Shown: positions 1 through 52,124 of the stretch, piece by piece
Position numbering within the stretch: the stretch's first letter is position 1
How the letters are laid out: every line of letters begins with the position of its first letter
IMG/VR virus record: IMGVR_UViG_3300036791_000069
Location: 1-52,124 of that record
DNA: 52,124 nt
Source: a virus
Strand: one strand, 5' to 3'
Translations under genes and position numbers: made by a program
The notes under the pieces: generated by a model
Told to the model about the DNA's origin: nothing
Databases searched by the model: none
What the model saw: the letters and a program-made list of their open reading frames with translations, nothing else

Positions 1-60
1 ACTCCGCTTATCGATACGGCGCAACTTAGACGGGCAATCACGTACGTGACGAAGTTCTAA
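1..60 (+). CDS. 3' end of the HK97-gp10-like neck gene (duplicate of the right end)
   Basis: The last 19 codons and the TAA (58-60) of the gene that is complete at 51443-52057. It is here only because of the 127-bp terminal overlap and is not a separate gene. Confidence 0.95.
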   Translation, partial: TPLIDTAQLRRAITYVTKF

Positions 61-127
61 AATGCCATTCTCTATTGCATCTGTTGTTGATGATCCGGCT
101 TTTGCGCAGTCGTTCGCTATCACTCGC
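1..127. repeat. Left copy of 127-bp terminal overlap
   Basis: Bases 1-127 are identical to 51998-52124. The overlap runs across the end of one neck gene and the first codons of the next, so joining the ends restores a continuous virion operon. A 127-base exact overlap is what a de Bruijn assembler with k=127 leaves on a circular contig, so I read it as an assembly overlap rather than a biological terminal repeat. The DNA is a complete circle of 51,997 bp, or a circularly permuted or cohesive-ended virion genome. Confidence 0.95.
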
Positions 128-427
128 TCACAAGGTGGACAGTGGAAAGCTGGACGCTGGACCGATGCACAAACGCAAGTGGCGGCATGGGGTTCGATTC
201 AACCACCAAACCCGGAAGAGTTGGAACAGGTTCCCGAAGGTGACAGGGTTCTAGGCTTAATTGCAATTCACACAACCCAAGTAATCTATGAAACGAATGT
301 TGAATTAACCAACGGTATCAGCGATATCGTTACTTGGCACAACTGCAAGTATCGAGTCGTCAAAGTGTACCCTTGGCAGGACTACGGTTACTGGAAAGCG
401 TTAGCAGTACGCATCAGTGGACAATGA
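62..427 (+). CDS. Neck / head-closure-like protein
   Basis: A 121-aa soluble, beta-rich protein. It starts one base after the TAA of the preceding neck gene (position 60 or 52057), without a strong Shine-Dalgarno site, so translational coupling is likely. Its place between the gp10-like neck protein and the tail completion/sheath genes, its length, and a C-terminal half rich in short beta strands (ELTNGISDIVTW, then YRVVKVYPWQDYGYW) fit a head-closure (stopper) or adaptor protein that seals the portal after packaging. That function is inferred from gene order. I do not recognise a named domain with certainty. Confidence 0.6.
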   Translation: MPFSIASVVDDPAFAQSFAITRSQGGQWKAGRWTDAQTQVAAWGSIQPPNPEELEQVPEGDRVLGLIAIHTTQVIYETNVELTNGISDIVTWHNCKYRVVKVYPWQDYGYWKALAVRISGQ

Positions 428-612
428 CAACACCTATCATGAAATATTTCGCTTACGGGCATTTGCCTAAACATCTTCAATCAATTAGTGAAGCATGTGC
501 AGACCTTGCAAACCAGATGGAAGCTGAATTGCCCGATGGTCCTGAAAAGTCTGCTGGATTAAGGAAACTGCTTGAAGCAAAAGACTGCTTTGTTAGAGCG
601 AAGTTGACATGA
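424..612 (+). CDS. Acb2/Tad1 hairpin-like small protein (candidate anti-CBASS/anti-Thoeris sponge)
   Basis: A 62-aa helical protein. The ATG at 424 overlaps the upstream TGA (ATGA); a second ATG at 439 would give 57 aa. An upstream in-frame ATG at 334 lies well inside the previous gene and is unlikely. After MKYFAYGHLPKHLQ comes a helix, then the segment LPDGPEKSAGLRKLLEAKDC. The pattern P-x-G-x-E-[KR]-[ST]-x-[AG]-[LI]-x-K-L-x-E-A followed by a small residue is, from memory, the signature of the Acb2/Tad1 hairpin family. Members of that family bind cyclic oligonucleotides or gcADPR signals and blunt CBASS or Thoeris defence. It is shorter than characterised Acb2 (about 90 aa) and sits inside the virion operon, which is odd. 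It could instead be an uncharacterised paralogue without sponge activity. Confidence 0.5.
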   Translation: MTTPIMKYFAYGHLPKHLQSISEACADLANQMEAELPDGPEKSAGLRKLLEAKDCFVRAKLT

Positions 613-1430
613 CCACCACCTATTATCCCAACGGACTTGTACAAACCAGCACTGCACTAACCCCTTATGACATGGATGGAATCTTTCAACTGCTGATCAC
701 GCAGATGCTTGGTATTGCTGCGAATATTAGCTACGTTGCGCAGTTGACTTATGGTTCCAATGTCATTGTTGGCGATTTGATTGTGTTAAACATCTTCGCC
801 GGTTTCTATGTTGTAGGCAACGGCATTCCACCCAACACGGTCATTACTGGACTTTCAGGACAGGGAAGCAATCTCTTAATTGAATTAAGTAATGCTGCTA
901 CGATATCCGGTCAAGAAACAGTTGGCATCTATGATCCAATTTCAAATACTAGGGTGCGCCAATCGTGGCAAACGGCGGGGATGCCAGCGTATACCATCGA
1001 TGACGATGTTGTGTTTGTGCGTTGTATTGAAACGGATACTGATTACAACACGCTTAGGGATGAAGTAGTAACTGGTAATGCTGATGGAACTGGAACGAGA
1101 ACTAGGACTTATTCACGTCTATGGAATGTTTTCATTCGGGCGCGTGGTCCTAACTCGTTCGATTCAATTAGGTTAATAAAATCGGTCTTGCTTGAAGATT
1201 TCCCGCATGATACTTTAGCGGCGACGAACTTATACATGGTGCCAGCTACTTCAACACCTATTCGCGCACCGGAGCTATTTGAAGGACGTTGGTGGGAGCA
1301 AGTAGATTACAACGCCGATTTCTTTGAGCAAGTAACAGAGACCTTTACTATATCCACTGTTAACAAGCTTGAGATTATCGGGTTTGACAAGAGTGGTCAG
1401 ATATTCGATGTAAAGCCGCAATTAAAGTAG
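609..1430 (+). CDS. Tail completion / terminator-like neck protein with inserted beta domain
   Basis: A 273-aa protein. Its ATG overlaps the TGA of the preceding gene (ATGA). The C-terminal half (from about residue 120: SWQTAGMPAY, DDDVVFVRCIETDTDYN, LWNVFIRARGPNSFDSIRLI) resembles the tail-completion proteins that precede DUF3383 sheaths in contractile phages. That family caps the tail tube and joins it to the head. An insertion at about residues 45-110 has the form GNGIPPNTVITGL ... IELSNAAT, and a related insert sits in the DUF4054-like gene at 50721. Terminator is the best reading from order and size, but a second head-tail connector is possible. Confidence 0.6.
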   Translation: MTTTYYPNGLVQTSTALTPYDMDGIFQLLITQMLGIAANISYVAQLTYGSNVIVGDLIVLNIFAGFYVVGNGIPPNTVITGLSGQGSNLLIELSNAATISGQETVGIYDPISNTRVRQSWQTAGMPAYTIDDDVVFVRCIETDTDYNTLRDEVVTGNADGTGTRTRTYSRLWNVFIRARGPNSFDSIRLIKSVLLEDFPHDTLAATNLYMVPATSTPIRAPELFEGRWWEQVDYNADFFEQVTETFTISTVNKLEIIGFDKSGQIFDVKPQLK

Positions 1431-1442
1431 GAGTTTCAGATT

Positions 1443-2837
1443 ATGTCTACAGTTCCCACTCTCCCTCTTGATTACGTTGTTGATGTGACAGTTCAAGTTA
1501 ATCCGCAAGCTGTCCAACCGCCGAAGTTTAATCAACAGTTGATAATTGGCAACAGCACTGCGATTCCATCTTATGGCACATCGCCGCGTTGCCGGTTATA
1601 TCAGGGTGGTATAAGCATCCTGCAAGCCATGCTTGCTGATGGTTTTCTTGTAACCTCTCCGGAATATTTAGGGGCAAGTTTTTATCTGCAACAGCAACCA
1701 ACACCGTTCTACTTGTGGATTGGACGACAAGATGGAACGGCAATTGGCACAATTCAAGTCAACTCAACAAATGGCGGAATTAATTACAAAGTCGGGGATC
1801 AAGTCACAGTTGTTCAAACCGGTGCGTCTCATGCCGTCTTGCAAATCATGACGGTAGATGGTACAGGCAAAGTGACAAGTGTTCAACCTATTTCGCAAGG
1901 TACTGGTTATACGGTTGCCGCTGGTTTGGCTACAACGGGTGGTTCCGGAACTGGATTGCAAGTAGATATCTTGACACTTGGCGAAAGTGCTTTGCAAGCC
2001 GTTCAGGCTTGCCGCATTGCTTCGCCGTTCTGGTATCTGTTTACCGTTCTTAATTCATCCGATGCTGATAACACGGCAATAAGTGAGTGGGCACAAACTG
2101 CTTCGCCGGTATGCCAGAATTTCTTTGTAACAACTGCACCCGCTGTCTTAGTTGGTACTGCTGGCAACATTTTCGACACCTTGATGAAAGGTAACTATAA
2201 CAGGTACATTGGGACGTACATTACAACCCAAACTGGCACTGCACCAAACAACACGTACTTTGCGTGTGCCTTAATGGGAGTGGCAGCGGGGAGAAACACA
2301 GGACTTTCCGGAAGCTATTTCATTCTTCCCTTCAAGAACGTTGTTGGAATGACTGTTGAATCATTGACACCATCGCAATATTCAAACATCACCAATAAGA
2401 ACGGCAACGCGTATATCAGTTATGCGAATACTTACAATTCCCTATCGCCGGGGATCACCGGAAGCGGTCAATATTTTGATCAAATCTTGGGTATTGACAT
2501 GCTGGTGTCTGATTTGCAATACGACATGACGAACACTCTTTACCAGTATCCAGCGGTACCGCAAACGGATGAAGGACAGTCGATCTTGCTTCATTCTGCA
2601 AATGGTTCGTGCGGCAAGTCTGTCAATCGTGGGTTTTTGTCAAGTGGCGTGTGGCAGGGGCAAACGATTCTTAATTTGCAATCTGGAATGTCGATTCCCG
2701 GTTACTTGAATCAGTCTCCATCCTATGCTTCATTGGGTGCGAAACCTGCTAACCGGCAAGCCGCACCTATTTATTGCGCTGTGATCTTGAGTGAAGCTGT
2801 GCAATCGGTTCTTATCGCAATATACGTACAGCAATAA
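1443..2837 (+). CDS. Contractile tail sheath protein (DUF3383 family)
   Basis: A 464-aa protein and the key evidence for a contractile tail. The N-terminus (LDYVVDVTVQV, FNQQLIIGNS, Y..SPEYLGASFYLQQQPTP) and the C-terminal half (GMTVESLTPSQYSNI, GSCGKSVNRGFLSSG, SEAVQSVLIAIYVQQ) match DUF3383 sheath-like proteins as I remember them. An insertion at about residues 102-180 (YKVGDQVTVVQTG ... QGTGYTVAAG) is a decoration domain of a kind seen in other soil-phage virion proteins. The start has the leader AGATTATG after a GGAG site, shared with other abundant virion genes. The tube gene follows 12 bases downstream, as usual for a sheath-tube pair. Confidence 0.9.
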   Translation: MSTVPTLPLDYVVDVTVQVNPQAVQPPKFNQQLIIGNSTAIPSYGTSPRCRLYQGGISILQAMLADGFLVTSPEYLGASFYLQQQPTPFYLWIGRQDGTAIGTIQVNSTNGGINYKVGDQVTVVQTGASHAVLQIMTVDGTGKVTSVQPISQGTGYTVAAGLATTGGSGTGLQVDILTLGESALQAVQACRIASPFWYLFTVLNSSDADNTAISEWAQTASPVCQNFFVTTAPAVLVGTAGNIFDTLMKGNYNRYIGTYITTQTGTAPNNTYFACALMGVAAGRNTGLSGSYFILPFKNVVGMTVESLTPSQYSNITNKNGNAYISYANTYNSLSPGITGSGQYFDQILGIDMLVSDLQYDMTNTLYQYPAVPQTDEGQSILLHSANGSCGKSVNRGFLSSGVWQGQTILNLQSGMSIPGYLNQSPSYASLGAKPANRQAAPIYCAVILSEAVQSVLIAIYVQQ

Positions 2838-2849
2838 AAGGGGTGACTT

Positions 2850-3347
2850 ATGGCAACGGTAATTACAAATGCACTTAGTGCGTTTGCCAGCATTTTCAAA
2901 GGCATTGGCACAACTTACAGCTTCAAAGACTTGTCCGGTGCTATTACTTCAACATTGGCCGGGGTATTTCCTTTTGCTGGACAGATCGGTGCAGGACGCA
3001 TCAGCGTTGAGTACATTACGGACCACGGTGCGCTGGATACCGCCGCTGATGGCACAGTGTTGCCATCTTTTGTTGCTGGCAGGGCGGGACGAATCACCAT
3101 TGAAGTACAGCAAACATCGGCATTCCACAAGTATCTTTTGTTTTGGCATAACGTGCATGTGACGATGGCTTCAAGTGGCGATATAAGCAGTTGGGCAGGT
3201 ACTTCTCTTCTCATACGTAATACGCTTGACGGTAGTTCGCATGCAGCATTAGGAGTTATTCCAACTAAGATTCCGGATAAGGCGTATGCCGCTTCACCAA
3301 CGATGATTACATGGACACTTCTATGCAGCAATCTGAACAGTTTGTAG
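2850..3347 (+). CDS. Tail tube protein (DUF3277-like)
   Basis: A 165-aa protein following the sheath. The N-terminal YSFKDLSGAITSTLAGVFPFAG and the block ITIEVQQTSAFHKYL match the DUF3277 family, the inner tube of DUF3383-type contractile tails. A GGGGTGA site precedes the ATG. Tube subunits stack as hexameric rings around the tape measure and are exposed when the sheath contracts. The end overlaps the start of the tail assembly chaperone gene. Confidence 0.85.
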   Translation: MATVITNALSAFASIFKGIGTTYSFKDLSGAITSTLAGVFPFAGQIGAGRISVEYITDHGALDTAADGTVLPSFVAGRAGRITIEVQQTSAFHKYLLFWHNVHVTMASSGDISSWAGTSLLIRNTLDGSSHAALGVIPTKIPDKAYAASPTMITWTLLCSNLNSL

Positions 3348-3793
3348 AAACGAAAGATGTGGTTGTTGGTGGTGCTCGATACCAGATTAGCCGTATGAAC
3401 GCGGCGGTTGGGTCGTGGCTGCTTTTTAAGCTGTTGGACTCGCTTCGGAAGATCATGGAAGGGGTTGAACAGAACGGGCAACAGCCGATGGAGATATCCC
3501 TTGAACAGAAGGAACAAGCGGCGAATGCGTTGGTTCAGGGTATGTTGATGACTCTCGATAAAGACTTGTTTGAACAAGTGCAGCATGAAGCATTAAAGGT
3601 TGTTGGGCAATATACAGCAATTGGTGAGAAAGAAACTGTCTTGCCGGTGCTGATGATGAACGGAACCTTTGCGATTCCTCAATTGAGAAATGACATTGTA
3701 AGTGTGGTTACTCTCACATCGAATGCGCTGTTTTTTAACTTATCCCCTTTTTTCTTAGGGGACGGGTTGAAGGATATATTTCAGCCCAAATAG
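3311..3793 (+). CDS. Tail assembly chaperone, short (zero-frame) form
   Basis: A 160-aa product ending at TAG 3791-3793. It starts at ATG 3311 or ATG 3323 (MQQSEQFVETKDV); neither has a clear Shine-Dalgarno site, and both lie inside the end of the tube gene, so coupling is likely. It is mostly alpha-helical (SWLLFKLLDSLRKIMEG, EQKEQAANALVQGMLM). It lies between tube and tape measure, the fixed place of lambda gpG-like chaperones that coat the tape measure during tail assembly and are absent from the finished tail. The C-terminal part after about residue 148 is replaced in the frameshifted form. Confidence 0.85.
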   Translation: MDTSMQQSEQFVETKDVVVGGARYQISRMNAAVGSWLLFKLLDSLRKIMEGVEQNGQQPMEISLEQKEQAANALVQGMLMTLDKDLFEQVQHEALKVVGQYTAIGEKETVLPVLMMNGTFAIPQLRNDIVSVVTLTSNALFFNLSPFFLGDGLKDIFQPK

Positions 3794-3993
3794 GGTTTGA
3801 ATCAATTCCGTTTCCAACGATAGACGCGTTTTTGTATCGTCCGGTACTCGCCGGAATGTGGCGACAACGAGAGGCCAAAGACGGTACTTACTCGTTCATG
3901 GATTTGTTGATTGCTCACGAAATCCTAGACGTTCAAGACGCAAACAAAGCAGCGTATCAGGAATGGGTGAGGCAACAGAATGGCGGACATTAG
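3311..3993 (+). CDS. Tail assembly chaperone, -1 frameshift (gpGT-type) form
   Basis: A heptamer T TTT TTC lies in the zero frame at 3748-3754. A -1 slip there continues from 3754 for 79 codons to TAG 3991-3993. The extension reads LRGRVEGYISAQIGFESIPF and, further on, MWRQREAKDGTYSFMDLLIA, clearly protein-like. The product is about 227 aa from ATG 3311. The extension frame has a TAA at 3736-3738, so the switch must happen after 3738, and this heptamer is the only canonical slip site between that stop and the zero-frame stop. The extension overlaps the tape measure start (3980). In lambda the equivalent T domain recruits the tube subunit, and the same job is inferred here. Confidence 0.85.
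3743..3762 (+). promoter_or_regulatory. -1 ribosomal frameshift site with flanking hairpin
   Basis: The slip heptamer TTTTTTC (3748-3754) is enclosed by TCCCC (3743-3747) and GGGGA (3758-3762), which pair perfectly. The slip site therefore lies in the 10-base loop of a short GC-rich stem instead of ahead of a downstream stimulator. A strong G-run at 3758-3761 follows immediately. Confidence 0.75.
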
Positions 3994-5479
3994 AGCACTC
4001 CGAAGTTACCTCGTGAGTTTAGGCTTTAATGTCCACACCACTCAAGCGGCACAATTCAACAACGCAATTAAGACAGCTTCCCAAATAGTTCAAACCAATA
4101 CAAGTGCAATGGTTATGAACATGGGTAAGCTTAGTGTCGCTGCTGTAGGCATGTTTGAAGCTGTTGGCATTGCCGTGGCAGGAATGGCAGATAAGGTTGC
4201 AAGTGCTGATCAATCTTATCGCCTATTCGGACAACGGATGTTTATGGACACTATGCACGCCAAGCAATTGAAGGTTGCCTTGGATGCACTCGGACAGCCG
4301 TTAGACGCTATTGCTTTTGATCCTGAACTACATCGCAGATTTGACGAATTAGCCAATTTACAAAACCGTTTAGGCGGGATGCTTGGACCGGACTTCAAGC
4401 AAACAATGGTTCAACTCCGGGATGCTCAATTTGAATTCACCCGGTTTCGTGTCGAAGCACTCTATTTCCGTGACTTACTGGTGAAACAAATCTTTCAAGC
4501 ACTAGGCGGCGAGAAACTGACGGAGAAACTTCGTAGCTGGAATGAATACATCATTCAACACATTCCGGAATGGTCTCGCATCATCACCACTTACATTGTG
4601 CCGGTGCTCAAAGACGCGTGGATGATTATGAAAGACTTATGGACTGTTACAAAAGACTTCGCACAACTGTGGACGAACATGATTGGAATTTTAAGCGGTG
4701 ATCCGGCACTAGAAGGAACAATATCCTTTGAGAAATTTGCAGCGGCATTATCAAAAGTCGCTCATTTTATGGCAGTGATTATTGATTTTGCTTCGCACTT
4801 CGCCGGTACTCTTGCCGGTGCCTTTCTTGGATTTCAGATCGGTGGACCGATGGGGGCGTTGATTGGTGCCGGGATTGGTGCCGGAACAGATTTAATTAGA
4901 TCAACCTACCATACGGGCAGCGGTGGTGATCAGGATACCGGTGCTGCCAGTCTTGTAGCAGGAACAGCGATGACGGGAGATTCCGACATAAACCGGATGG
5001 TTGGTGCCGTTGCGAGTGTCGAATCTGGTGGACACCAAATCAATCGTTCTGGTGGCACTCTTACAAGTTCCGCTGGTGCTTTGGGAATTATGCAACTCAT
5101 GCCAACAACAGCATGGCAACTTGGTGTTAATCCCAACAACGCAGCAGAGAACGTGCGCGGCGGCAGGATGTATTTGCAGCAACTTTATTCTAAATACGGT
5201 AACTGGCATGATGCGCTAGGTGCCTACAACATGGGACCGGGAAATGTTGATAGGGCGTTGCGTGCTCACCGTGCGTTTCCATCTTCAGTTGAAGGCTACA
5301 TATCGAGTGTTCAGGGACACTACGCCAAAGGTGACAATCCTATTTCCATTGGCCAAATCAACATCATGCAACCGAACGCGACACCAGATCAGATTGTGCA
5401 AGCGGTAAGTGACGGTATCAACAAGCGGGAACAGTTAGCATCGGCAACTCATTTAAATGAATTAAAACCGGCTTATTGA
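3980..5479 (+). CDS. Tape measure protein with C-terminal lytic transglycosylase (SLT) domain
   Basis: A 499-aa protein directly after the chaperone pair, overlapping the extension by 14 bases. Residues 1-270 are helical, with a hydrophobic stretch near 45-65; residues 270-300 form a glycine-rich hydrophobic segment (AGAFLGFQIGGPMGALIGAG). Residues about 338-440 are a soluble lytic transglycosylase fold: VASVESGG with catalytic Glu348, GALGIMQLMP, and LGAYNMGPGNV. The domain would cut peptidoglycan during genome entry. Using the usual 1.5 angstrom per residue, the tail would be short (about 75 nm); that is inference. No other murein hydrolase was found in the genome. Confidence 0.88.
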   Translation: MADIRALRSYLVSLGFNVHTTQAAQFNNAIKTASQIVQTNTSAMVMNMGKLSVAAVGMFEAVGIAVAGMADKVASADQSYRLFGQRMFMDTMHAKQLKVALDALGQPLDAIAFDPELHRRFDELANLQNRLGGMLGPDFKQTMVQLRDAQFEFTRFRVEALYFRDLLVKQIFQALGGEKLTEKLRSWNEYIIQHIPEWSRIITTYIVPVLKDAWMIMKDLWTVTKDFAQLWTNMIGILSGDPALEGTISFEKFAAALSKVAHFMAVIIDFASHFAGTLAGAFLGFQIGGPMGALIGAGIGAGTDLIRSTYHTGSGGDQDTGAASLVAGTAMTGDSDINRMVGAVASVESGGHQINRSGGTLTSSAGALGIMQLMPTTAWQLGVNPNNAAENVRGGRMYLQQLYSKYGNWHDALGAYNMGPGNVDRALRAHRAFPSSVEGYISSVQGHYAKGDNPISIGQINIMQPNATPDQIVQAVSDGINKREQLASATHLNELKPAY

Positions 5480-5481
5480 AC

Positions 5482-6366
5482 ATGGGTACTCTTCCGCCAA
5501 ATCCGCCTTTCTTGCTTCCGGCAACCAAACAACCGGTTGTTAAGTATGAGTATGTTCCGCCAAATTGGAGCAACCTAAAGCCGTCTTTGTACGCGATTAC
5601 ATTTGCTTCACAAGGATCAATTCAGCAAGGCGCTTTCAATCCGTTTGGTAGTGAGACTGAGAGCAGCGAAACGTTAGTGGTGCAGAGTGCCGATGCTAGG
5701 GCGGGATATAATTCAACACTTCAAATGCATATGTTTGTGTTCGATGCTATCAAGAGGGCGCAACACCATCAGACCGCAGTCATAACCCAACATCCGTTGC
5801 AGACTGGATTTAATATCTCTGATCACGTTGTTATGCAACCGGCACAACTGGTGTTGGAAGTGGCAATGTCGGATGCTATTGCTTCGTTTACTCTCGCTGG
5901 ATACACGCCGATGTGGACTAGCAACCCATCCAAGAGTGTGTCTGCTTACCAGCAAATGGAAGCGTTAATGGTGAATCGCCAGTTGATGACGCTTAACACT
6001 CGACTGGATACTTATACCAACATGATATTAGCGGATATTACTTCAGAGGAAACAGAGAGAACCTACTTCGGCGGATTGGCTATGGTGCTCTCATTCCAAC
6101 AAGTGTTTATTGCCGATGTGTCGTTGTCTTACGAGAGCAGCCGTCCGCAAGCGAGTGGTGACACTCAGAAGGGAGCAGTACAGCCGTTACCACCGTCGAA
6201 GCCTGTAGTGGATCAACACCTTGTAGCAGAATTGAAGCAGAAGTTAGCTGTGAGCACTGTTCTTCAAACCTACGATCCGTTGTCACCGTTGCGTCTTCCG
6301 GGAGCGGTTGCCGATATTCCCGGTGCCGGAACTTACACCAGTGAAATTCTGAAGAGTAATCCATAA
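5482..6366 (+). CDS. Baseplate/tail structural protein (Dit-like hub component)
   Basis: A 294-aa protein from ATG 5482; a TTG at 5476 would add two residues and overlap the previous stop. The core has MHMFVFDAIKRA, then VITQHPLQTGFNISDHVVMQ and LVLEVAMSDA, which I associate with Dit-like phage tail proteins and the equivalent baseplate proteins of DUF3383-type myoviruses. These form a ring at the tube tip. A helical segment (YQQMEALMVNRQLMTLNTRL) and a proline-rich linker near residue 230 follow. Family assignment is from pattern memory, but the place between tape measure and plug/hub supports a tube-tip role. Confidence 0.65.
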   Translation: MGTLPPNPPFLLPATKQPVVKYEYVPPNWSNLKPSLYAITFASQGSIQQGAFNPFGSETESSETLVVQSADARAGYNSTLQMHMFVFDAIKRAQHHQTAVITQHPLQTGFNISDHVVMQPAQLVLEVAMSDAIASFTLAGYTPMWTSNPSKSVSAYQQMEALMVNRQLMTLNTRLDTYTNMILADITSEETERTYFGGLAMVLSFQQVFIADVSLSYESSRPQASGDTQKGAVQPLPPSKPVVDQHLVAELKQKLAVSTVLQTYDPLSPLRLPGAVADIPGAGTYTSEILKSNP

Positions 6367-6704
6367 TGGATCAAGTTATTACACTGACGAACGAACCAAA
6401 TCAAGGAATGTCAGTGAGTCTTACTGTAAACGAAGCGAGTTTGCAACTCAATTTAAAGTTTCGCTACAACGAAATGATTAACTATTGGGTCGTGGACATA
6501 GCGGATGCTAACAACAACATTGTTTTAAGTGACATTCCGCTGCTAACTGGATACTACCCGGCAGCGAACATCCTTGGGCAATATCAGTATCTTGAAATTG
6601 GAAGTGCTTACGTACTCGACATAAGCAACGATGATGTAAGGGACTATCCAAGTGTTAACGACATAAACACAAGCTTTGTGTTGCTGTGGGGCGATAATGT
6701 CTGA
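6366..6704 (+). CDS. Baseplate plug protein (Pam3 gp18-like, DUF6983)
   Basis: A 112-aa beta protein. Its ATG overlaps the end of the previous gene. Features are VTLxVNE-like strands, LKFRYNEMINYWVVDIAD, an LLTGYYPAANILGQ block and LGIGSAYVLD-like EIGSAYVLDIS. This is the pattern of the small phage baseplate plug family, which seals the channel at the baseplate before the spike. It lies between the Dit-like gene and the hub, as in other minimal contractile baseplates. Confidence 0.75.
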   Translation: MDQVITLTNEPNQGMSVSLTVNEASLQLNLKFRYNEMINYWVVDIADANNNIVLSDIPLLTGYYPAANILGQYQYLEIGSAYVLDISNDDVRDYPSVNDINTSFVLLWGDNV

Positions 6705-7752
6705 CGTGATACTACCGGAAAGTGGATCACATCCACTTACGATTGCACCACCAACGTTCTCCCATGCCGGAAAGAATTGGGGAAGACGGTGGCGTATCAC
6801 TGTCAAGAGTCGTCAAGCTATCAAATCGCCACTCACGCAGCCGATTGAAACTCAGGCGTTCGTGCAGGTTCCGGCAGTTGAATACGACGAAGTAATGACC
6901 ATTGAACAAAACGGATGGTTGCCGAATGGATTACATATCAAGTTTGATGTAACGCAATCATTGAAAGCACTCTGGTGGTGCGACGTTATTATCTACAACC
7001 TTAACGCGCAGCAATCCCAGACGGTAATTAACTATGGCATGGTGTGCACTGTCGAAGCTGGTTACATAGATGGTGCGTTTGGAACAGTCTTTGAAGGCAC
7101 TGTCTTTCAACCGATGATTGAGAAAGAGCGCGGAGTTGACTGGAAATTGACACTTAGATGCATTGTCGGAATGCTTGAAAATAACGATAACTTCATTGGT
7201 GCAACCGTGCAGGGTGGCAAGACACAACGTCAGCTTGCTGCAAGCATGTTAGGGAGTGCGGTCAATCCTATTTCCTTAAAGTTCGACAGCACTATTACAG
7301 ACAAGCAAGTGACTAGAGCAACTACATACTTTGGTCAGCCAAATGACTTGTTGCAGTATGTGGCAGATTCAAACAATTCTTTGCTTTGGTTCCAGCATGA
7401 GACTGCATACATCTTTGCGCTTAGGGAGCAACCGGATAAGGTACCGGAATGGGAATTCAGTCCTGATAACGGTTTGATTGGAAATCCTGATCAAACGCAA
7501 GAGGGTGCGCAGATAACTGTATTGCTACAGCCGGATTTGAAGTTGTTAGGACAAGTAAAAATTGATGAATCGGTTGTGATTCGGCAGTTTCCTAGACAGA
7601 TTGGAACGTTTCCGATGAATCTTCCCGGTGACAATACTTACATCATTGGGCGAATTCACCATTATGGGGATTCCAGAGGGAACGAGTGGTATTCCGAAAT
7701 TACAGGCTTCTATAACAACGGTTCGATCTTGTCTTTGCGAATTCAGAATTGA
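6697..7752 (+). CDS. Baseplate hub protein (gp27/gpD-like)
   Basis: A 351-aa protein from ATG 6697, which overlaps the plug gene by 8 bases. Features are GRRWRITVKS, LHIKFDVTQSLKALWWCDVIIYNLN, VEAGYIDGAFGTVFEGTV, then a beta-rich part with LLWFQHETAYIF. The region QTVINYGMVCTVEAGY...VFEGTVFQP is typical of the first barrel domain of hub proteins such as T4 gp27 and P2 gpD, which sit on the spike trimer and start the tail tube. Location between plug and spike agrees. Exact residue boundaries are inferred. Confidence 0.72.
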   Translation: MSDVILPESGSHPLTIAPPTFSHAGKNWGRRWRITVKSRQAIKSPLTQPIETQAFVQVPAVEYDEVMTIEQNGWLPNGLHIKFDVTQSLKALWWCDVIIYNLNAQQSQTVINYGMVCTVEAGYIDGAFGTVFEGTVFQPMIEKERGVDWKLTLRCIVGMLENNDNFIGATVQGGKTQRQLAASMLGSAVNPISLKFDSTITDKQVTRATTYFGQPNDLLQYVADSNNSLLWFQHETAYIFALREQPDKVPEWEFSPDNGLIGNPDQTQEGAQITVLLQPDLKLLGQVKIDESVVIRQFPRQIGTFPMNLPGDNTYIIGRIHHYGDSRGNEWYSEITGFYNNGSILSLRIQN

Positions 7753-7761
7753 GGAAAAACA

Positions 7762-7923
7762 ATGATTACCGTGTTGGCGTCACTCGTTATTTGTATCGCC
7801 GGGTTGATTATCTACTGTTTTAGCAACAATGCGAAGGTTATGGCGGTCTCGCTACATTGCTTCTGGGTTGGGTTGTTGGTGTTTTTGTTAACGTGGCACG
7901 GCGTACTTGCCATTAAGCCTTGA
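7762..7923 (+). CDS. Small two-helix membrane protein
   Basis: A 53-aa ORF with a GAGGAAA Shine-Dalgarno site 5 bases before ATG 7762 and TGA 7921-7923. It reads MITVLASLVICIAGLIIYCF, a short turn (SNNAKV), then a second hydrophobic helix (FWVGLLVFLLTW). Two transmembrane segments joined by a short loop are compatible with a holin-like or inner-membrane role, but the place between baseplate hub and spike is unusual for a holin. No family is recognised. The tight spacing to both neighbours and the good ribosome binding site support a real gene. Confidence 0.65.
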   Translation: MITVLASLVICIAGLIIYCFSNNAKVMAVSLHCFWVGLLVFLLTWHGVLAIKP

Positions 7924-7932
7924 AGGGGAAAT

Positions 7933-8619
7933 ATGGCGACAAATCCTCTTGTTGGGTCTCCATCGGTTGCTGAACGAACAAGTCAGCAATCGATAGTGTT
8001 TAAGACACTGGCAAAACGTATTGCGTCAACGTTGCGTTGTGGGTTGCCGGGGATCATTACTGATTTCAATCCAACGACACAGTACGCCAAGGTGCTATTG
8101 GCGATTAAGGAAAATGTACTTAAAGCAACAGGATTAGTTGTGCCGACACCAATTCCAATTCTTGAAGACGTGTTGGTAATCCTTCCGGGGGATGCTAACT
8201 GGTGTTTGACCTTTCCGTCTTTAGTTAATTCTGAATGCTATGTGTGTTTTGCTGATATGTGCATTAACGAATGGTCAACGTATGGATTTCAGAAGAATAT
8301 CAATGGCAACTGGGTTCCTCGAAATCAAGAGGTTCAGCGGCGGCACGATCTTTCCGATGGTTTCGCAATTCTCGCACCACGAAGTCAGAAGACACGAATT
8401 CCTAACTACTCGACTACGAACGTTGAACTTCGTAGCATGGATGGCAACACAAAACTAGCATTAACGAATTCCGGTACGGTTCTTATGAAGGGAACTGGTT
8501 TAGAGATTGATGGAACAGGGGGAATCATCGTTAAACCGGGAACTACACCATCCAATGCTTGTATCGCCGTTACAATTAATGGAGTTGTTTATTACATTAG
8601 ATTAAGTGCCACACCATGA
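7933..8619 (+). CDS. Baseplate spike protein (Gp138-N / gpV-like)
   Basis: A 228-aa protein. The N-terminal OB-type domain (LPGIITDFNPTTQYAKVLLAI, then PILEDVLVILPGDANWCLTFP, and GSECYVCFAD-like NSECYVCFADMCINEW) matches the Gp138 N-terminal spike family. It is followed by DLSDGFAILAPRS and a short beta-helix tip (LTNSGTVLMKG, GTGGIIVKPG). Such spikes are trimers at the centre of the baseplate that pierce the outer membrane, so a Gram-negative host is suggested. The end overlaps the gp25-like gene (ATGA). Confidence 0.85.
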   Translation: MATNPLVGSPSVAERTSQQSIVFKTLAKRIASTLRCGLPGIITDFNPTTQYAKVLLAIKENVLKATGLVVPTPIPILEDVLVILPGDANWCLTFPSLVNSECYVCFADMCINEWSTYGFQKNINGNWVPRNQEVQRRHDLSDGFAILAPRSQKTRIPNYSTTNVELRSMDGNTKLALTNSGTVLMKGTGLEIDGTGGIIVKPGTTPSNACIAVTINGVVYYIRLSATP

Positions 8620-9032
8620 GCACAGCAGCGATTGTACCAACGATATCGGTCCGGAAGTTGGACGCCAACCATGATCCTATTTATGGGAATGGTACCGTTG
8701 ATTTTTTGAATGATATCAACGCTGTTGCTCAGTTAATCGATACTTCGTTGTTGCTATTGCAAGGGGAGTGGTGGAATAACCTTGCAGCCGGATTGCCACT
8801 CTTTCAGCAGATCATCGGCGTTTCTGGTGTAGGTAATAATCCTCAGATTGCAGCGTTGTTAATTCAACAAACGATCATGCAGGTTCCGTACGTTACTTCA
8901 ATTACTGATGTTTCGTTGATTTACGATTCAATGTCTCGCAGTTTTACATATAGTGCAACGGTCTATACAGCGTTTGGGCAGGTTGTAACAACGTTCATTC
9001 CGGGACGGTCTGCAACTTTGCCAGTTAATTAG
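8616..9032 (+). CDS. Baseplate wedge protein, gp25-like
   Basis: A 138-aa protein. The ATG overlaps the spike stop. It has AVAQLIDTSLLLLQGEWWNN followed by GLPLFQQIIG, then two short helices, QQTIMQVPYVTSI and a beta pair. This is the gp25/gpW fold, whose EWWxN-GLPxFQ signature I recognise from many contractile phages. It joins the wedge to the first sheath ring and helps start sheath assembly. It is followed after 7 bases by the baseplate J gene, its usual partner. Confidence 0.88.
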   Translation: MSTAAIVPTISVRKLDANHDPIYGNGTVDFLNDINAVAQLIDTSLLLLQGEWWNNLAAGLPLFQQIIGVSGVGNNPQIAALLIQQTIMQVPYVTSITDVSLIYDSMSRSFTYSATVYTAFGQVVTTFIPGRSATLPVN

Positions 9033-9039
9033 GTGACAG

Positions 9040-10233
9040 ATGGCTTACTTTCCACCGTATATAGATGTAACTGGACTCCATATTCCGGTTTACAACGATA
9101 TCTTTGACTATTTGTTGGAGCAGTACACTGCTATCTACGGGCAATCTGTTACAAGCAACATTAGCACAACGGATGTGCAGAGCATTTCTATGTTTGCTCT
9201 GATGATTAATGATTCGTTTGAAACAGCGCAAGCGATATTCAACGGACTGTCACCATCGAAAGCAATTGGCGCACAACAAGATTCCTTGTACAAGCTGAAT
9301 GGAATTGCAAGAGCGGGCGCGACGTTCTCTACTGCAACTGTGACTGTAACAGGAACCCCAAATTACAACATGGCTGGGAGAGTGGCGGCAGACAACAACG
9401 GTAATCTTTGGGATTTGCCATCAAGCTTCGTGATTCCTTCAGGTGGAAGCGTAGACGTTACGGCGGTCTGTGAAACTTCAGGACCAGTCAATGCGGCAAT
9501 TGGTGCAATTAATTTGATGAACAATCCGGTTGTGGATTGGACTAGCGTGTACAACGCTGCCGCTGCTTTTCCCGGTACTCCAGTTGAACCGGACTCCGCA
9601 TTTCGGGCGAGACAGGCACTCTCGGTTGTGCTGCCGTCTCAAAGCCTGTTTGCTGGCACGCTAGCGGGGGTAGCTGCCGTTGTCGGGGTCACAAGGTACG
9701 GCGGGGTCGAAAACCCAACCGGCGTCACAGACGCCAACGGAACCCCACCACACTCGATCAGCGTGGTTGTTGAAGGGGGAGCGAACGCGGATATCGCTCA
9801 GGCGATTTATTTAAATAAAACTCCGGGTTGTCTCACCAACGGTACAGTACCGGCAGGGAACGGGGTTACGGTCAACGTGTCTGATCCGATTACCGGGCAG
9901 ACCATGCCAATTTCCTTCTACCGTCCGACAGCGGTTCCTATCTTTGTTTATTGCAAAATTGTCGCTTTGCAGGGATACACAACTGTGACAGCATCAGCGA
10001 TTCAAACAGCCATTGTTAATTACTTAAACACGTTGCAGATTGGAGAGGATTTAACTATTTCAGCGTTGTATGGTGCGGCACTCACTGTTATGCCGAATCT
10101 TTCACAACCGATGTTTTCGATTATTCAAATGCAAGCCGGTTTAAGTTCCGGAAGCTTAGGAACAACGGATATTACGATTGCTTTCAATGCTGTTGTAAAG
10201 GGTATCGCTGCCAATGTGACGGTGACAACATGA
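9040..10233 (+). CDS. Baseplate wedge protein, gpJ/gp6-like
   Basis: A 397-aa protein with an AGGTGA site ahead of ATG 9040. Features in order are YLLEQYTAIYG, a helical N-terminal arm, an Ig-like part with GTPNYNMAGRVAADNNGNLW, the diagnostic AFPGTPVEPDSAFRARQALSV block, ISVVVEGGANADIAQAIY, and a C-terminal DLTISALYGAALTVMP segment. This is the baseplate J family, the dimeric arm of each wedge. Within the core, codons are GC-richer between about 9600 and 9930, the conserved EPDSAFRARQ region. The stop overlaps the next start. Confidence 0.92.
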   Translation: MAYFPPYIDVTGLHIPVYNDIFDYLLEQYTAIYGQSVTSNISTTDVQSISMFALMINDSFETAQAIFNGLSPSKAIGAQQDSLYKLNGIARAGATFSTATVTVTGTPNYNMAGRVAADNNGNLWDLPSSFVIPSGGSVDVTAVCETSGPVNAAIGAINLMNNPVVDWTSVYNAAAAFPGTPVEPDSAFRARQALSVVLPSQSLFAGTLAGVAAVVGVTRYGGVENPTGVTDANGTPPHSISVVVEGGANADIAQAIYLNKTPGCLTNGTVPAGNGVTVNVSDPITGQTMPISFYRPTAVPIFVYCKIVALQGYTTVTASAIQTAIVNYLNTLQIGEDLTISALYGAALTVMPNLSQPMFSIIQMQAGLSSGSLGTTDITIAFNAVVKGIAANVTVTT

Positions 10234-11309
10234 GACCGTTACTGCCAACTAACGTTTTGGTGAATCCATATTTTGCTGGTGGTTCTTCAGCGAATTGGAT
10301 TCTTGAAGGACCGGGGTGGGTAATTGGTACTGGTGCGCCATATGGTGATGGGCACTTAGCTAATTTTACAGGACCGGGAACAGCGGCGATTGTTAACCAA
10401 ACGCGGATTGTGTGCATACCGGGTGCGCTAGTTAAAGGGCAATGTTGGGCGTTAGGTGAAATTGGTGCAACTGGTGCGGCAACATTGCGATTAATCTTTT
10501 GGGATGCAAACAACAATTTTATAAGACGTTCAAATGGCAATATTTCATATGACAGTTATGTTAGTCCAAACTATGTTTGGCAGTTATTGACAGTGTACGG
10601 CAATGCTCCAACAAATGTTGCATACGCGACGATTGATTTTGCAGTTTACAATTCTACGGGTGGTGCACCTCGATGGGGCGCAACTAGTTTCTTCGGTGCT
10701 AACTTATTAGGACAACTTGGAAGAACTGCTCTTTCAGTTAAACAACCGCTGAAGTATTATCTAAATCTATTTACGTCTCAGTACAAGGGTTCTGCCAAGT
10801 TGAATCAGTGGCAAGCTGCATTGATGCAACCAATTGATGATCTAACCAACTGCTTGCAGACGATTGATATAAGTTTTGATATCGATAATGCATTTGGATC
10901 GCAGTTAGATGTTGTTGGGGAAATAATAGGCGTATCACGTACGCTTTCTTTTCAGCCTTCTGGTGGAGTCTCACCGGTTCTTACTGACGATGATTACAAG
11001 TTGTTGTTATACGCAACGCAAGCCAAAAATACTTGGGATGGAACGATTGAATCTATCTATCGAATTTGGCAATTCTTATTTCCAAATGGCTTGTTGGCAA
11101 TTATCGATAACCAGAACATGACGGCAACAATAACAACAAGCGGTTCGTTCTCTTCAATTGAGCAAGACTTAATTACAAACGGTTACATAGTTCCCAGACC
11201 AGAGGGCGTGCAGTACAACGCGAGTGGTGGCGGAATCACCACCGGCTTGTTTGGGTTTGATCGTAACGATTCAACTGTTGCCGGATTCGATGTTGGCAAG
11301 TTTGCATAG
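10230..11309 (+). CDS. Baseplate protein: N-terminal jelly-roll fused to DUF2612 domain
   Basis: A 359-aa protein. Residues 1-150 look like a carbohydrate-binding jelly roll: LVNPYFAGGSSANWIL, GWVIGTGAPYGDG, WQLLTVYGNAP, YATIDFAVYN. Residues about 170-345 are DUF2612-like, the gpI-type wedge tip: YYLNLFTSQYKGSAKLNQW, GSQLDVVGEIIGVSR, DDDYKLLLYATQAKNTWDGT, IYRIWQFLFPNG. DUF2612 proteins usually follow gpJ and carry the fibers, and that order holds here. The fusion suggests that the wedge tip itself may touch host glycans. The function of the first domain is inferred from its pattern. Confidence 0.78.
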   Translation: MRPLLPTNVLVNPYFAGGSSANWILEGPGWVIGTGAPYGDGHLANFTGPGTAAIVNQTRIVCIPGALVKGQCWALGEIGATGAATLRLIFWDANNNFIRRSNGNISYDSYVSPNYVWQLLTVYGNAPTNVAYATIDFAVYNSTGGAPRWGATSFFGANLLGQLGRTALSVKQPLKYYLNLFTSQYKGSAKLNQWQAALMQPIDDLTNCLQTIDISFDIDNAFGSQLDVVGEIIGVSRTLSFQPSGGVSPVLTDDDYKLLLYATQAKNTWDGTIESIYRIWQFLFPNGLLAIIDNQNMTATITTSGSFSSIEQDLITNGYIVPRPEGVQYNASGGGITTGLFGFDRNDSTVAGFDVGKFA

Positions 11310-11324
11310 AAGGGAAAATAGATT

Positions 11325-11939
11325 ATGGCCGGAACGAATAACTTTTTGCAATGGAATCCAAGTTCAACAAATCAAGAGAATGATGCTGCTTATAGTGCCG
11401 ATTCGTTGCGTGCTAACGGTGCGCCGTCTGGTGCTATCTTTCCTTCTCCTACTGCAAATAAGTTGTTTTACCAATGCACTTCAATGGTAGCTGCACTTGC
11501 GCAGATGATGGCGAACAAGAACTATAACATGTCTGATGCGAACGAAGCAAATCTAATTGCAGCATTAGCAAATCTTGTCGCCAAAGCAGATGTTCCGGGT
11601 TATCTAGTGCAATGGTCAGAAGTTCCCGGACAGTTTGTTCGTTTCTCGGATTTTACTAAGGGTAACAATGCCAATGGATATTGGGAAAAGAACGGTGCAT
11701 CGGGGTCAATTAGACAATGGGGATCGATTAATACAGACATTAACAATGGTCAATTGGGTGTCACGTTTCCAACAGCGTTTACGAATGCTGCGAGTATATC
11801 GGTTGTTTGTACCACTCGCGGGGCAGCTAGTTTTGATCGAATTATTTATGTGATCAGCGGAAGCGTAACAGTAAACGGTTTTACTGTGGCAAACAATGGT
11901 AGTGGTGGGTTCGGATACTGGCAAGCAATGGGGTATTAG
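11325..11939 (+). CDS. Tail fiber tip protein (gp53-like C-terminal domain)
   Basis: A 204-aa protein. An AGGGAAAATAG site precedes the AGATTATG start. The N-terminal part has NFLQWNPSSTNQENDAAY and LFYQCTSMVAALAQMMANKN, an arrangement seen in many phage fiber proteins. After a DVPGYLVQWSEVPGQFVRFS linker, the C-terminal part (WEKNGASGSIRQWGSI ... VTFPTAFTNAASISV, FGYWQAMGY) is the gp53-like receptor-tip domain with its aromatic ending. It probably trimerises and contacts the host surface. It lies between DUF2612 and the giant fiber gene and is likely co-expressed with both. Confidence 0.8.
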   Translation: MAGTNNFLQWNPSSTNQENDAAYSADSLRANGAPSGAIFPSPTANKLFYQCTSMVAALAQMMANKNYNMSDANEANLIAALANLVAKADVPGYLVQWSEVPGQFVRFSDFTKGNNANGYWEKNGASGSIRQWGSINTDINNGQLGVTFPTAFTNAASISVVCTTRGAASFDRIIYVISGSVTVNGFTVANNGSGGFGYWQAMGY

Positions 11940-11942
11940 ACA

Positions 11943-14900
11943 ATGAATAAATTAGTGTGGTTGCTGCTGTTAGTAGGGATCAAGGCGTATGCGCAGTATT
12001 CAACCGTGTCTGCGACGGTTACAGACTCAGATGCTCAGACGTGGAACAACGGAACGTATCAGGTAACGTTTGTTCCGCCAACTGGATATACCGGTACAAT
12101 CTATACGTTTAACGGTATAGGGTGGACTCCAACTGTTTTTAGTGGTGTCTTGTCTAGCACTGGTGTTCTCAACGCTCCAAGTATTCCAAGAAATGATTTC
12201 ATTGTCCCTGCTAACTCGCACTGGAATTTTAAAATTTGCCCACATGCGTCTGTGACTTGTACCAGTGTTACAACAGTTAGTGTTAATGCGGCAACATTGG
12301 ATATCACGTCTCAATTGAAATTGCAGACAGTACGCTTTACCGCATCGAATGCCAATGGTTCGTATGGCTATGCTGATGTGGAAGTGTCACCTATTCCACC
12401 AGTGGGCGGGTTTTATTTCAATGTTAATTTAGGTTCCCAGAAAGTATGGGACGGAACACAGTGGGGCGCTAGTGGTGGTGGTGGTGGGTTTCTGGGTGGT
12501 GATGTAACCGGGCCTAGCAGTTCAAACACTGTGATAAAAGTTCACAATGTGCCAATACCTACATCAGCAACAGTTATTGGAACGACTTCGTTAGGGGTGG
12601 TTGTAGATGCGACTAACGCTACGTTAAGTAATAACACAACGGGCAATGCGTTGACGGCGACAACGGCAACAAATACGACTAACGTTAATGGTGGTTCTGT
12701 GCCAGTAAGTAAGACAATTGTTGGTACAAACTCAACTGGTAGGCTTATTGATGCTAGTTCAGCGATTTTGAGCAACAATACTACGGGCAATGCTGCAACT
12801 GCAACAACTGCAACAACTGCTGTAACGGCAGAAAATACGACTAGTGTTAACGGTGGCGCGGTACCTACAAGTAAGATGATTATTGGAACAGATTCGACAG
12901 GTAAGTTGATTGACGCCACTAATGTAACGTTAAGCAATAACACAACAGGTAATGCGGCAACAGCAACTAATGCGACACACGCCACGAATGCAGACAATGC
13001 TACGAATGCCACTATAGCGGCAAATGCCACAAGCGTAAACGGTGGAAGCATACCCACAAATAAGACGATTGTAGGTACAGACGGAACTGGTAAAATTAGT
13101 GATGCTACTTCGGCAACGTTAACTAATAATACATCCGGTAACGCTGCCACTGCGACAAACGCAACCAATGCGACAAATGCGACAAATGCAACTAAACTTG
13201 CTGCCACTCCAACGTCTTGCACACTGCCGTTAGTAGCAAGTGGTGTTGATATAAGCGGCAATGCAATTTGCGTTCAATCTCTACCATCTGGAGTAGCTTC
13301 CGATGGCAGTAATGGACTTGGTGTGCAGGGCAGCGTGACGGCGGGTCTGAGCACATCGACTCATACCGCTCTCGGAACAGCGGGTGTTACTTTCCCCGAT
13401 GCCAGCGTGCAGAGAAATGCCAATCCTCCTTCCCCTGTCGTCAAGATGATTCGGTCTACGACTACGGCCACCTCTACTGGAAGCCCGGTGCCACAGCAAG
13501 TAATCGCACTTCTGGGCAACTCGCTGGTACAAGTCGATACCGGATTCGTTGGCGAATTTTGTGCTGAGACGCAGCAGAGCAATGCGTCCATTGGGACGGT
13601 TTATGCATTGTTTATGTTAGGACATCAGTGCCGGGTAACTGCTAGCGGGTCATCTGATGCTAGCGGCAACGTTACTCTCGTGGTTCCTAACGCGGACGGA
13701 TATTTCCAACCAGGTTCACGATTTACGTCATCCTCGGGAGCAGCGCCGTTCGGCTGTCTGTTTGACTCTTACACGGTGGCTTCAACTACAGCCACAACCA
13801 TTACTTTCCCAACAGCAGGAACGGGGAGTCAGTGTAGCACCATAAGTTCCTCAGCCGTGGGTATCTATTTAACCACTGCCGTGCAGAAATTCGGTATGAA
13901 CGGAGCCTCGCTCGATGCATGGTATGGAGCGGCTGGTGGTTATGGATTCGCAGGGTACAAAACATGGATTCAGAGCGCCATCGCCGCAGGACAGACGCCA
14001 ATTACCGTATGGGCCGATGCGGGAATCATGACGAATAGCACCCGCACAAGTGGCATGAGTTACGCTCAATTCATGGCTGATCTTCTGCCTAAGGTGGCAG
14101 CGGCTGAAGCTATTACCGCAACTACCCCGGCAGGCAATGTCGTAGCCGTGTCGAATTTTCCAATGATCATCACCACAGGCAATCCTGAAGCGTGTCAGAC
14201 TAACGTCACTTCGGTTTACACATCGGCGTGCTCAGGAGGATCAAATACTGGTGCGGGTGGTGTGTACGTCCCTCCAGTGCAGAGCAATGCTGGAACACAG
14301 TACGTGTTTCCTTATGGTACAACCGGCGCTAACTTTCCAACTCCTGCCACGATTACAAGCGGGGCCATCAGCACGGGTGCTAATACGGTTACGATTAATC
14401 CCTGCCCGCCCGACCTCTGGGGTGGACCCGGTGACGTAGTGCCGACTACTTTAGATAGCAACGGCTTTCTCCGCCGTCATCAGAACTTGATCCAAATGGT
14501 CGTTGACAGTGCTGCGAGTAACGCACAGGAACTTGTGAGCCTGACGGCTATTCTGCCCACAGGAGCCACAGGCTTGCACGGCTTCCCTACATGCCAAGTG
14601 TCCTTTACAGCAGCTTTTGCTCATGCTGCTAACGCTCCAATCTTCGCTACTGAATGGACAGCAGACCAAGAATGGACGGTTTGGAAAACGGAAATTCCGT
14701 ACGACGTGGCAGCGGCTTTTCCTACTAACATACAAGTGGTCGATACCCTTCAGGGAATAGGCAGACAGGTAAACAACCCCGGTACGCTAATGGCTAATGA
14801 GCTTCATCCGAATGGCGGGGGATACGGTCATATAGCTGCTAAGATTACACAAACCATTGCCAGCTTCCAGAGTCTTCCCCAGCAGCCCAACACGGCTGAC

Positions 14901-16451
14901 CCACTGACGCTTCAACAAGACACCTATCTACTACAGCAAACAAGACAAGCTGTCGATATAGGCTACGATGCCGGTATTAATTGGCAGGCAAGAGTAGCTT
15001 CTGGCGCGGGAAGCAACTGCGGTGCGTACTATACCAAATGCGCCATTGATCCGCAAAGTTTCTACCCCGCTTACCTAGCGCCGTTCATTGGAACTCTCGG
15101 TGCCGGTTTTGTGCGCCCCAACGTGCCTGCAACTGCGGGTATGATCTTCAACGGGGATGCTCAGACAGGGGATTACTTTTACACCCTCGCCGGAGGTTCG
15201 TGGCAACCTACTACATTGAGCACACCGGGATACTTCAATCCCAACGTTGTTCAGGTTTCCTATACAGGAACCCCGCTTATGCCATTGGGAGGACGCAATG
15301 CGGTAATGCGGCCCTACTATGCCGACACCGCAAAAGGAGCTTTGTTCGCTGCCCATCCCTTCACGTACCCGCTGAATGGTACCTATAACCTGAAAGTAGG
15401 GACCAGCAGCACAAATAATCTGGTGTTCGTCATGCAACCGGGCCAAAACGCTTCAGTGATCGGGGGCCAGAGTGCTTTGAGTTGTGTGCAGATCGAAATG
15501 CAAACCAACGACTGGATCATCTTCTCGGGGAATACACCCGGAACATCAGGCACGCTGGGGACACTTCTTCAACTACCGGCAGGTGGAAATTGGAATGGGG
15601 CCACTTGCACTTGGACTGACACCAGCGGTACGAACTACAGCACCTACAACAGTCAGATGGCCAGTCTAGTACAGCAGTACCGGCCTCCGGATGCAAGCTT
15701 TTCGCAAGCGACCGTAACAGGTACTGCTAATATTCCGTTTACCTCCTCCACTGTGGGTGTAACTCTACCGCCAATTCCGTCCACTGCCATAACGGGCGCT
15801 CCATATGTCCCCTTAACCACTGGAGGCAATTGTGCTACTGGAACGACGTATTCAATGAAAATGGGTTACATCCCTAATTACTGGGTTAATAAGGCGGGTG
15901 GTCCTTTTTACCAGTTCTCCGGTCCAATGCAGGCGAGTACTTTTACTCTCGCACCCGCTTCTGGCACGACCAATCAAATCGGCATGAGTGCGCTCGCCAA
16001 TCCTCCTTTTGGCTATTCGGTGGTGCTGTTTCTCCAAATCTCAGGGACGTATTATGCTGTGGCATCTACTCCCACTAGCGCTGCTCCGCGAACAACCTGC
16101 CCCGCTACAGGTGCCGGGCTTGCTGTAGGTAATACTGTTGACAATTCGCAGAGCGGATTTACAGGAGCGGAGTTTAACAGTACTGCTCCGCAAACCACGG
16201 TCAACTGCGCCACTTCAGGCACGGCGATATTCTCACAGCCGCAGCAGGGTACATCGGACAAAAAGGTGTTGGTGCATCTAGCAGCATGCAATGGCGCGGC
16301 TTCATTCACGTTCCCGGTGGGCTACACCAATACTCCCGGTATCTTTGCGTCAAGTACTGTGACTTCGGGACTAGTCACATCGCTGTCGGCCACTGCTGTG
16401 ACCGTCACCGGGAGTACCAGCACCGGGACCATTGTGCTTGAGGATTATTAA
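11943..16451 (+). CDS. Giant tail fiber with signal peptide-like start, Asn/Thr repeats and SGNH-hydrolase-like domain
   Basis: A 1502-aa protein. Residues 1-18 ([18 protein letters not shown]) look like a signal peptide with an AYA|Q cleavage site, which is unusual for a virion protein. Residues 20-200 are beta-rich, with a GGGGGF hinge near 180. Residues about 200-420 are four imperfect repeats ([32 protein letters not shown]). From about residue 445 the composition changes. [11 protein letters not shown] (Ser527) resembles block I of SGNH/GDSL esterases, and [14 protein letters not shown] (His955) resembles block V. The span between them (428 residues) is long, so the domain carries insertions or the match is partial. 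The C-terminus is Ser/Thr/Gly-rich and may trimerise. Its likely job is receptor binding with possible removal of acetyl groups from surface glycans. Confidence 0.75.
12541..13200 (+). repeat. Four imperfect repeats in the giant fiber gene
   Basis: Direct repeats of about 54-63 codons. Each carries a [PV]PxSxTVxGTxSxG core, a [19 protein letters not shown] core and a variable tail of AAT/GCG/ACN codons (Asn-Ala-Thr). The tail length differs between copies: the last copy has [13 protein letters not shown], the third a long [19 protein letters not shown]. Such tails can grow or shrink by slippage and would change fiber length. Confidence 0.85.
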
Positions 16452-16457
16452 ACTAAG

Positions 16458-18464
16458 TTAAGACTTATAGAACGTGAACAACCCGGTACGTTGGTAAGCA
16501 TCCGGTTTCCGTGCGCCAACATGCACCAATATTTCATTTGCCATCGCAACATATTTCTCGTAATCAAGATCAGATGGAATTTCATCTTGCAATTCCATCA
16601 TTGGCTTTCCGCCGTCTGAGTTGGGAACTTTGTTGCCGCTTAGGACGTATTGAATATCTGTTTGCATCTTAGTTGAGTAATACCATCGAATCGTCTTGCC
16701 TAGATACTTACCGCTTTTCTTCGCTCCACCTTTGACGTTTCGCACAATCAGAAAACGGCGAATGTCGTTGCAGCTATAGATGGTCGTTTCAATTGGTGTG
16801 CCTACAGCAAGGAACGCGATTGCTGCATCCGTTGCAACGAACGCTTCAGGGTTGCGCGAAAGCGGGGAATCCCCGGCGCTGCCTCTTTCGGAGAACGCAC
16901 CTTTGACCTTGAAGCTGCCATCTTTCTTAATTGCGATGTAGTTATTCACATCGCGGGAGTAGACCGCCTGATATTCTGTTTCTTCGGTAACAAAGCCGGT
17001 GTTTCGTTCCCACTCCGCGATGATGCCGTTCAAGGTCTCGCGCATTCTGAAGTTACATTCAATTAAAACTCCATCCGTGTTGGCGGATACAACATGGATA
17101 CCCCAACCACGTTGTTCGATCATATCGATAAGCAGCAACAGGCATAGTTGGCCGGTTAGTGTTACTTGGAACAACAGTTCCGGGGCGTAGAGCAGAGACC
17201 AACGATTACCAAGCTTGCCGAATGTGCCGTTGATAGTGATCTTCAACGCATCGGCAACCACCTTATCACCGTTTTTCTTTGCGCTTAGACGCTGATCGAC
17301 AATGCTCTTGTAGACTTCCAAGAACACTTTACCTAGATGGTTTGGACACAATTGTTGATTAAGAATGATGTTAGGATAGTAACTGGCAACGTCTCTGTCT
17401 AAAAGCAAGGTTCCTTCAGTAGCCTTACACGTCTGACTTTTCTCTGTGCTGTGCAGTCCACCGGCACCAATACGGTATGTGCTTCTAGCGATACGCAAAT
17501 CTAGCTTAGTGAGCAAGTCTGGTATCTTCACTGATCCATGTTCATCGATGGTGAAGACTTCGCTTCGGATGATGGACAACAATTCTTGCAACACTTGATG
17601 GTGGTAATTAAGAAATGAAGGTATCTGGTACCTATAGTGTGTTACGGGATTTAAAGGTTTTCGTGGTTCTTGTCCTGTTAACCGTGTTAGCTCGCGTGTT
17701 ATTACACTTTCTGCGATTTGGGCATCTGACCTAGAACGCAGATCAACGTTGTAGAGATTCGATAACTTGTAACGCAAGTCCAGTTGCGGCTTGAGAAAGT
17801 TCAACAGCAGTTCGGTGTTATCAACATCGTTCATGCAATACGTTTTTAATTGTTCTTTCTGATCTAGCGTAAGCATGGACTCTTCGGGGAATGGCAAGTC
17901 TTGCATTCGCTTGCAGTGCAGCCGTCCAGCGTACAGCTTCAATGATCCTATGAGTGGGGCAACCTCTTTAAGATCGATGCTGTTTGTCTGAATAATCTTC
18001 ATCTTGTAGGCTTGCTCAAACTGGTAGGGAGTTAATCCGGCGAAGTGGTCATCTTTCACGATGATCTTGTTTACGAGCGCTTTCAATTGTCCCGGTGTCG
18101 CACCGGTCAACGCTAGCGTGGCAACCAATAGATCAAATCCTTTTGAATTAAATCCAACCATTAGGAAATGTTGCAGAATCCAAGCCATCTTTCCGGTGTC
18201 GAACGGATATTCAAACACTAGGTACTTGCCACTGTTGAAGTGCTTGAACACGAAGAGACAATAGTTAATGTAAATTTCAGAGTCGAAGCAGCACACTTCC
18301 CCGGCAGGGATTGCCATCAGTTCCGCATCAGTCAGCAACGCTCGATCCGGTGTCGTGTAGGCAACCTCAAACGGGTCATCCGGCACCGTTGGCTTCGCTG
18401 GTGGCAGGAGCATGAATTCCGCTGTTTGTGGAGTTAAGAAAGCTTCTTCAAATCCAAACGCCAT
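16458..18464 (-). CDS. Family B DNA polymerase with 3'-5' exonuclease
   Basis: A 668-aa protein, compact for the family. Exonuclease motifs: ExoI CFDSEIY (Asp61, Glu63), ExoII GFNSKGFD (Asn106, Asp111), ExoIII YCMNDVDNTE (Tyr209, Asp213). Polymerase motifs: A DRDVASYYPNI (Asp358), B KITINGTFGKLG (Lys408), C VVSANTDGVLIE (Asp464). Motif C has Asn-Thr-Asp where the textbook form is Asp-Thr-Asp, so only the second aspartate is kept; I remember the NTDG form from other phage polymerases of this branch, and activity is expected. It is the last gene of the minus-strand replication operon and meets the fiber gene tail to tail (6 bases). It would copy the phage genome with the clamp-like neighbour. 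Confidence 0.93.
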   Translation of the reverse strand: MAFGFEEAFLTPQTAEFMLLPPAKPTVPDDPFEVAYTTPDRALLTDAELMAIPAGEVCCFDSEIYINYCLFVFKHFNSGKYLVFEYPFDTGKMAWILQHFLMVGFNSKGFDLLVATLALTGATPGQLKALVNKIIVKDDHFAGLTPYQFEQAYKMKIIQTNSIDLKEVAPLIGSLKLYAGRLHCKRMQDLPFPEESMLTLDQKEQLKTYCMNDVDNTELLLNFLKPQLDLRYKLSNLYNVDLRSRSDAQIAESVITRELTRLTGQEPRKPLNPVTHYRYQIPSFLNYHHQVLQELLSIIRSEVFTIDEHGSVKIPDLLTKLDLRIARSTYRIGAGGLHSTEKSQTCKATEGTLLLDRDVASYYPNIILNQQLCPNHLGKVFLEVYKSIVDQRLSAKKNGDKVVADALKITINGTFGKLGNRWSLLYAPELLFQVTLTGQLCLLLLIDMIEQRGWGIHVVSANTDGVLIECNFRMRETLNGIIAEWERNTGFVTEETEYQAVYSRDVNNYIAIKKDGSFKVKGAFSERGSAGDSPLSRNPEAFVATDAAIAFLAVGTPIETTIYSCNDIRRFLIVRNVKGGAKKSGKYLGKTIRWYYSTKMQTDIQYVLSGNKVPNSDGGKPMMELQDEIPSDLDYEKYVAMANEILVHVGARKPDAYQRTGLFTFYKS

Positions 18465-18466
18465 AA

Positions 18467-19579
18467 TTATTCCTGTATCGGACGTTGCGCTATAACTCCC
18501 CTGATGTTGTGTCCTTGAAAGTAAGACATGCTTCTGGTGACGTTAAATGCTATCTTCTCAGCAAACGGATGAATAAGGCGCAAAGTAGAAATCGCAAACG
18601 ATATCCCATCCGGCAACCCTTCGCAAATGTTAATTGCACCGTCTGTTTCATAGCGGTCTGTACACATTCCTTCCTTTCTCAAATAAATACGATCATCATT
18701 TGAGAATGGTGCGAGTCTCTCGACTGCTGCCCAAAAGCCAAGCGGCACCGGTTCAAGCTTCACCGGCAGACTTAGGAACCCTTGCAGGTTGGGGAAGTGT
18801 TCGTCATGGTGCAGCTTCGTCTTAATCCAGCTTCGGTCCGGGAAGTAAGCTGTGAGGGTATCGGCGCTACAGGCGAGTGAGTAAACCGCTTTACCCTTCG
18901 TCCTGTGCAGTGCCTTGATGAACATTTTGGGAACGATCAAGCCAAACGGTGTAGTGCAGCCATGCCATGCTTCCATGATTACGTCGCCGTTGGTGGCAAT
19001 GATGGAACCTTCAAGCATTTGAACGCTGGAATAGAGAACGGTCCGGTTGTGTTCGTTGGCTATCTTGCCTACACGCTGCAAGGCTTGTTCAAACTCAATT
19101 GAAACTGGTAGGTCTGGAATATCGCTATACATCGGCGGCAACTCTGATTGCTCGATGCAAGGAACAATGGCATGGAAGTTGCCAGATTTAATTGAAAGTT
19201 CTTTTGTGGGCAGCAACGTTAGGTTGATGATATCGGGGCATTCCGTCAAAGCATCTAAAAACTTCTGCGTGTGTGGGCAGCATTCGATATCCTCTTGAAT
19301 CTGGATACCGGCAGACAGGACACCAGCACACGCAGAGATGTACTTACCGAATATCCGGCAATGAGACTCAGCCGGATTCGTGGAACGCTTGGGTTGGCTA
19401 ACGCTAATAAACTGAACTGCGTTTAGTAACCTGTTTGATTCTGGTTCCGGTTTGGGTTCCTTCGCTGTTCTCTTCGCTCTCTTTGTCTTTGGCAGCGGGT
19501 TCTCCAAGTGAAAAGGCTGCTTCGATTCTGGCGACGTGGAACCAGTTGATATATCGATTACCTTTTGCGGTTCTGACAT
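18467..19579 (-). CDS. Sliding-clamp-like protein (DnaN/beta-clamp fold candidate)
   Basis: A 370-aa protein from ATG 19579, with GGTGG 8 bases upstream; the reading frame stays open further up. Residues 1-47 are a charged, Pro/Lys-rich tail (LPKTKRAKRTAKEPKPEPES). The rest resembles divergent beta clamps: a first LLNAVQFISVSQ strand, DIINLTLLPTKELSIKSGNF followed by HAIVPC, SVQMLEGSIIATNGDVIMEA and PFGLIVPKMFIKAL. Its length and its place 2 bases upstream of the polymerase gene (same strand) fit a processivity factor. The call rests on motif shape and context, not a clear family signature. It could be another polymerase-associated protein. Confidence 0.5.
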   Translation of the reverse strand: MSEPQKVIDISTGSTSPESKQPFHLENPLPKTKRAKRTAKEPKPEPESNRLLNAVQFISVSQPKRSTNPAESHCRIFGKYISACAGVLSAGIQIQEDIECCPHTQKFLDALTECPDIINLTLLPTKELSIKSGNFHAIVPCIEQSELPPMYSDIPDLPVSIEFEQALQRVGKIANEHNRTVLYSSVQMLEGSIIATNGDVIMEAWHGCTTPFGLIVPKMFIKALHRTKGKAVYSLACSADTLTAYFPDRSWIKTKLHHDEHFPNLQGFLSLPVKLEPVPLGFWAAVERLAPFSNDDRIYLRKEGMCTDRYETDGAINICEGLPDGISFAISTLRLIHPFAEKIAFNVTRSMSYFQGHNIRGVIAQRPIQE

Positions 19580-19682
19580 AGCATTGACCACCAATTGGAG
19601 CGGTGCAAACCGGACATACAACGTCCGATGGTTTGTGTTCAGAAGGGGATGTAGTCTCGATCTTCGTAGCTGTCGCAACCAT
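19404..19682 (-). CDS. Small zinc-finger protein overlapping the clamp-like gene
   Basis: A 92-aa protein from ATG 19682 with GGAGG at 19692-19696, nine bases upstream. The core CPVCTAPIGGQCYV ... HVARIEAA has the CxxC-x7-C-x(n)-H-xx-R layout of a phage/actinobacterial zinc-binding peptide family. The tail is acidic and Lys-rich. It overlaps the clamp-like gene by 176 bases in another frame on the same strand, which is long for phage genes. The strong ribosome binding site and the metal motif argue that this frame is used; the first 47 codons of the clamp-like gene are then the less constrained partner. Confidence 0.65.
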   Translation of the reverse strand: MVATATKIETTSPSEHKPSDVVCPVCTAPIGGQCYVRTAKGNRYINWFHVARIEAAFSLGEPAAKDKESEENSEGTQTGTRIKQVTKRSSVY

Positions 19683-19932
19683 TGGCAATAACCTCCGGGG
19701 GTGGCATTGCGTTATAGAGACTGCAAGTGTTGTTCCAATGCTTGCAGGTAATGCAAGTGCAGAAATAATCGCTACGCTTGCCTAGCGTGTTAAGCAGTTG
19801 AGACGCGAACATATAGAAGTGTTGAGGAACGTTAATTACAACCATTCCGTTCACCGGGTTGGTTGCAATCAGGCGCGGCGACAGCTTCATCGTGTTGCGT
19901 TGTTGTGATTCGACTGGTTGATTAAGTTTCAT
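19639..19932 (-). CDS. Conserved cysteine-rich small protein
   Basis: A 97-aa protein. The C-terminal third has FCTCITCKHW, then CSLYNAMPPPEVIANGCDSY and EDRDYIPF. The pattern CxxC-x(n)-C-x-L-[FY]-x-A-x-PPxxVIxxGC-xx-(Y/W) is widespread in proteobacterial phages and islands as a small protein of unknown function, probably metal-binding. The N-terminus has IATNPVNGMVVINVPQHFYM. It overlaps the next zinc-finger gene by 44 bases. Confidence 0.7.
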   Translation of the reverse strand: MKLNQPVESQQRNTMKLSPRLIATNPVNGMVVINVPQHFYMFASQLLNTLGKRSDYFCTCITCKHWNNTCSLYNAMPPPEVIANGCDSYEDRDYIPF

Positions 19933-20089
19933 TGGTTGCTCTTTTCAACCGGATAGCTGTAAAGAGTGTAATGTTAACTAACGTTGGTTGTCCCTTGAGG
20001 TTGCTGTACCAGCAACGGAAACAAGGTGTGGTTGGTAATCGGCAACGAGAGAGTAATACACCAATGCAACTAAGAGTCTCAGTTTTCAT
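19922..20089 (-). CDS. Possible small protein, 55 aa
   Basis: An open frame from ATG 20089 to TAA 19922-19924. It overlaps the start of the cysteine-rich gene by 11 bases, which would allow coupling. The product has a single CxxC (PCFRCWY) and a basic end (RLKRATNE). The ribosome binding site is weak (AGAAAG). No family is recognised. It fills what would otherwise be a 171-base gap in a tightly packed operon, which is the main argument for it. Confidence 0.3.
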   Translation of the reverse strand: MKTETLSCIGVLLSRCRLPTTPCFRCWYSNLKGQPTLVNITLFTAIRLKRATNET

Positions 20090-20103
20090 AAGTTCTTTCT
20101 AAT

Positions 20104-20415
20104 TTACCACCAGTGTGTAATAGTACGCTGTTGCATCATTTCATCGATAAGCCTTTTACGTTCTTTTTCTCTATCTTCGTTTGATGTGGTGTCAACGCGT
20201 ATTGTCCTGAAGGTTGGACTACTCATCTTAAGTTCAACGTCTTCGTGGCGTTGTTCAGGTATGCAAGGTAGCTCTCTGTATTTCTTAATACGACTTATTG
20301 TCCATGTTGACAAATTAAGTTTTGCGCTTATTTGCTTGTTACTTAATCCTTCAGCACGACAAATCCTAAGGTTTTGTATTCGCCAATTTTTCACTTCATC
20401 AGTTAATTTATTCAA
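20104..20415 (-). CDS. Helix-turn-helix DNA-binding protein
   Basis: A 103-aa protein. The best start is TTG 20415, with GGAGG eight bases before it, overlapping the nuclease stop (TTGA); a GTG at 20430 is an alternative. Residues about 15-45 are a helix-turn-helix of the homeodomain/recombinase type (RICRAEGLSNKQISAKLNLS, then TWTISRIKKYRE). The C-terminus is basic and helical (REKERKRLIDEMMQQR). It could regulate the replication operon or bind the nearby AAAATGTTC repeats (20936-20982). That link is inference. Confidence 0.65.
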   Translation of the reverse strand: MNKLTDEVKNWRIQNLRICRAEGLSNKQISAKLNLSTWTISRIKKYRELPCIPEQRHEDVELKMSSPTFRTIRVDTTSNEDREKERKRLIDEMMQQRTITHWW

Positions 20416-20867
20416 GCTGCTTTCCTCCACTGCACACGATTACCGGCAACTCTCCAATAGAATTCCCACATCGGACACCAACGTGACAAGCCATCGATAA
20501 CACCACGGTGACATTCACAACGATAAATCCAATAACCGATGCTTGGATTTCCGCCACATACACCAACAGCAGTACATGGCAATATTTCAGTGTGATCGTT
20601 CATTAAATCGTGTACGCGTTCTCCAACGAAATCATGCACGTTGATAGTTGGTTTCACTTCAACAAGCAAAGACAACGAAAAACCACCATGCAAATTGGGC
20701 AGATATACGCGAAAGTCAGGAATCCAACCATTGCACGAATCAAGTGGTTCGTATTCCCAACCCCAATTCAGAAGATCGAAGAACGCCGCATAACGTGCTT
20801 CCAAGCGTGACCGAAAGTTAACAGCGGCGTAGGTAGTTGGCATCGCACTGATGTTGTAGACGATCAT
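20412..20867 (-). CDS. PD-(D/E)XK endonuclease (TnsA/Hjc-like)
   Basis: A 151-aa protein from ATG 20867 with GGAGG (20879-20883) upstream; the frame is open further up, but earlier starts lack a site. Motifs: NFRSRLEARYAAFFDLL with Glu23, WIPDFRVYLP with Asp51, LLVEVKP with Glu70 and Lys72. The order RSRLEARxAxFFD, PDF, EVK is that of small phage nucleases related to TnsA and Holliday-junction resolvases. The C-terminal half has four or five Cys/His that may bind a metal (VCGG, YRCECH). A role in resolving recombination intermediates before packaging is likely. Confidence 0.78.
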   Translation of the reverse strand: MIVYNISAMPTTYAAVNFRSRLEARYAAFFDLLNWGWEYEPLDSCNGWIPDFRVYLPNLHGGFSLSLLVEVKPTINVHDFVGERVHDLMNDHTEILPCTAVGVCGGNPSIGYWIYRCECHRGVIDGLSRWCPMWEFYWRVAGNRVQWRKAA

Positions 20868-20935
20868 AAAGTGTGTTTCCTCCATCTGAGAAGAAATAGA
20901 ACCACACCTAAAATCGGCACGCAAGTGACATTATC

Positions 20936-20982
20936 GAACATTTTGATTTTTAGTGAAAATGTTCAAAATGTTCAAAATGTTT
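20936..20982. repeat. Iteron-like repeats AAAATGTTC
   Basis: Three tandem 9-mers (20956-20964, 20965-20973, 20974-20982; the last ends in T instead of C) with one inverted copy GAACATTTT at 20936-20944. They fill the short gap between the nuclease gene and the upstream small gene. They could be an operator for the downstream nuclease/HTH genes or iterons of an origin. Confidence 0.75.
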
Positions 20983-21205
20983 AATCTGCGTGTTTTACTG
21001 CTCCAAACTCCCGCATTTCTAAACAAGTTTCCAATGCATCGTGCAGCTTTAATGCCGGTGCAGTGTGGATGTTCTTGAGAATCCAATACGCGATGACTTC
21101 AACGCTTGTCATATCTTGCTCGACTAGCGTGAATGTGCGTTGGTTACGCGCCTTTGCTCTGGCGTGGACTTGGGAATCGTTGTCGTTCTCACTCAGTTGG
21201 AACAT
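20981..21205 (-). CDS. Conserved small phage protein, unknown function
   Basis: A 74-aa protein from ATG 21205, with a GGAG site seven bases upstream; it starts inside the end of the preceding gene. An upstream start (21238) lacks support. The text RTFTLVEQDMTSVEVIAYWI followed by LKNIHTAPALKLHDALETCLEMR is a pattern I know from many tailed-phage genomes as a small helical protein without known function. It sits in the replication operon. Confidence 0.7.
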   Translation of the reverse strand: MFQLSENDNDSQVHARAKARNQRTFTLVEQDMTSVEVIAYWILKNIHTAPALKLHDALETCLEMREFGAVKHAD

Positions 21206-21704
21206 GTTCAGACTCCGTTGGATGGGTGTCCTTTTCATCGGATTGTTTGTTGATTACATTTGCAACTTCTCTAAAAACAGCGTGTAACCCTTTGAATTGC
21301 GCGAGATGCTGATATTGTGCATACTTCCGCTGAAAGTATTTTAGTTCTTTCAACGCATCGGCTAACAATTGGTCTCTGAAAACTGGTCGTGCTATAACAT
21401 TCGCAAGGGAACGATATCCACCACCGGTCTCTTCTCTGTCAGGAGTTAGAGAACAAAACACACGTACTAACTCGTCTCGATTGCTGCCGTTGTTTGGTTC
21501 AACGTATTCGACAACTGCACGAATTAATTGTCGTGCTTCCCATAAGCGGCACTTTCGCGCTGCTTCGGTGTCATCCCAAGTAAAACGATCATGTAAGGGT
21601 GAATCCGGAGGACGCGCAGCATCTACAACATCTTCAGCGCGAAGAATGCCGTGTTTAACTTCAAGGTTGCGCAGTTCCGTTATGACATATTGGTTGTTTA
21701 TCAT
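21189..21704 (-). CDS. Conserved phage protein of the replication operon, unknown function
   Basis: A 171-aa protein. The segment HGILRAEDVVDAARPPDSPL and its continuation HDRFTWDDTEAARKCRLWEA, with QARxLIR-like ARQLIRAVVEYV, is a conserved phage family seen next to SSB/Sak-type recombination genes. The second half is helical (LLADALKELKYFQRKYAQY). No enzyme motif is visible. The ATG at 21704 overlaps the end of the RAMP-like gene by four bases, so they are probably co-translated. Confidence 0.72.
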   Translation of the reverse strand: MINNQYVITELRNLEVKHGILRAEDVVDAARPPDSPLHDRFTWDDTEAARKCRLWEARQLIRAVVEYVEPNNGSNRDELVRVFCSLTPDREETGGGYRSLANVIARPVFRDQLLADALKELKYFQRKYAQYQHLAQFKGLHAVFREVANVINKQSDEKDTHPTESEHVPTE

Positions 21705-22408
21705 TTTGTTTCTCCATCATGGTACAGTTCGTGAACATCGAATAACCCCCAACCCATCCCAGTTGATTTTACTGAACCGGGCCGTCCTGCTAGAATGCCA
21801 ACCTGTTTGCCAACTCGCGCAATCAAATTAACAATATCCTCTAGCGAGAACTTGTCATTATCAAATGTCACGCGAAGATCGCATTCCCATTCATGCCAAA
21901 TTGGACGGCATCGAATGTCAATAACGTTATTAGCGTTCTTAACATAATTACGAAGAGGTTCGGGAATACCTTTCGTAATTCGTACAAGTGGACTACCGTC
22001 GTCTTTGTCGTACCCATCAGCTTCTACAAATAATACTAGTTTAGCTAACACCATTGTAAATCCGCCCAAGCGACACGCTGCTATTGCACTACCGCGAAAA
22101 GCAGTGCAAGGAATACCACACCATCCGTCTCTGCTAACATGCTTTGCACTTTCGTAAAGTTCGTTGAAATCCTTTGGCTGCCGATTGTTTTTGTTTTTAC
22201 TTCTGCCGCCTTCAGACTGAGACGCCTCTAAATCATCCTGTGTTTTTTGAGATAGTTTGTTCATAACCAACGGAGACGTACCGGCAATGTGCATTCTTAC
22301 GGTGCGAAACGCTGGAGGAGTGACTTTAATTTCCTCTCCATACTTTGACTTTTTGCCGCCATTGTGTGTTGTAAGCGGCACATCGGTTGTTAATGCGTAA
22401 TCACTCAT
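21701..22408 (-). CDS. Conserved phage protein with RAMP/Cas7-like features
   Basis: A 235-aa protein from ATG 22408 (MSDYALTTDV) with GGGAG upstream; an earlier ATG at 22444 lacks a site. I recognise the family as a conserved hypothetical of phage recombination modules. Three blocks recall RAMP (Cas7/Cas6-type) proteins: an N-terminal strand ending TSPLVMNKLS, a mid block GIPCTAFRGSAIAACRLG like the IPGSSLKGALR of Csm3/Cmr4, and a C-terminal glycine-rich loop GRPGSVKSTGMGWGLF. These suggest a ferredoxin-like RNA- or ssDNA-binding fold. This is a hypothesis from motifs only. The gene lies directly downstream of the pentamer array, which forms most of its 5' leader. Confidence 0.55.
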   Translation of the reverse strand: MSDYALTTDVPLTTHNGGKKSKYGEEIKVTPPAFRTVRMHIAGTSPLVMNKLSQKTQDDLEASQSEGGRSKNKNNRQPKDFNELYESAKHVSRDGWCGIPCTAFRGSAIAACRLGGFTMVLAKLVLFVEADGYDKDDGSPLVRITKGIPEPLRNYVKNANNVIDIRCRPIWHEWECDLRVTFDNDKFSLEDIVNLIARVGKQVGILAGRPGSVKSTGMGWGLFDVHELYHDGETK

Positions 22409-22460
22409 TTGACAACTCTCCCTTGTTTGAAGATTTACTCGCACCTGAACTTTTGAAACA

Positions 22461-22860
22461 CCTGACCGAACTCCACCTCACCGGACCATGCCGTACCTAA
22501 CGACACCTAACTCCAAATTCATTCAATACCTATAGATAAAGTAAAAGTCCTGACCTCACCCAACCTGACCGCACCGGACCAGACAGAACCGTACCGGACT
22601 CCAACTCTCTATTACATCTTTTTAATCAAACCAGACTCCACCTGCTATTGTTAATTCCATACCTTACTCAACACAACCTGAACACACCGCACCATAACGC
22701 AACTTAATATGTTACGACGTTATAAATCCGCACCGCACCGCACCCAACTTCACCCTACGACACCTCACCGCACTCCACCGTACCGGACCGTAAACTTGAT
22801 CATTGCCAGACTCGGCCTTACCACACCCTACTGCACCAGACCAAACCGAACCTTACGAAA
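22461..22860. repeat. Array of degenerate pentamers (CCNNA)n in five tracts
   Basis: Noncoding. The + strand carries CCNNA units in strict 5-base register: 22461-22515 (11 units), 22549-22603 (11), 22657-22706 (10), 22728-22792 (13) and 22806-22860 (11), plus a three-unit piece at 22631-22645. Of 56 units, 54 end in A and 53 begin with C. AT-rich spacers of 13-53 bases separate the tracts. The array begins exactly at the helicase stop codon and ends about 50 bases before the RAMP-like gene, so operon RNA carries (UNNGG)n. A 5-base period excludes ordinary coding. It may be a target of a ring- or filament-forming nucleic-acid binder, a run of two-tier G-quadruplexes, or origin repeats. Confidence 0.9.
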
Positions 22861-24450
22861 TTAAAATTCGCATTTAACAACTTTTGGATAGCGTTTGTTT
22901 ACGTCAACCCAAATCTGTCTTGGTACGGCCAACTTAGAACACCAATTTAGTGCTTCGTTGACTGTTGGTGGTGCATTGTCTGAACCCATTCTATGCCGCC
23001 ACCATGCTGTTGCCATTCCACTAGCTCTACCGGGATGCTCCAAGCAAACGATTTCGTCAAACGATCTAATCCCACAAACATAATTGACTTTCAATATATC
23101 GAAACCGTTGCTGGCGAATTTGTTGTACAACACTCGATCCACTCGGAATTGTTGGACCAGTGGAACATCAGTTCGTACCAATTCGTCTGTCCCCGCTGAA
23201 GCATTAATGTGAATCTGCCGGGGAAAAGTGAATCCGCATACAAAGCAAACGGTTGCACTGGCGTGATTGTAAGCGCCACATTGATCACAAATCCTGATGG
23301 GTGCGACACCAGCAGGACCGTTCTTTCTTCGTCTTGGAATAACTGGATCATTGATCGGTCCTAACCGTGGTGTGTTACCGGCAAAGTCTAAGCAAAGGCA
23401 ATCTTGCTTCTGCGTTTCTAACGATGGTCTCGTTCCACGTCCCAACATCTGTACCCACAAGCCGGTGCTTATTGTCGGACGCATCATCACAATCAAGTCG
23501 ATTGGAGGATGATCAAAACCAGTAGTGAGAATATTATTAGTAACAGCACAACGATACTTGCCTGTACGAAACTCAGCGATTCTTGTGTCTCGCTCATTGG
23601 GGTCCAACTTTGAATGAATCGTTTTCGATGGGATGCCAAAGTTATTTAGCATCTGTGCAACGTGTTCCGCGTGATTAATTCCGCTGGCAAATGTCAACCA
23701 ACAGTTGCGGTCTGATCCAAACTCCATAGCCTCTTGGCAAGCGTTGTACGTGACTCCGTGGTGATCGACAGCTTGTTCTAATTCACCTTTGTTGTAGTCT
23801 CCATTCTGAATTGAGACTTTTGATAGATCGAACGTGGTGTTGGTGCGTTTGGGAATCAACATGCACATATAGCCTTCATCGATCAGCTTGTTGAACTGCC
23901 GCATGTTGGTATAGTCACAAACAATATCCGTGAACAATCCAGATTCAGTTAACAATCCGCTGCCGGTCCGGTACGGTGTAGCAGTGAAGCCAATCACTTT
24001 CAAGAGTGGATTCAATGCTTTCAGGCGTGTTACAACGTCGCCATACATCGAATCATCCCTGCCACTCATTAGGTGCGCTTCATCCACTATCATCAAATCG
24101 AAGCGTCCAAGCACATCCAGTGAATTAACTACTGTCCCTATCCCACCAAATATAATTGGCCAGTTGTGCTCTCTTTTTCTTAAACCAGCGGAGTAAATAC
24201 CGTAAGGTGCGCATGGCCAAATCTCCACTAACTTATTGCTGTTTTGTTTAATCAATTCCTTGACGTGAGTCAACACTAAGATGCGTGTGCCGGGGAAACG
24301 TTCTAACGCATGTTGAACAAACCATCCAATGACAAGACTCTTCCCGGTACCAGTGGGAAGCGCCACCACCGGATTTCCAGTCTTGCCACGCATGAAGTAA
24401 TTCCACAACGATTCTTCTGCGTCAAGCTGATAAGGACGTGGAACTAACAT
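22861..24450 (-). CDS. DEAH-box (SF2) helicase with C-terminal zinc ribbon
   Basis: A 529-aa protein. Motif I LPTGTGKS (31-38), motif II DEAH (123-126), motif III GFTATPYR (about 154-161), motif VI LGRGTRPS (336-343). A zinc ribbon CDQCGAYN ... CFVCGF (Cys388, 391, 402, 405) follows, then a 120-aa C-terminal domain with WRHRMGSDNAPPTVNEALNW, the segment seen in phage replicative helicases of the ResIII/UvsW type. Such proteins unwind branched DNA in replication and recombination-dependent repair. The start overlaps the upstream zinc-finger gene by 24-29 bases. The array described at 22461-22860 abuts its stop codon. Confidence 0.9.
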   Translation of the reverse strand: MLVPRPYQLDAEESLWNYFMRGKTGNPVVALPTGTGKSLVIGWFVQHALERFPGTRILVLTHVKELIKQNSNKLVEIWPCAPYGIYSAGLRKREHNWPIIFGGIGTVVNSLDVLGRFDLMIVDEAHLMSGRDDSMYGDVVTRLKALNPLLKVIGFTATPYRTGSGLLTESGLFTDIVCDYTNMRQFNKLIDEGYMCMLIPKRTNTTFDLSKVSIQNGDYNKGELEQAVDHHGVTYNACQEAMEFGSDRNCWLTFASGINHAEHVAQMLNNFGIPSKTIHSKLDPNERDTRIAEFRTGKYRCAVTNNILTTGFDHPPIDLIVMMRPTISTGLWVQMLGRGTRPSLETQKQDCLCLDFAGNTPRLGPINDPVIPRRRKNGPAGVAPIRICDQCGAYNHASATVCFVCGFTFPRQIHINASAGTDELVRTDVPLVQQFRVDRVLYNKFASNGFDILKVNYVCGIRSFDEIVCLEHPGRASGMATAWWRHRMGSDNAPPTVNEALNWCSKLAVPRQIWVDVNKRYPKVVKCEF

Positions 24451-24673
24451 TACAGTGCTCGCGTCTCGCTTGAATCTTTTCTAATTGAGTTTTACTAATC
24501 ACACCGGCACTATTGCACATATAGCAGGTAGCGATGTGCCAAAGAGCAGTGGGATGTGGCAGCAATCCGCATCCTTTGCAAACTGGACATGCAACAGTCC
24601 ATTTGTCGATTGGCATTCCCATTGCTGCACTGTAAGCAACGTTGTAGGAGTATTGTTCTTGTTTAAATAACAT
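24422..24673 (-). CDS. DnaJ-type zinc-finger small protein
   Basis: An 83-aa protein from ATG 24673; an in-frame GTG at 24679 would add two residues, and AGGGGG lies upstream. The core CPVCKGCGLLPHP ... CYMCNSAGVI is a CxxCxxCG / CxxCxxxG zinc finger like those in DnaJ and in small phage and Rhizobium-type proteins. The C-terminus is basic. It overlaps the helicase start and is probably translated in coupling with it. Function unknown. Confidence 0.65.
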   Translation of the reverse strand: MLFKQEQYSYNVAYSAAMGMPIDKWTVACPVCKGCGLLPHPTALWHIATCYMCNSAGVISKTQLEKIQARREHCNVSSTSLSA

Positions 24674-24687
24674 ACCCACAAATCCCC

Positions 24688-24900
24688 CTATTGAACCATC
24701 GTGGTTAGTATTGCTGCCTCAATTCTCGCGTCAAGCCAATGCTTGATTACGCTTTCCGGCCATCGGGCAGCAGCCGTTCTGCCGCTGCCAGTAGGCTTGA
24801 CAGGTTTGGGGAAGGTTCCGGCTTGAATGCAACGATAGATCGTGCTTCGACTCAAGCCGGTAGCTGCCTTTACGTGGTGAATGTTAATTAGCTTTTCCAT
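24688..24900 (-). CDS. AlpA-family helix-turn-helix regulator
   Basis: A 70-aa protein. VKAATGLSRSTIYRCIQAGT, then FPKPVKPTGSGRTAARWPES-like sequence and a closing helix VIKHWLDARIEA, is the AlpA/MerR-type winged helix-turn-helix used by prophage regulators and excisionases. It starts directly after the DUF669 gene stop (one base apart). It may control the replication operon or act as a second directionality factor. Confidence 0.85.
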   Translation of the reverse strand: MEKLINIHHVKAATGLSRSTIYRCIQAGTFPKPVKPTGSGRTAAARWPESVIKHWLDARIEAAILTTMVQ

Positions 24901-25566
24901 TTACTTTGCCCAAGGTGGCATTGACCCTTGCGGTGCGATTGGCTGTTGTGGTGCCGCTTGAGCATTGGCCCAAGGGGGCGGGGGAGGACCACCGGGCGCG
25001 GCAGTGGCAGCAACCATCGGCGGCGGGGCAGGAGCAGCTTGCGATGCCCAAGGCGGGGCGGCAGGGGCGCTTTGCGCGTAGTGTGCCGGGGGTGGTGCTG
25101 CCGGTGCTTGTGGTGCCGGTGGCGCGGCGGCAGCTTGTGCTTGTTGTCCCGGTGCCTGTTGTCGTGTAGGCATCGATCCATCCATGCACTTCACTACCTT
25201 TACTTCGCTGTACTTGCTGTCATCAGTTTGTGGTCCGATGGTGACGATACAACGACCACCAATTAAATCGTTGGTGTCCTGCACGAATGGCCGGTTGATG
25301 GCGAATGCATACGCTGCTAGTTGCCGGTGCGCAATCTGCTTTGCTACTTCGCTGGTGTGGAAAATGTTTAATCTATCTTTCTGCACCATACCGCGAAGAT
25401 CACCATCAGTCACGGTAAGTGCCAACTCAAGATATCCGGCGGAAGGATTGTCTTTTACAACCTTTGGTTCCGCGCCAGTTATCTCAATTCTGTAATCCGC
25501 TAGTGGAAAGCAAATCGCTCCACCTTGCGACGGGTCGAAGTCATACGCGTTGAATTGAAGTTGCAT
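24901..25566 (-). CDS. DUF669-like single-strand DNA-binding protein with Pro/Ala tail
   Basis: A 221-aa protein. Residues 1-130 match DUF669: MQLQFNAYDFDPSQGGAICF, ADYRIEITGAE, GYLELALTVTDGDLRG, LNIFHTSEVAKQIAHRQLAA and an IGGRCIVTIG strand. DUF669 proteins accompany Sak4 recombinases and act as SSBs. Residues 135-221 are a low-complexity Pro/Ala/Gln tail containing PPWASQ, PPPWANAQ and a terminal MPPWAK, three copies of a PPWA element. The tail may work like the C-terminal tip of bacterial SSB by recruiting partners. It is next to the Sak4-like ATPase. Confidence 0.78.
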   Translation of the reverse strand: MQLQFNAYDFDPSQGGAICFPLADYRIEITGAEPKVVKDNPSAGYLELALTVTDGDLRGMVQKDRLNIFHTSEVAKQIAHRQLAAYAFAINRPFVQDTNDLIGGRCIVTIGPQTDDSKYSEVKVVKCMDGSMPTRQQAPGQQAQAAAAPPAPQAPAAPPPAHYAQSAPAAPPWASQAAPAPPPMVAATAAPGGPPPPPWANAQAAPQQPIAPQGSMPPWAK

Positions 25567-25579
25567 CGTGTAATCCTCT

Positions 25580-26251
25580 CTAAATTGTTGCCTTTTTAAA
25601 TACGTTGGTTAAGTCTGGATACTCGATCACATCAAGGGTTCCGCTTCGATCTTTGGACAACCAATTTAGATTTGATTGAGTATGCAGTCCGGTGTACCGC
25701 TTGCCGGTGGTTGGATCATTGCCGACAAACATATGGAGAACCAAATCAAAAAAGTACGGCACTTGAAGTTGCAATTTCTCTGATGGCATCAGGGGAGTTG
25801 CACAACGTGCCATACCGATTTCGATGAACATTTCCTTTGCTACCATCACAACATTCTTGCCGGGGATATCCCGAAAGTTGCGCACCAGTTTGTACATCTG
25901 CTGTTGTGTTTCCCCGTATGCGCGGCGGGGATCGTTGTTCTTTCTCAACTCTTCTGCCAAGACAATCTCTGCAATCTCAGATAAAGAATCGAGACCGAAG
26001 GTTTTGAAGCGTTTTGCTTCTGCGCTGGTACTCACTGCCCACTGGTACGCTTCGGTGAGCAGCTTGTAACTGGATACTTCGATGAACGCAACTTTCTCTT
26101 TGCGTAGCGAAAGTAATCCGCTCTCCGCAGACAATATAAGCGGGTCTGGAGCAGTTGAAAGTAAACGTGTCTTACCGATGCCCGATGCACCAAACAAACA
26201 CGTCTTGACACCATAGTCATACTTGATTTGGTTCGTGTAATTGATTTGCAT
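25580..26251 (-). CDS. Sak4-like RecA-fold recombination ATPase (AAA_24)
   Basis: A 223-aa protein. Walker A FGASGIGKT (20-28), Walker B at FKTFGLDSL (Asp88), then NNDPRRAYGETQQQMYKLV, NVVMVAKEM and YTGLHTQSNLNWLSKDRSG. The PDPLILSAESGLLSLR strand after the P-loop and the GE-block are typical of Sak4/AAA_24 proteins. They anneal or pair single strands with help from a phage SSB, here the DUF669 gene just downstream. The start overlaps the end of the gene before it by 35 bases. Confidence 0.87.
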   Translation of the reverse strand: MQINYTNQIKYDYGVKTCLFGASGIGKTRLLSTAPDPLILSAESGLLSLRKEKVAFIEVSSYKLLTEAYQWAVSTSAEAKRFKTFGLDSLSEIAEIVLAEELRKNNDPRRAYGETQQQMYKLVRNFRDIPGKNVVMVAKEMFIEIGMARCATPLMPSEKLQLQVPYFFDLVLHMFVGNDPTTGKRYTGLHTQSNLNWLSKDRSGTLDVIEYPDLTNVFKKATI

Positions 26252-26648
26252 TCGGTGCTATCAGTTCTAAGCTAGGTTTAGATGGTTTAATCGTCAGAAC
26301 GGGCGTGAACAAATTCCGCATTGGTTCATCTAGTTTGCGAAATAGGGATAAGTTAAGATCGGGTTTCCATCGAATCAGGTTTTGTGTAATCACAGAAGGT
26401 AACGTTTGAAGGATGTTCACCAATCCATCGTTCGCGTTCGACAGATTGTATGACAACTTTCTCGTTACTTTTAATTTCCACTCACCGCTTAATATAAGTG
26501 TGTCCGTTCCTTCTGTCTTGCTTGAATCGAACAACCCTTTAACTAACGTGTCTCTAAGTTCGCTTTCTTTCTGTTGCCAATGCTTCAATTGCTCTTTCGC
26601 TTCATTCCACTCTTGTAGCAATGTTAGTTTCTGTGCATCCAGATTCAT
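26217..26648 (-). CDS. DUF7173-like conserved phage recombination-module protein
   Basis: A 143-aa protein, first gene of the minus-strand operon. It has an N-terminal coiled coil (LLQEWNEAKEQLKHWQQKES), then LRDTLVKGLF, EGTDTLILSGEWKLKVTRKL and LIRWKPDLNLSLFRKLD. It ends with a TPVLTIKPSKPSLEL tail. I know this layout from T7-like and Sak4-type modules, where it has no proven function. Its first-gene position suggests early, strong expression from the promoter at 26674-26702. Confidence 0.75.
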   Translation of the reverse strand: MNLDAQKLTLLQEWNEAKEQLKHWQQKESELRDTLVKGLFDSSKTEGTDTLILSGEWKLKVTRKLSYNLSNANDGLVNILQTLPSVITQNLIRWKPDLNLSLFRKLDEPMRNLFTPVLTIKPSKPSLELIAPNANQLHEPNQV

Positions 26649-26673
26649 CTAAGTTCTGCCTGTCCACAAACGC

Positions 26674-26702
26674 AACCTACCCCTGTTCCCAATTTGTGTC
26701 AA
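26674..26702 (-). promoter_or_regulatory. Probable promoter of the replication operon
   Basis: On the minus strand TTGACA (26702-26697), a 17-base spacer and TAGGTT (26679-26674), ending 26 bases before the first start codon of the operon. The -35 is a perfect match; the -10 is weak, which suits activator or repressor control. Confidence 0.55.
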
Positions 26703-26712
26703 GCACAAAATT
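26691..26712. promoter_or_regulatory. Inverted repeat, likely operator between divergent operons
   Basis: AATTTGTG / CACAAAATT around TCAAG, with one extra T in the right arm. It covers the -35 of the minus-strand promoter and lies just upstream of the -35 of the + strand promoter, so one bound protein could control both. Confidence 0.5.
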
Positions 26713-26717
26713 TTGCC

Positions 26718-26746
26718 TTGATTGAATTTCAGACCGGGAGTATCGT
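26718..26746 (+). promoter_or_regulatory. Probable promoter of the primase-helicase gene
   Basis: TTGATT (26718-26723), 17-base spacer, TATCGT (26741-26746). The same TATCGT -10 with a 17-base spacer occurs at 41812-41840, which supports both calls. The start codon follows at 26809 behind a GTTAGGAA site. Confidence 0.55.
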
Positions 26747-26808
26747 GGGGGCGCGGAGACTCCGGGGTTCGCTGATATTTAATTAAAAATATAAGAGTTA
26801 GGAACCAA

Positions 26809-29133
26809 ATGGAAGAACTTACAGGTTACAAAAACTGGGTAGTAACATACCCACACGACAAGATTCCGTTGAATCCCTATACAGGCAAAAGAGCAGATGT
26901 GAACGATCCTCTGACGTGGGGAGACTTCGGAACTGCCGACGCTTGCGTGTCATTCAACAAACATCTGACGTTGGGGTTCGTGCTCACACAGACACCATAT
27001 TCCTGCATCGATTTGGATACCTACAAGACAAAGAATCCTGTCATCATCGACTACCATCGGCAACTGTATGAAGCGTTTCATACCTATTCTGAATTAAGTC
27101 CAAATGGTGGCGTCCATCTTTGGTGCGTGGCGAAGTTAGGGATTGATGGCAAACGATTGCCACAGCAGTTCGTTGAAGTCTACTGCAACAAGCGGTACAT
27201 GACCGTCACCCGGCAATCACTAAACGGCAGCAGAATCGAAGAGCGGCAAAAGTATTTGGAACAGTTTGTCACTTGGTCATCGCAACAGGTTCAGGCGCAA
27301 TTGGCTCAATTTACCAGTGCGCCGGAAGTTGCCAGCGATATCGAAGTCTGCACAATGGCCGCGAACGCGTTCAACGGGGAACTGTTTAGGGAACTGTATT
27401 TGGGTAACTGGCATACGCGTTATCCGTCGCAGTCTGAAGCTGATCAAGCGTTGGTCAACATCATCGCATTCTATACGGACTCGAAAGATCAGGTTGGACG
27501 CATCTTCCATAATTCTGAATTAGGAAAACGTAAGAAAGCACACCGGCAATCCTACTTGTATGATCCGAAGTATGGCATCATCACACGCGCATTCGATCAA
27601 AAGTTGCCAAACGTCTACTTCAAAGATATTCAAGACATAGTTGCAAGTAAGGTTCACGAAGAGGCATTGAAAGCTATCGCTGCCCCGGTGCCAGGATTCA
27701 CTACCACACCACGAAACCCGGATTTAGTTAAAGCAATTCAAAAGCTGCCAGAGTTTGTGAAAGAGGAATTGGATATTAAGTTTGATGATTTCCCCGTTGG
27801 ACTGATGGGTGATATCGCCAAGTTCATTTATCGCAATTCCGTCAGACCAGTAAAAGAGATTGCTATTGCCGGTGCCATTGCATTGATGGCAGGAATTTGC
27901 GGCAAGTTCTACAACATATCTGAAATGGGTTTGAATCATTATATTGCCATTCTCGCACCCACCGGCAGCGGCAAAGAGGGTGCATCGTCCGGGATCAATC
28001 GTTTAGTTAATTACGTTTCCGAAAAGTTTCCAACCATTGGCGTCTTCATTGGACCGGACCAGATCGCATCGCCACAAGCGTTGGTGCGGCATCTGGCGGA
28101 ACCCAATTGCTCTTGTTGTGTTTCGCGCAAGGGTGAAATGGGATTGTGGATTCAAAAGATTTGCGCACGGCATACGAACGACAACAATATTGGATTAAGA
28201 GAAACGTTGTTGAGTTTGTATACCACTTCCGGCAAAGGCAAGATTTACCGCGAGACCATACGCGCCGATAAAGGCAAGGATACACCAGCTATCAAGTCAC
28301 CAGCGTTTTCATTGTACGGGGATTCAACACCGGAAGTGTTCTATGCAGCATTGGATGAGAACCAGCTTGATCAAGGTTTGATTTCGAGATTCACTGTGAT
28401 CGAGTGCGGTCCGGACCCGGAGTACATGTTTAATCCTTTGCATGACAAAATCGAACCTGATCCAAACTTAATTGAAAGAATTGCAGGGATGGCTAAACAC
28501 GTACTGGCAGGACACGAAGCCAGCATGACAATGGATATCGACATGACACCGGAAGCGGCGAAGTGTTTAGACGCTTTTAGAGTGGAGTGCGATGCGAAGC
28601 TATTGGATAATCAGGACTCAGCCGAAGCGAAGGTCTACACCAGAGGGTATGAACGGCTGTTGCGTCTCGCCGGGTTGGTAGCTGTTGGCGTTGATCCGAA
28701 TTATCCCATTGTCACTCTTGATATCGCAGTGTGGGCAAAGAAATTCATATTGCGCAGCATGATCAACGTCATCCTCAAGTTTGAACGCGGGGAAGTGGGG
28801 GAGTCGAATCTATACTTGGAACAACGGGCGGCAATGATCCAGATCATCCGCCACTACTGGAAAGTAGGGTGGAAGGATTCGTATCTTGAACAGTTTAATA
28901 TCAGCAAAGAAATGTACGAATGGAAGATCATCACCCGCAATTATTTAAACAACAAGATTCGCGGATATGCAGCGTTCCGAAAGGCAAGGAACATGAAACT
29001 GGACTTTGACAACGCTTGCATGGATTTAGTTAAGAACGGTGCAATTGTAGGCATTGAGATGGGAAAGATACGCGAGTCATTGCGGACTGGTATTGCATAT
29101 TACATCCACGATGTGACGTTACTAAAGGAGTAG
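26809..29133 (+). CDS. Primase-helicase (prim-pol-like N-terminus, DUF3987-like ATPase)
   Basis: A 774-aa protein. Residues 1-160 resemble a prim-pol domain: YKNWVVTYPHDKIPLNPYTG, GFVLTQTPYSCIDLD (Asp68, Asp70) and SPNGGVHLW (His103). A linker with YPSQSEADQALVNIIAFYTD, the small helical domain found after prim-pol, comes next (about 205-262). The ATPase part has Walker A APTGSGKEG (383-391) and KSPAFSLYGDSTPEVFYAAL, as in DUF3987/D5-like helicases. The protein would unwind DNA and lay primers for the family B polymerase. It has its own promoter, divergent from the rest of the replication genes. Confidence 0.85.
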   Translation: MEELTGYKNWVVTYPHDKIPLNPYTGKRADVNDPLTWGDFGTADACVSFNKHLTLGFVLTQTPYSCIDLDTYKTKNPVIIDYHRQLYEAFHTYSELSPNGGVHLWCVAKLGIDGKRLPQQFVEVYCNKRYMTVTRQSLNGSRIEERQKYLEQFVTWSSQQVQAQLAQFTSAPEVASDIEVCTMAANAFNGELFRELYLGNWHTRYPSQSEADQALVNIIAFYTDSKDQVGRIFHNSELGKRKKAHRQSYLYDPKYGIITRAFDQKLPNVYFKDIQDIVASKVHEEALKAIAAPVPGFTTTPRNPDLVKAIQKLPEFVKEELDIKFDDFPVGLMGDIAKFIYRNSVRPVKEIAIAGAIALMAGICGKFYNISEMGLNHYIAILAPTGSGKEGASSGINRLVNYVSEKFPTIGVFIGPDQIASPQALVRHLAEPNCSCCVSRKGEMGLWIQKICARHTNDNNIGLRETLLSLYTTSGKGKIYRETIRADKGKDTPAIKSPAFSLYGDSTPEVFYAALDENQLDQGLISRFTVIECGPDPEYMFNPLHDKIEPDPNLIERIAGMAKHVLAGHEASMTMDIDMTPEAAKCLDAFRVECDAKLLDNQDSAEAKVYTRGYERLLRLAGLVAVGVDPNYPIVTLDIAVWAKKFILRSMINVILKFERGEVGESNLYLEQRAAMIQIIRHYWKVGWKDSYLEQFNISKEMYEWKIITRNYLNNKIRGYAAFRKARNMKLDFDNACMDLVKNGAIVGIEMGKIRESLRTGIAYYIHDVTLLKE

Positions 29134-29135
29134 AA

Positions 29136-29369
29136 ATGACGGATTCGCGTTTACATTTAATTCTAGGTCATGTAGCCGGATTTACAGCACTGCTAACGTT
29201 AAGCTTTCTGGCATATCACATTGCCTATGGAATAGTTGAGCAAAAAACTAGCTTCGGATTGGATACTATTGTCGGTGGTTTAATTTTTATGTTGGCTCAA
29301 TATGCACAGTGGGCGTTTTATCACCACCGGCAGACTGCTGGCGTTGACAACGGCAAAACAGACATTTAA
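29136..29369 (+). CDS. Small membrane protein, two transmembrane helices
   Basis: A 77-aa protein with AGGAGTAG ahead of ATG 29136, two bases after the primase-helicase stop. Two hydrophobic helices (HVAGFTALLTLSFLAYHIAY and IVGGLIFMLAQYAQWAFY) with a short polar C-terminus. Size and topology are compatible with a holin, but there is no lysin gene next to it. It could equally be a membrane anchor for replication. Function not assigned. Confidence 0.6.
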   Translation: MTDSRLHLILGHVAGFTALLTLSFLAYHIAYGIVEQKTSFGLDTIVGGLIFMLAQYAQWAFYHHRQTAGVDNGKTDI

Positions 29370-29420
29370 TTGATTCACTATTGAAGAAGTGATATGATGC
29401 GCGGCAGGGGGAATAAGACG

Positions 29421-29630
29421 TTGACAGTAGACCAATCGTTCTTTTCGGTAATGGGTTTGATGGTGGCACAAACAGGCGTAATCCTCGGTCTGGTATATCA
29501 GGCGATTCACAAGCTGAGTGACAGGATAGATCGTCACTACGAGAACTTCAACAATCAGGTAACAACGCTTCTAACCACGATCCACGGTGTAGACGTGCGA
29601 CTGGTTAAAGTTGAAGAGAAAAATAAATAA
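29421..29630 (+). CDS. Single-pass membrane protein with coiled-coil tail (paralogue of 37979 gene)
   Basis: A 69-aa protein. I choose TTG 29421 over ATG 29394: an AGGGGG site lies nine bases ahead, and the product then lines up end to end with the gene at 37979 (GLMVAQTGVILGLVY here, GLMAVQTGAILTVLI there). One N-terminal transmembrane helix is followed by about 40 residues of amphipathic helix (DRHYENFNNQVTTLLTTIHG). The topology recalls small holin/antiholin or i-spanin-like proteins. Function unknown. Confidence 0.6.
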   Translation: MTVDQSFFSVMGLMVAQTGVILGLVYQAIHKLSDRIDRHYENFNNQVTTLLTTIHGVDVRLVKVEEKNK

Positions 29631-29631
29631 A

Positions 29632-29672
29632 AAGTCGCCAGATGAAGTTTTTAGGGGGGTGACTTGTTTTTT
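29632..29672 (+). terminator. Terminator-like hairpin after the primase operon
   Basis: AAGTCGCC (29632-29639) pairs with GGTGACTT (29658-29665) with one G-T wobble, followed by a run of six T within GTTTTTTG. It starts just after the TAA of the membrane-protein gene. Confidence 0.55.
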
Positions 29673-29871
29673 GAATAGGGGGGGGTCAACAAATCTTCAT
29701 TTTAAATTCATACTGGTTAATTAAGTAAAGTAGAAAGAGAGAATTACCAGCGTTTTCCTGTTGATATCAGACTGGTATCAGTGTATATTCGGACTTGTCA
29801 TTACTGATGGTGTCTGCGTTGTTTCCCAGATGTGGTGACATTCAGCTAACCCCTTGTTTGAAAAAGTGATT

Positions 29872-29910
29872 CCCTCTTACGTTGGTTTCTGCGTAAGAGG
29901 GTTCTTTTTT
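29872..29910 (+). terminator. Rho-independent terminator
   Basis: A perfect 10-bp stem CCCTCTTACG (29872-29881) / CGTAAGAGGG (29892-29901), a 10-base loop, then TTCTTTTTT. It is the strongest terminator in the genome. An A-run before the stem (29861-29865) could let it work weakly in both directions. Confidence 0.92.
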
Positions 29911-29985
29911 GGCGACGTTGGCCGGGGTGAATCCTCATGCCTCGACCTCTCCCCTAGACGCTCTAGGTTACTTTGGTCACACGCG

Positions 29986-30090
29986 TTGATTCTAAAGGAC
30001 TTAGCTAAGTGCCTGATTCTAAAGGGGTTATCAGCGCATTCCGGCCTAGTGGACAGGGATTTGGTGCCGTTTGTTGATTCTAAATGACTT
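29986..30090 (+). promoter_or_regulatory. Three stoperator-like 17-bp sites
   Basis: TTGATTCTAAAGGACTT (29986-30002), CTGATTCTAAAGGGGTT (30013-30029) and TTGATTCTAAATGACTT (30074-30090), all in + orientation. Reverse-complement copies lie at 34662, 34691, 34756 and 34973 on the other side of the accessory block, and a diverged copy at 39968. The sites are asymmetric, intergenic and dispersed, which resembles stoperators bound by the repressor of L5-type mycobacteriophages. Confidence 0.65.
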
Positions 30091-30451
30091 CGATATGGTG
30101 CGCGTCTAATAGCGCATAGGCGGATTATGGCGCGAATCCAAACGTGGGCGCATCGCAAATCCGGACATAGTACGGGTCCACCCGTATCGCACGGCGAGTC
30201 TGTACCTATGCTGTGGTGCCGCGCTGCTAAGGGTTTGGACAATGGTAAGAACACAATTACAGAGCATAGCAGAGACAGCGGAGGAAAGCAAGTCTAAGTT
30301 ATTGATTTAATTGAGTTTATAGACGTTAGTAGAATTGATTAGAAATAGACGCTATACAAGACACTGGACAGTGTAAGGGTAGACGCTGGACGAACGGCGA
30401 AACCATCTGGACGCTAGACACTGGTAAACGCTGGTATGCCCACAAACGCGA

Positions 30452-30479
30452 ACGGCGAGACCGTTTAGAGTCTCGCCGT
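30452..30479 (-). terminator. Hairpin at the end of the minus-strand accessory block
   Basis: A perfect 10-bp stem ACGGCGAGAC (30452-30461) / GTCTCGCCGT (30470-30479) with an 8-base loop, 24 bases past the stop of the gene at 30503-31117. The following minus-strand bases are TCGCGTTTGTG, a poor T-tract, so it may terminate weakly or act as an RNA end stabiliser. Confidence 0.6.
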
Positions 30480-30502
30480 ATGGGTTTGGGTTTGGTTGTG
30501 TG

Positions 30503-31117
30503 CTAGTCTTCGTCTTCGTTCACTTCCCCTGTAATCACTAGGACAATACCTATTGCTTCAATTAGCTCTGATGTGAGCATGTCCAATGACTCGCCGTTCA
30601 AATCTCTGGCGTATATCCCATGCTTGTGTGTGTCTCGGACGTTCGGACCATTCGGACGAAAACCAAATCCCTCTTGGAAACATTCGTTATCCATCCAAGC
30701 TTCGGGATTCGGAGTCTCTATCGTTTCCCAACGAATGAATTCTGGTAAAAGCTTTCCTCCATTGCTAGCAGGGTAATCTTCGTTGGTTGCAAAACGTTCG
30801 CCAACTTGTGTGTGATCAGTGGACACTAGGACGCTAGAATCTTTGACCACTTTTTTGTGTTCGCAAGTGAAACCGTACTCTTTAATGATTTCGTCCAGTG
30901 TCTCACTTGCTTCCGACATGAATTCATCTTCGCAGATGGAATAAGCATCTTCCCACGTTTTAGCACGAACGATACCGCTTACTCCCATTGAATCGCGGTA
31001 TACCCACAGTGGTCCGAATCCATCATCGTATGTTTTGATTGGATATCCGAAAATACCAGTTGCTGAGTCTAGCGATTGTCCATCCTTGATCAGTGTTGTT
31101 TTGGGTTCGTTTTTCAT
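30503..31117 (-). CDS. Conserved accessory protein of unknown function, 204 aa
   Basis: An acidic soluble protein with an AAGGGGAAAGCAA leader before ATG 31117. The block DDGFGPLWVYRDSMGVSGIV, then RAKTWEDAYSICEDEF, is one I have seen in phage and plasmid proteins without assigned function. The C-terminal part (NGPNVRDTHKHGIYARDLNG, LTSELIEAIGIVLVITGE) looks like a small alpha/beta domain. The start codon overlaps the upstream zinc-ribbon gene. It is one of four neighbours with the same purine-rich ribosome binding site. Confidence 0.65.
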   Translation of the reverse strand: MKNEPKTTLIKDGQSLDSATGIFGYPIKTYDDGFGPLWVYRDSMGVSGIVRAKTWEDAYSICEDEFMSEASETLDEIIKEYGFTCEHKKVVKDSSVLVSTDHTQVGERFATNEDYPASNGGKLLPEFIRWETIETPNPEAWMDNECFQEGFGFRPNGPNVRDTHKHGIYARDLNGESLDMLTSELIEAIGIVLVITGEVNEDED

Positions 31118-31308
31118 TTGCTTTCCCCTTTGTCAGTGAACAGTCCGGACTCGAAAGCATCATCAGCGCATCCACTGCAAAAAAGCGTTCCGGTTTCATC
31201 TTCCATATCGACTCGGTACAACGTCGTTTTCGCGAAGTTTGTGCAAGTGTTATACGACGAATGCACTGGGCACAATGGATCAGTGCATTCGCAAATTAGA
31301 TTCTTCAT
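31114..31308 (-). CDS. Small zinc-ribbon protein
   Basis: A 64-aa protein from ATG 31308 with AAGGGGAAACTGAGA ahead. A longer frame reaches 31389 but would begin inside a hairpin and has no site. The N-terminus MKNLICECTDPLCPVH and a later FCSGCADDAF give Cys/His pairs that could bind one zinc. It overlaps the 204-aa gene by four bases. Similar small proteins accompany DUF932 genes in mobile DNA. Function unknown. Confidence 0.6.
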   Translation of the reverse strand: MKNLICECTDPLCPVHSSYNTCTNFAKTTLYRVDMEDETGTLFCSGCADDAFESGLFTDKGESK

Positions 31309-31376
31309 TCTCAGTTTCCCCTTGTGTGTTATTTGGCTTTCCATCATCAGTGAGTACGGGTGCCACCCGTAACAGA

Positions 31377-31406
31377 CTAGAGACCGCATTGGTTCGCGGT
31401 CTCTAG
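31377..31406 (-). terminator. Perfect 11-bp hairpin after the DUF932 gene
   Basis: CTAGAGACCGC (31377-31387) / GCGGTCTCTAG (31396-31406) with an 8-base loop, 10 bases past the DUF932 stop. A second short stem ACGGGT/ACCCGT lies just beyond (31356-31370). No T-tract is visible, so termination or RNA processing is inferred. Confidence 0.6.
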
Positions 31407-31416
31407 TTTCGGAAGT

Positions 31417-32514
31417 TTAGTTGATTCCTGCCATTTGCTTCGCAACGTCTACAGCGGATTGTTTCAATTCGACGTTAGAACCAAACCATGCGTTGTAGAG
31501 TCTAGAGTCTTGTGTGCGCGACGCCACGTGATCAGTGTAATAACTAACCCCGTTCAATGCGCCCCATAGGGTATTGTGAGCGGAGTCTAGATCACTACCG
31601 GGTGACGTGAGAATCGATTCAAGGATTGCTTTCCCAACCCGGTTTAACTTGTCTTCGCCGTTCTGGACTGCAATAGGCGCAAGCGAGACAGATGGGGATG
31701 TTCCCATGATGGCATCTAGCAAGCTTGCATCAGAGTCGAATCCGGTGGAGACCGCTTGCGTTGCTTGCGTTGCTTCGATGGTCTGATCAAGGATGCACTT
31801 GCCATCTAGCAGTTGAGAGATGAATTCGATTTGACCTTTACGGTCAATTGAGACGTTTTGCAGTTGAGAACCTAATGCGTTAAACTCTTCAATCTTTTCG
31901 ATTGCTATTCCCATTTGTTCTTTTGCGAGAGTGGCAGATTCGCTAGTCCACTCTTTAGAATGCTTCATTTTGAATCCGACACGTCCGGACCGCATGGCAG
32001 GAAACAACGTGTTATTGCAAACAGCACGTTCTTGCGTAGCAATCGCTTGAGTGGGAAGCGTACCATCATGGGAACCTACCATTAATAGATACCCTGTTAC
32101 AGTGTCGCCACCCTTCATTGTGACAGTGGTACGACCATTTAGTTTCGCTAATGCCCAAACCACTGCGCCACCCTTCAACGCGCCTATAACGTCCATTTGC
32201 GCGTGTCCAGCGTTGCAATATTCATCAAAGACACTCAGTATGTCTTTGTTTTGGTGTATCTGATAGCGTTTGGATGAGACGCCAAAAACCTTATTAGTGT
32301 CTCGCCGTCCGATTGCTTTGAAGTTGGCTAGAAACGCAGTGTTTGGGAGTCCAGCAAGTTCGATATCCATTGCTTCCACTGGAAAGTCCAGTCCAGCAAG
32401 TTTGAGCATAACCTCCGCTGTTGTACCAGCGTCTACTGAGGTTCCCAGTCCATGCCACGGTGCGCCGTTCGCACGATTCCAACTGATTTGATTGTCTTCG
32501 ATCATGTGTGCCAT
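31417..32514 (-). CDS. DUF932 phage/plasmid-like protein
   Basis: A 365-aa protein with leader AAGGGGAAACAA before ATG 32514. NGAPWHGLGTSVDAGTTAEV, FKAIGRRDTNKVFGVSSKRY, GGAVVWALAKLNG and AVCNNTLFPAMR match the DUF932 / TIGR03299 family, common in phages, plasmids and islands and usually highly expressed. Biochemical function is unknown. It has a hairpin downstream and is preceded by 66 bases containing no other gene, so it may have its own promoter. Confidence 0.88.
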   Translation of the reverse strand: MAHMIEDNQISWNRANGAPWHGLGTSVDAGTTAEVMLKLAGLDFPVEAMDIELAGLPNTAFLANFKAIGRRDTNKVFGVSSKRYQIHQNKDILSVFDEYCNAGHAQMDVIGALKGGAVVWALAKLNGRTTVTMKGGDTVTGYLLMVGSHDGTLPTQAIATQERAVCNNTLFPAMRSGRVGFKMKHSKEWTSESATLAKEQMGIAIEKIEEFNALGSQLQNVSIDRKGQIEFISQLLDGKCILDQTIEATQATQAVSTGFDSDASLLDAIMGTSPSVSLAPIAVQNGEDKLNRVGKAILESILTSPGSDLDSAHNTLWGALNGVSYYTDHVASRTQDSRLYNAWFGSNVELKQSAVDVAKQMAGIN

Positions 32515-32580
32515 TTGTTTCCCCTTGTGTGTTGCTTGCGTTTTGTTTGGCTGTACGCTACAGCCTATTTTGGTTGAATA

Positions 32581-32790
32581 TTAGTTGTTGTTGTTGTTGT
32601 TGTTATTGTTGTTGTTGTTGATTGCATCCCATATGCGCGAATGATAATGATGATAAAAACGCAACCATCCATGTGCTACGGGTTTACCTGTTTGGTTGTA
32701 AATCCAACCGCCCGATTTACCTGTATAACCGTGATTACGTCCGTACCATTTTGCTGCATTGATACGTATTTCAGTTATTCCGATATGCAT
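32581..32790 (-). CDS. Small protein with polyasparagine tail
   Basis: A 69-aa protein, TGAGGAAA site before ATG 32790. The body (INAAKWYGRNHGYTGKSGGW, IYNQTGKPVAHGW, RFYHHYHSRIWDAI) is a recognisable small phage family of unknown function. It ends in 12 or 13 consecutive Asn encoded by an (AAC/AAT)n tract just before the stop (32584-32620). The trinucleotide tract could expand or contract by slippage without frameshift, altering tail length. Confidence 0.6.
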   Translation of the reverse strand: MHIGITEIRINAAKWYGRNHGYTGKSGGWIYNQTGKPVAHGWLRFYHHYHSRIWDAINNNNNNNNNNNN

Positions 32791-33074
32791 GTAATTTCCT
32801 CAATTGCAAGTTTGGTTATTTCAGCAACCTGATTAACTGGTATTCCAGTAGCAATCATTTGTTTCGCAAGTTGAACCATAGAATTATGATTGTATGCATC
32901 GCTAGCCTTTTGTGATTCCGATAAGCAATCATTGCAAACAGTCTTAATGCTACGAATCCTAGTGCAAGCTGTACCCTCCACGTAAAGTTTGACAGTAGCG
33001 TAATAGCCAAACCTTGTTTGCTTGCAACTATTGCAAGTATGTTTACCGTGTTGTGTAGCTTGTTTGTGAATCAT
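32775..33074 (-). CDS. Zinc-ribbon protein, 99 aa
   Basis: A protein with CNSCKQTRFGYY and later CNDCLSESQK, a CxxC-x(n)-CxxC zinc ribbon in the first half, and a helical end with MIATGIPVNQVAEITKLAIE, which resembles a small helix-turn-helix. GAAGGGAACCAA precedes ATG 33074. It overlaps the polyasparagine gene by 16 bases. A DNA- or RNA-binding regulator is possible but not shown. Confidence 0.6.
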   Translation of the reverse strand: MIHKQATQHGKHTCNSCKQTRFGYYATVKLYVEGTACTRIRSIKTVCNDCLSESQKASDAYNHNSMVQLAKQMIATGIPVNQVAEITKLAIEEITCISE

Positions 33075-33668
33075 TTGGTTCCCTTCGTTGTTACTGAATT
33101 AAGAATACATCAGTTCAGACGTTAGAACACTATAAGTGTTTAATTTATTTTAAGACGCTGGTAAGACGCTATCAATATAGGGGAATGTAGACGTTTGTTT
33201 GGTCTCTTGTTTCGCCGTTTGTACGCTGTTTTTGGGTGCGTGAGATTCGTGCGAATGTAACAACGAAGCATTTTGCCTACAAATGCATGATAACAGGCTA
33301 GTTAGATGCGATTTGAAATTATTTTCGTGCTCTGGTAGCGCGTTCGATAGATGTTGGTACGTGGGGTAGGATCATTTTTTGAGTCCGACAGCGCCACGGT
33401 ACCTAGAAACGCTAGCAAATGGCATATGCTAAAGTACCTGTATTTGTGTGTAAGTTATTGATTATAGGTCTGTTTCAGAGGGGTCAAAATCCCCAGTGTT
33501 TATAGGGATTCTAGCGTACTGAAAATGTAACACTCGCAAAGGTGCATGGATACTGGCGATTTCGCATTTCTGACGTGAAATGTAACAAGCGTGACGTTGG
33601 TAATGTTACGACGGTGGACGTGTTGTTACTTGTAGTTGGGTTGTGGATTGGTTATTCAATTGCCTACA
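33075..33668. other. 594-base noncoding region with short repeats
   Basis: No supported gene. It holds AGACGYTRG-type words at 33117, 33153 and 33164, a GGGG(TCAAAAT)CCCC hairpin at 33480-33494, and three copies of AATGTAACA (33254-33262, 33525-33533 and 33579-33587, by eye) followed by related TGTTACG and GTTGTTACT words. The promoter of the minus-strand genes below 33074 should lie here, but I see no clear hexamer pair. Confidence 0.6.
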
Positions 33669-34229
33669 CTAGTTGGGTGTGTTGGTAGACGGTGGTTTGA
33701 ATATTTGATTAAGTTTTGCTGTCTTCGTTCGTTGGTCTCGCAGTGTGATTCCTGTATCGATGCGGAGTTTCATTTGTCTATCGAATGGCAGCGCATCGAA
33801 TGAATTCTCTGAGATGTTATGGTGCGCACAAACTTGCGCTGTTGTAGCGTGTATGCTTCCGGAAGTTTGCAATGGTTGTTTTGGTTTGGGTAGTGTTAGT
33901 TTGGTGGCGTCTATGGTTTGGCCGTGACGGTTGAATTGTCGCGAGTCCGGACAGTTCCAAACGTACCAATTGCCATGCGGAGGTTTGTCTTTGTGGAACT
34001 TTAGGTTTGTGTGTTTGAGCCTATTAGCGCGTGATATCCGATTACGTAACACGCTTTCGATCAACTGCATTTGTTCGTGAGGTTCGATGATGATGTGTTC
34101 ATTAGGTGATAGCGCATCTATACGTTTGCCAATTGATTGCATGAGTGATTTGTTAGAGTGATTAGACAGTTCGCCGTGGCGTCTAGCACGTGATGCGTAG
34201 GACGGGCGGCCTTTGTATTTTGTACTCAT
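33669..34229 (-). CDS. Unknown basic protein, possible regulator
   Basis: A 186-aa, strongly basic protein. The N-terminus (KGRPSYASRARRHGELSNHS) looks like a DNA-binding arm. The middle has NEHIIIEPHEQMQLIESVLR and the block GNWYVWNCPDSRQFNRHGQT. Near residue 130 a segment TAQVCAHHNISENSFDALPF resembles a helix-turn-helix start. Its gene lies alone between two long regulatory regions, with a 29-bp repeat pair and a 20-bp palindrome upstream. That position suits a phage repressor or antirepressor, but this is inference; no family is recognised. Confidence 0.5.
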   Translation of the reverse strand: MSTKYKGRPSYASRARRHGELSNHSNKSLMQSIGKRIDALSPNEHIIIEPHEQMQLIESVLRNRISRANRLKHTNLKFHKDKPPHGNWYVWNCPDSRQFNRHGQTIDATKLTLPKPKQPLQTSGSIHATTAQVCAHHNISENSFDALPFDRQMKLRIDTGITLRDQRTKTAKLNQIFKPPSTNTPN

Positions 34230-34960
34230 TTTGGACTCAGTATCATTTTGGTGGTGTGAAAGTCAATGGGTTGGCTACTTGGGAATGGAATCAAAAGGAT
34301 GCTGTTTTTTTCAGTCGAACCCTATTATTGGCCAAAAAGTGAAAGTGTTGGCTACTAGGGTATTGAATCAATAGGTAACAGGGTCCAGTGTGGGGAATCG
34401 ACAATATTTCTAACGTTCACGTTATAACATATGTTATAACATACTCCATACTAGACTGTACTACTACTACTACTACACTACATACTGTATATATATGTAA
34501 TTAAATATAGTTAGCTCAGGCTTCGACAAACACTCTGATTCGCTATCAGAGTACAACTGGACTCATCCACTAATAGATTCAATGACTTATCCACTAGCAC
34601 TGTTAACTGTTACGTGGAAAACGTACCGGACTGACGCGCCGTCGAATGGTCAGATTCAATTAAGTCTATTAGAATCAACACCACTCGCGCAAGTCTAATT
34701 GAATCAATGCACGTTCTATTCCCTTTGTTATCAATGGTTTGCAACTAGCTGGCGGAAGTCCTTTAGAATCAGGGGGGTAGGGTGTCAGGGCGCGGCGAAG
34801 CTCGTACAAAATTCCAGCATCTATACAACAGCAATCTACATTATCAATTAGCATCTAAATTCAATTAAACATATGTTTTTTCACTCTCCGGTGAACTTTA
34901 AAAAAGGTACCATCCAACCCATATGGTACCAAAACCCAACCCTACCAACAAGTTACAGTA
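34230..34960. other. 731-base regulatory region (switch / possible attP)
   Basis: No gene seen. It contains a 29-bp imperfect direct repeat (34270-34298 and 34347-34375, 25 of 29 identical), a 20-bp perfect palindrome (34421-34440), a (CTA)n microsatellite near 34459-34476 followed by an AT run, three 17-bp sites (34662, 34691, 34756), a weaker one near 34573 and an inverted GGTACC pair (34906, 34925). Density of repeats, proximity to the integrase and lack of genes suit a lysogeny switch and attP. A core site cannot be placed without a host sequence. Confidence 0.65.
34421..34440. promoter_or_regulatory. 20-bp perfect palindrome
   Basis: GTTATAACATATGTTATAAC, itself built from two GTTATAAC palindromes around AT. 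It lies 192 bases upstream of the basic-protein gene and is a likely operator for a dimeric or tetrameric repressor. Confidence 0.7.
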
Positions 34961-34989
34961 TCACAAAAAGCTAAGTCCTTTAGATTCGA
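34662..34989 (-). promoter_or_regulatory. Four stoperator-like 17-bp sites, reverse orientation
   Basis: 34662-34678, 34691-34707, 34756-34772 and 34973-34989 are reverse complements of the family described at 29986-30090 (AAGTCNNNTNGAATCAA on this strand). The copy at 34756 matches the 29986 site in 16 of 17 positions. The last site lies within the candidate gene at 34961. Confidence 0.65.
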
Positions 34990-35215
34990 TGAAACTATTC
35001 AGTGCTGAATAATTCGCACTCAACACCCCTTGCACACCTAGCCAAGACACATTCCCCTTGCACCCATCGCACCTGTGGGTATACCAATACGTGGAGTGCC
35101 GCTTACCATGACCACACTGTATCGAGTTGAACTGAAAGGTCTCTGTGCTGGTGTCGTAACTCAACAAGACCTTATCGTCAGGAGGGAATCTGTCTAATTG
35201 CCGTTGGGAGAGCAC
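34961..35215 (-). CDS. Possible small zinc-binding protein, 84 aa
   Basis: An open frame from GTG 35215. It has QCGHGKRHSTYWYTHRCDGC, a Cys/His arrangement that could bind zinc, and a terminal SIESKGLSFL whose DNA overlaps one 17-bp site. The start has only a weak GGGG upstream, and no family is recognised. It might be a diverged zinc-ribbon relative of the genes at 31114 and 32775. Confidence 0.4.
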   Translation of the reverse strand: MLSQRQLDRFPPDDKVLLSYDTSTETFQFNSIQCGHGKRHSTYWYTHRCDGCKGNVSWLGVQGVLSANYSALNSFIESKGLSFL

Positions 35216-35284
35216 CCCGACTAAATTAAATTAAATCTAATACATACCTTAAAATATTTCATTGACAAACCATAAACTACACTC

Positions 35285-35314
35285 TTGACAAAATCAGAGT
35301 GTTTCTGCGATTAT
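35285..35314 (+). promoter_or_regulatory. Probable promoter of the integrase operon
   Basis: TTGACA (35285-35290), 18-base spacer, GATTAT. A second TTGACA lies 23 bases upstream (35262). The first gene of the operon starts at 35336. Confidence 0.5.
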
Positions 35315-35335
35315 TTGGCGTAGGGGATAACGTCT

Positions 35336-35485
35336 ATGACTGAAAAAGAAGCAATTCATCTGATGAGAACTGAGAAAGAGGTTGTTGCGCTCAATGCACG
35401 CGCATACTTGATCTTTCTCGTGCTTGGAATGGAACTGTTGGGTAAGGGTATAGCCAACGTTGCAAAAGTAACGAAGGGATACTGA
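35336..35485 (+). CDS. Small protein ahead of the integrase, 49 aa
   Basis: ATG 35336 with TAGGGGATAA about six bases ahead; TGA 35483-35485, three bases before the integrase ATG. It reads MTEKEAIHLMRTEKEVVALN, then a hydrophobic helix AYLIFLVLGMELLG and a basic end. Possibly membrane-associated. The spacing suggests coupling to the integrase. No family recognised. Confidence 0.55.
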   Translation: MTEKEAIHLMRTEKEVVALNARAYLIFLVLGMELLGKGIANVAKVTKGY

Positions 35486-35488
35486 GCG

Positions 35489-36625
35489 ATGGCGAAAGCA
35501 AAGCTAGCACCGGGGTTAAAGGTTCGCAAGGGTTGGTACCATTATGACTTTATGCATAATGGTGTTCGCCAGCTTGGATCATTCAAAACACAAAACAAAA
35601 CAGTGGCAGAACAATTGTTGCGTGAGCGGCGGAACCAGCTTGCGTTAGGGAATTTGGTTGACGAACGAAAGTTAAACAAAAGCAAGTTCTTTCGTAATGA
35701 AGTAACTGATTATATCAACCGTATGAAGCCAACTTGGACGCCGAAGACGGCGGAAATGCACAACACATCCTTGCCGAAGGTGGTTGCGTATTTTGGTGAC
35801 ATGGTGTTGAACCAGATCAGGACGCGTGAACTAGAGTTGTATCGCGTACATCGGTCTGTGCAACTGACCCGGCGTGGAACCCCACCATCCAATTCAACTG
35901 TTAACCGGGAAATTGCTCTGGTGCGGCAATTGCTCTCTGATCATGACTTGTGGGTAAGAGCAAAGGGAACCAAGTTCGTGAACTTGAAGGAAAACGATTT
36001 TGTTGGACGCGCACTGACCAGAGAAGAAATCAGCAAGCTTGCCGAAGCTTGCAAGTTGTCACCGTCGCGCATCCTGTATCCAGCGTTCATGGTGGCAGTT
36101 CTTACCGGACTTCGGCGCAATGAGATAACGAAGCTTAGATGGCGTAGTGTCGATTTGATCGATGATAAGATCACGGTTGAACGTACAACCACTAAGTCAA
36201 AAGCCGGGGCGCGAGATGTGCCGTTGAATGCCCAAGCACTAGAAATAATTAAGAATTGGCGTTCTGGGTTTGAGGCATTGCCGGGTCATTTCGTGTTCTG
36301 CCGTCATCGCTATGGTTACGATGGTGGTGTCAAAAGCTTTCCTGAAAAGTCCTACAATACGTGGTACGCCGCTTGGAACAAGGCTAGGGACGCTGCCGGT
36401 GTCGATTGCCGGTGGCACGATCTACGCCACACGGCAGCTAGCATTCTGGGCAAGTTCGCGTCTCGTGCCACGATGAAGAAAGTTCTAGGCTGGAACAACG
36501 AACAAATGCTGGACCGGTATTGCCACTCAGAGAAGCAGGATCAGCAACAGGCTGTCCAGATGGCCGGGTCGTTCTTCACCAGCGAAGTCTTTAATCAAAA
36601 CAACGTATCGGAGTCGATTCAATGA
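35489..36625 (+). CDS. int: Tyrosine recombinase / phage integrase
   Basis: A 378-aa protein with an N-terminal arm-binding part (WYHYDFMHNGVRQLGSFKT), a SAM-like core-binding domain (about 64-155) and a catalytic domain. Catalytic residues: Arg209 in TGLRRNEITKLRW, Lys236 in TTTKSKAG, His310 and Arg313 in WHDLRHTAA, Trp335 in LGWNNEQM replacing the usual second His (as in Cre), and Tyr344 in DRYCH. All active-site positions are filled, so it should be active. It shows that the phage is temperate or descends from one. The stop overlaps the next ATG. Confidence 0.95.
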   Translation: MAKAKLAPGLKVRKGWYHYDFMHNGVRQLGSFKTQNKTVAEQLLRERRNQLALGNLVDERKLNKSKFFRNEVTDYINRMKPTWTPKTAEMHNTSLPKVVAYFGDMVLNQIRTRELELYRVHRSVQLTRRGTPPSNSTVNREIALVRQLLSDHDLWVRAKGTKFVNLKENDFVGRALTREEISKLAEACKLSPSRILYPAFMVAVLTGLRRNEITKLRWRSVDLIDDKITVERTTTKSKAGARDVPLNAQALEIIKNWRSGFEALPGHFVFCRHRYGYDGGVKSFPEKSYNTWYAAWNKARDAAGVDCRWHDLRHTAASILGKFASRATMKKVLGWNNEQMLDRYCHSEKQDQQQAVQMAGSFFTSEVFNQNNVSESIQ

Positions 36626-36819
36626 AAACTCTTACGGGACCAAAGTTGGGATATGTCGTTCGAGAATTAGAAAAGCTTTGTGGCAAGTTGGAGGTTGTGC
36701 AATCCAAAGTTCCAGAAAGCGAGTCGGACATTCGTTATCAACTAGGGGTGATTAAAGCCACTCTAATTGACGCTGTTCGTACATGTGAGCGCAGAATCAA
36801 GGACAGACCAAACCTATGA
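36622..36819 (+). CDS. Small coiled-coil protein, 65 aa
   Basis: The ATG overlaps the integrase TGA. A helical, charged protein: LGYVVRELEKLCGKLEVVQS, VPESESDIRYQLGVIKATLI. No family recognised. It is part of a run of four genes joined by ATGA overlaps or short gaps (36622-37436), implying one transcript from the integrase promoter. Confidence 0.6.
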   Translation: MKTLTGPKLGYVVRELEKLCGKLEVVQSKVPESESDIRYQLGVIKATLIDAVRTCERRIKDRPNL

Positions 36820-36992
36820 AAACGGCAAAGAAAATTGTCGTTGCTGTTGAACTTCAATGTCCGGATTGTGGCGCGGAAATACCGTCGCCGGGTGGTTCTC
36901 TCTACTGGGCAGTTAACGAAATCGGTTCAGAAGGTGCCTATTGCTTTTGTAGGCATTGCAAGCAACAACTCAAGTTTCCGAAGGGACTTTAA
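36816..36992 (+). CDS. Small zinc-ribbon protein, 58 aa
   Basis: ATG 36816 overlaps the previous TGA; TAA 36990-36992. The product has CPDCGAEIPSPGG and then YCFCRHCKQQLKFPKG, a CxxC / CxxC zinc ribbon. A long overlapping frame (from 36835) covers the same DNA, but this frame has the overlap start and the metal motif. Function unknown. Confidence 0.65.
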   Translation: MKTAKKIVVAVELQCPDCGAEIPSPGGSLYWAVNEIGSEGAYCFCRHCKQQLKFPKGL

Positions 36993-36996
36993 TCAA

Positions 36997-37185
36997 ATGA
37001 CCGTTGCAGAATTGCAAAAACTTGTGGAAGAGATTGGTGTGAAAGTAAACACTCTCGCCACTCTTCAACTCACCATTGCTACAACTGTTAATGAGGGATT
37101 ACGCACATTGCTTGCTAGCTCTAATGCGTTGCTTGTAATCGCGCAGTCTCACGAGAACAGAATTGAAAGATTGGAAGGAAAATGA
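36997..37185 (+). CDS. Small coiled-coil protein, 62 aa
   Basis: ATG 36997, four bases after the zinc-ribbon stop; the frame is open upstream but that part overlaps the zinc-ribbon gene. MTVAELQKLVEEIGVKVNTL, then helical to the end (IAQSHENRIERLEGK). The stop overlaps the ATG of the superinfection-immunity gene (ATGA). No family recognised; a helper of the following membrane protein is possible. Confidence 0.6.
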   Translation: MTVAELQKLVEEIGVKVNTLATLQLTIATTVNEGLRTLLASSNALLVIAQSHENRIERLEGK

Positions 37186-37436
37186 TTCTCTTTCTCGTAG
37201 TGTACTTTCTGCCTACCATCGTTGCGATTGTTCGCAATCATAATGTAGGTATTGTGATGCTGGTTAACTTGTTCTTGGGTTGGACTGGTATTGGATGGTT
37301 TGTCGCGTTTGGGATGTGTATGGGTGCGGACAGATCGAAGCCGGTGTATGTGGTTAACGTTGTTCACACCGCTGATCACACACCGTTGAAGCGCAGTGAC
37401 TTTACCGGCGCACGCAATTTGATTCCGAGAGGTTGA
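37182..37436 (+). CDS. Superinfection immunity membrane protein (Imm-like)
   Basis: An 84-aa protein. VVYFLPTIVAIVRNHNVGIV and MLVNLFLGWTGIGWFVAFGM are the two membrane helices and the diagnostic blocks of the superinfection immunity family (T4 Imm-related). These inner-membrane proteins block DNA entry of later phages. The polar C-terminus follows. Position downstream of the integrase suggests expression in the lysogen, protecting the host from related phages. Confidence 0.88.
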   Translation: MILFLVVYFLPTIVAIVRNHNVGIVMLVNLFLGWTGIGWFVAFGMCMGADRSKPVYVVNVVHTADHTPLKRSDFTGARNLIPRG

Positions 37437-37503
37437 GATACGGTCTGCCACAGAGAGGAAAACGAGTGCTCAGTAGCGACAACATGCGGAGAATGATCGT
37501 ATA

Positions 37504-37537
37504 GAAGGGTTCGGGTGATTCCGGACCCTTCGCCTAT
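37504..37537 (+). terminator. Terminator-like hairpin
   Basis: GAAGGGT(T)CGG (37504-37514) pairs with CCG(G)ACCCTTC (37521-37531) across GTGATT, with one unpaired base on each arm, then CGCCTATTT. The T-tract is weak. It separates the integrase/immunity run from the genes beginning at 37549. Confidence 0.55.
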
Positions 37538-37548
37538 TTGGAGGAAAA

Positions 37549-37800
37549 ATGCAAATCAATGACTCGTTCACGATTGAAATGGGTGGGCGGCGGTTCTTCG
37601 CCATTTGCTTTTTAATGTCTACCAACGAAGAGTATCTTGTTTTGCATTGCCATTCGCCATTGTCTGTGCAGGGTCCATTTACTTCAATTCAGTATTTGTG
37701 TTTGCAACAAGATGAAACGTCTGGATTGTACAAAGAAACGATTACCGGTATTGAAGTGCAAATACTGCTTGACGTAGTTCATAACGTCTGGTACAATTGA
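37549..37800 (+). CDS. Unknown protein, 83 aa
   Basis: TTGGAGGAAAA precedes ATG 37549, a strong site. Beta-rich text: DSFTIEMGGRRFFAICFLMS, YLVLHCHSPLSVQG, YKETITGIEVQILLD. No family recognised. It lies between a terminator-like hairpin and the small membrane-protein pair. Confidence 0.6.
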   Translation: MQINDSFTIEMGGRRFFAICFLMSTNEEYLVLHCHSPLSVQGPFTSIQYLCLQQDETSGLYKETITGIEVQILLDVVHNVWYN

Positions 37801-37829
37801 TCGGATTCCAGAAACAGAAAGGTACTTAA

Positions 37830-37982
37830 ATGCCGAATATTCAACTGACCATTTTGATCGTTGTAATTTTCGGTTTCCAGTGGGTAAGTTTGTTGTACTT
37901 GTCCACTCACATTGATCGTTTGGTCGATGAAGTCAAAGCGTTGGGTTTGAAGCTAGATCGCTTAACAAAGGGGGAAGGGTGA
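37830..37982 (+). CDS. Single-pass membrane protein, 50 aa
   Basis: ATG 37830 with AAAGGTACTTAA ahead; the stop overlaps the next start. One N-terminal helix (IQLTILIVVIFGFQWVSLLY) and a charged helix (THIDRLVDEVKALGLKLDRL). Same layout as its downstream neighbour and the gene at 29421, so the three may form hetero-oligomers in the membrane. A holin/i-spanin-type role is possible but unproven. Confidence 0.6.
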   Translation: MPNIQLTILIVVIFGFQWVSLLYLSTHIDRLVDEVKALGLKLDRLTKGEG

Positions 37983-38182
37983 CAACAACAGAACTTTTTC
38001 AAATTGCAGGACTCATGGCGGTACAGACAGGGGCCATTCTTACGGTATTGATTTTGTATATCAATGCCAAGATTGATCCTGTAAAAGAGCAAGTTGACTT
38101 GCTCGTTCAGTACATGATCAGTCATGAAGGCAAGATTGCCATTCTGGAAGAGAGAACAGGTGGACCGGCAAAGAAGCAATAG
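37979..38182 (+). CDS. Single-pass membrane protein with coiled coil (paralogue of 29421 gene)
   Basis: A 67-aa protein from GTG 37979 overlapping the previous stop, with GGGGGAAGG ahead. GLMAVQTGAILTVLILYINA is the membrane helix and is close to GLMVAQTGVILGLVYQAIHK of the 29421 gene; a helix KEQVDLLVQYMISHEGKIAI follows. Two related copies 8.5 kb apart point to duplication. Function unknown. Confidence 0.62.
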   Translation: MTTTELFQIAGLMAVQTGAILTVLILYINAKIDPVKEQVDLLVQYMISHEGKIAILEERTGGPAKKQ

Positions 38183-38194
38183 GCAACATAAGCG

Positions 38195-38226
38195 ACGGGA
38201 GAGTGTTCAACTCTCCCGTTTTTATT
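38195..38226 (+). terminator. Rho-independent terminator
   Basis: A perfect 10-bp stem ACGGGAGAGT (38195-38204) / ACTCTCCCGT (38210-38219), loop GTTCA, then TTTTATTT. It closes the membrane-protein operon and isolates the next gene. Confidence 0.92.
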
Positions 38227-38265
38227 TAGATGTTAGAAAACTAAATTAAAGATGGAGTGTAGATT

Positions 38266-39036
38266 ATGGTACTTGATATTGAATTAAGGCGTGGTAAGGC
38301 AAGTCAACCAACCGGGTTGATTACGCTTGAACCCCAGATACAACGTGACGTTGTTAACTGGAATGGGAACACCAGTCCGGATGTTAACGATCCACCTTCA
38401 GACTACTTTGAAGGCATGGCAGGACCAAACGGCACGTTTGTAGTGACAAACGCTGCATACGAACCTAAAAAGTTTGCTGGTGGTTTGGTCTCGCACAAGA
38501 AACTTCCGCCAAGAGATGCCAGCGGCAAACTGTACCAAAACATCGCAATGAGAATTGGATTCATGTGGTCCAAGTACGTTGACCGGCAAATTGCACGTTT
38601 GGAATTGGACTTGAAAGTATGCTTCAAAACCAGACCGAATTCTCAAACAAAAATTCGCAATGTAGCGAATTTCAGTACGCAGTGGAATAGGGATACACAA
38701 CAGTGGCAGATTGATGAAGACCCGCCGAAGTGGATTAATTCTGGATACAAGGTCACAGATGCGATGATGCAACCGGACATTCCTCATGTGGTTGATTTTC
38801 GCTTTTGGTACGACCCGGAAGCGGCAATCTTCAGCGTGACAAGCATCGATTTAGACGATAATCCCTACAGTGTTTCCGAAGACTTGCAGCGAGTGGCCGC
38901 GCAGAACACCAACTGGGAAGAGGTTCGGTCTGTGCAGCTACAGACGGAGATTTACGAACCGGGTTCGGCACCAGTGATCTTTTTTCTTGTTCAACTGGGT
39001 TGGAGTCATGATCCCATCCCAATAGGCGCATGGTAG
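38266..39036 (+). CDS. Orphan 256-aa protein in a terminator-bounded cassette; possible virion protein
   Basis: A beta-rich soluble protein (TGLITLEPQIQRDVVNWNGN, GTFVVTNAAYEPKKFAGGL, RIGFMWSKYVDRQIARLELD, VVDFRFWYDPEAAIFSVTSI). A lectin- or jelly-roll-like fold is plausible; no family is recognised. A terminator lies on each side (38195-38226 and 39104-39139), so the gene is a self-contained unit, as in phage morons. Its start, GGAGTGTAGATTATG, shares the TAGATTATG signature with the sheath, cement, capsid and fiber-tip genes. That suggests high late expression and a virion or decoration role. No promoter with clear hexamers is visible in the 39-base gap. Confidence 0.6.
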   Translation: MVLDIELRRGKASQPTGLITLEPQIQRDVVNWNGNTSPDVNDPPSDYFEGMAGPNGTFVVTNAAYEPKKFAGGLVSHKKLPPRDASGKLYQNIAMRIGFMWSKYVDRQIARLELDLKVCFKTRPNSQTKIRNVANFSTQWNRDTQQWQIDEDPPKWINSGYKVTDAMMQPDIPHVVDFRFWYDPEAAIFSVTSIDLDDNPYSVSEDLQRVAAQNTNWEEVRSVQLQTEIYEPGSAPVIFFLVQLGWSHDPIPIGAW

Positions 39037-39103
39037 AACGCGCTAGGACGCCTGTAGAGACGCTTGTAGGCATTCGGGCAGGGGTAGGGTACCCCAAATC
39101 TGG

Positions 39104-39139
39104 CAAAGGCAGGGGATGCTATCCCTTGCCTTTGTTTGT
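39104..39139 (+). terminator. Rho-independent terminator
   Basis: A 14-bp stem CAAAGGCAGGGGAT (39104-39117) / ATCCCTTGCCTTTG (39121-39134) with one G-T wobble and a three-base loop, followed by TTTGTTTT. It ends the orphan cassette. Confidence 0.9.
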
Positions 39140-39147
39140 TTTAACTT

Positions 39148-39174
39148 GACAAAGGGTGCACGATAGTAATATTC
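39148..39174 (+). promoter_or_regulatory. Possible promoter
   Basis: TTGACA (39148-39153) with TAATAT 15 bases downstream or ATATTC at 17 bases. It is followed by GTTATCTAAGGGGTTA, which resembles the 17-bp site family with one base missing. It would drive the zinc-finger/basic-protein locus at 39220. Confidence 0.45.
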
Positions 39175-39219
39175 GGGTTATCTAAGGGGTTAACTTTCAG
39201 AAAGGGTTGTGAAACTTAA

Positions 39220-39801
39220 TTGAAACGAGGATCAAAACATGGCATTGGCGATGAAGGTATTGAAACCAAACTTGTAGAATTCTTCGGAGGAATCAAAGAA
39301 AGAGTCATCCTCTTCAGCGCCGAAACTGGCATTAGTGCCGGTTGGGTTGCCGAGAGGATATCAGAGCTACTTTCGCCGTCGCGGGAGAGGGTTTTACATC
39401 AACTGTCCATCATGCGGGTTGCATCCACCAGAGATGGTGGAACCGTGGAACCGTTGGCGTTGGCTGTCGATGCACATCAGCGCGAAACACAATCTTCAAC
39501 TGTCGGAACCACCGGCAAAGCTGCAACCAACAAAACTATAAAACGCAGGGGCAATCCGTGGGACGGGATGACACCAGAACAAAAGTCTAAAGAAATGAAA
39601 CGTCGGCGTAAGGTTGCCAAGCGTAATAAAAAATTAAAGGCTGCTGGAAAGCCGATTAAACCTCTCAAAAAAAGTCCGGAGACTTTGGCAAAACAGAATA
39701 TTTATGTTGCTAGATCGAACGCTAAAAAAGCTAGAGCATTGGCGCAAGCGTTGGGTAAACCGCTGCCGCCGATGCCACCGTTGCCGGGGCGGGAGGTGTA
39801 G
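39220..39801 (+). CDS. Basic protein with MTPEQKSKEMKRR motif
   Basis: An open frame of 193 codons from TTG 39220, without a clear ribosome binding site. From about residue 105 it is convincing: RRGNPWDGMTPEQKSKEMKR, then Lys/Arg-rich helices and a proline-rich end. The W-x-G-M-[ST]-P-E-x-[KR]-S-x-E-M-x-R-R pattern is common at the end of small zinc-finger proteins in soil bacteria and phages. The N-terminal third is less protein-like and competes with a zinc finger in another frame (39239-39541). I think the C-terminal domain is real and the true N-terminus uncertain. Confidence 0.5.
   Translation: MKRGSKHGIGDEGIETKLVEFFGGIKERVILFSAETGISAGWVAERISELLSPSRERVLHQLSIMRVASTRDGGTVEPLALAVDAHQRETQSSTVGTTGKAATNKTIKRRGNPWDGMTPEQKSKEMKRRRKVAKRNKKLKAAGKPIKPLKKSPETLAKQNIYVARSNAKKARALAQALGKPLPPMPPLPGREV
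39239..39541 (+). pseudogene. Zinc-finger frame with early amber codon, overlapping the basic-protein gene
   Basis: ATG 39239 has an ideal site (GAGGA, seven-base gap) and reads MALAMKVLKPNL, then TAG at 39275-39277. The same frame continues open for 87 codons with GRGFYINCPSCGLH and WRWLSMHISAKHNL, a C2H2-type finger, to TAA 39539-39541. Such a finger normally precedes the MTPEQKSKEM motif that follows here in the -1 frame. The locus thus looks like one gene broken by a nonsense codon and a frame change, or one that uses recoding. TAG is an ordinary stop elsewhere in the genome. Confidence 0.45.
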
Positions 39802-40133
39802 AAACAGACCTTGTTTTTTGCGTGAAATTTGTCACATATCGGTGTCGAAAACGACCCTTTTACGTGAATTTTGACGTTAGGCCAGTGACAGGATTTGAGG
39901 TTCAATGCGACTCGTAAGTGTTCCAATGATAGGACTTCTGGGACAACCTGAAACAAGGTGGAACATATTGATTACAAAGGGGTTACATGATGGGGCATCA
40001 GAGTTTGTCTAGCGTGTTAGTGCATTGTAATCAATAACTTGCAAGATTGAAGTTTTCCGTTTTTGTGAATTTTGCGTGAGGTAAATTTTACAGCATGGTT
40101 CTCTATTGACTTTCAATGACAGGTGGTGCGCAA
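39802..40133. other. 332-base noncoding region upstream of the excisionase-like gene
   Basis: No convincing gene (a 35-codon frame from ATG 39905 is the best). It contains a perfect 11-bp inverted repeat, ATTGATTACAA (39967-39977) and TTGTAATCAAT (40025-40035), 47 bases apart. The left arm starts a 17-mer (39968-39984) matching the 30013 site at 14 of 17 positions. Three GTGAA(A)TTTTG-type words occur at about 39822, 39864 and 40065. Confidence 0.6.
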
Positions 40134-40388
40134 ATGAATCAATCCGTTTCAAGCTTTGGGCGGAAAAATAAAATAGAGAGGTTTGGTGAAATTGCAATGG
40201 TGCAACCACTTGTTGTTGGAGTGCCGGAAGCAGCCGTCTTATTGAACGTCAGCGAAGCAACAGTTTGGCGTCTGATCGCTGGACGGCATATTGAAACAAC
40301 TATGGTCGGGCAAAGTCGAAAGATTCGCGTAAAGGAAATTGAGCGGTATCTGGACGACAATACCGTTCCTATAAGAAATGCTAGTTAA
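40134..40388 (+). CDS. Excisionase-family helix-turn-helix protein
   Basis: An 84-aa protein from ATG 40134 with AGGTGG ahead; an upstream ATG at 40116 has no site. PLVVGVPEAAVLLNVSEATV, then WRLIAGRHIETTMVGQSRKI and RVKEIERYLDDN, is the excisionase/MerR-like winged helix. It could be the directionality factor for the integrase 4 kb upstream or a transcription regulator. The upstream region has the inverted-repeat operator described at 39967-40035. Confidence 0.8.
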   Translation: MNQSVSSFGRKNKIERFGEIAMVQPLVVGVPEAAVLLNVSEATVWRLIAGRHIETTMVGQSRKIRVKEIERYLDDNTVPIRNAS

Positions 40389-40425
40389 CTGCTAGTGAAC
40401 TGCTAGCTGATTGGAGTAGGAATGG

Positions 40426-40536
40426 ATGATCTTTCTAAAACTGTTCCTAGTGGTAATGGTGCTAGTGGATGTGGGGTTCTTTGTCGCATTCGCTGTTTTG
40501 TTCCGAAGTGAGCGAAAGACTCGCCGAGAATTGTGA
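40426..40536 (+). CDS. 36-aa membrane peptide
   Basis: ATG 40426, TGA 40534-40536, with GGAGTAGGA ahead. MIFLKLFLVVMVLVDVGFFV, then AFAVLF and a basic tail RSERKTRREL: one membrane helix with a positive inside end. An overlapping frame from ATG 40422 gives a non-descript 29-aa peptide and is less likely. Function unknown. Confidence 0.5.
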   Translation: MIFLKLFLVVMVLVDVGFFVAFAVLFRSERKTRREL

Positions 40537-40544
40537 AATCTTGC

Positions 40545-40574
40545 TTGACAGTTAAAGGCGGATTGGATTACTCT
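40545..40574 (+). promoter_or_regulatory. Possible promoter
   Basis: TTGACA (40545-40550), 18-base spacer, TACTCT (40569-40574). It lies in a 141-base gap ahead of the gene at 40678. The -10 is poor, so confidence is low. Confidence 0.35.
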
Positions 40575-40677
40575 TTCTCGATAAATTAGATTAAAAATAG
40601 ATTACTTTGGTGTACGTTTGGTTCCCTACATGCACGTCTCGATTTCCTATTGAGTTTTCGGACAAGGGAGAAACTTT

Positions 40678-40878
40678 ATGTGTCAATGGAGTGTTGTAGA
40701 CGCGTGCTCGCGTGTGGTTATTCACTCGCGTGAAGATGGTGCACCGGTTGCTGTTTGTCATAGCACTGAGATTGCACAACATATCGTTGAAGTTCATAAC
40801 GAGTGGGATAAACAAGCACAGAAACGGAAGGAGGAATTGAAAGAACAGGAGAAGTTGAAACACATTGAATGGACGTAG
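40678..40878 (+). CDS. Unknown small protein, 66 aa
   Basis: AAGGGAGAAACTTT precedes ATG 40678, a strong site. WSVVDACSRVVIHSREDGAP, VAVCHSTEIAQHIVEVHNEW, then a charged helix KRKEELKEQEKLKHIEW. The first part looks like a small beta-alpha unit. No family recognised. It begins a run of tightly spaced genes to 41815. Confidence 0.6.
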   Translation: MCQWSVVDACSRVVIHSREDGAPVAVCHSTEIAQHIVEVHNEWDKQAQKRKEELKEQEKLKHIEWT

Positions 40879-40894
40879 CTTTTAGGAGTCTGTT

Positions 40895-41122
40895 TTGACA
40901 ACCACGAATCATAAGCAAAAAGAAAATGAGTGCGATTACCACTACTTGGAGAGGCTAAAAGAGATAGCGAGAATCGCAGGATTGTTAATCACTTTTCGAC
41001 ACAAGAGGACTGGCACACATCGTCACATTAAGGGAATTGACGTGCATATGAATGGTGATACATTGGCGCATTTTGAAGACATGCCCACCGAATGTAACTG
41101 CGAAGCAATTAAAAAGAAATGA
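40895..41122 (+). CDS. Unknown small protein, 75 aa
   Basis: TTG 40895 with TAGGAG seven bases ahead. It is basic and His-rich (HYLERLKEIARIAGLLITFR, HKRTGTHRHIKGIDVHMNGD) and ends with PTECNCEAIKKK. The stop overlaps the VRR-NUC start. No family recognised; a helper of the nuclease is possible. Confidence 0.55.
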   Translation: MTTTNHKQKENECDYHYLERLKEIARIAGLLITFRHKRTGTHRHIKGIDVHMNGDTLAHFEDMPTECNCEAIKKK

Positions 41123-41577
41123 CCACTTCCCCAAATTTGCGAGTTGGACCAACACCGGAGCAGTTAGCTGCTTCCGGGTCCGAAGCTGCCCACCAAACCG
41201 CTCTGTTTGCGTGGGCAGCACTTTCTTGCTATCGTTGGCCGGAACTGGCGTGGATGTTTGCCATTCCTAACGGTGGCACCCGGAACAAGGTTGAAGCGGG
41301 GTTCATGAAAGCCGCTGGTGTTCGTGCTGGTGTTCCTGATATATTGCTTCCGGTTGCCCGGTGGGGCAAGCATGGACTTTGGATTGAATTAAAAGTAGGG
41401 AACAATAAGCCGCGTAAGAATCAGAACGAATGGATGCAAATGCTAAAGCATCTTGGATACGCTGTTGTCGTTGCGTATTCGTGGACACAAGCGAAAGATT
41501 ATATTATTCAATATTTAGATGGTGACTTAAATGAAAATAGTTCCGATGGTGGATCACGGGGTTCCCCTGTTTGCTAA
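41119..41577 (+). CDS. VRR-NUC domain nuclease
   Basis: A 152-aa protein overlapping the previous gene by ATGA. Motifs: SEAAHQTALFAWAAL with Glu22, GVRAGVPDILLPVA with Asp74, LWIELKVGNNKPRKNQ with Glu90, Lys92 and Gln102. This is the VRR-NUC branch of PD-(D/E)XK nucleases, which act on branched DNA and in phages often stand in for a resolvase. The genome thus carries two unrelated-looking PD-(D/E)XK enzymes (the other at 20412). Confidence 0.9.
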   Translation: MTTSPNLRVGPTPEQLAASGSEAAHQTALFAWAALSCYRWPELAWMFAIPNGGTRNKVEAGFMKAAGVRAGVPDILLPVARWGKHGLWIELKVGNNKPRKNQNEWMQMLKHLGYAVVVAYSWTQAKDYIIQYLDGDLNENSSDGGSRGSPVC

Positions 41578-41815
41578 AGGAATGGTTGTTACTCACCACA
41601 TCTGTTCGCGGGAATCAATAGAGCATTTATCCAGCATCGTAATACGCAAATTCAAATCGTCTTGTGGAAACACGCTTGAGGTTCATGTAACAAGGCGTTC
41701 AGGATATATTCGCTCAATTAAGCCGTTGTTTACTTGTCAAGAGCGTTGTTTGGTTTGCCGGGAGAAAATTGAAATGATACGCGATTTAATAGCGAAAGAA
41801 CACGAACGTTCTTGA
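41531..41815 (+). CDS. Unknown small cysteine-containing protein, 94 aa
   Basis: ATG 41531 lies within the end of the nuclease gene (47-base overlap) behind GGTGACTTAA. It has FKSSCGNTLEVHVTRRSGYI, then FTCQERCLVCREKIEMIRDL, where Cys-x3-Cys-x2-Cys may bind zinc. It ends in AKEHERS. No family recognised. A promoter begins at its last bases. Confidence 0.5.
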   Translation: MKIVPMVDHGVPLFAKGMVVTHHICSRESIEHLSSIVIRKFKSSCGNTLEVHVTRRSGYIRSIKPLFTCQERCLVCREKIEMIRDLIAKEHERS

Positions 41816-41840
41816 CAACTGTCCTGTATTGGACTATCGT
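41812..41840 (+). promoter_or_regulatory. Promoter, probably at the head of the late region
   Basis: TTGACA (41812-41817), 17-base spacer, TATCGT (41835-41840). A perfect -35 and the same -10 as at 26741. The next start codon is at 41879. Confidence 0.7.
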
Positions 41841-41878
41841 TTGCCATGCGGGGGATTCCCCACTATGGAGCGAAAGCG

Positions 41879-42553
41879 ATGGCGACAATGACTATAGAAT
41901 TAAACAAGTCTCAGAAGAAACTTTTCAAAGACATTGAAAAGGCAACCAATAGTGCCGCTGGCTACATGCTGGTGGATCGTACACCGGATTTGGAAGTGTT
42001 GTACGAAGCAGGACAAATCACGGTTTCCAAAGATTTCGTTGAAGGTACCAACCAGTACGGCGCGAAAGTCAAAAGCGCAGATGATGCGGAGGAACCTCCA
42101 ATGACTCCAACAACGGACCAACAGCCGAATTCGACAACTGGCGTGTTTTCTACGGCGGCAAAGAAGAAAGGACCGAAACCTCCTGAAACTGCTTGGGCAT
42201 TGGGTGTCAATATCACTGCTGGAACTGGCGTACCAATCCAACAGGCGAAACGGGGTGGAAAGAAAGAGGAAATCTATCCATTTTCAAAGATGGAGATTGG
42301 CGATTCTTTCCTGATTCCGGCAACGGAGGATTGGCCGGAACCGTGGTTGTCGTTTGCTAGCACTGTTTCGAGTGCAACGCGCCGCTACACGGAGAAGTCG
42401 CCAACAGAGACCATCAAGAACCGGAATGGTCAGATCGTACCCAAGCCGGTGTACGTGCGTAAGTTCGCACTGCGCCGGGTCACGAAGGGTGATAAGTACG
42501 CCAATGGCTATGTGGAACCGCAGACTGGTGCGCGTGTTCAGCGCATTATCTGA
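41879..42553 (+). CDS. DUF7303-like phage protein
   Basis: A 224-aa protein from ATG 41879 with GGAGCGAAAGCG ahead; the frame is open upstream. The first 70 residues are a separate domain (LNKSQKKLFKDIEKATNSAA). A Pro/Lys linker follows, then KKEEIYPFSKMEIGDSFLIP, STVSSATRRY and VYVRKFALRRVTKGDKYANG. The YPFxKMxxGDSF block followed by a short beta hairpin is the DUF7303 pattern known from many phages, with no proven function; regulator or DNA mimic have been suggested for similar folds. It is followed by a strong terminator, so it is expressed from its own promoter. Confidence 0.65.
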   Translation: MATMTIELNKSQKKLFKDIEKATNSAAGYMLVDRTPDLEVLYEAGQITVSKDFVEGTNQYGAKVKSADDAEEPPMTPTTDQQPNSTTGVFSTAAKKKGPKPPETAWALGVNITAGTGVPIQQAKRGGKKEEIYPFSKMEIGDSFLIPATEDWPEPWLSFASTVSSATRRYTEKSPTETIKNRNGQIVPKPVYVRKFALRRVTKGDKYANGYVEPQTGARVQRII

Positions 42554-42579
42554 AGCTTGGCAAAGCACTCTACAAAGGG

Positions 42580-42616
42580 AACCCCTGATGGATAACCATC
42601 GGGGGTTTTCCTTTTT
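42580..42616 (+). terminator. Rho-independent terminator
   Basis: A 12-bp stem (42580-42591 with 42596-42607, one T-G wobble) with loop ATAA, then TTTTCCTTTTT. It separates the DUF7303-like gene from the packaging genes. The late promoter for the terminase operon must lie in 42617-42792; only a weak TATAAC at about 42757 is seen there. Confidence 0.88.
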
Positions 42617-42792
42617 GCTTCCGAAAAAATCCCCGATGGAATACGCGATGAAGATTCCACCGGGGTGAACATTTCACTGCCTTTCGATTGATTAGGCGGG
42701 GGCGGCATTGAGGTGGGAGTTACGGGGAGAATAGGCCGCACCGTCACTATAACACGGTTTCCGAAAATTTAATTGAGTGCTAAGGTGTGGGG

Positions 42793-43209
42793 ATGGATGA
42801 CTCTGAGCACGAATACAAAATGCGTTTTGCAACGTCGTTGCAAAGAGTCCCTAGAGAGCAACGATTAACGAAGGCGTCTGTTGTTGCGAAACAGTTGTTA
42901 GGTAAAGACGCTGTAAAGTTCACGAATTATGTGCTTAAAATTGCCGATGAATGGCCGCATGATCCTGTTGTCATTGCGGAGATTGATAGATTAGATTTAA
43001 TTCCACTTACCAGAGAACAAGTTTTAAGACAGGTGCTTGATTTAGCAATCGCTACATTTGATTCAAGCACTGATAAGCGGCAAGCTTGGAAGTTGTATTC
43101 CGAAATTGCTGGTTACGTCGGAACTACAAAGGAACCAACTTCTAACAACGAGTTGTTGACTCACCTACAAGCGTTACATAGTGCAGTGACTAATCCTGTC
43201 GATACATAA
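42793..43209 (+). CDS. terS: Terminase small subunit
   Basis: A 138-aa helical protein from ATG 42793 with AAGG ahead (a GTG at 42787 would add two residues). It abuts the large subunit gene. VAKQLLGKDAVKFTNYVLKI, DRLDLIPLTREQVLRQVLDL and a helical end resemble terminase small subunits of myo- and siphoviruses, which recognise the packaging site. Assignment rests mainly on size, helical content and position one codon before the large subunit. Confidence 0.75.
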   Translation: MDDSEHEYKMRFATSLQRVPREQRLTKASVVAKQLLGKDAVKFTNYVLKIADEWPHDPVVIAEIDRLDLIPLTREQVLRQVLDLAIATFDSSTDKRQAWKLYSEIAGYVGTTKEPTSNNELLTHLQALHSAVTNPVDT

Positions 43210-44475
43210 ATGGAAATTAAACCGTTTAGTGCGAAAGCGGCAGCGTTTTCAAATCGTGATCCTATATTAGATCGTTTCATCACGATCCTTGAGGGTAGCA
43301 TTCGTTCCGGCAAGACTTGGGCAATGATACCCAAAATACTTTTTATGTTGTGTCCGTATCCGGTTACTGGTGAGAAGATCATTTTCGGTGTAACGAAGGA
43401 AACAATCTATAACAACGTTCTCAATGATCTTTTTAATTTCGTCGGACCACGCGCATACAGCTACAACCGGCAGACGGGGCAAATGTGGCTGTCTGGTACC
43501 AAATGGCGTGTGATTGGTGCGAAGGATGAAGGATCAGAAAAGTACATTCGTGGTGCAACAGTGGGTCTCGCATATGGTGACGAATTGGTGTTGATTCCCA
43601 AATCGTTCGTTGAAATGATGCTAGGGCGCATGTCGCCGGAAGGTGCTCGATTCTACGGCACGACAAACCCTGATACACCGTACCATTGGTTATATAAGGA
43701 TTACATTACAAGTGAACTGAAGCATCAGGCAAAGTTGATTGAAGTAATCAAGTTCACACTCAGAGACAACACTAGTTTATCAGCGGAAACCCGGCTACGA
43801 TATGAGACGCAATTCAAAGGTGTTTTTAAGCAACGCATGATCGAAGGTCAATGGGTTGTTGCCGAAGGTGCCATTTATCGAGATTGTTATCTTCCAGAGT
43901 TGATTGATTACGACGATGACACACGTCCGATTTCGTTGAGTGGTTCCGGTGGCTTCGTTGAACAATGCATTCCTATTGACTACGGAACGACGAATCCAAT
44001 GGTGTTTTTGCACATCATCGATGACGGTTCTATTTACTGGGTTGATGACGAATATTATTGGGACTCGAAAGCAGAACTTCGGCAAAAGACAGATGGACAG
44101 TATGCGACGGACCTTATAGAGTGGCGCGATAAGCGGTCTCCTGCCGGGGCGCAAGTCATCATTGATCCATCGGCGGCATCCTTTAAGGCGGAAATGGCAT
44201 TGCGCGGCATCTGGCATACTGATGCCGATAATGATGTTGAGAATGGAATTAGAAAGACGGCATCGCTGCTAGCGCAACAAAAGATCAGGATTCACAAGCG
44301 TTGCAAGATGCTTAGATTAGAAATGCAAACATACGCATGGGATGACAAATCGGAAACGAAGGGTTTGGACATTCCGTTGAAAGTTCACGATCACGGACCG
44401 GATGCATTGAGGTACTTCGTGAACACGAAGGTTCCTAATTGGCGCATCACCATACCTTTAGATAAAGCTGCTTAA
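43210..44475 (+). CDS. terL: Terminase large subunit
   Basis: A 421-aa protein. ATPase: Walker A GSIRSGKT (29-36), Walker B VGLAYGDE with Asp124-Glu125, coupling motif GTTNPD (150-155). Nuclease: IPIDYGTTNP (Asp257), QVIIDPSAASF (Asp319), VHDHGPDALRYF (Asp397). All catalytic residues are present. It drives DNA into the prohead and cuts it. The permuted circular assembly is compatible with headful packaging, though cohesive ends cannot be excluded. Confidence 0.96.
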   Translation: MEIKPFSAKAAAFSNRDPILDRFITILEGSIRSGKTWAMIPKILFMLCPYPVTGEKIIFGVTKETIYNNVLNDLFNFVGPRAYSYNRQTGQMWLSGTKWRVIGAKDEGSEKYIRGATVGLAYGDELVLIPKSFVEMMLGRMSPEGARFYGTTNPDTPYHWLYKDYITSELKHQAKLIEVIKFTLRDNTSLSAETRLRYETQFKGVFKQRMIEGQWVVAEGAIYRDCYLPELIDYDDDTRPISLSGSGGFVEQCIPIDYGTTNPMVFLHIIDDGSIYWVDDEYYWDSKAELRQKTDGQYATDLIEWRDKRSPAGAQVIIDPSAASFKAEMALRGIWHTDADNDVENGIRKTASLLAQQKIRIHKRCKMLRLEMQTYAWDDKSETKGLDIPLKVHDHGPDALRYFVNTKVPNWRITIPLDKAA

Positions 44476-44477
44476 AT

Positions 44478-46007
44478 ATGGGACGTGTAAGATACAAAAC
44501 GTTTGCCGATAACGCACTAAGGCGCAATCCAATTCCGATTAATTCTGGTAAGGATGCTGTTGCTAATGATGCATTCAGCAATCCGATTGCTAGGATGGGG
44601 TTTGATACTCCATCGGTTGCTGAGAGCGTTGATTACACACTGGTGCGGTGGTCTCTCAACTATTGGTTGATGATTACGTTGTTTCGCAACCATTGGATTG
44701 CGCGTAAGGGTGTTGAGATACCGGCAGCAGACGCTTGCAAGGCATGGCCGCGATTGAAGTGCAGTTTGACACCGGATGAAATTAAACAGTTTGATCGGAC
44801 GCTTAGGCGTCTGTTGGTGCCAAGTAAGATCAAGAGAGCGGTAACGTGGGCGCGGCTGTTTGGCGGTGCCGGTGCACTGATGGTAATCAAGGGGCATGAA
44901 GATCGCTTGGATGAACCGTTGGAACTGGACAATGTAAACCCCGGTACATTTCAAGGTTTGATTGTCTTTGATCGTTGGTCCGGTATCTCTCCGAAGCCGG
45001 GAATCTCAACTAACATTCGTGATCCACGCACGTTTGGCACTCCGGAGTATTACACCGTTTATGGCCGCGAATCGAATCAGGTATTGTTTGATGTTCATTC
45101 CTCTCGCATTCTGCGTTTTAGTGGTCCTGAAGTCCCATCACCGGAGTATGAAGCTTCGTCTTATTGGGGAATCTCAGTTCTGGAATTGGCCTTTGAGGAA
45201 CTACGAAAGCGAGACAACGCAAGCTGGAATATTCTTCAATTGATGTTTCGAGCGCAGATACTTACACAAGTAAATCCTGATCTTGCTTCCATCGTATCTG
45301 GACTTGGCGCGAGTCAACAGGCGGCACAGAAGTATTACCAGATCATGGAAAGCCAGAATCAATTATTGTCCAATCAATCGATGCTTATTCTGCCGAAGGA
45401 TGGAAAGCTTGAATCTCACCAGTATACGTTTGGTGGCATATCGGAAGTGTTGGACCGCTTTGAGGTATCAACGTCCGGTGCTTTTGAAATTCCTTATAGT
45501 AAGATGTTTGGTCGCAATGTCTCCGCGTTGGGACAAGTCAATGAGTCTGATGAACGAAACTACGAAGAGAAGATAGCACAATATCAAGACGATCAGATGA
45601 AACCACAACTTGACGTGTTGTATCCAGTTGTATGTATGTCTGAATTCGGGGAAGTTCCGGACGATCTTGATTTTGTGTTTCCTTCGATTCGTGTTTTGTC
45701 GGAGAAGGAAAAGGCAGAACTTGCGGAAGTGGGTTCTACGGCGATTATCAAGCCGTTTACTGCTGGTGTGATTTCACAACGTACTACGGTTATGGAGTTG
45801 AAACAGCTTGGCGATAAGACGGAAATTTACACAAACATTAGTGCTGAAGATGTTGAACAGGCGAATCCGGAAATTGGCATTCCGCTTGAAATTGAAACGA
45901 TGGCTGCAAGATCGGGTTTGATTCTTAATCCTGATACTGGTGAATTTGAACAACAGCAAGAACCTGAATCTAATGATCCGAATGCCAAGCAACGGGGAAA
46001 TAAGTAA
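44478..46007 (+). CDS. Portal protein (DUF1073 / Acb1-like-N family)
   Basis: A 509-aa protein. MITLFRNHWIARKGVEIPAA, TWARLFGGAGALMVIKGH, FQGLIVFDRWSGISP and YWGISVLELAFEEL are blocks of the DUF1073 portal family. A long helix region (KYYQIMESQNQLLSNQSMLI) and a Gln/Glu-rich tail complete it. Twelve copies form the DNA channel. It follows the terminase by two bases and overlaps the MuF-like gene start. Confidence 0.93.
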   Translation: MGRVRYKTFADNALRRNPIPINSGKDAVANDAFSNPIARMGFDTPSVAESVDYTLVRWSLNYWLMITLFRNHWIARKGVEIPAADACKAWPRLKCSLTPDEIKQFDRTLRRLLVPSKIKRAVTWARLFGGAGALMVIKGHEDRLDEPLELDNVNPGTFQGLIVFDRWSGISPKPGISTNIRDPRTFGTPEYYTVYGRESNQVLFDVHSSRILRFSGPEVPSPEYEASSYWGISVLELAFEELRKRDNASWNILQLMFRAQILTQVNPDLASIVSGLGASQQAAQKYYQIMESQNQLLSNQSMLILPKDGKLESHQYTFGGISEVLDRFEVSTSGAFEIPYSKMFGRNVSALGQVNESDERNYEEKIAQYQDDQMKPQLDVLYPVVCMSEFGEVPDDLDFVFPSIRVLSEKEKAELAEVGSTAIIKPFTAGVISQRTTVMELKQLGDKTEIYTNISAEDVEQANPEIGIPLEIETMAARSGLILNPDTGEFEQQQEPESNDPNAKQRGNK

Positions 46008-46840
46008 TGGAGTTTGAGCGTCCATTGCGGCTTGAGGTTGCGTACGAAAACGCAATCGATAGACTGTTGATGCAGTTCTTTAAGTTGCCTAAATTTGAAA
46101 CGTGGAACGATGTAATCAATTTGCTCAAGCAATATTCGATGAGTGTCCGAGCATTGTCCGGATTCGCAACTCAATTGGCGGCACGGATGGTAACTGGTGT
46201 ATCCATTCAGAATGCCAATTCGTGGCGGGAAGCGGCAAGAAAGTCAACCAAAGGCTTGACGATCTATCGAATGTTGCGTGAGGAAATGCAGCATCCACGA
46301 ATGCGCGACAGGATGTATTTCTTAATTCAATCCAACGCGCAATTGATATCGACGGTTCCGCAAGTGGTTGCAGAACGGGCGGTACATCATGTGCAGCAAG
46401 AACAGATGAAGGGTAGACGCGCAGAAGACATATTGCATGACCTCCGTCCGTACATGCGTAACCTTAAGGACTGGCAGGTACAACGTATTGCACGGACGGA
46501 GGTCGCCAAGGCAGATACCGCAATTACGCGTACACGCGCCGAAGACATGGATTTGAATTGGTACGTGTGGGAAACGAGTAGAGACGCTAGAGTTAGAGAT
46601 TCGCACAAACGAATGCAGGGAACATTGGTGAACTGGAATGATGCGCCGTCTCCTGAAGCTTTGGTTGGAGAAAAGTCTGTTGGTCATTATCACGCTGGCA
46701 ACATTTATAACTGCCGTTGTGTTGCTTTGCCTGTAGTGGATGTTAGCGATGTACAATGGCCGTCTAAGGTTTACAGCAACGGCAGAATTACGGTCATGTC
46801 TCTTAAGCAATTCAAACACAATGCGGCAATTGCTGCATAG
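46007..46840 (+). CDS. MuF-like minor head protein (SPP1 gp7 family)
   Basis: A 277-aa protein. The first 140 residues are helical. The C-terminal MuF domain reads VQRIARTEVAKADTAITRTR, WYVWETSRDARVRDSHKRMQ, then GHYHAGNIYNCRCVALPVVD. The RTExxxA, D-x-RVRxSH and NCRC blocks are diagnostic. Such proteins associate with the portal and may be ejected with the DNA. No toxin domain is fused behind it, unlike some MuF proteins. Confidence 0.93.
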   Translation: MEFERPLRLEVAYENAIDRLLMQFFKLPKFETWNDVINLLKQYSMSVRALSGFATQLAARMVTGVSIQNANSWREAARKSTKGLTIYRMLREEMQHPRMRDRMYFLIQSNAQLISTVPQVVAERAVHHVQQEQMKGRRAEDILHDLRPYMRNLKDWQVQRIARTEVAKADTAITRTRAEDMDLNWYVWETSRDARVRDSHKRMQGTLVNWNDAPSPEALVGEKSVGHYHAGNIYNCRCVALPVVDVSDVQWPSKVYSNGRITVMSLKQFKHNAAIAA

Positions 46841-46849
46841 GGAGTTGAT

Positions 46850-47032
46850 ATGCCACTTACACAGAAGGGTGAAGAAATCGAGCAGAAGATGAAAGAACAG
46901 TATGGACCGGAGAAAGGCGAACAAGTCTTTTACGCGTCACGTAATGCGGGAACTATTTCTGGTGTCGATAACGCTACTTGTCCGTATTACGATCCTTATC
47001 AGTTGCCTGTGGGTAGCAATAGAACTGAGTAA
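46850..47032 (+). CDS. Small conserved head-module protein, 60 aa
   Basis: GGGAGTTGAT precedes ATG 46850. MPLTQKGEEIEQKMKEQYGP followed by EKGEQVFYASRNAGTISGVD is a short motif known from many phages after the head morphogenesis gene (MPLTxKGxxIxxxMKxxYGxxKGExVFYAS). Function unknown; it may be a small internal head protein. Confidence 0.8.
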   Translation: MPLTQKGEEIEQKMKEQYGPEKGEQVFYASRNAGTISGVDNATCPYYDPYQLPVGSNRTE

Positions 47033-47035
47033 ATT

Positions 47036-47245
47036 GTGCCATTAGTACCTTACCAACGTCGCGTGGTAGACGAACTTAATGAACTGCGTCTTAAACTTGA
47101 AAAGCTTAATCAATTCGTTGAAACCAAAACATTCGACAATCTTCCGTTCGATGAACAAAAACGTCTTCTGAAGCAGTCATCTTTAATGTCTAAGTATGTG
47201 GACGTACTTCAAGACCGAATTGTTCATTTTGAGTTAGAGGATTAA
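47036..47245 (+). CDS. Small helical head-module protein, 69 aa
   Basis: GTG 47036 follows the previous TAA closely. YQRRVVDELNELRLKLEKLN, FDEQKRLLKQSSLMSKYVDV and LQDRIVHFELED form a helical hairpin. This QRVVxExxxLxxKLxKLxxF pattern is a widespread small phage protein with no proven function. No clear ribosome binding site; translational re-initiation from the gene before is likely. Confidence 0.75.
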   Translation: MPLVPYQRRVVDELNELRLKLEKLNQFVETKTFDNLPFDEQKRLLKQSSLMSKYVDVLQDRIVHFELED

Positions 47246-47250
47246 AAGTC

Positions 47251-48615
47251 ATGCCACTAGCCTATTACGGTGTCACACTCCCGGATAAACAGAACTGGGT
47301 GGAAACACCCGAAGGCTATCTTATTTTCAAAAACGCTGTTGTTGGGCGTACTGGATTTCAGACCTATAAGGGATACGAGTTAGATGCTGATGAACTGATG
47401 GAGCAAGGAATCACAGTTAAAGATGACGATGACGTGCAGTTGTACCGTAGTCCTGATGAAGTGTTCTCACCAGCAACCATCGCTAGCTTTGTAGGCAAGT
47501 CGGTAACAGACGGGCATCCTTCGGAATTACTCTCGCTCGAAAATGTCAAGGACCATGAAGAGGGACAGGTTGTCAATGTGCGCCGGGGCGCGGAAGCACT
47601 TGAATCTGGTGACTTTCCGCTAGTTGCGGACCTTATAGTCAAGTCGCATAACCTGATTGACAAAATTAAAGCTGGACTCCGCGAACTAAGTTGCGGCTAC
47701 AATTACCACGTCCTGAAAGATGGGGATGTGATTAAGCAAGTTGACATAATCGGTAATCATATTGCGGTAGTAGAAAACGCCAGAGCAGGACGCGAAGCAG
47801 TAATAGTTGATTCGACACCGGTAACTTCAACTGAGAGGTTCAATATAATGAGTTGGCTAGATACAGTGTTTGCCACCAATCGCAAAGCCAAGCTTGCTTC
47901 GTGGGCAAAAGACGCGAAACCTGAAGATGTTGTTGAAGCTATCGAAGCGCTTGGAAAGCAGCTTGACGAACGCGGCGAAGTTACAACTAAGGTTGTTAAA
48001 TCGGAGAAGAAAGCGGTTGCAACAGACGCTACGGATGCGGCTGATCGCAAGCGGTTCCACGATGCGCTAGATCGTTTCTTTGATGCGTCGGAAGAGGAAG
48101 AGGCGGCAAAAGACGCCGATGTGCAAGCGTTAGCGGATATGTTCAAGTCGAAAGGCAAGGACACTGCCACTGACGAAGAGGAACCGGAGAAGAAAGACAA
48201 GCCTGAAGAGGGTGAGGACGAAGCCGAAGACGGAGAGGAAAAAGAGGGTGAGGATGACGCTGGGGCGTTAACTATTGAACCTTCTGATCGTCCGAAGTCA
48301 GCCGGTCCCGGAACGGATTCCGTAATTGCCGCACGGAAAGAGGGTGCGAGAGAAGTTCTCAAGTTGTTGAAACCTCTCATTGCCAAGAGCGGTAACACGA
48401 AATTGATTGCTGCGTATGACACGGCAGCGAGAGCGGTTCAAGGCAAGTCCAAGAGCAGTTCTGCCGGTGGTTATAGCGCAGTTGCCGAAGCGTCCAGTAG
48501 ACGCGGCAAAGATGCAATGGATTCGATTGAAGAGTCCAACAGCAGCAAAAGGAAAACTGACGAAATCAAAGCGTTGGAGAAGTTGTATTCCGACAGGTTT
48601 ACTGCGCGGCGATAA
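47251..48615 (+). CDS. DUF2213 prohead protease fused to acidic scaffold
   Basis: A 454-aa protein. Residues 1-190 are DUF2213: MPLAYYGVTLPDKQNWVETP, TVTDGHPSELL-like KSVTDGHPS, ELSCGYNYHVLK and IIGNHIAVVENARAGREAVI. This family is thought to be the capsid maturation protease. From about residue 205 on it is scaffold-like: helical, then a very acidic Glu/Asp/Lys stretch (about 285-345), then a Ser-rich helical end. Protease-scaffold fusion is common in such heads; self-cleavage and removal from the prohead are inferred. Confidence 0.85.
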   Translation: MPLAYYGVTLPDKQNWVETPEGYLIFKNAVVGRTGFQTYKGYELDADELMEQGITVKDDDDVQLYRSPDEVFSPATIASFVGKSVTDGHPSELLSLENVKDHEEGQVVNVRRGAEALESGDFPLVADLIVKSHNLIDKIKAGLRELSCGYNYHVLKDGDVIKQVDIIGNHIAVVENARAGREAVIVDSTPVTSTERFNIMSWLDTVFATNRKAKLASWAKDAKPEDVVEAIEALGKQLDERGEVTTKVVKSEKKAVATDATDAADRKRFHDALDRFFDASEEEEAAKDADVQALADMFKSKGKDTATDEEEPEKKDKPEEGEDEAEDGEEKEGEDDAGALTIEPSDRPKSAGPGTDSVIAARKEGAREVLKLLKPLIAKSGNTKLIAAYDTAARAVQGKSKSSSAGGYSAVAEASSRRGKDAMDSIEESNSSKRKTDEIKALEKLYSDRFTARR

Positions 48616-48672
48616 CGTTGCGCCAAGAACTACCTAGATTCAATTAAACGTTCGATTAGAGAGGTTTAGATT

Positions 48673-49245
48673 ATGGGCAGCTTCGGCGGAGTTATTCCTG
48701 TAACAGCTTTGAATCTCGGCTTTCTTGGCAACGTGTCGCGCATCGGGGAACGCGTTATTGCCGCACGTCAAGTATTGTCTACAACTCCAAACCCAATTAG
48801 CTTTGGTCAAGCTTGCGTGATCATTCCTGATGCAACAGGCGGAACATGGCAAAGCATTTCCGATTTTATCGCGGGTGCAGGTACTTTCACTGCTCCAAGA
48901 TTTGCCGGAATTGCTGTGCGCAACGTCAAGACTTATTTAACATACGTTGGGTTGGGTAGTGTGCAGACGCCGCAGATTGGCAATTATGGGCCGGGACAGA
49001 TTGCTGAAGTTTTGGAACGTGGTTCGATTACTGTCAAGATCAACAACGGTACTCCTGCCTCTCAGGGTCCGGTGTATGTAAGAACCGTTGCCAATGCCGG
49101 TATTCCTGCCGGTGTGGTTGGTGGTCTTGAAGCGGTTGCAGACGGTACTAATACTGTGGTTGTTCCCGGTGTGGTGTTTAGGACTGGTGTGTTGGACGCA
49201 AACGGTGTTGCAGAAGTTACGATTCTGAGTCGTACCGCTGCCTGA
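48673..49245 (+). CDS. Head decoration / cement protein
   Basis: A 190-aa beta-rich protein starting with the AGAGAGGTTTAGATTATG leader. FGQACVIIPDATGGTWQSIS, FAGIAVRNVKTY, GQIAEVLERGSITVKINNGT and GPVYVRTVANAG resemble capsid cement proteins that sit between protease/scaffold and major capsid genes and stabilise the shell. The position and the shared start signature, typical of abundant virion proteins in this genome, support that. Confidence 0.82.
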   Translation: MGSFGGVIPVTALNLGFLGNVSRIGERVIAARQVLSTTPNPISFGQACVIIPDATGGTWQSISDFIAGAGTFTAPRFAGIAVRNVKTYLTYVGLGSVQTPQIGNYGPGQIAEVLERGSITVKINNGTPASQGPVYVRTVANAGIPAGVVGGLEAVADGTNTVVVPGVVFRTGVLDANGVAEVTILSRTAA

Positions 49246-49306
49246 TGAGTTAGCAGCGTTTGAAAGCTACAGCTTATATAGATTTGGCCGAAAGGAAACT
49301 TAGATT

Positions 49307-50317
49307 ATGTATCGGAAAAGTCCCTCTCCGTATGCTTTCGATGCTGCTACTTCATCTTCGTTGGCGTTTCTAAACGCTGAACTTGAACTTGCCTCAACAC
49401 AATTGGTTAAACCGCTGTCGTCCATGACACATCCCCGCGATATTACGGTACAGTTTGGCGGGGGAATGCCGGAATATCTGACGGCTTATGCGTCTGATTA
49501 CGGGACCACTGGCGGCAATCAGTACGGTCTACAAGGTACCAACGCTACAGATGTGCCGATGGTTCAAGTTAACGTCTACAAAGGCATCTGGAATACTTGG
49601 GTTTGGCAAGTTGGTTTTGTCATCACGGCAATTGATTTGAAGAAACTCGAAACGGCGAATCGCAGTGGTCAACCTGCCCCGTTCTCTCTGCAATCGATGC
49701 TGGAAGATGGTGTTACGCTGGTGTGGAACAAGGCAATGGAAGTGGTTGTCTACGTCGGATGGTTAGGACAACCGGGACTTGTGAATAATCCCGCAGTTGC
49801 TAGTTCTCTTGCTCCCAATACCGGTACTGGTAGTTCTCGTTTGTGGTCAACGAAGACACCAGCACTAATTCAAGCCGATATCAATCTTGGGTTGGCACAG
49901 GCGGTGACACAATCCGTGTATGCCAACGATGCGTATCCGGATACATTGTTAGTTGATTACAACGCGTACAATACTCTATTTCAACCAATGGTGTTGGGCG
50001 CGGTTGGTGGTTTTGAATCGGTGGGAAGATATCTTGAAGCGAACAACATTGCAAAGGCGAGTGGCGTTGATTTTAAGATCAAGCCGATTGCCAATCCTTG
50101 GGTATCAACTGCTGGTGCTGGTGGCACATCAAGAGCGGTGTTCTATCGCAATGATCCAAACAACGTGTCGATTCGTGCTCCCCAACCACCTCAGAAAGTG
50201 TTCACTGTTCCATCGGTTAAAGACGGCGGCAGCTACGAAACTCTTTTCAACGGTTGCATTGGGCAAGTGCAGTTCAAGCGTAATCAGTCGTTCTACTACC
50301 TTGATGGCATTGCTTAG
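49307..50317 (+). CDS. Major capsid protein (DUF2184 family)
   Basis: A 336-aa HK97-fold protein with an AAAGGAAACTTAGATTATG leader. SLAFLNAELELASTQLVKPL, ITVQFGGGMPEYLTAYASDY, WVWQVGFVITAIDLKKLETA and the end GQVQFKRNQSFYYLDGIA match DUF2184 capsids. No long N-terminal delta domain is present, which agrees with a separate scaffold in the DUF2213 fusion. A terminator follows 32 bases after the stop. Confidence 0.93.
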   Translation: MYRKSPSPYAFDAATSSSLAFLNAELELASTQLVKPLSSMTHPRDITVQFGGGMPEYLTAYASDYGTTGGNQYGLQGTNATDVPMVQVNVYKGIWNTWVWQVGFVITAIDLKKLETANRSGQPAPFSLQSMLEDGVTLVWNKAMEVVVYVGWLGQPGLVNNPAVASSLAPNTGTGSSRLWSTKTPALIQADINLGLAQAVTQSVYANDAYPDTLLVDYNAYNTLFQPMVLGAVGGFESVGRYLEANNIAKASGVDFKIKPIANPWVSTAGAGGTSRAVFYRNDPNNVSIRAPQPPQKVFTVPSVKDGGSYETLFNGCIGQVQFKRNQSFYYLDGIA

Positions 50318-50349
50318 GGAGCAGTTCTAATTAAGGGAGTGTGAGATTG

Positions 50350-50376
50350 AAGGGACTAGCAATAGTCCCTTTTTTC
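50350..50376 (+). terminator. Rho-independent terminator after the capsid gene
   Basis: A 9-bp perfect stem AAGGGACTA / TAGTCCCTT with loop GCAA, then TTTTTTC. It probably attenuates the transcript so that the capsid is made in excess over the neck and tail proteins. Confidence 0.9.
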
Positions 50377-50393
50377 GCCAGATAGGAGTATAT

Positions 50394-50720
50394 ATGTGGG
50401 TTATTTCCGCAAGAACGTTGCATTTTCGTCGGGGAACTGTTGAAGAACACCCCGTTACGCACGAAAAATATTTTGTGCAGACAGAAGAATTCATGCTGGT
50501 TCCAGACTTTCAACATCCCCAAAACGCTGTTTGGGCACCAGATTGGATCAGGGATGAAGACTTGTTCAAGCTGGTGAAGAAAGAGAATAAGAAAGGTGCA
50601 ATGATCTTGCAGGAAACTTCCGAAGGACCACCGGAAGAGGATGAAGAGGAACCAGCGCAAGAAAAGCACAAAGCAGCGGAACCAAAAACAGGTTTGAGAA
50701 ATCCTGTCTGGAAAAAATAG
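50394..50720 (+). CDS. Small virion-module protein with acidic tail, 108 aa
   Basis: AGGAGTATAT precedes ATG 50394. The N-terminal half is a small beta domain (VISARTLHFRRGTVEEHPVT, HEKYFVQTEEFMLVPDF, APDWIRDEDLFK). The C-terminal third is acidic and disordered (GPPEEDEEEPAQEKH), ending NPVWKK. Position between major capsid and neck genes suggests a head-associated protein. No family name can be given. Confidence 0.65.
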   Translation: MWVISARTLHFRRGTVEEHPVTHEKYFVQTEEFMLVPDFQHPQNAVWAPDWIRDEDLFKLVKKENKKGAMILQETSEGPPEEDEEEPAQEKHKAAEPKTGLRNPVWKK

Positions 50721-51449
50721 ATGGCGTATCCGGATTACGATCAAGCGTTACAGAACATTTGGGGATGGGGCGACGAAGACATTGGAATGCTGCCGATGCT
50801 GGCTACAGCGTCCAACATCCTTATCGGCACCAATCCGCCATATTCCGCAACGGATTTTTTCCAGTGGTTCTCCAGCTTCGGAGGAACCCCGGAATATCCC
50901 CTTGGGACGCTCGACGGCAGTTCAAACATGGTTACAGCCGTTTCGGACTTCACAAACCTTGCTGTGGGGCAAGCTGTGGCCGGAATGGGCATTCCGAGCG
51001 GTACGCTGATTGCTGCTTTGGACTCAACAGCCCAAACTATCCAGCTTTCCAATCCGGTGACGTACGCCGGGATCGTGACGTTGACTGTTTACGTTGCTCC
51101 GCTGGTTCCGCTGGCGGTTCTTAATTCATTTATCTATTTGGCAACCAGTTCGATCTTGCAGGTTCGCTATCAGGAAATGTGGTCGTTTGCGATGGCGTTG
51201 TACATCGCGCACTACTTGACGATGTGGCTCAACAGTCAAGGGACGGGTCCAACAGCGACAACCGGGCAGCTTGCGTCACAGGGTTTGGCAATGGGAATTG
51301 CCATTTCAAAACACGTTGGAGATGTGTCGCTAGCATCGCAACCGTTGCGGATGCCGGAACAGTTTGGATCGTGGCAACTGACAACATACGGTCAACAACT
51401 GGCGACTATCGGCATGGCTGTTGGTTCTGGTGCGGTTTGGTTATGGTAA
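50721..51449 (+). CDS. DUF4054-like head-tail connector with inserted beta domain
   Basis: A 242-aa protein directly after the preceding TAG. The two ends (FFQWFSSFGGTPEYP; LAVLNSFIYLATSSILQVRY, MALYIAHYLTMWLN, ISKHVGDVSLAS, WQLTTYGQQLATIG) form the helical adaptor fold of DUF4054 proteins. Between them at about residues 65-130 lies an inserted beta domain (AGMGIPSGTLIAALDSTAQT, IQLSNPVT), similar to the insert in the gene at 609. It would bind the portal and extend the neck. Confidence 0.75.
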   Translation: MAYPDYDQALQNIWGWGDEDIGMLPMLATASNILIGTNPPYSATDFFQWFSSFGGTPEYPLGTLDGSSNMVTAVSDFTNLAVGQAVAGMGIPSGTLIAALDSTAQTIQLSNPVTYAGIVTLTVYVAPLVPLAVLNSFIYLATSSILQVRYQEMWSFAMALYIAHYLTMWLNSQGTGPTATTGQLASQGLAMGIAISKHVGDVSLASQPLRMPEQFGSWQLTTYGQQLATIGMAVGSGAVWLW

Positions 51450-52057
51450 AGGCGACAATCGTAACATCACAATCCGGAGATATCGACGCCTTTAACGCTA
51501 CTGTAGGCACATTGCAGAATACCGCTGTCTACGTGGGGATTCCGGAAGCTGGAACCGGGCGCAAACGGGATACGATTGGACCACACCAGAAGGCGTATGT
51601 GACTAACGCCGGGTTGCTCTATATCCACACTAACGGTTCTCAATTACGCCACATTCCGGCGCGTCCTGTCATCGAACCGGCTATTGAAGCAAATAGATTA
51701 AGAATTGAATCTCTCTTGCATCAAGCAGCGACGTTAGCGTTGGACGGCAAAAAGCGAGAAGCAAATCACAAGGTCAAGATGTGTGGTCAATTCGCTTCCA
51801 ACGCTGCTAAAGCGTGGTTCACTGATCCACGAAACGGTTGGGCGCAAAACGCACCAGATACGATCCGGCGCAAGCTGTCGAAGTTGAAGCGCAAGGGCGT
51901 GAAGGCAAACAAGAAATGGTTGAATGCCAGAACGCTTGTGAACCTTGTTCCGCAGTACATGCCTCTATACGGCACGACTGCATTAGATTCAATTAACACT
52001 CCGCTTATCGATACGGCGCAACTTAGACGGGCAATCACGTACGTGACGAAGTTCTAA
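51443..52057 (+). CDS. HK97-gp10-like neck/minor tail protein
   Basis: A 204-aa protein from ATG 51443, overlapping the previous gene by 7 bases; the open frame runs upstream to 51179 but that part is a shadow. AVYVGIPEAGTGRKRDTIGP, IPARPVIEPAIEANRLRIES, NGWAQNAPDTIRRKLSKLKR and STPLIDTAQLRRAITYV-like NTPLIDTAQLRRAITYV form the gp10/virion-morphogenesis pattern with an R-P-xx-x-PA and a PLIDTxxLRxxITY ending. It probably joins head to tail. The last 20 codons are repeated at the left end of the window. Confidence 0.8.
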   Translation: MVKATIVTSQSGDIDAFNATVGTLQNTAVYVGIPEAGTGRKRDTIGPHQKAYVTNAGLLYIHTNGSQLRHIPARPVIEPAIEANRLRIESLLHQAATLALDGKKREANHKVKMCGQFASNAAKAWFTDPRNGWAQNAPDTIRRKLSKLKRKGVKANKKWLNARTLVNLVPQYMPLYGTTALDSINTPLIDTAQLRRAITYVTKF

Positions 52058-52124
52058 AATGCCATTCTCTATTGCATCTGTTGTTGATGATCCGGCTTTT
52101 GCGCAGTCGTTCGCTATCACTCGC
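51998..52124. repeat. Right copy of 127-bp terminal overlap
   Basis: Identical to bases 1-127. The gene beginning at 52059 is therefore the same as that at 62-427, only its first 22 codons being present here. Confidence 0.95.

Follow-up and report, generated by a model that had tools for sequence, protein, structure and literature searches.

The window analysed here (the whole stretch of viral DNA, 52,124 nucleotides in length) begins and ends in an exact 127-base terminal repeat (positions 1–127 and 51998–52124), and therefore probably represents a complete genome, either circularly permuted or circular. Near its left end, on the forward strand, an open frame of 62 codons at 424–612 encodes a 62-amino-acid helical-hairpin protein, MTTPIMKYFAYGHLPKHLQSISEACADLANQMEAELPDGPEKSAGLRKLLEAKDCFVRAKLT, which falls in phrog_1761 and phrog_5120 and is a remote relative of the Acb2/Tad1 hairpins. 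Upstream lies a neck or head-completion gene (62–427, forward strand; head protein family phrog_939), whose stop codon at 425–427 is contained in an ATGA at 424–427; a second ATGA at 609–612 carries the start, at 609, of a downstream neck terminator gene (609–1430, forward strand; PF23961). A sheath gene, recognised by a match to DUF3383, also lies downstream of the hairpin gene, and portal, capsid and integrase genes are present in the window. The frame, its two overlapping joints and its neck-gene neighbours are all as described in an earlier note on this DNA. Among the remaining genes, a 774-amino-acid protein (26809–29133) shows a weak match to the HBD domain of NrS-1 polymerase (E 5.3e-7), and a family B DNA polymerase match on the reverse strand (16458–18464) is likewise weak.

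Despite its position, the gene at 424–612 is an accessory cassette and no component of the neck, a conclusion that follows from its absence from related neck regions and from an exact 185-bp insertion seen in comparison with the nearest relative. Searches with the sheath and terminator genes gave 18 loci, 16 of which hold both neck and terminator; the hairpin gene lies between the two in none of these 16, and in 15 they are joined directly, although near-duplicates in the set (e.g. L288 and L289) mean that there are fewer independent cases than the count suggests. In the nearest relative (L291), with 84–89% nucleotide identity to the window, the joint between neck and terminator reads GGACAATGACCACCACC; the window carries 185 extra bases at 424–613 (forward strand), between flanks that are the same as those of L291, with ATGAC bounding the insert on both sides (424–428 and 609–613). 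GC content is 0.418 in the insert, 0.489 and 0.440 in the neighbouring genes and 0.465 across the window, and no promoter-like site was seen within the insert. In the one remaining relative (L299), the slot is filled by an unrelated frame of ~80 codons (4745–5001), and the neck–terminator joint may thus be a recurrent insertion site. A structural or assembly role in the neck, to which the location between neck genes and the translational coupling would lend themselves, is highly improbable given the absence from all 16 relatives holding both neighbours and the occurrence of family members elsewhere in lysis, terminase, baseplate and DNA-metabolism regions. The gene is better described as a small moron-type cassette lodged between two virion genes, its translation frame-coupled to theirs through the ATGA joints.

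The family to which the cassette belongs is large, uncharacterised and found across many unrelated phages and gene neighbourhoods. Relatives were detected by tblastn (E <= 0.01) in 366 of 50,697 phage records; at least 593 IMG/VR stretches encode one (593 of 600 candidates among the matches listed in a pattern search), as do 196 of 269 pattern matches in bacterial and archaeal genomes, the titles of which name Pseudomonadota, Actinomycetota, Chloroflexota, Cyanobacteriota and others. A chance open frame, conceivable for a gene of only 62 codons, is refuted by this conservation, with hundreds of records and identities of up to 75%, and deserves next to no credence. The protein is a member of both PHROG 1761 (E 4.6e-30) and PHROG 5120 (E 1e-25), neither of which carries a function annotation, and a literature search found no mention of phrog_1761, phrog_5120, PF24729, Acb2_Tad1 or DUF7681. 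An NCBIfam search with the hairpin returned sub-threshold matches only, and PADLOC gave no match for the hairpin nor for a PF24729 control, making the PADLOC result uninformative. An N-terminal extension was suggested by the 148 columns of PHROG 1761; upstream extensions were found to recur only between pairs of loci.

Within the family, E41, R47, K48, E51, A52, K53 and D54 never vary in 144 aligned rows, one of which is the window's own copy, but this invariance is inflated because the IMG/VR and genome relatives were fetched by exact patterns, including EKSAGLRK, EAKDCFVR, RKLLEAKD and LPDG[PA]EKSA. The charged residues of helix 2 are nevertheless conserved in a less biased set of 23, made up of the window's sequence and 22 picked from the tblastn matches: counted by eye, E51 is kept in all 23, R47 in 22 (with Q in the other one), and K48, K53, D54 and R58 in 21 each. 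The relative encoded by the T4-like Aeromonas phage phiAS5 (L313:2989–3171) has Q at the otherwise near-invariant R47.

The earlier note had proposed an Acb2/Tad1-like anti-defence protein on the strength of a family signature. Residues 36–55 of the product do carry the quoted motif, but it belongs to the hairpin's own family, whereas accepted members of the Acb2/Tad1 family PF24729 in our set read PxSREKSLAxTKLEEAVMWANA. PF24729 is still the sole Pfam match of the protein, at 16.4 bits (E 0.011) against a cut-off of 27, and is matched at E <= 1 by six of 42 hairpin relatives, again with 0.011 as the best E. Aligned by hhalign with a PF24729 group of 37 sequences (A2, all 37 of which match PF24729), the hairpin family scored a probability of 88% (E 3.1e-6) over 38 ungapped columns that share an LPxGxEKS-KLxEA core; larger alignments gave 85.5%, with 60 column shuffles at or below 13.1%, and the hairpin profile reached at most 1.1% with 60 other phage families as a control. 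A2 in turn matched PDB entry 9ptq ('Acb2 homolog 43'; E 9e-6), for which a literature search found no publication, as well as Tad1 chains (E 0.015) and the T4 Acb2 group (82%). With the 9ptq fragment the hairpin profile itself scored 39.6% (best of 100 shuffles 7.6%); set directly against the T4 Acb2 group it found no match, and against that group joined with the PF24729 group it scored 24%. When the PDB was searched directly by sequence, neither the protein nor alignments A1 and A3 retrieved an Acb2/Tad1 chain. Gp22 of 8jaj, the best match there with A1 (E 0.0017), was set aside once its E value fell back to 0.35 with A3.

Structure prediction bears out the helical hairpin that had been claimed: AlphaFold2, run on an alignment of 42, places helices at residues 4–9, 16–35 and 40–61 with a mean pLDDT of 94, and the PF24729 hairpins (T4 Vs.4, PaMx33 Acb2 and the C-terminal hairpin of Tad1) are likewise short phage helical hairpins. 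Chains 7uq2, 8h2x and 7uav were absent from the 35 Foldseek matches of the hairpin model, and VIA-align gave no Acb2/Tad1 chain among the matches listed of 81 aligned chains. For the model of the PF24729 control (A2), T4 Acb2 (7uq2) ranked first, with a VIA Z of 7.2, an rmsd of 2.3 and 59 aligned residues, and Tad1 third; as Z values of such size are common among helical hairpins, the structural comparison carries little weight for or against. Overall, the predicted structures agree with the profile comparisons. Common ancestry with the Acb2/Tad1 hairpin is therefore likely, though remote, and the family is a sister of those hairpins rather than a filed member.

Whether kinship extends to ligand binding can be approached through residues with a role in T4 Acb2. 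In published work, a change of T68 is described as lowering affinity (PMC12657230), F82 as stacking on the base and Y8 as having a role as well (PMC12657218). The equivalent of T68, a conserved T in A2, is R47 in the hairpin family, with R in 144 of 144 rows. F82 corresponds to position 61, which is L, I or V in every one of the 144 rows, a match that lies past the 38 aligned columns and was made by ungapped extension; A2 also has no aromatic residue there, and the F82 feature accordingly defines T4-type Acb2 only. An arginine near the hairpin turn of Acb2 contacts cyclic trinucleotides, and the turn position is R36 in A2 but mostly P or A (position 40) in the hairpin family. By these positions the pocket of Acb2 has not been retained, which is reason not to file the family under Acb2/Tad1. 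An ordinary member of that family, a hexamer binding the same ligands (cGAMP, cA3 and gcADPR), is accordingly a poor prospect: PF24729 may be the only Pfam match, and an aromatic residue at position 11 (Y, F or W in 138 of 144 rows; Y11 of the hairpin, within an FxYxH motif) could match Y8, although equating the two needs a four-residue gap outside the aligned part, but the score is below the cut-off, the equivalents of T68 and F82 are lost and no structure match was listed. The original proposal holds in part: in its favour are a remote hairpin similarity, seen in the 16.4 bits and in the agreement of profiles with the PF24729 group, and an exchange of domains described below; membership of PF24729 is not borne out.

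A second line of evidence comes from a C-terminal tail domain of ~62 residues, into which five relatives of the hairpin (L063, L066, L067, L266 and L405) extend. In the window the same domain stands alone as a helical protein of 69 amino acids (47036–47245, forward strand; 74.4 bits, the sole match among 972 window frames), which we take to be a candidate partner of the hairpin. A search with the tail domain gave 80 loci. PF13876, to which the proven CBASS sponge Acb4 belongs (PMC11722364), was sought in 26 of these records, mostly chosen for an in-frame head upstream of the tail, and exceeded its cut-off in 12. In ten of the 12 (L406, L407, L409, L410, L418, L423, L430, L440, L441 and L471) it is in frame a short way ahead of the tail, by a comparison of positions made by hand with the frames of seven of the ten displayed; in L408 and L463 it is located elsewhere. 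At L406:4997–5932 a single frame encodes an NLYVF-type head together with a PF13876 domain and the tail domain.

The clearest case concerns L405, which has a hairpin head, and L430 and L423, which have PF13876 heads. Homology among the three covers the sequence immediately upstream of the head, the tail and the region downstream of it, with L405 and L430 having 3,473 bases in common at 95%; L405 and L409 also have similar linker text before the tail. Because flanks and tail are homologous, the hairpin and the Acb4-family domain are alternative heads at one locus. The domain of Acb4 (SPO1 Acb4, N4 gp48) occupies in other phages the same gene position before the same tail as the hairpin relatives do, but is unrelated to the hairpin in sequence: PF13876 was not listed in the Pfam search with the 62-amino-acid protein, and a PF13876 search of the window genome gave no match, with the search control also silent. 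The tail domain is found, too, behind several heads of other kinds to which no function is assigned, and is therefore not specific to sponges.

Chiefly on account of the exchanged heads and the distant kinship with the Acb2/Tad1 hairpin, the best reading of the protein is a counter-defence function exerted through oligomerisation and binding of a host nucleotide-type alarm signal, for which we put the chances at about even; the gene at 424–612 probably represents a new kind of counter-defence gene. The hairpin protein would form an oligomer that captures the signal, and a candidate pocket would comprise the conserved R47, K48, K53, D54 and R58 on helix 2, differing from that of Acb2.

The main rival shares the accessory nature of the hairpin and its Acb2/Tad1 ancestry, but has it bind a protein or nucleic acid of the host in place of a signal nucleotide; it might, for instance, inhibit a host enzyme or be a moron related to lysis or superinfection. 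We regard such a target as a serious possibility, somewhat less probable than signal binding. It draws firstly on the replacement of two Acb2 ligand residues (T68 and F82) and secondly on gene neighbourhoods, for which every count is a minimum, derived from 20 annotated clusters within about 4–5 kb, at loci that are not independent. Lysis clusters lie near at least 27 of 80 viral relatives and at least 20 of 80 genome relatives, against at least one of 80 PF24729 loci, a contrast that may merely mirror the phage types sampled; the interchange with an Acb4-family head seen at one locus also speaks against a target of this kind. Head or packaging clusters lie near at least 35 of 80 viral relatives, at least 32 of 80 genome relatives and at least 45 of 80 PF24729 loci, while other hairpin relatives sit by baseplate genes of jumbo phages and, in N4-like phages, next to genes for thymidylate synthase and exonuclease. 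The idea that a sponge in the virion region would be unusual finds no support in these figures, proximity to head or packaging genes being frequent for the hairpin family and for PF24729 alike; since such placement is common, it does not show the hairpin protein to be virion-borne.

Returning to signal binding, we tentatively suggest a broader scheme, less probable than either of the two readings just weighed, in which the hairpin family constitutes a further widespread class of sponge with a pocket unlike those of Acb2, Tad1, Tad2 and Acb4, and in which heads joined to a common helical tail (fused, or split as in the window) would be swapped at a fixed locus, tracking the signalling of the host. 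If the family does bind signals, a role can be assigned to a very common phage gene, and the signal in question should then be in use among hosts of many phyla. Mutants can be aimed directly at the charged, conserved face of helix 2, and the tail domain, which occurs joined to PF13876 as well as to several uncharacterised heads, is a possible guide to further counter-defence heads.

Follow-up and report, generated by a model that had tools for sequence, protein, structure and literature searches.

The closest described system is VIPR (Viral Interference Programmable Repeat), reported in a 2026 preprint (April/June; PMC13142463) and found mainly in viral genomes or proviruses. A VIPR locus consists of a gene for a small RAMP protein named Vipr, usually one accessory gene named vap, and vrRNAs composed of 9-16 YNNGG repeats, in which GGY is conserved and NN is hypervariable (PMC13142463). 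Vipr displays a RAMP fold, made of an RRM core, a glycine-rich loop, and a thumb (PMC13142463). In the systems of Escherichia phage SUSP1, the founding phage, and of P. fulva, vrRNAs are produced and form complexes with Vipr, and in SUSP1 the NN pairs read double-stranded DNA as NNxNNxNN, with one base skipped per repeat, DNA binding by VIPR silencing transcription (PMC13142463). Satellites and prophages make up most of the natural targets in the two clades (PMC13142463). SUSP1-clade vrRNAs share an invariant structured 3' tail, which is detailed for the characterized systems, and seven VIPR types with variable array architectures are distinguished (PMC13142463).

The window analyzed here, a 52,124-nucleotide stretch from an IMG/VR virus record that encodes a phage DNA polymerase, a helicase, and Sak4, contains at 22461-22860 an array that very probably corresponds to five guide RNAs of a phage VIPR, a new member belonging to a lineage distinct from that of SUSP1. 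The array consists of five minus-strand tracts of TNNGG pentamers, which read CCNNA on the plus strand and TNNGG in the operon RNA. In transcript order, these vrRNA-like tracts are guide 1 (22806-22860, 11 YNNGG units), which starts at the stop codon of the helicase gene, guide 2 (22728-22792, 13 YNNGG units), guide 3 (22657-22706, 10 units), which is the least regular of the tracts, guide 4 (22549-22603, 11 units), and guide 5 (22461-22515, 11 units). The spacers between them are AT-rich, and their 3' tails display neither a common sequence nor a hairpin. Between guides 3 and 4, on the same strand, lies a stretch of four units (GCAGG TGGAG TCTGG TTTGA, 22626-22645) that starts with GCAGGY, the junction of the overlapping guides seen in relatives. 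Judging from its sequence, it is possibly a remnant guide or a remnant of a joined form of the array.

As counted by script over the 56 units, position 1 is T in 54, position 4 is G in 43, and position 5 is G in 53. Position 1 is a pyrimidine (T or C) in every unit, and all 16 possible middle dinucleotides are present. Under a strict TNNGG rule, 39 units are perfect and 17 deviate, chiefly at the first G. At a lag of 5, the fraction of identical bases is 0.457; 5000 shuffles that preserve dinucleotides gave 0.286 ± 0.022 (z 7.8), and none reached the observed value. Harmonics are present at lags 10-30. The pattern GGTNNGGTNNGGTNNGG, allowing at most one mismatch, has 31 matches in the whole window, 27 of which are inside the array, for a shuffle expectation of 0.46 per window. 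An earlier sequence-only reading of this DNA had reported the same five tracts and exactly the same unit counts, and had proposed that the array is noncoding, that its units read UNNGG on the RNA strand of the operon, and that selection acts on the 5-base register while leaving the middle pair free. Our results agree on each of these points, and the shuffles dispose of the possibility raised in that reading that a sequence of this composition would be as periodic by chance.

No ORF fits the array, which argues against a coding explanation, and neither a promoter nor a terminator was found there above chance. RNA folding of the region is not better than that of shuffles (z +1.2), as expected if the guide is bound by protein. 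A search of the window and 14 array loci against Rfam returned no match, so that no hammerhead ribozyme reaches the gathering score in the spacers of these guides. The sequence-only reading had considered the leader between the helicase gene and the next gene (vipr) to be exceptional for its length. This gap is indeed 452 bases if translation starts at ATG 22408 (416 bases if it starts at GTG 22444), but the same operon has a second long gap of 425 bases (19679-20103), which has room for two small ORFs (97 and 55 aa) and contains no pentamer array.

The gene following the array (21701-22408, minus strand, PHROG 4652) encodes a RAMP/Cas7-like protein of 235 aa from ATG 22408, or of 247 aa from the in-frame GTG 22444, which we name Vipr. 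Its AlphaFold model, based on an alignment of 28 sequences, has a pLDDT of 85.8 and a pTM of 0.81. When the model was compared with the PDB using Foldseek, all the leading matches were Csm3/Cas7-type backbone subunits of types III-A and VII (best E 6.5e-6), and the protein is thus predicted to have a Csm3/Cas7-like fold. The motif G..xG....RP...G is kept in all 28 aligned members. Single-sequence similarity to the SUSP1 Vipr is low (26% identity over a 43-residue match), whereas the window protein is 47% identical to the Vipr of Cy-LDV1. Profiles nevertheless connect the two lineages. The same Vipr profile recognizes the window protein with an E-value of 1.7e-38 and the SUSP1 Vipr with 5.3e-34, and a profile-to-profile comparison of the two lineages gives a probability of 97% (E 4.8e-11).

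Downstream of vipr, a candidate vap gene (21189-21704, minus strand, PHROG 15946) encodes a protein of 171 aa with no relationship to the vap1 product of SUSP1 (0.2% probability in hhalign). This family also occurs in Cy-LDV1, Quico, ODay, and UmaThurman, with E-values from 2e-20 to 2e-9 against the window protein, and it is conserved beside the module in 12 of 12 IMG/VR relatives. From this linkage we infer that the protein acts in VIPR. It has no Pfam match above cut-off, and its confident model (86.9) has no significant match among solved folds, the weak matches having E-values >1.

A scan of 2.9 million viral contigs for six perfect units matched at least 120 loci. Many of the loci listed contain noncoding multi-tract blocks with ~10-20 units per tract and free middle bases, and the spacers are alike inside one phage and unlike between phages. 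When the ORFs near the arrays were clustered, the dominant family was RAMP-like (32 loci among the matches listed), followed by the family of the 21189-21704 gene (six loci among the matches listed). The Vipr profile detected a member at 32 of 43 array loci and at 3 of 77 other pattern matches, again among the matches listed, and at none of 30 control loci that had been fetched for an unrelated reason. Because this profile was partly built from the same array loci, the reverse test is cleaner: all 12 loci fetched with the window Vipr alone have adjoining arrays and a homologue of vap. Of the 11 array loci in which no Vipr was found, several are short contigs. L015, L016, L023, L051, L075, L085, and L116, some of which are short contigs, have arrays and no Vipr detected in the stretch examined; in the others of this set, the protein may be divergent or distant. 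The array and the Cas7-like gene hence each lead to the other across many unrelated phages. The sequence-only reading had listed the RAMP-like neighbor among the possible binders of the array, a proposal that our results support, binding itself being predicted.

Array, vipr, and second gene were also identified in the records of Cyanophage Cy-LDV1 (L129), Mycobacterium phage Quico (L130), Gordonia phages ODay (L131) and UmaThurman (L132), and LESphi2 (L133), in which Vipr is annotated as "hypothetical protein". Several of these are cultured phages. The second gene of LESphi2 resembles SUSP1 vap1. Because phages of mycobacteria, Gordonia, and Pseudomonas that carry an array and vipr can be cultivated, they offer convenient laboratory systems in which to study the code and the accessory protein. 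Two pairs of near-identical arrays (L134/L135 and L137/L138) differ at three positions in all, each a C/T exchange at the Y position, which fits a requirement at this position for a pyrimidine of either kind. Three loci (L027:3124-3738, L029:3465-4055, and L071:1842-3306) contain tracts of 50-73 units, mostly mixed C/T, which are perhaps many overlapping guides. In L126:1047-1635, a recurring hairpin followed by T (TTTCTCTGGCGAGAAATTTTT) separates the guides and is terminator-like at the end of each.

An informative comparison is with L001, a close syntenic relative in which helicase, Sak4, and SSB are 76, 71, and 70% identical, respectively, to their window counterparts. Its gene order is primase, DUF7173, Sak4, SSB, small protein, helicase, and the homologue of the 170-aa window protein, with a sliding-clamp-like gene later. 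In the window, the minus-strand genes for the superfamily II helicase (22861-24450) and for the 170-aa protein (20412-20924, PHROG 21138) are separated by the array, vipr, vap, and a gene of 85 aa. As the L001 homologue of the 170-aa protein gene directly follows the helicase gene, the gained cassette is bounded to ~20925-22860. Neither Vipr nor an array is present in the whole 51-kb record of L001. The sequence-only reading had held that absence of the array from a close relative keeping both flanking genes would count against it. Such a relative exists, but it lacks vipr and vap as well, which is explained by a cassette, and the joint absence of the array and the protein genes is what a mobile module predicts. 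The array and the two protein genes were apparently gained or lost together, gain in the window lineage being the simpler reading and loss in L001 a possible one. The VIPR module of the window is seen here as a cassette flanked by two genes of the replication core.

Set against the published description (PMC13142463), the locus has tracts of 10-13 YNNGG units, where vrRNAs have 9-16; it has an adjoining RAMP gene, as assessed by AlphaFold/Foldseek and profiles; it has one accessory gene, conserved in the 12 relatives; and it is located in a virus. The statement in the sequence-only reading that no phage element like this had been described is superseded by the vrRNAs of that preprint. As a control, the same script run on SUSP1 found four vrRNAs, of which one precedes and three follow a candidate vipr-vap pair, in agreement with the published vrRNA layout (PMC13142463). 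Like the type II VIPR of SUSP1, the window locus is phage-borne and combines several YNNGG tracts of ~10-16 units with a gene for a small RAMP-fold protein and a single accessory gene. Unlike in SUSP1, all five guides are upstream of vipr and the common 3' tail of the SUSP1 guides is missing, Vipr is divergent, and the accessory protein does not belong with the vap1 of type II. Because vipr and the array match while the accessory protein is unrelated, we assign the window locus to VIPR but not to a SUSP1-like type II. This provides independent confirmation, from sequence only, of a system described so far in a single 2026 preprint (PMC13142463), and adds a VIPR lineage whose accessory protein is unrelated to that of the characterized system.

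The lineage is defined by a Vipr related to that of Cy-LDV1, an accessory protein of PHROG 15946, and T-type guides that are AT-spaced and have no tail, with overlapping C-type guides in relatives. The Cy-LDV1, Quico, ODay, and UmaThurman loci identified here share the related Vipr and the accessory family. In Cy-LDV1 and in the Gordonia, mycobacterial, and IMG/VR relatives, the guides are joined or overlapping, one ending with CAGGY and the next starting with GCAGG in a shifted register, and the first position is often C (CNNGG), whereas the window guides are separate and AT-spaced, with T at this position. In the four named phages, the junctions read GCAGGC and C predominates at the first position. 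It is conceivable, though we consider it unlikely, that the lineage is a VIPR type or subtype in which guides are made and used unlike in SUSP1, e.g. through processing by the accessory protein or with a different skip.

By analogy with the characterized systems (PMC13142463), the operon RNA of the window phage would supply five vrRNA guides built of YNNGG repeats. Vipr subunits would line up along each guide with a 5-nucleotide pitch, gripping the fixed GGY, and the NN pairs would jointly base-pair with double-stranded DNA reading NNxNNxNN. DNA bound by such a complex, probably that of a competitor such as another phage, a prophage, or a satellite, would be silenced. The predicted fold, and the repeated backbone subunits that would assemble on a guide RNA, are shared with Cas7/Csm3 of Class 1 CRISPR, but the window has neither a CRISPR array nor adjoining cas genes, the guide is noncontiguous, and the pitch is 5 nucleotides rather than 6. 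CRISPR-Cas itself was set aside, as no cas family was found in the ten neighboring proteins scanned and there is no direct-repeat array; a direct-repeat/spacer structure is absent from the window array, whose units have only GGY in common.

Possible targets were sought with one skipped base per unit. Five scans of viral contigs with 8-unit stretches of all five guides gave 1-9 partial matches each, none spanning a full guide, and when 84,980 species genomes were scanned twice with 10-unit stretches, for two guides, there was no match; these exact-match scans are a weak test, since the collections may not hold the rivals of this phage. In L001 and in the phage's own genome, matches are about as frequent as in shuffles. 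The best partial match, 19 of 20 positions for guide 3 in L173 and L175 (98.6% identical contigs), was judged to be due to chance because the skip base is out of codon frame. With skips of 0-3, no skip stands out for 235 guides in 1.5 Mb of collected loci, a set too small for targets to be expected. The missing full-length target weighs against the VIPR reading, as do the missing SUSP1-type tail, the 17 units that deviate from TNNGG, and the lack of a promoter or terminator above chance.

An alternative reading of the same locus is that the array is a decaying VIPR guide set or a plain leader, which Vipr binds for autoregulation of the operon rather than for targeting foreign DNA. The position of the array in the leader immediately upstream of vipr would suit such a role, as would the proportion of perfect units (39 of 56), the missing common tail, and target scans yielding no full-length match. 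Decay is difficult to reconcile with intact vipr and vap genes whose products are both modeled confidently, with the full set of 16 middle dinucleotides, and with the clear multi-guide arrays of relatives, which are similarly imperfect. We therefore consider this reading improbable. Much less credible still is a TRAP-like arrangement, in which an 11-subunit ring would wrap one tract of ~11 triplets with two-base spacing and control transcription or translation. TRAP recognizes RNA triplets separated by two-base spacers, and its 5-nucleotide RNA period and number of units are similar to those of the window tracts. Its fold and gene context are different, however; the genome has no TRAP family match (PF02081), the tracts of relatives range from 8 to >20 units, and the partner gene is Cas7-like. 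What survives of the parallel drawn in the sequence-only reading is its general form, since a protein that reads the RNA through repeated subunits is most likely, and not TRAP itself.

Two further proposals of that reading fare no better. GGYNN repeats, with their GG at five-base intervals, could on sequence alone form two-tier G-quadruplexes, either as RNA or as DNA, but conservation is stronger at the T of position 1 (54 of 56) than at the first G (43 of 56), and the C/T swap in relatives would be irrelevant to a quadruplex. As the linkage to a partner gene would also be left unexplained, we see hardly any chance that the spacing reflects quadruplex formation. Least probable of all is an origin of replication, or some other array bound at the level of DNA among replication genes. 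In its favor, the array adjoins the helicase gene in a replication operon; against it, L001 has the same replication operon with no array, and arrays elsewhere have very different neighbors, such as repressor, cro, or excisionase genes. Rho-site, CsrA, and Hfq binding were set aside, as none accounts for the linkage to a Cas7-like gene. Against all of these, five VIPR guides remain the preferred reading. Elsewhere in the window, a (GTT) run at 32581-32620 encodes 12 C-terminal asparagines in a 69-aa ORF.
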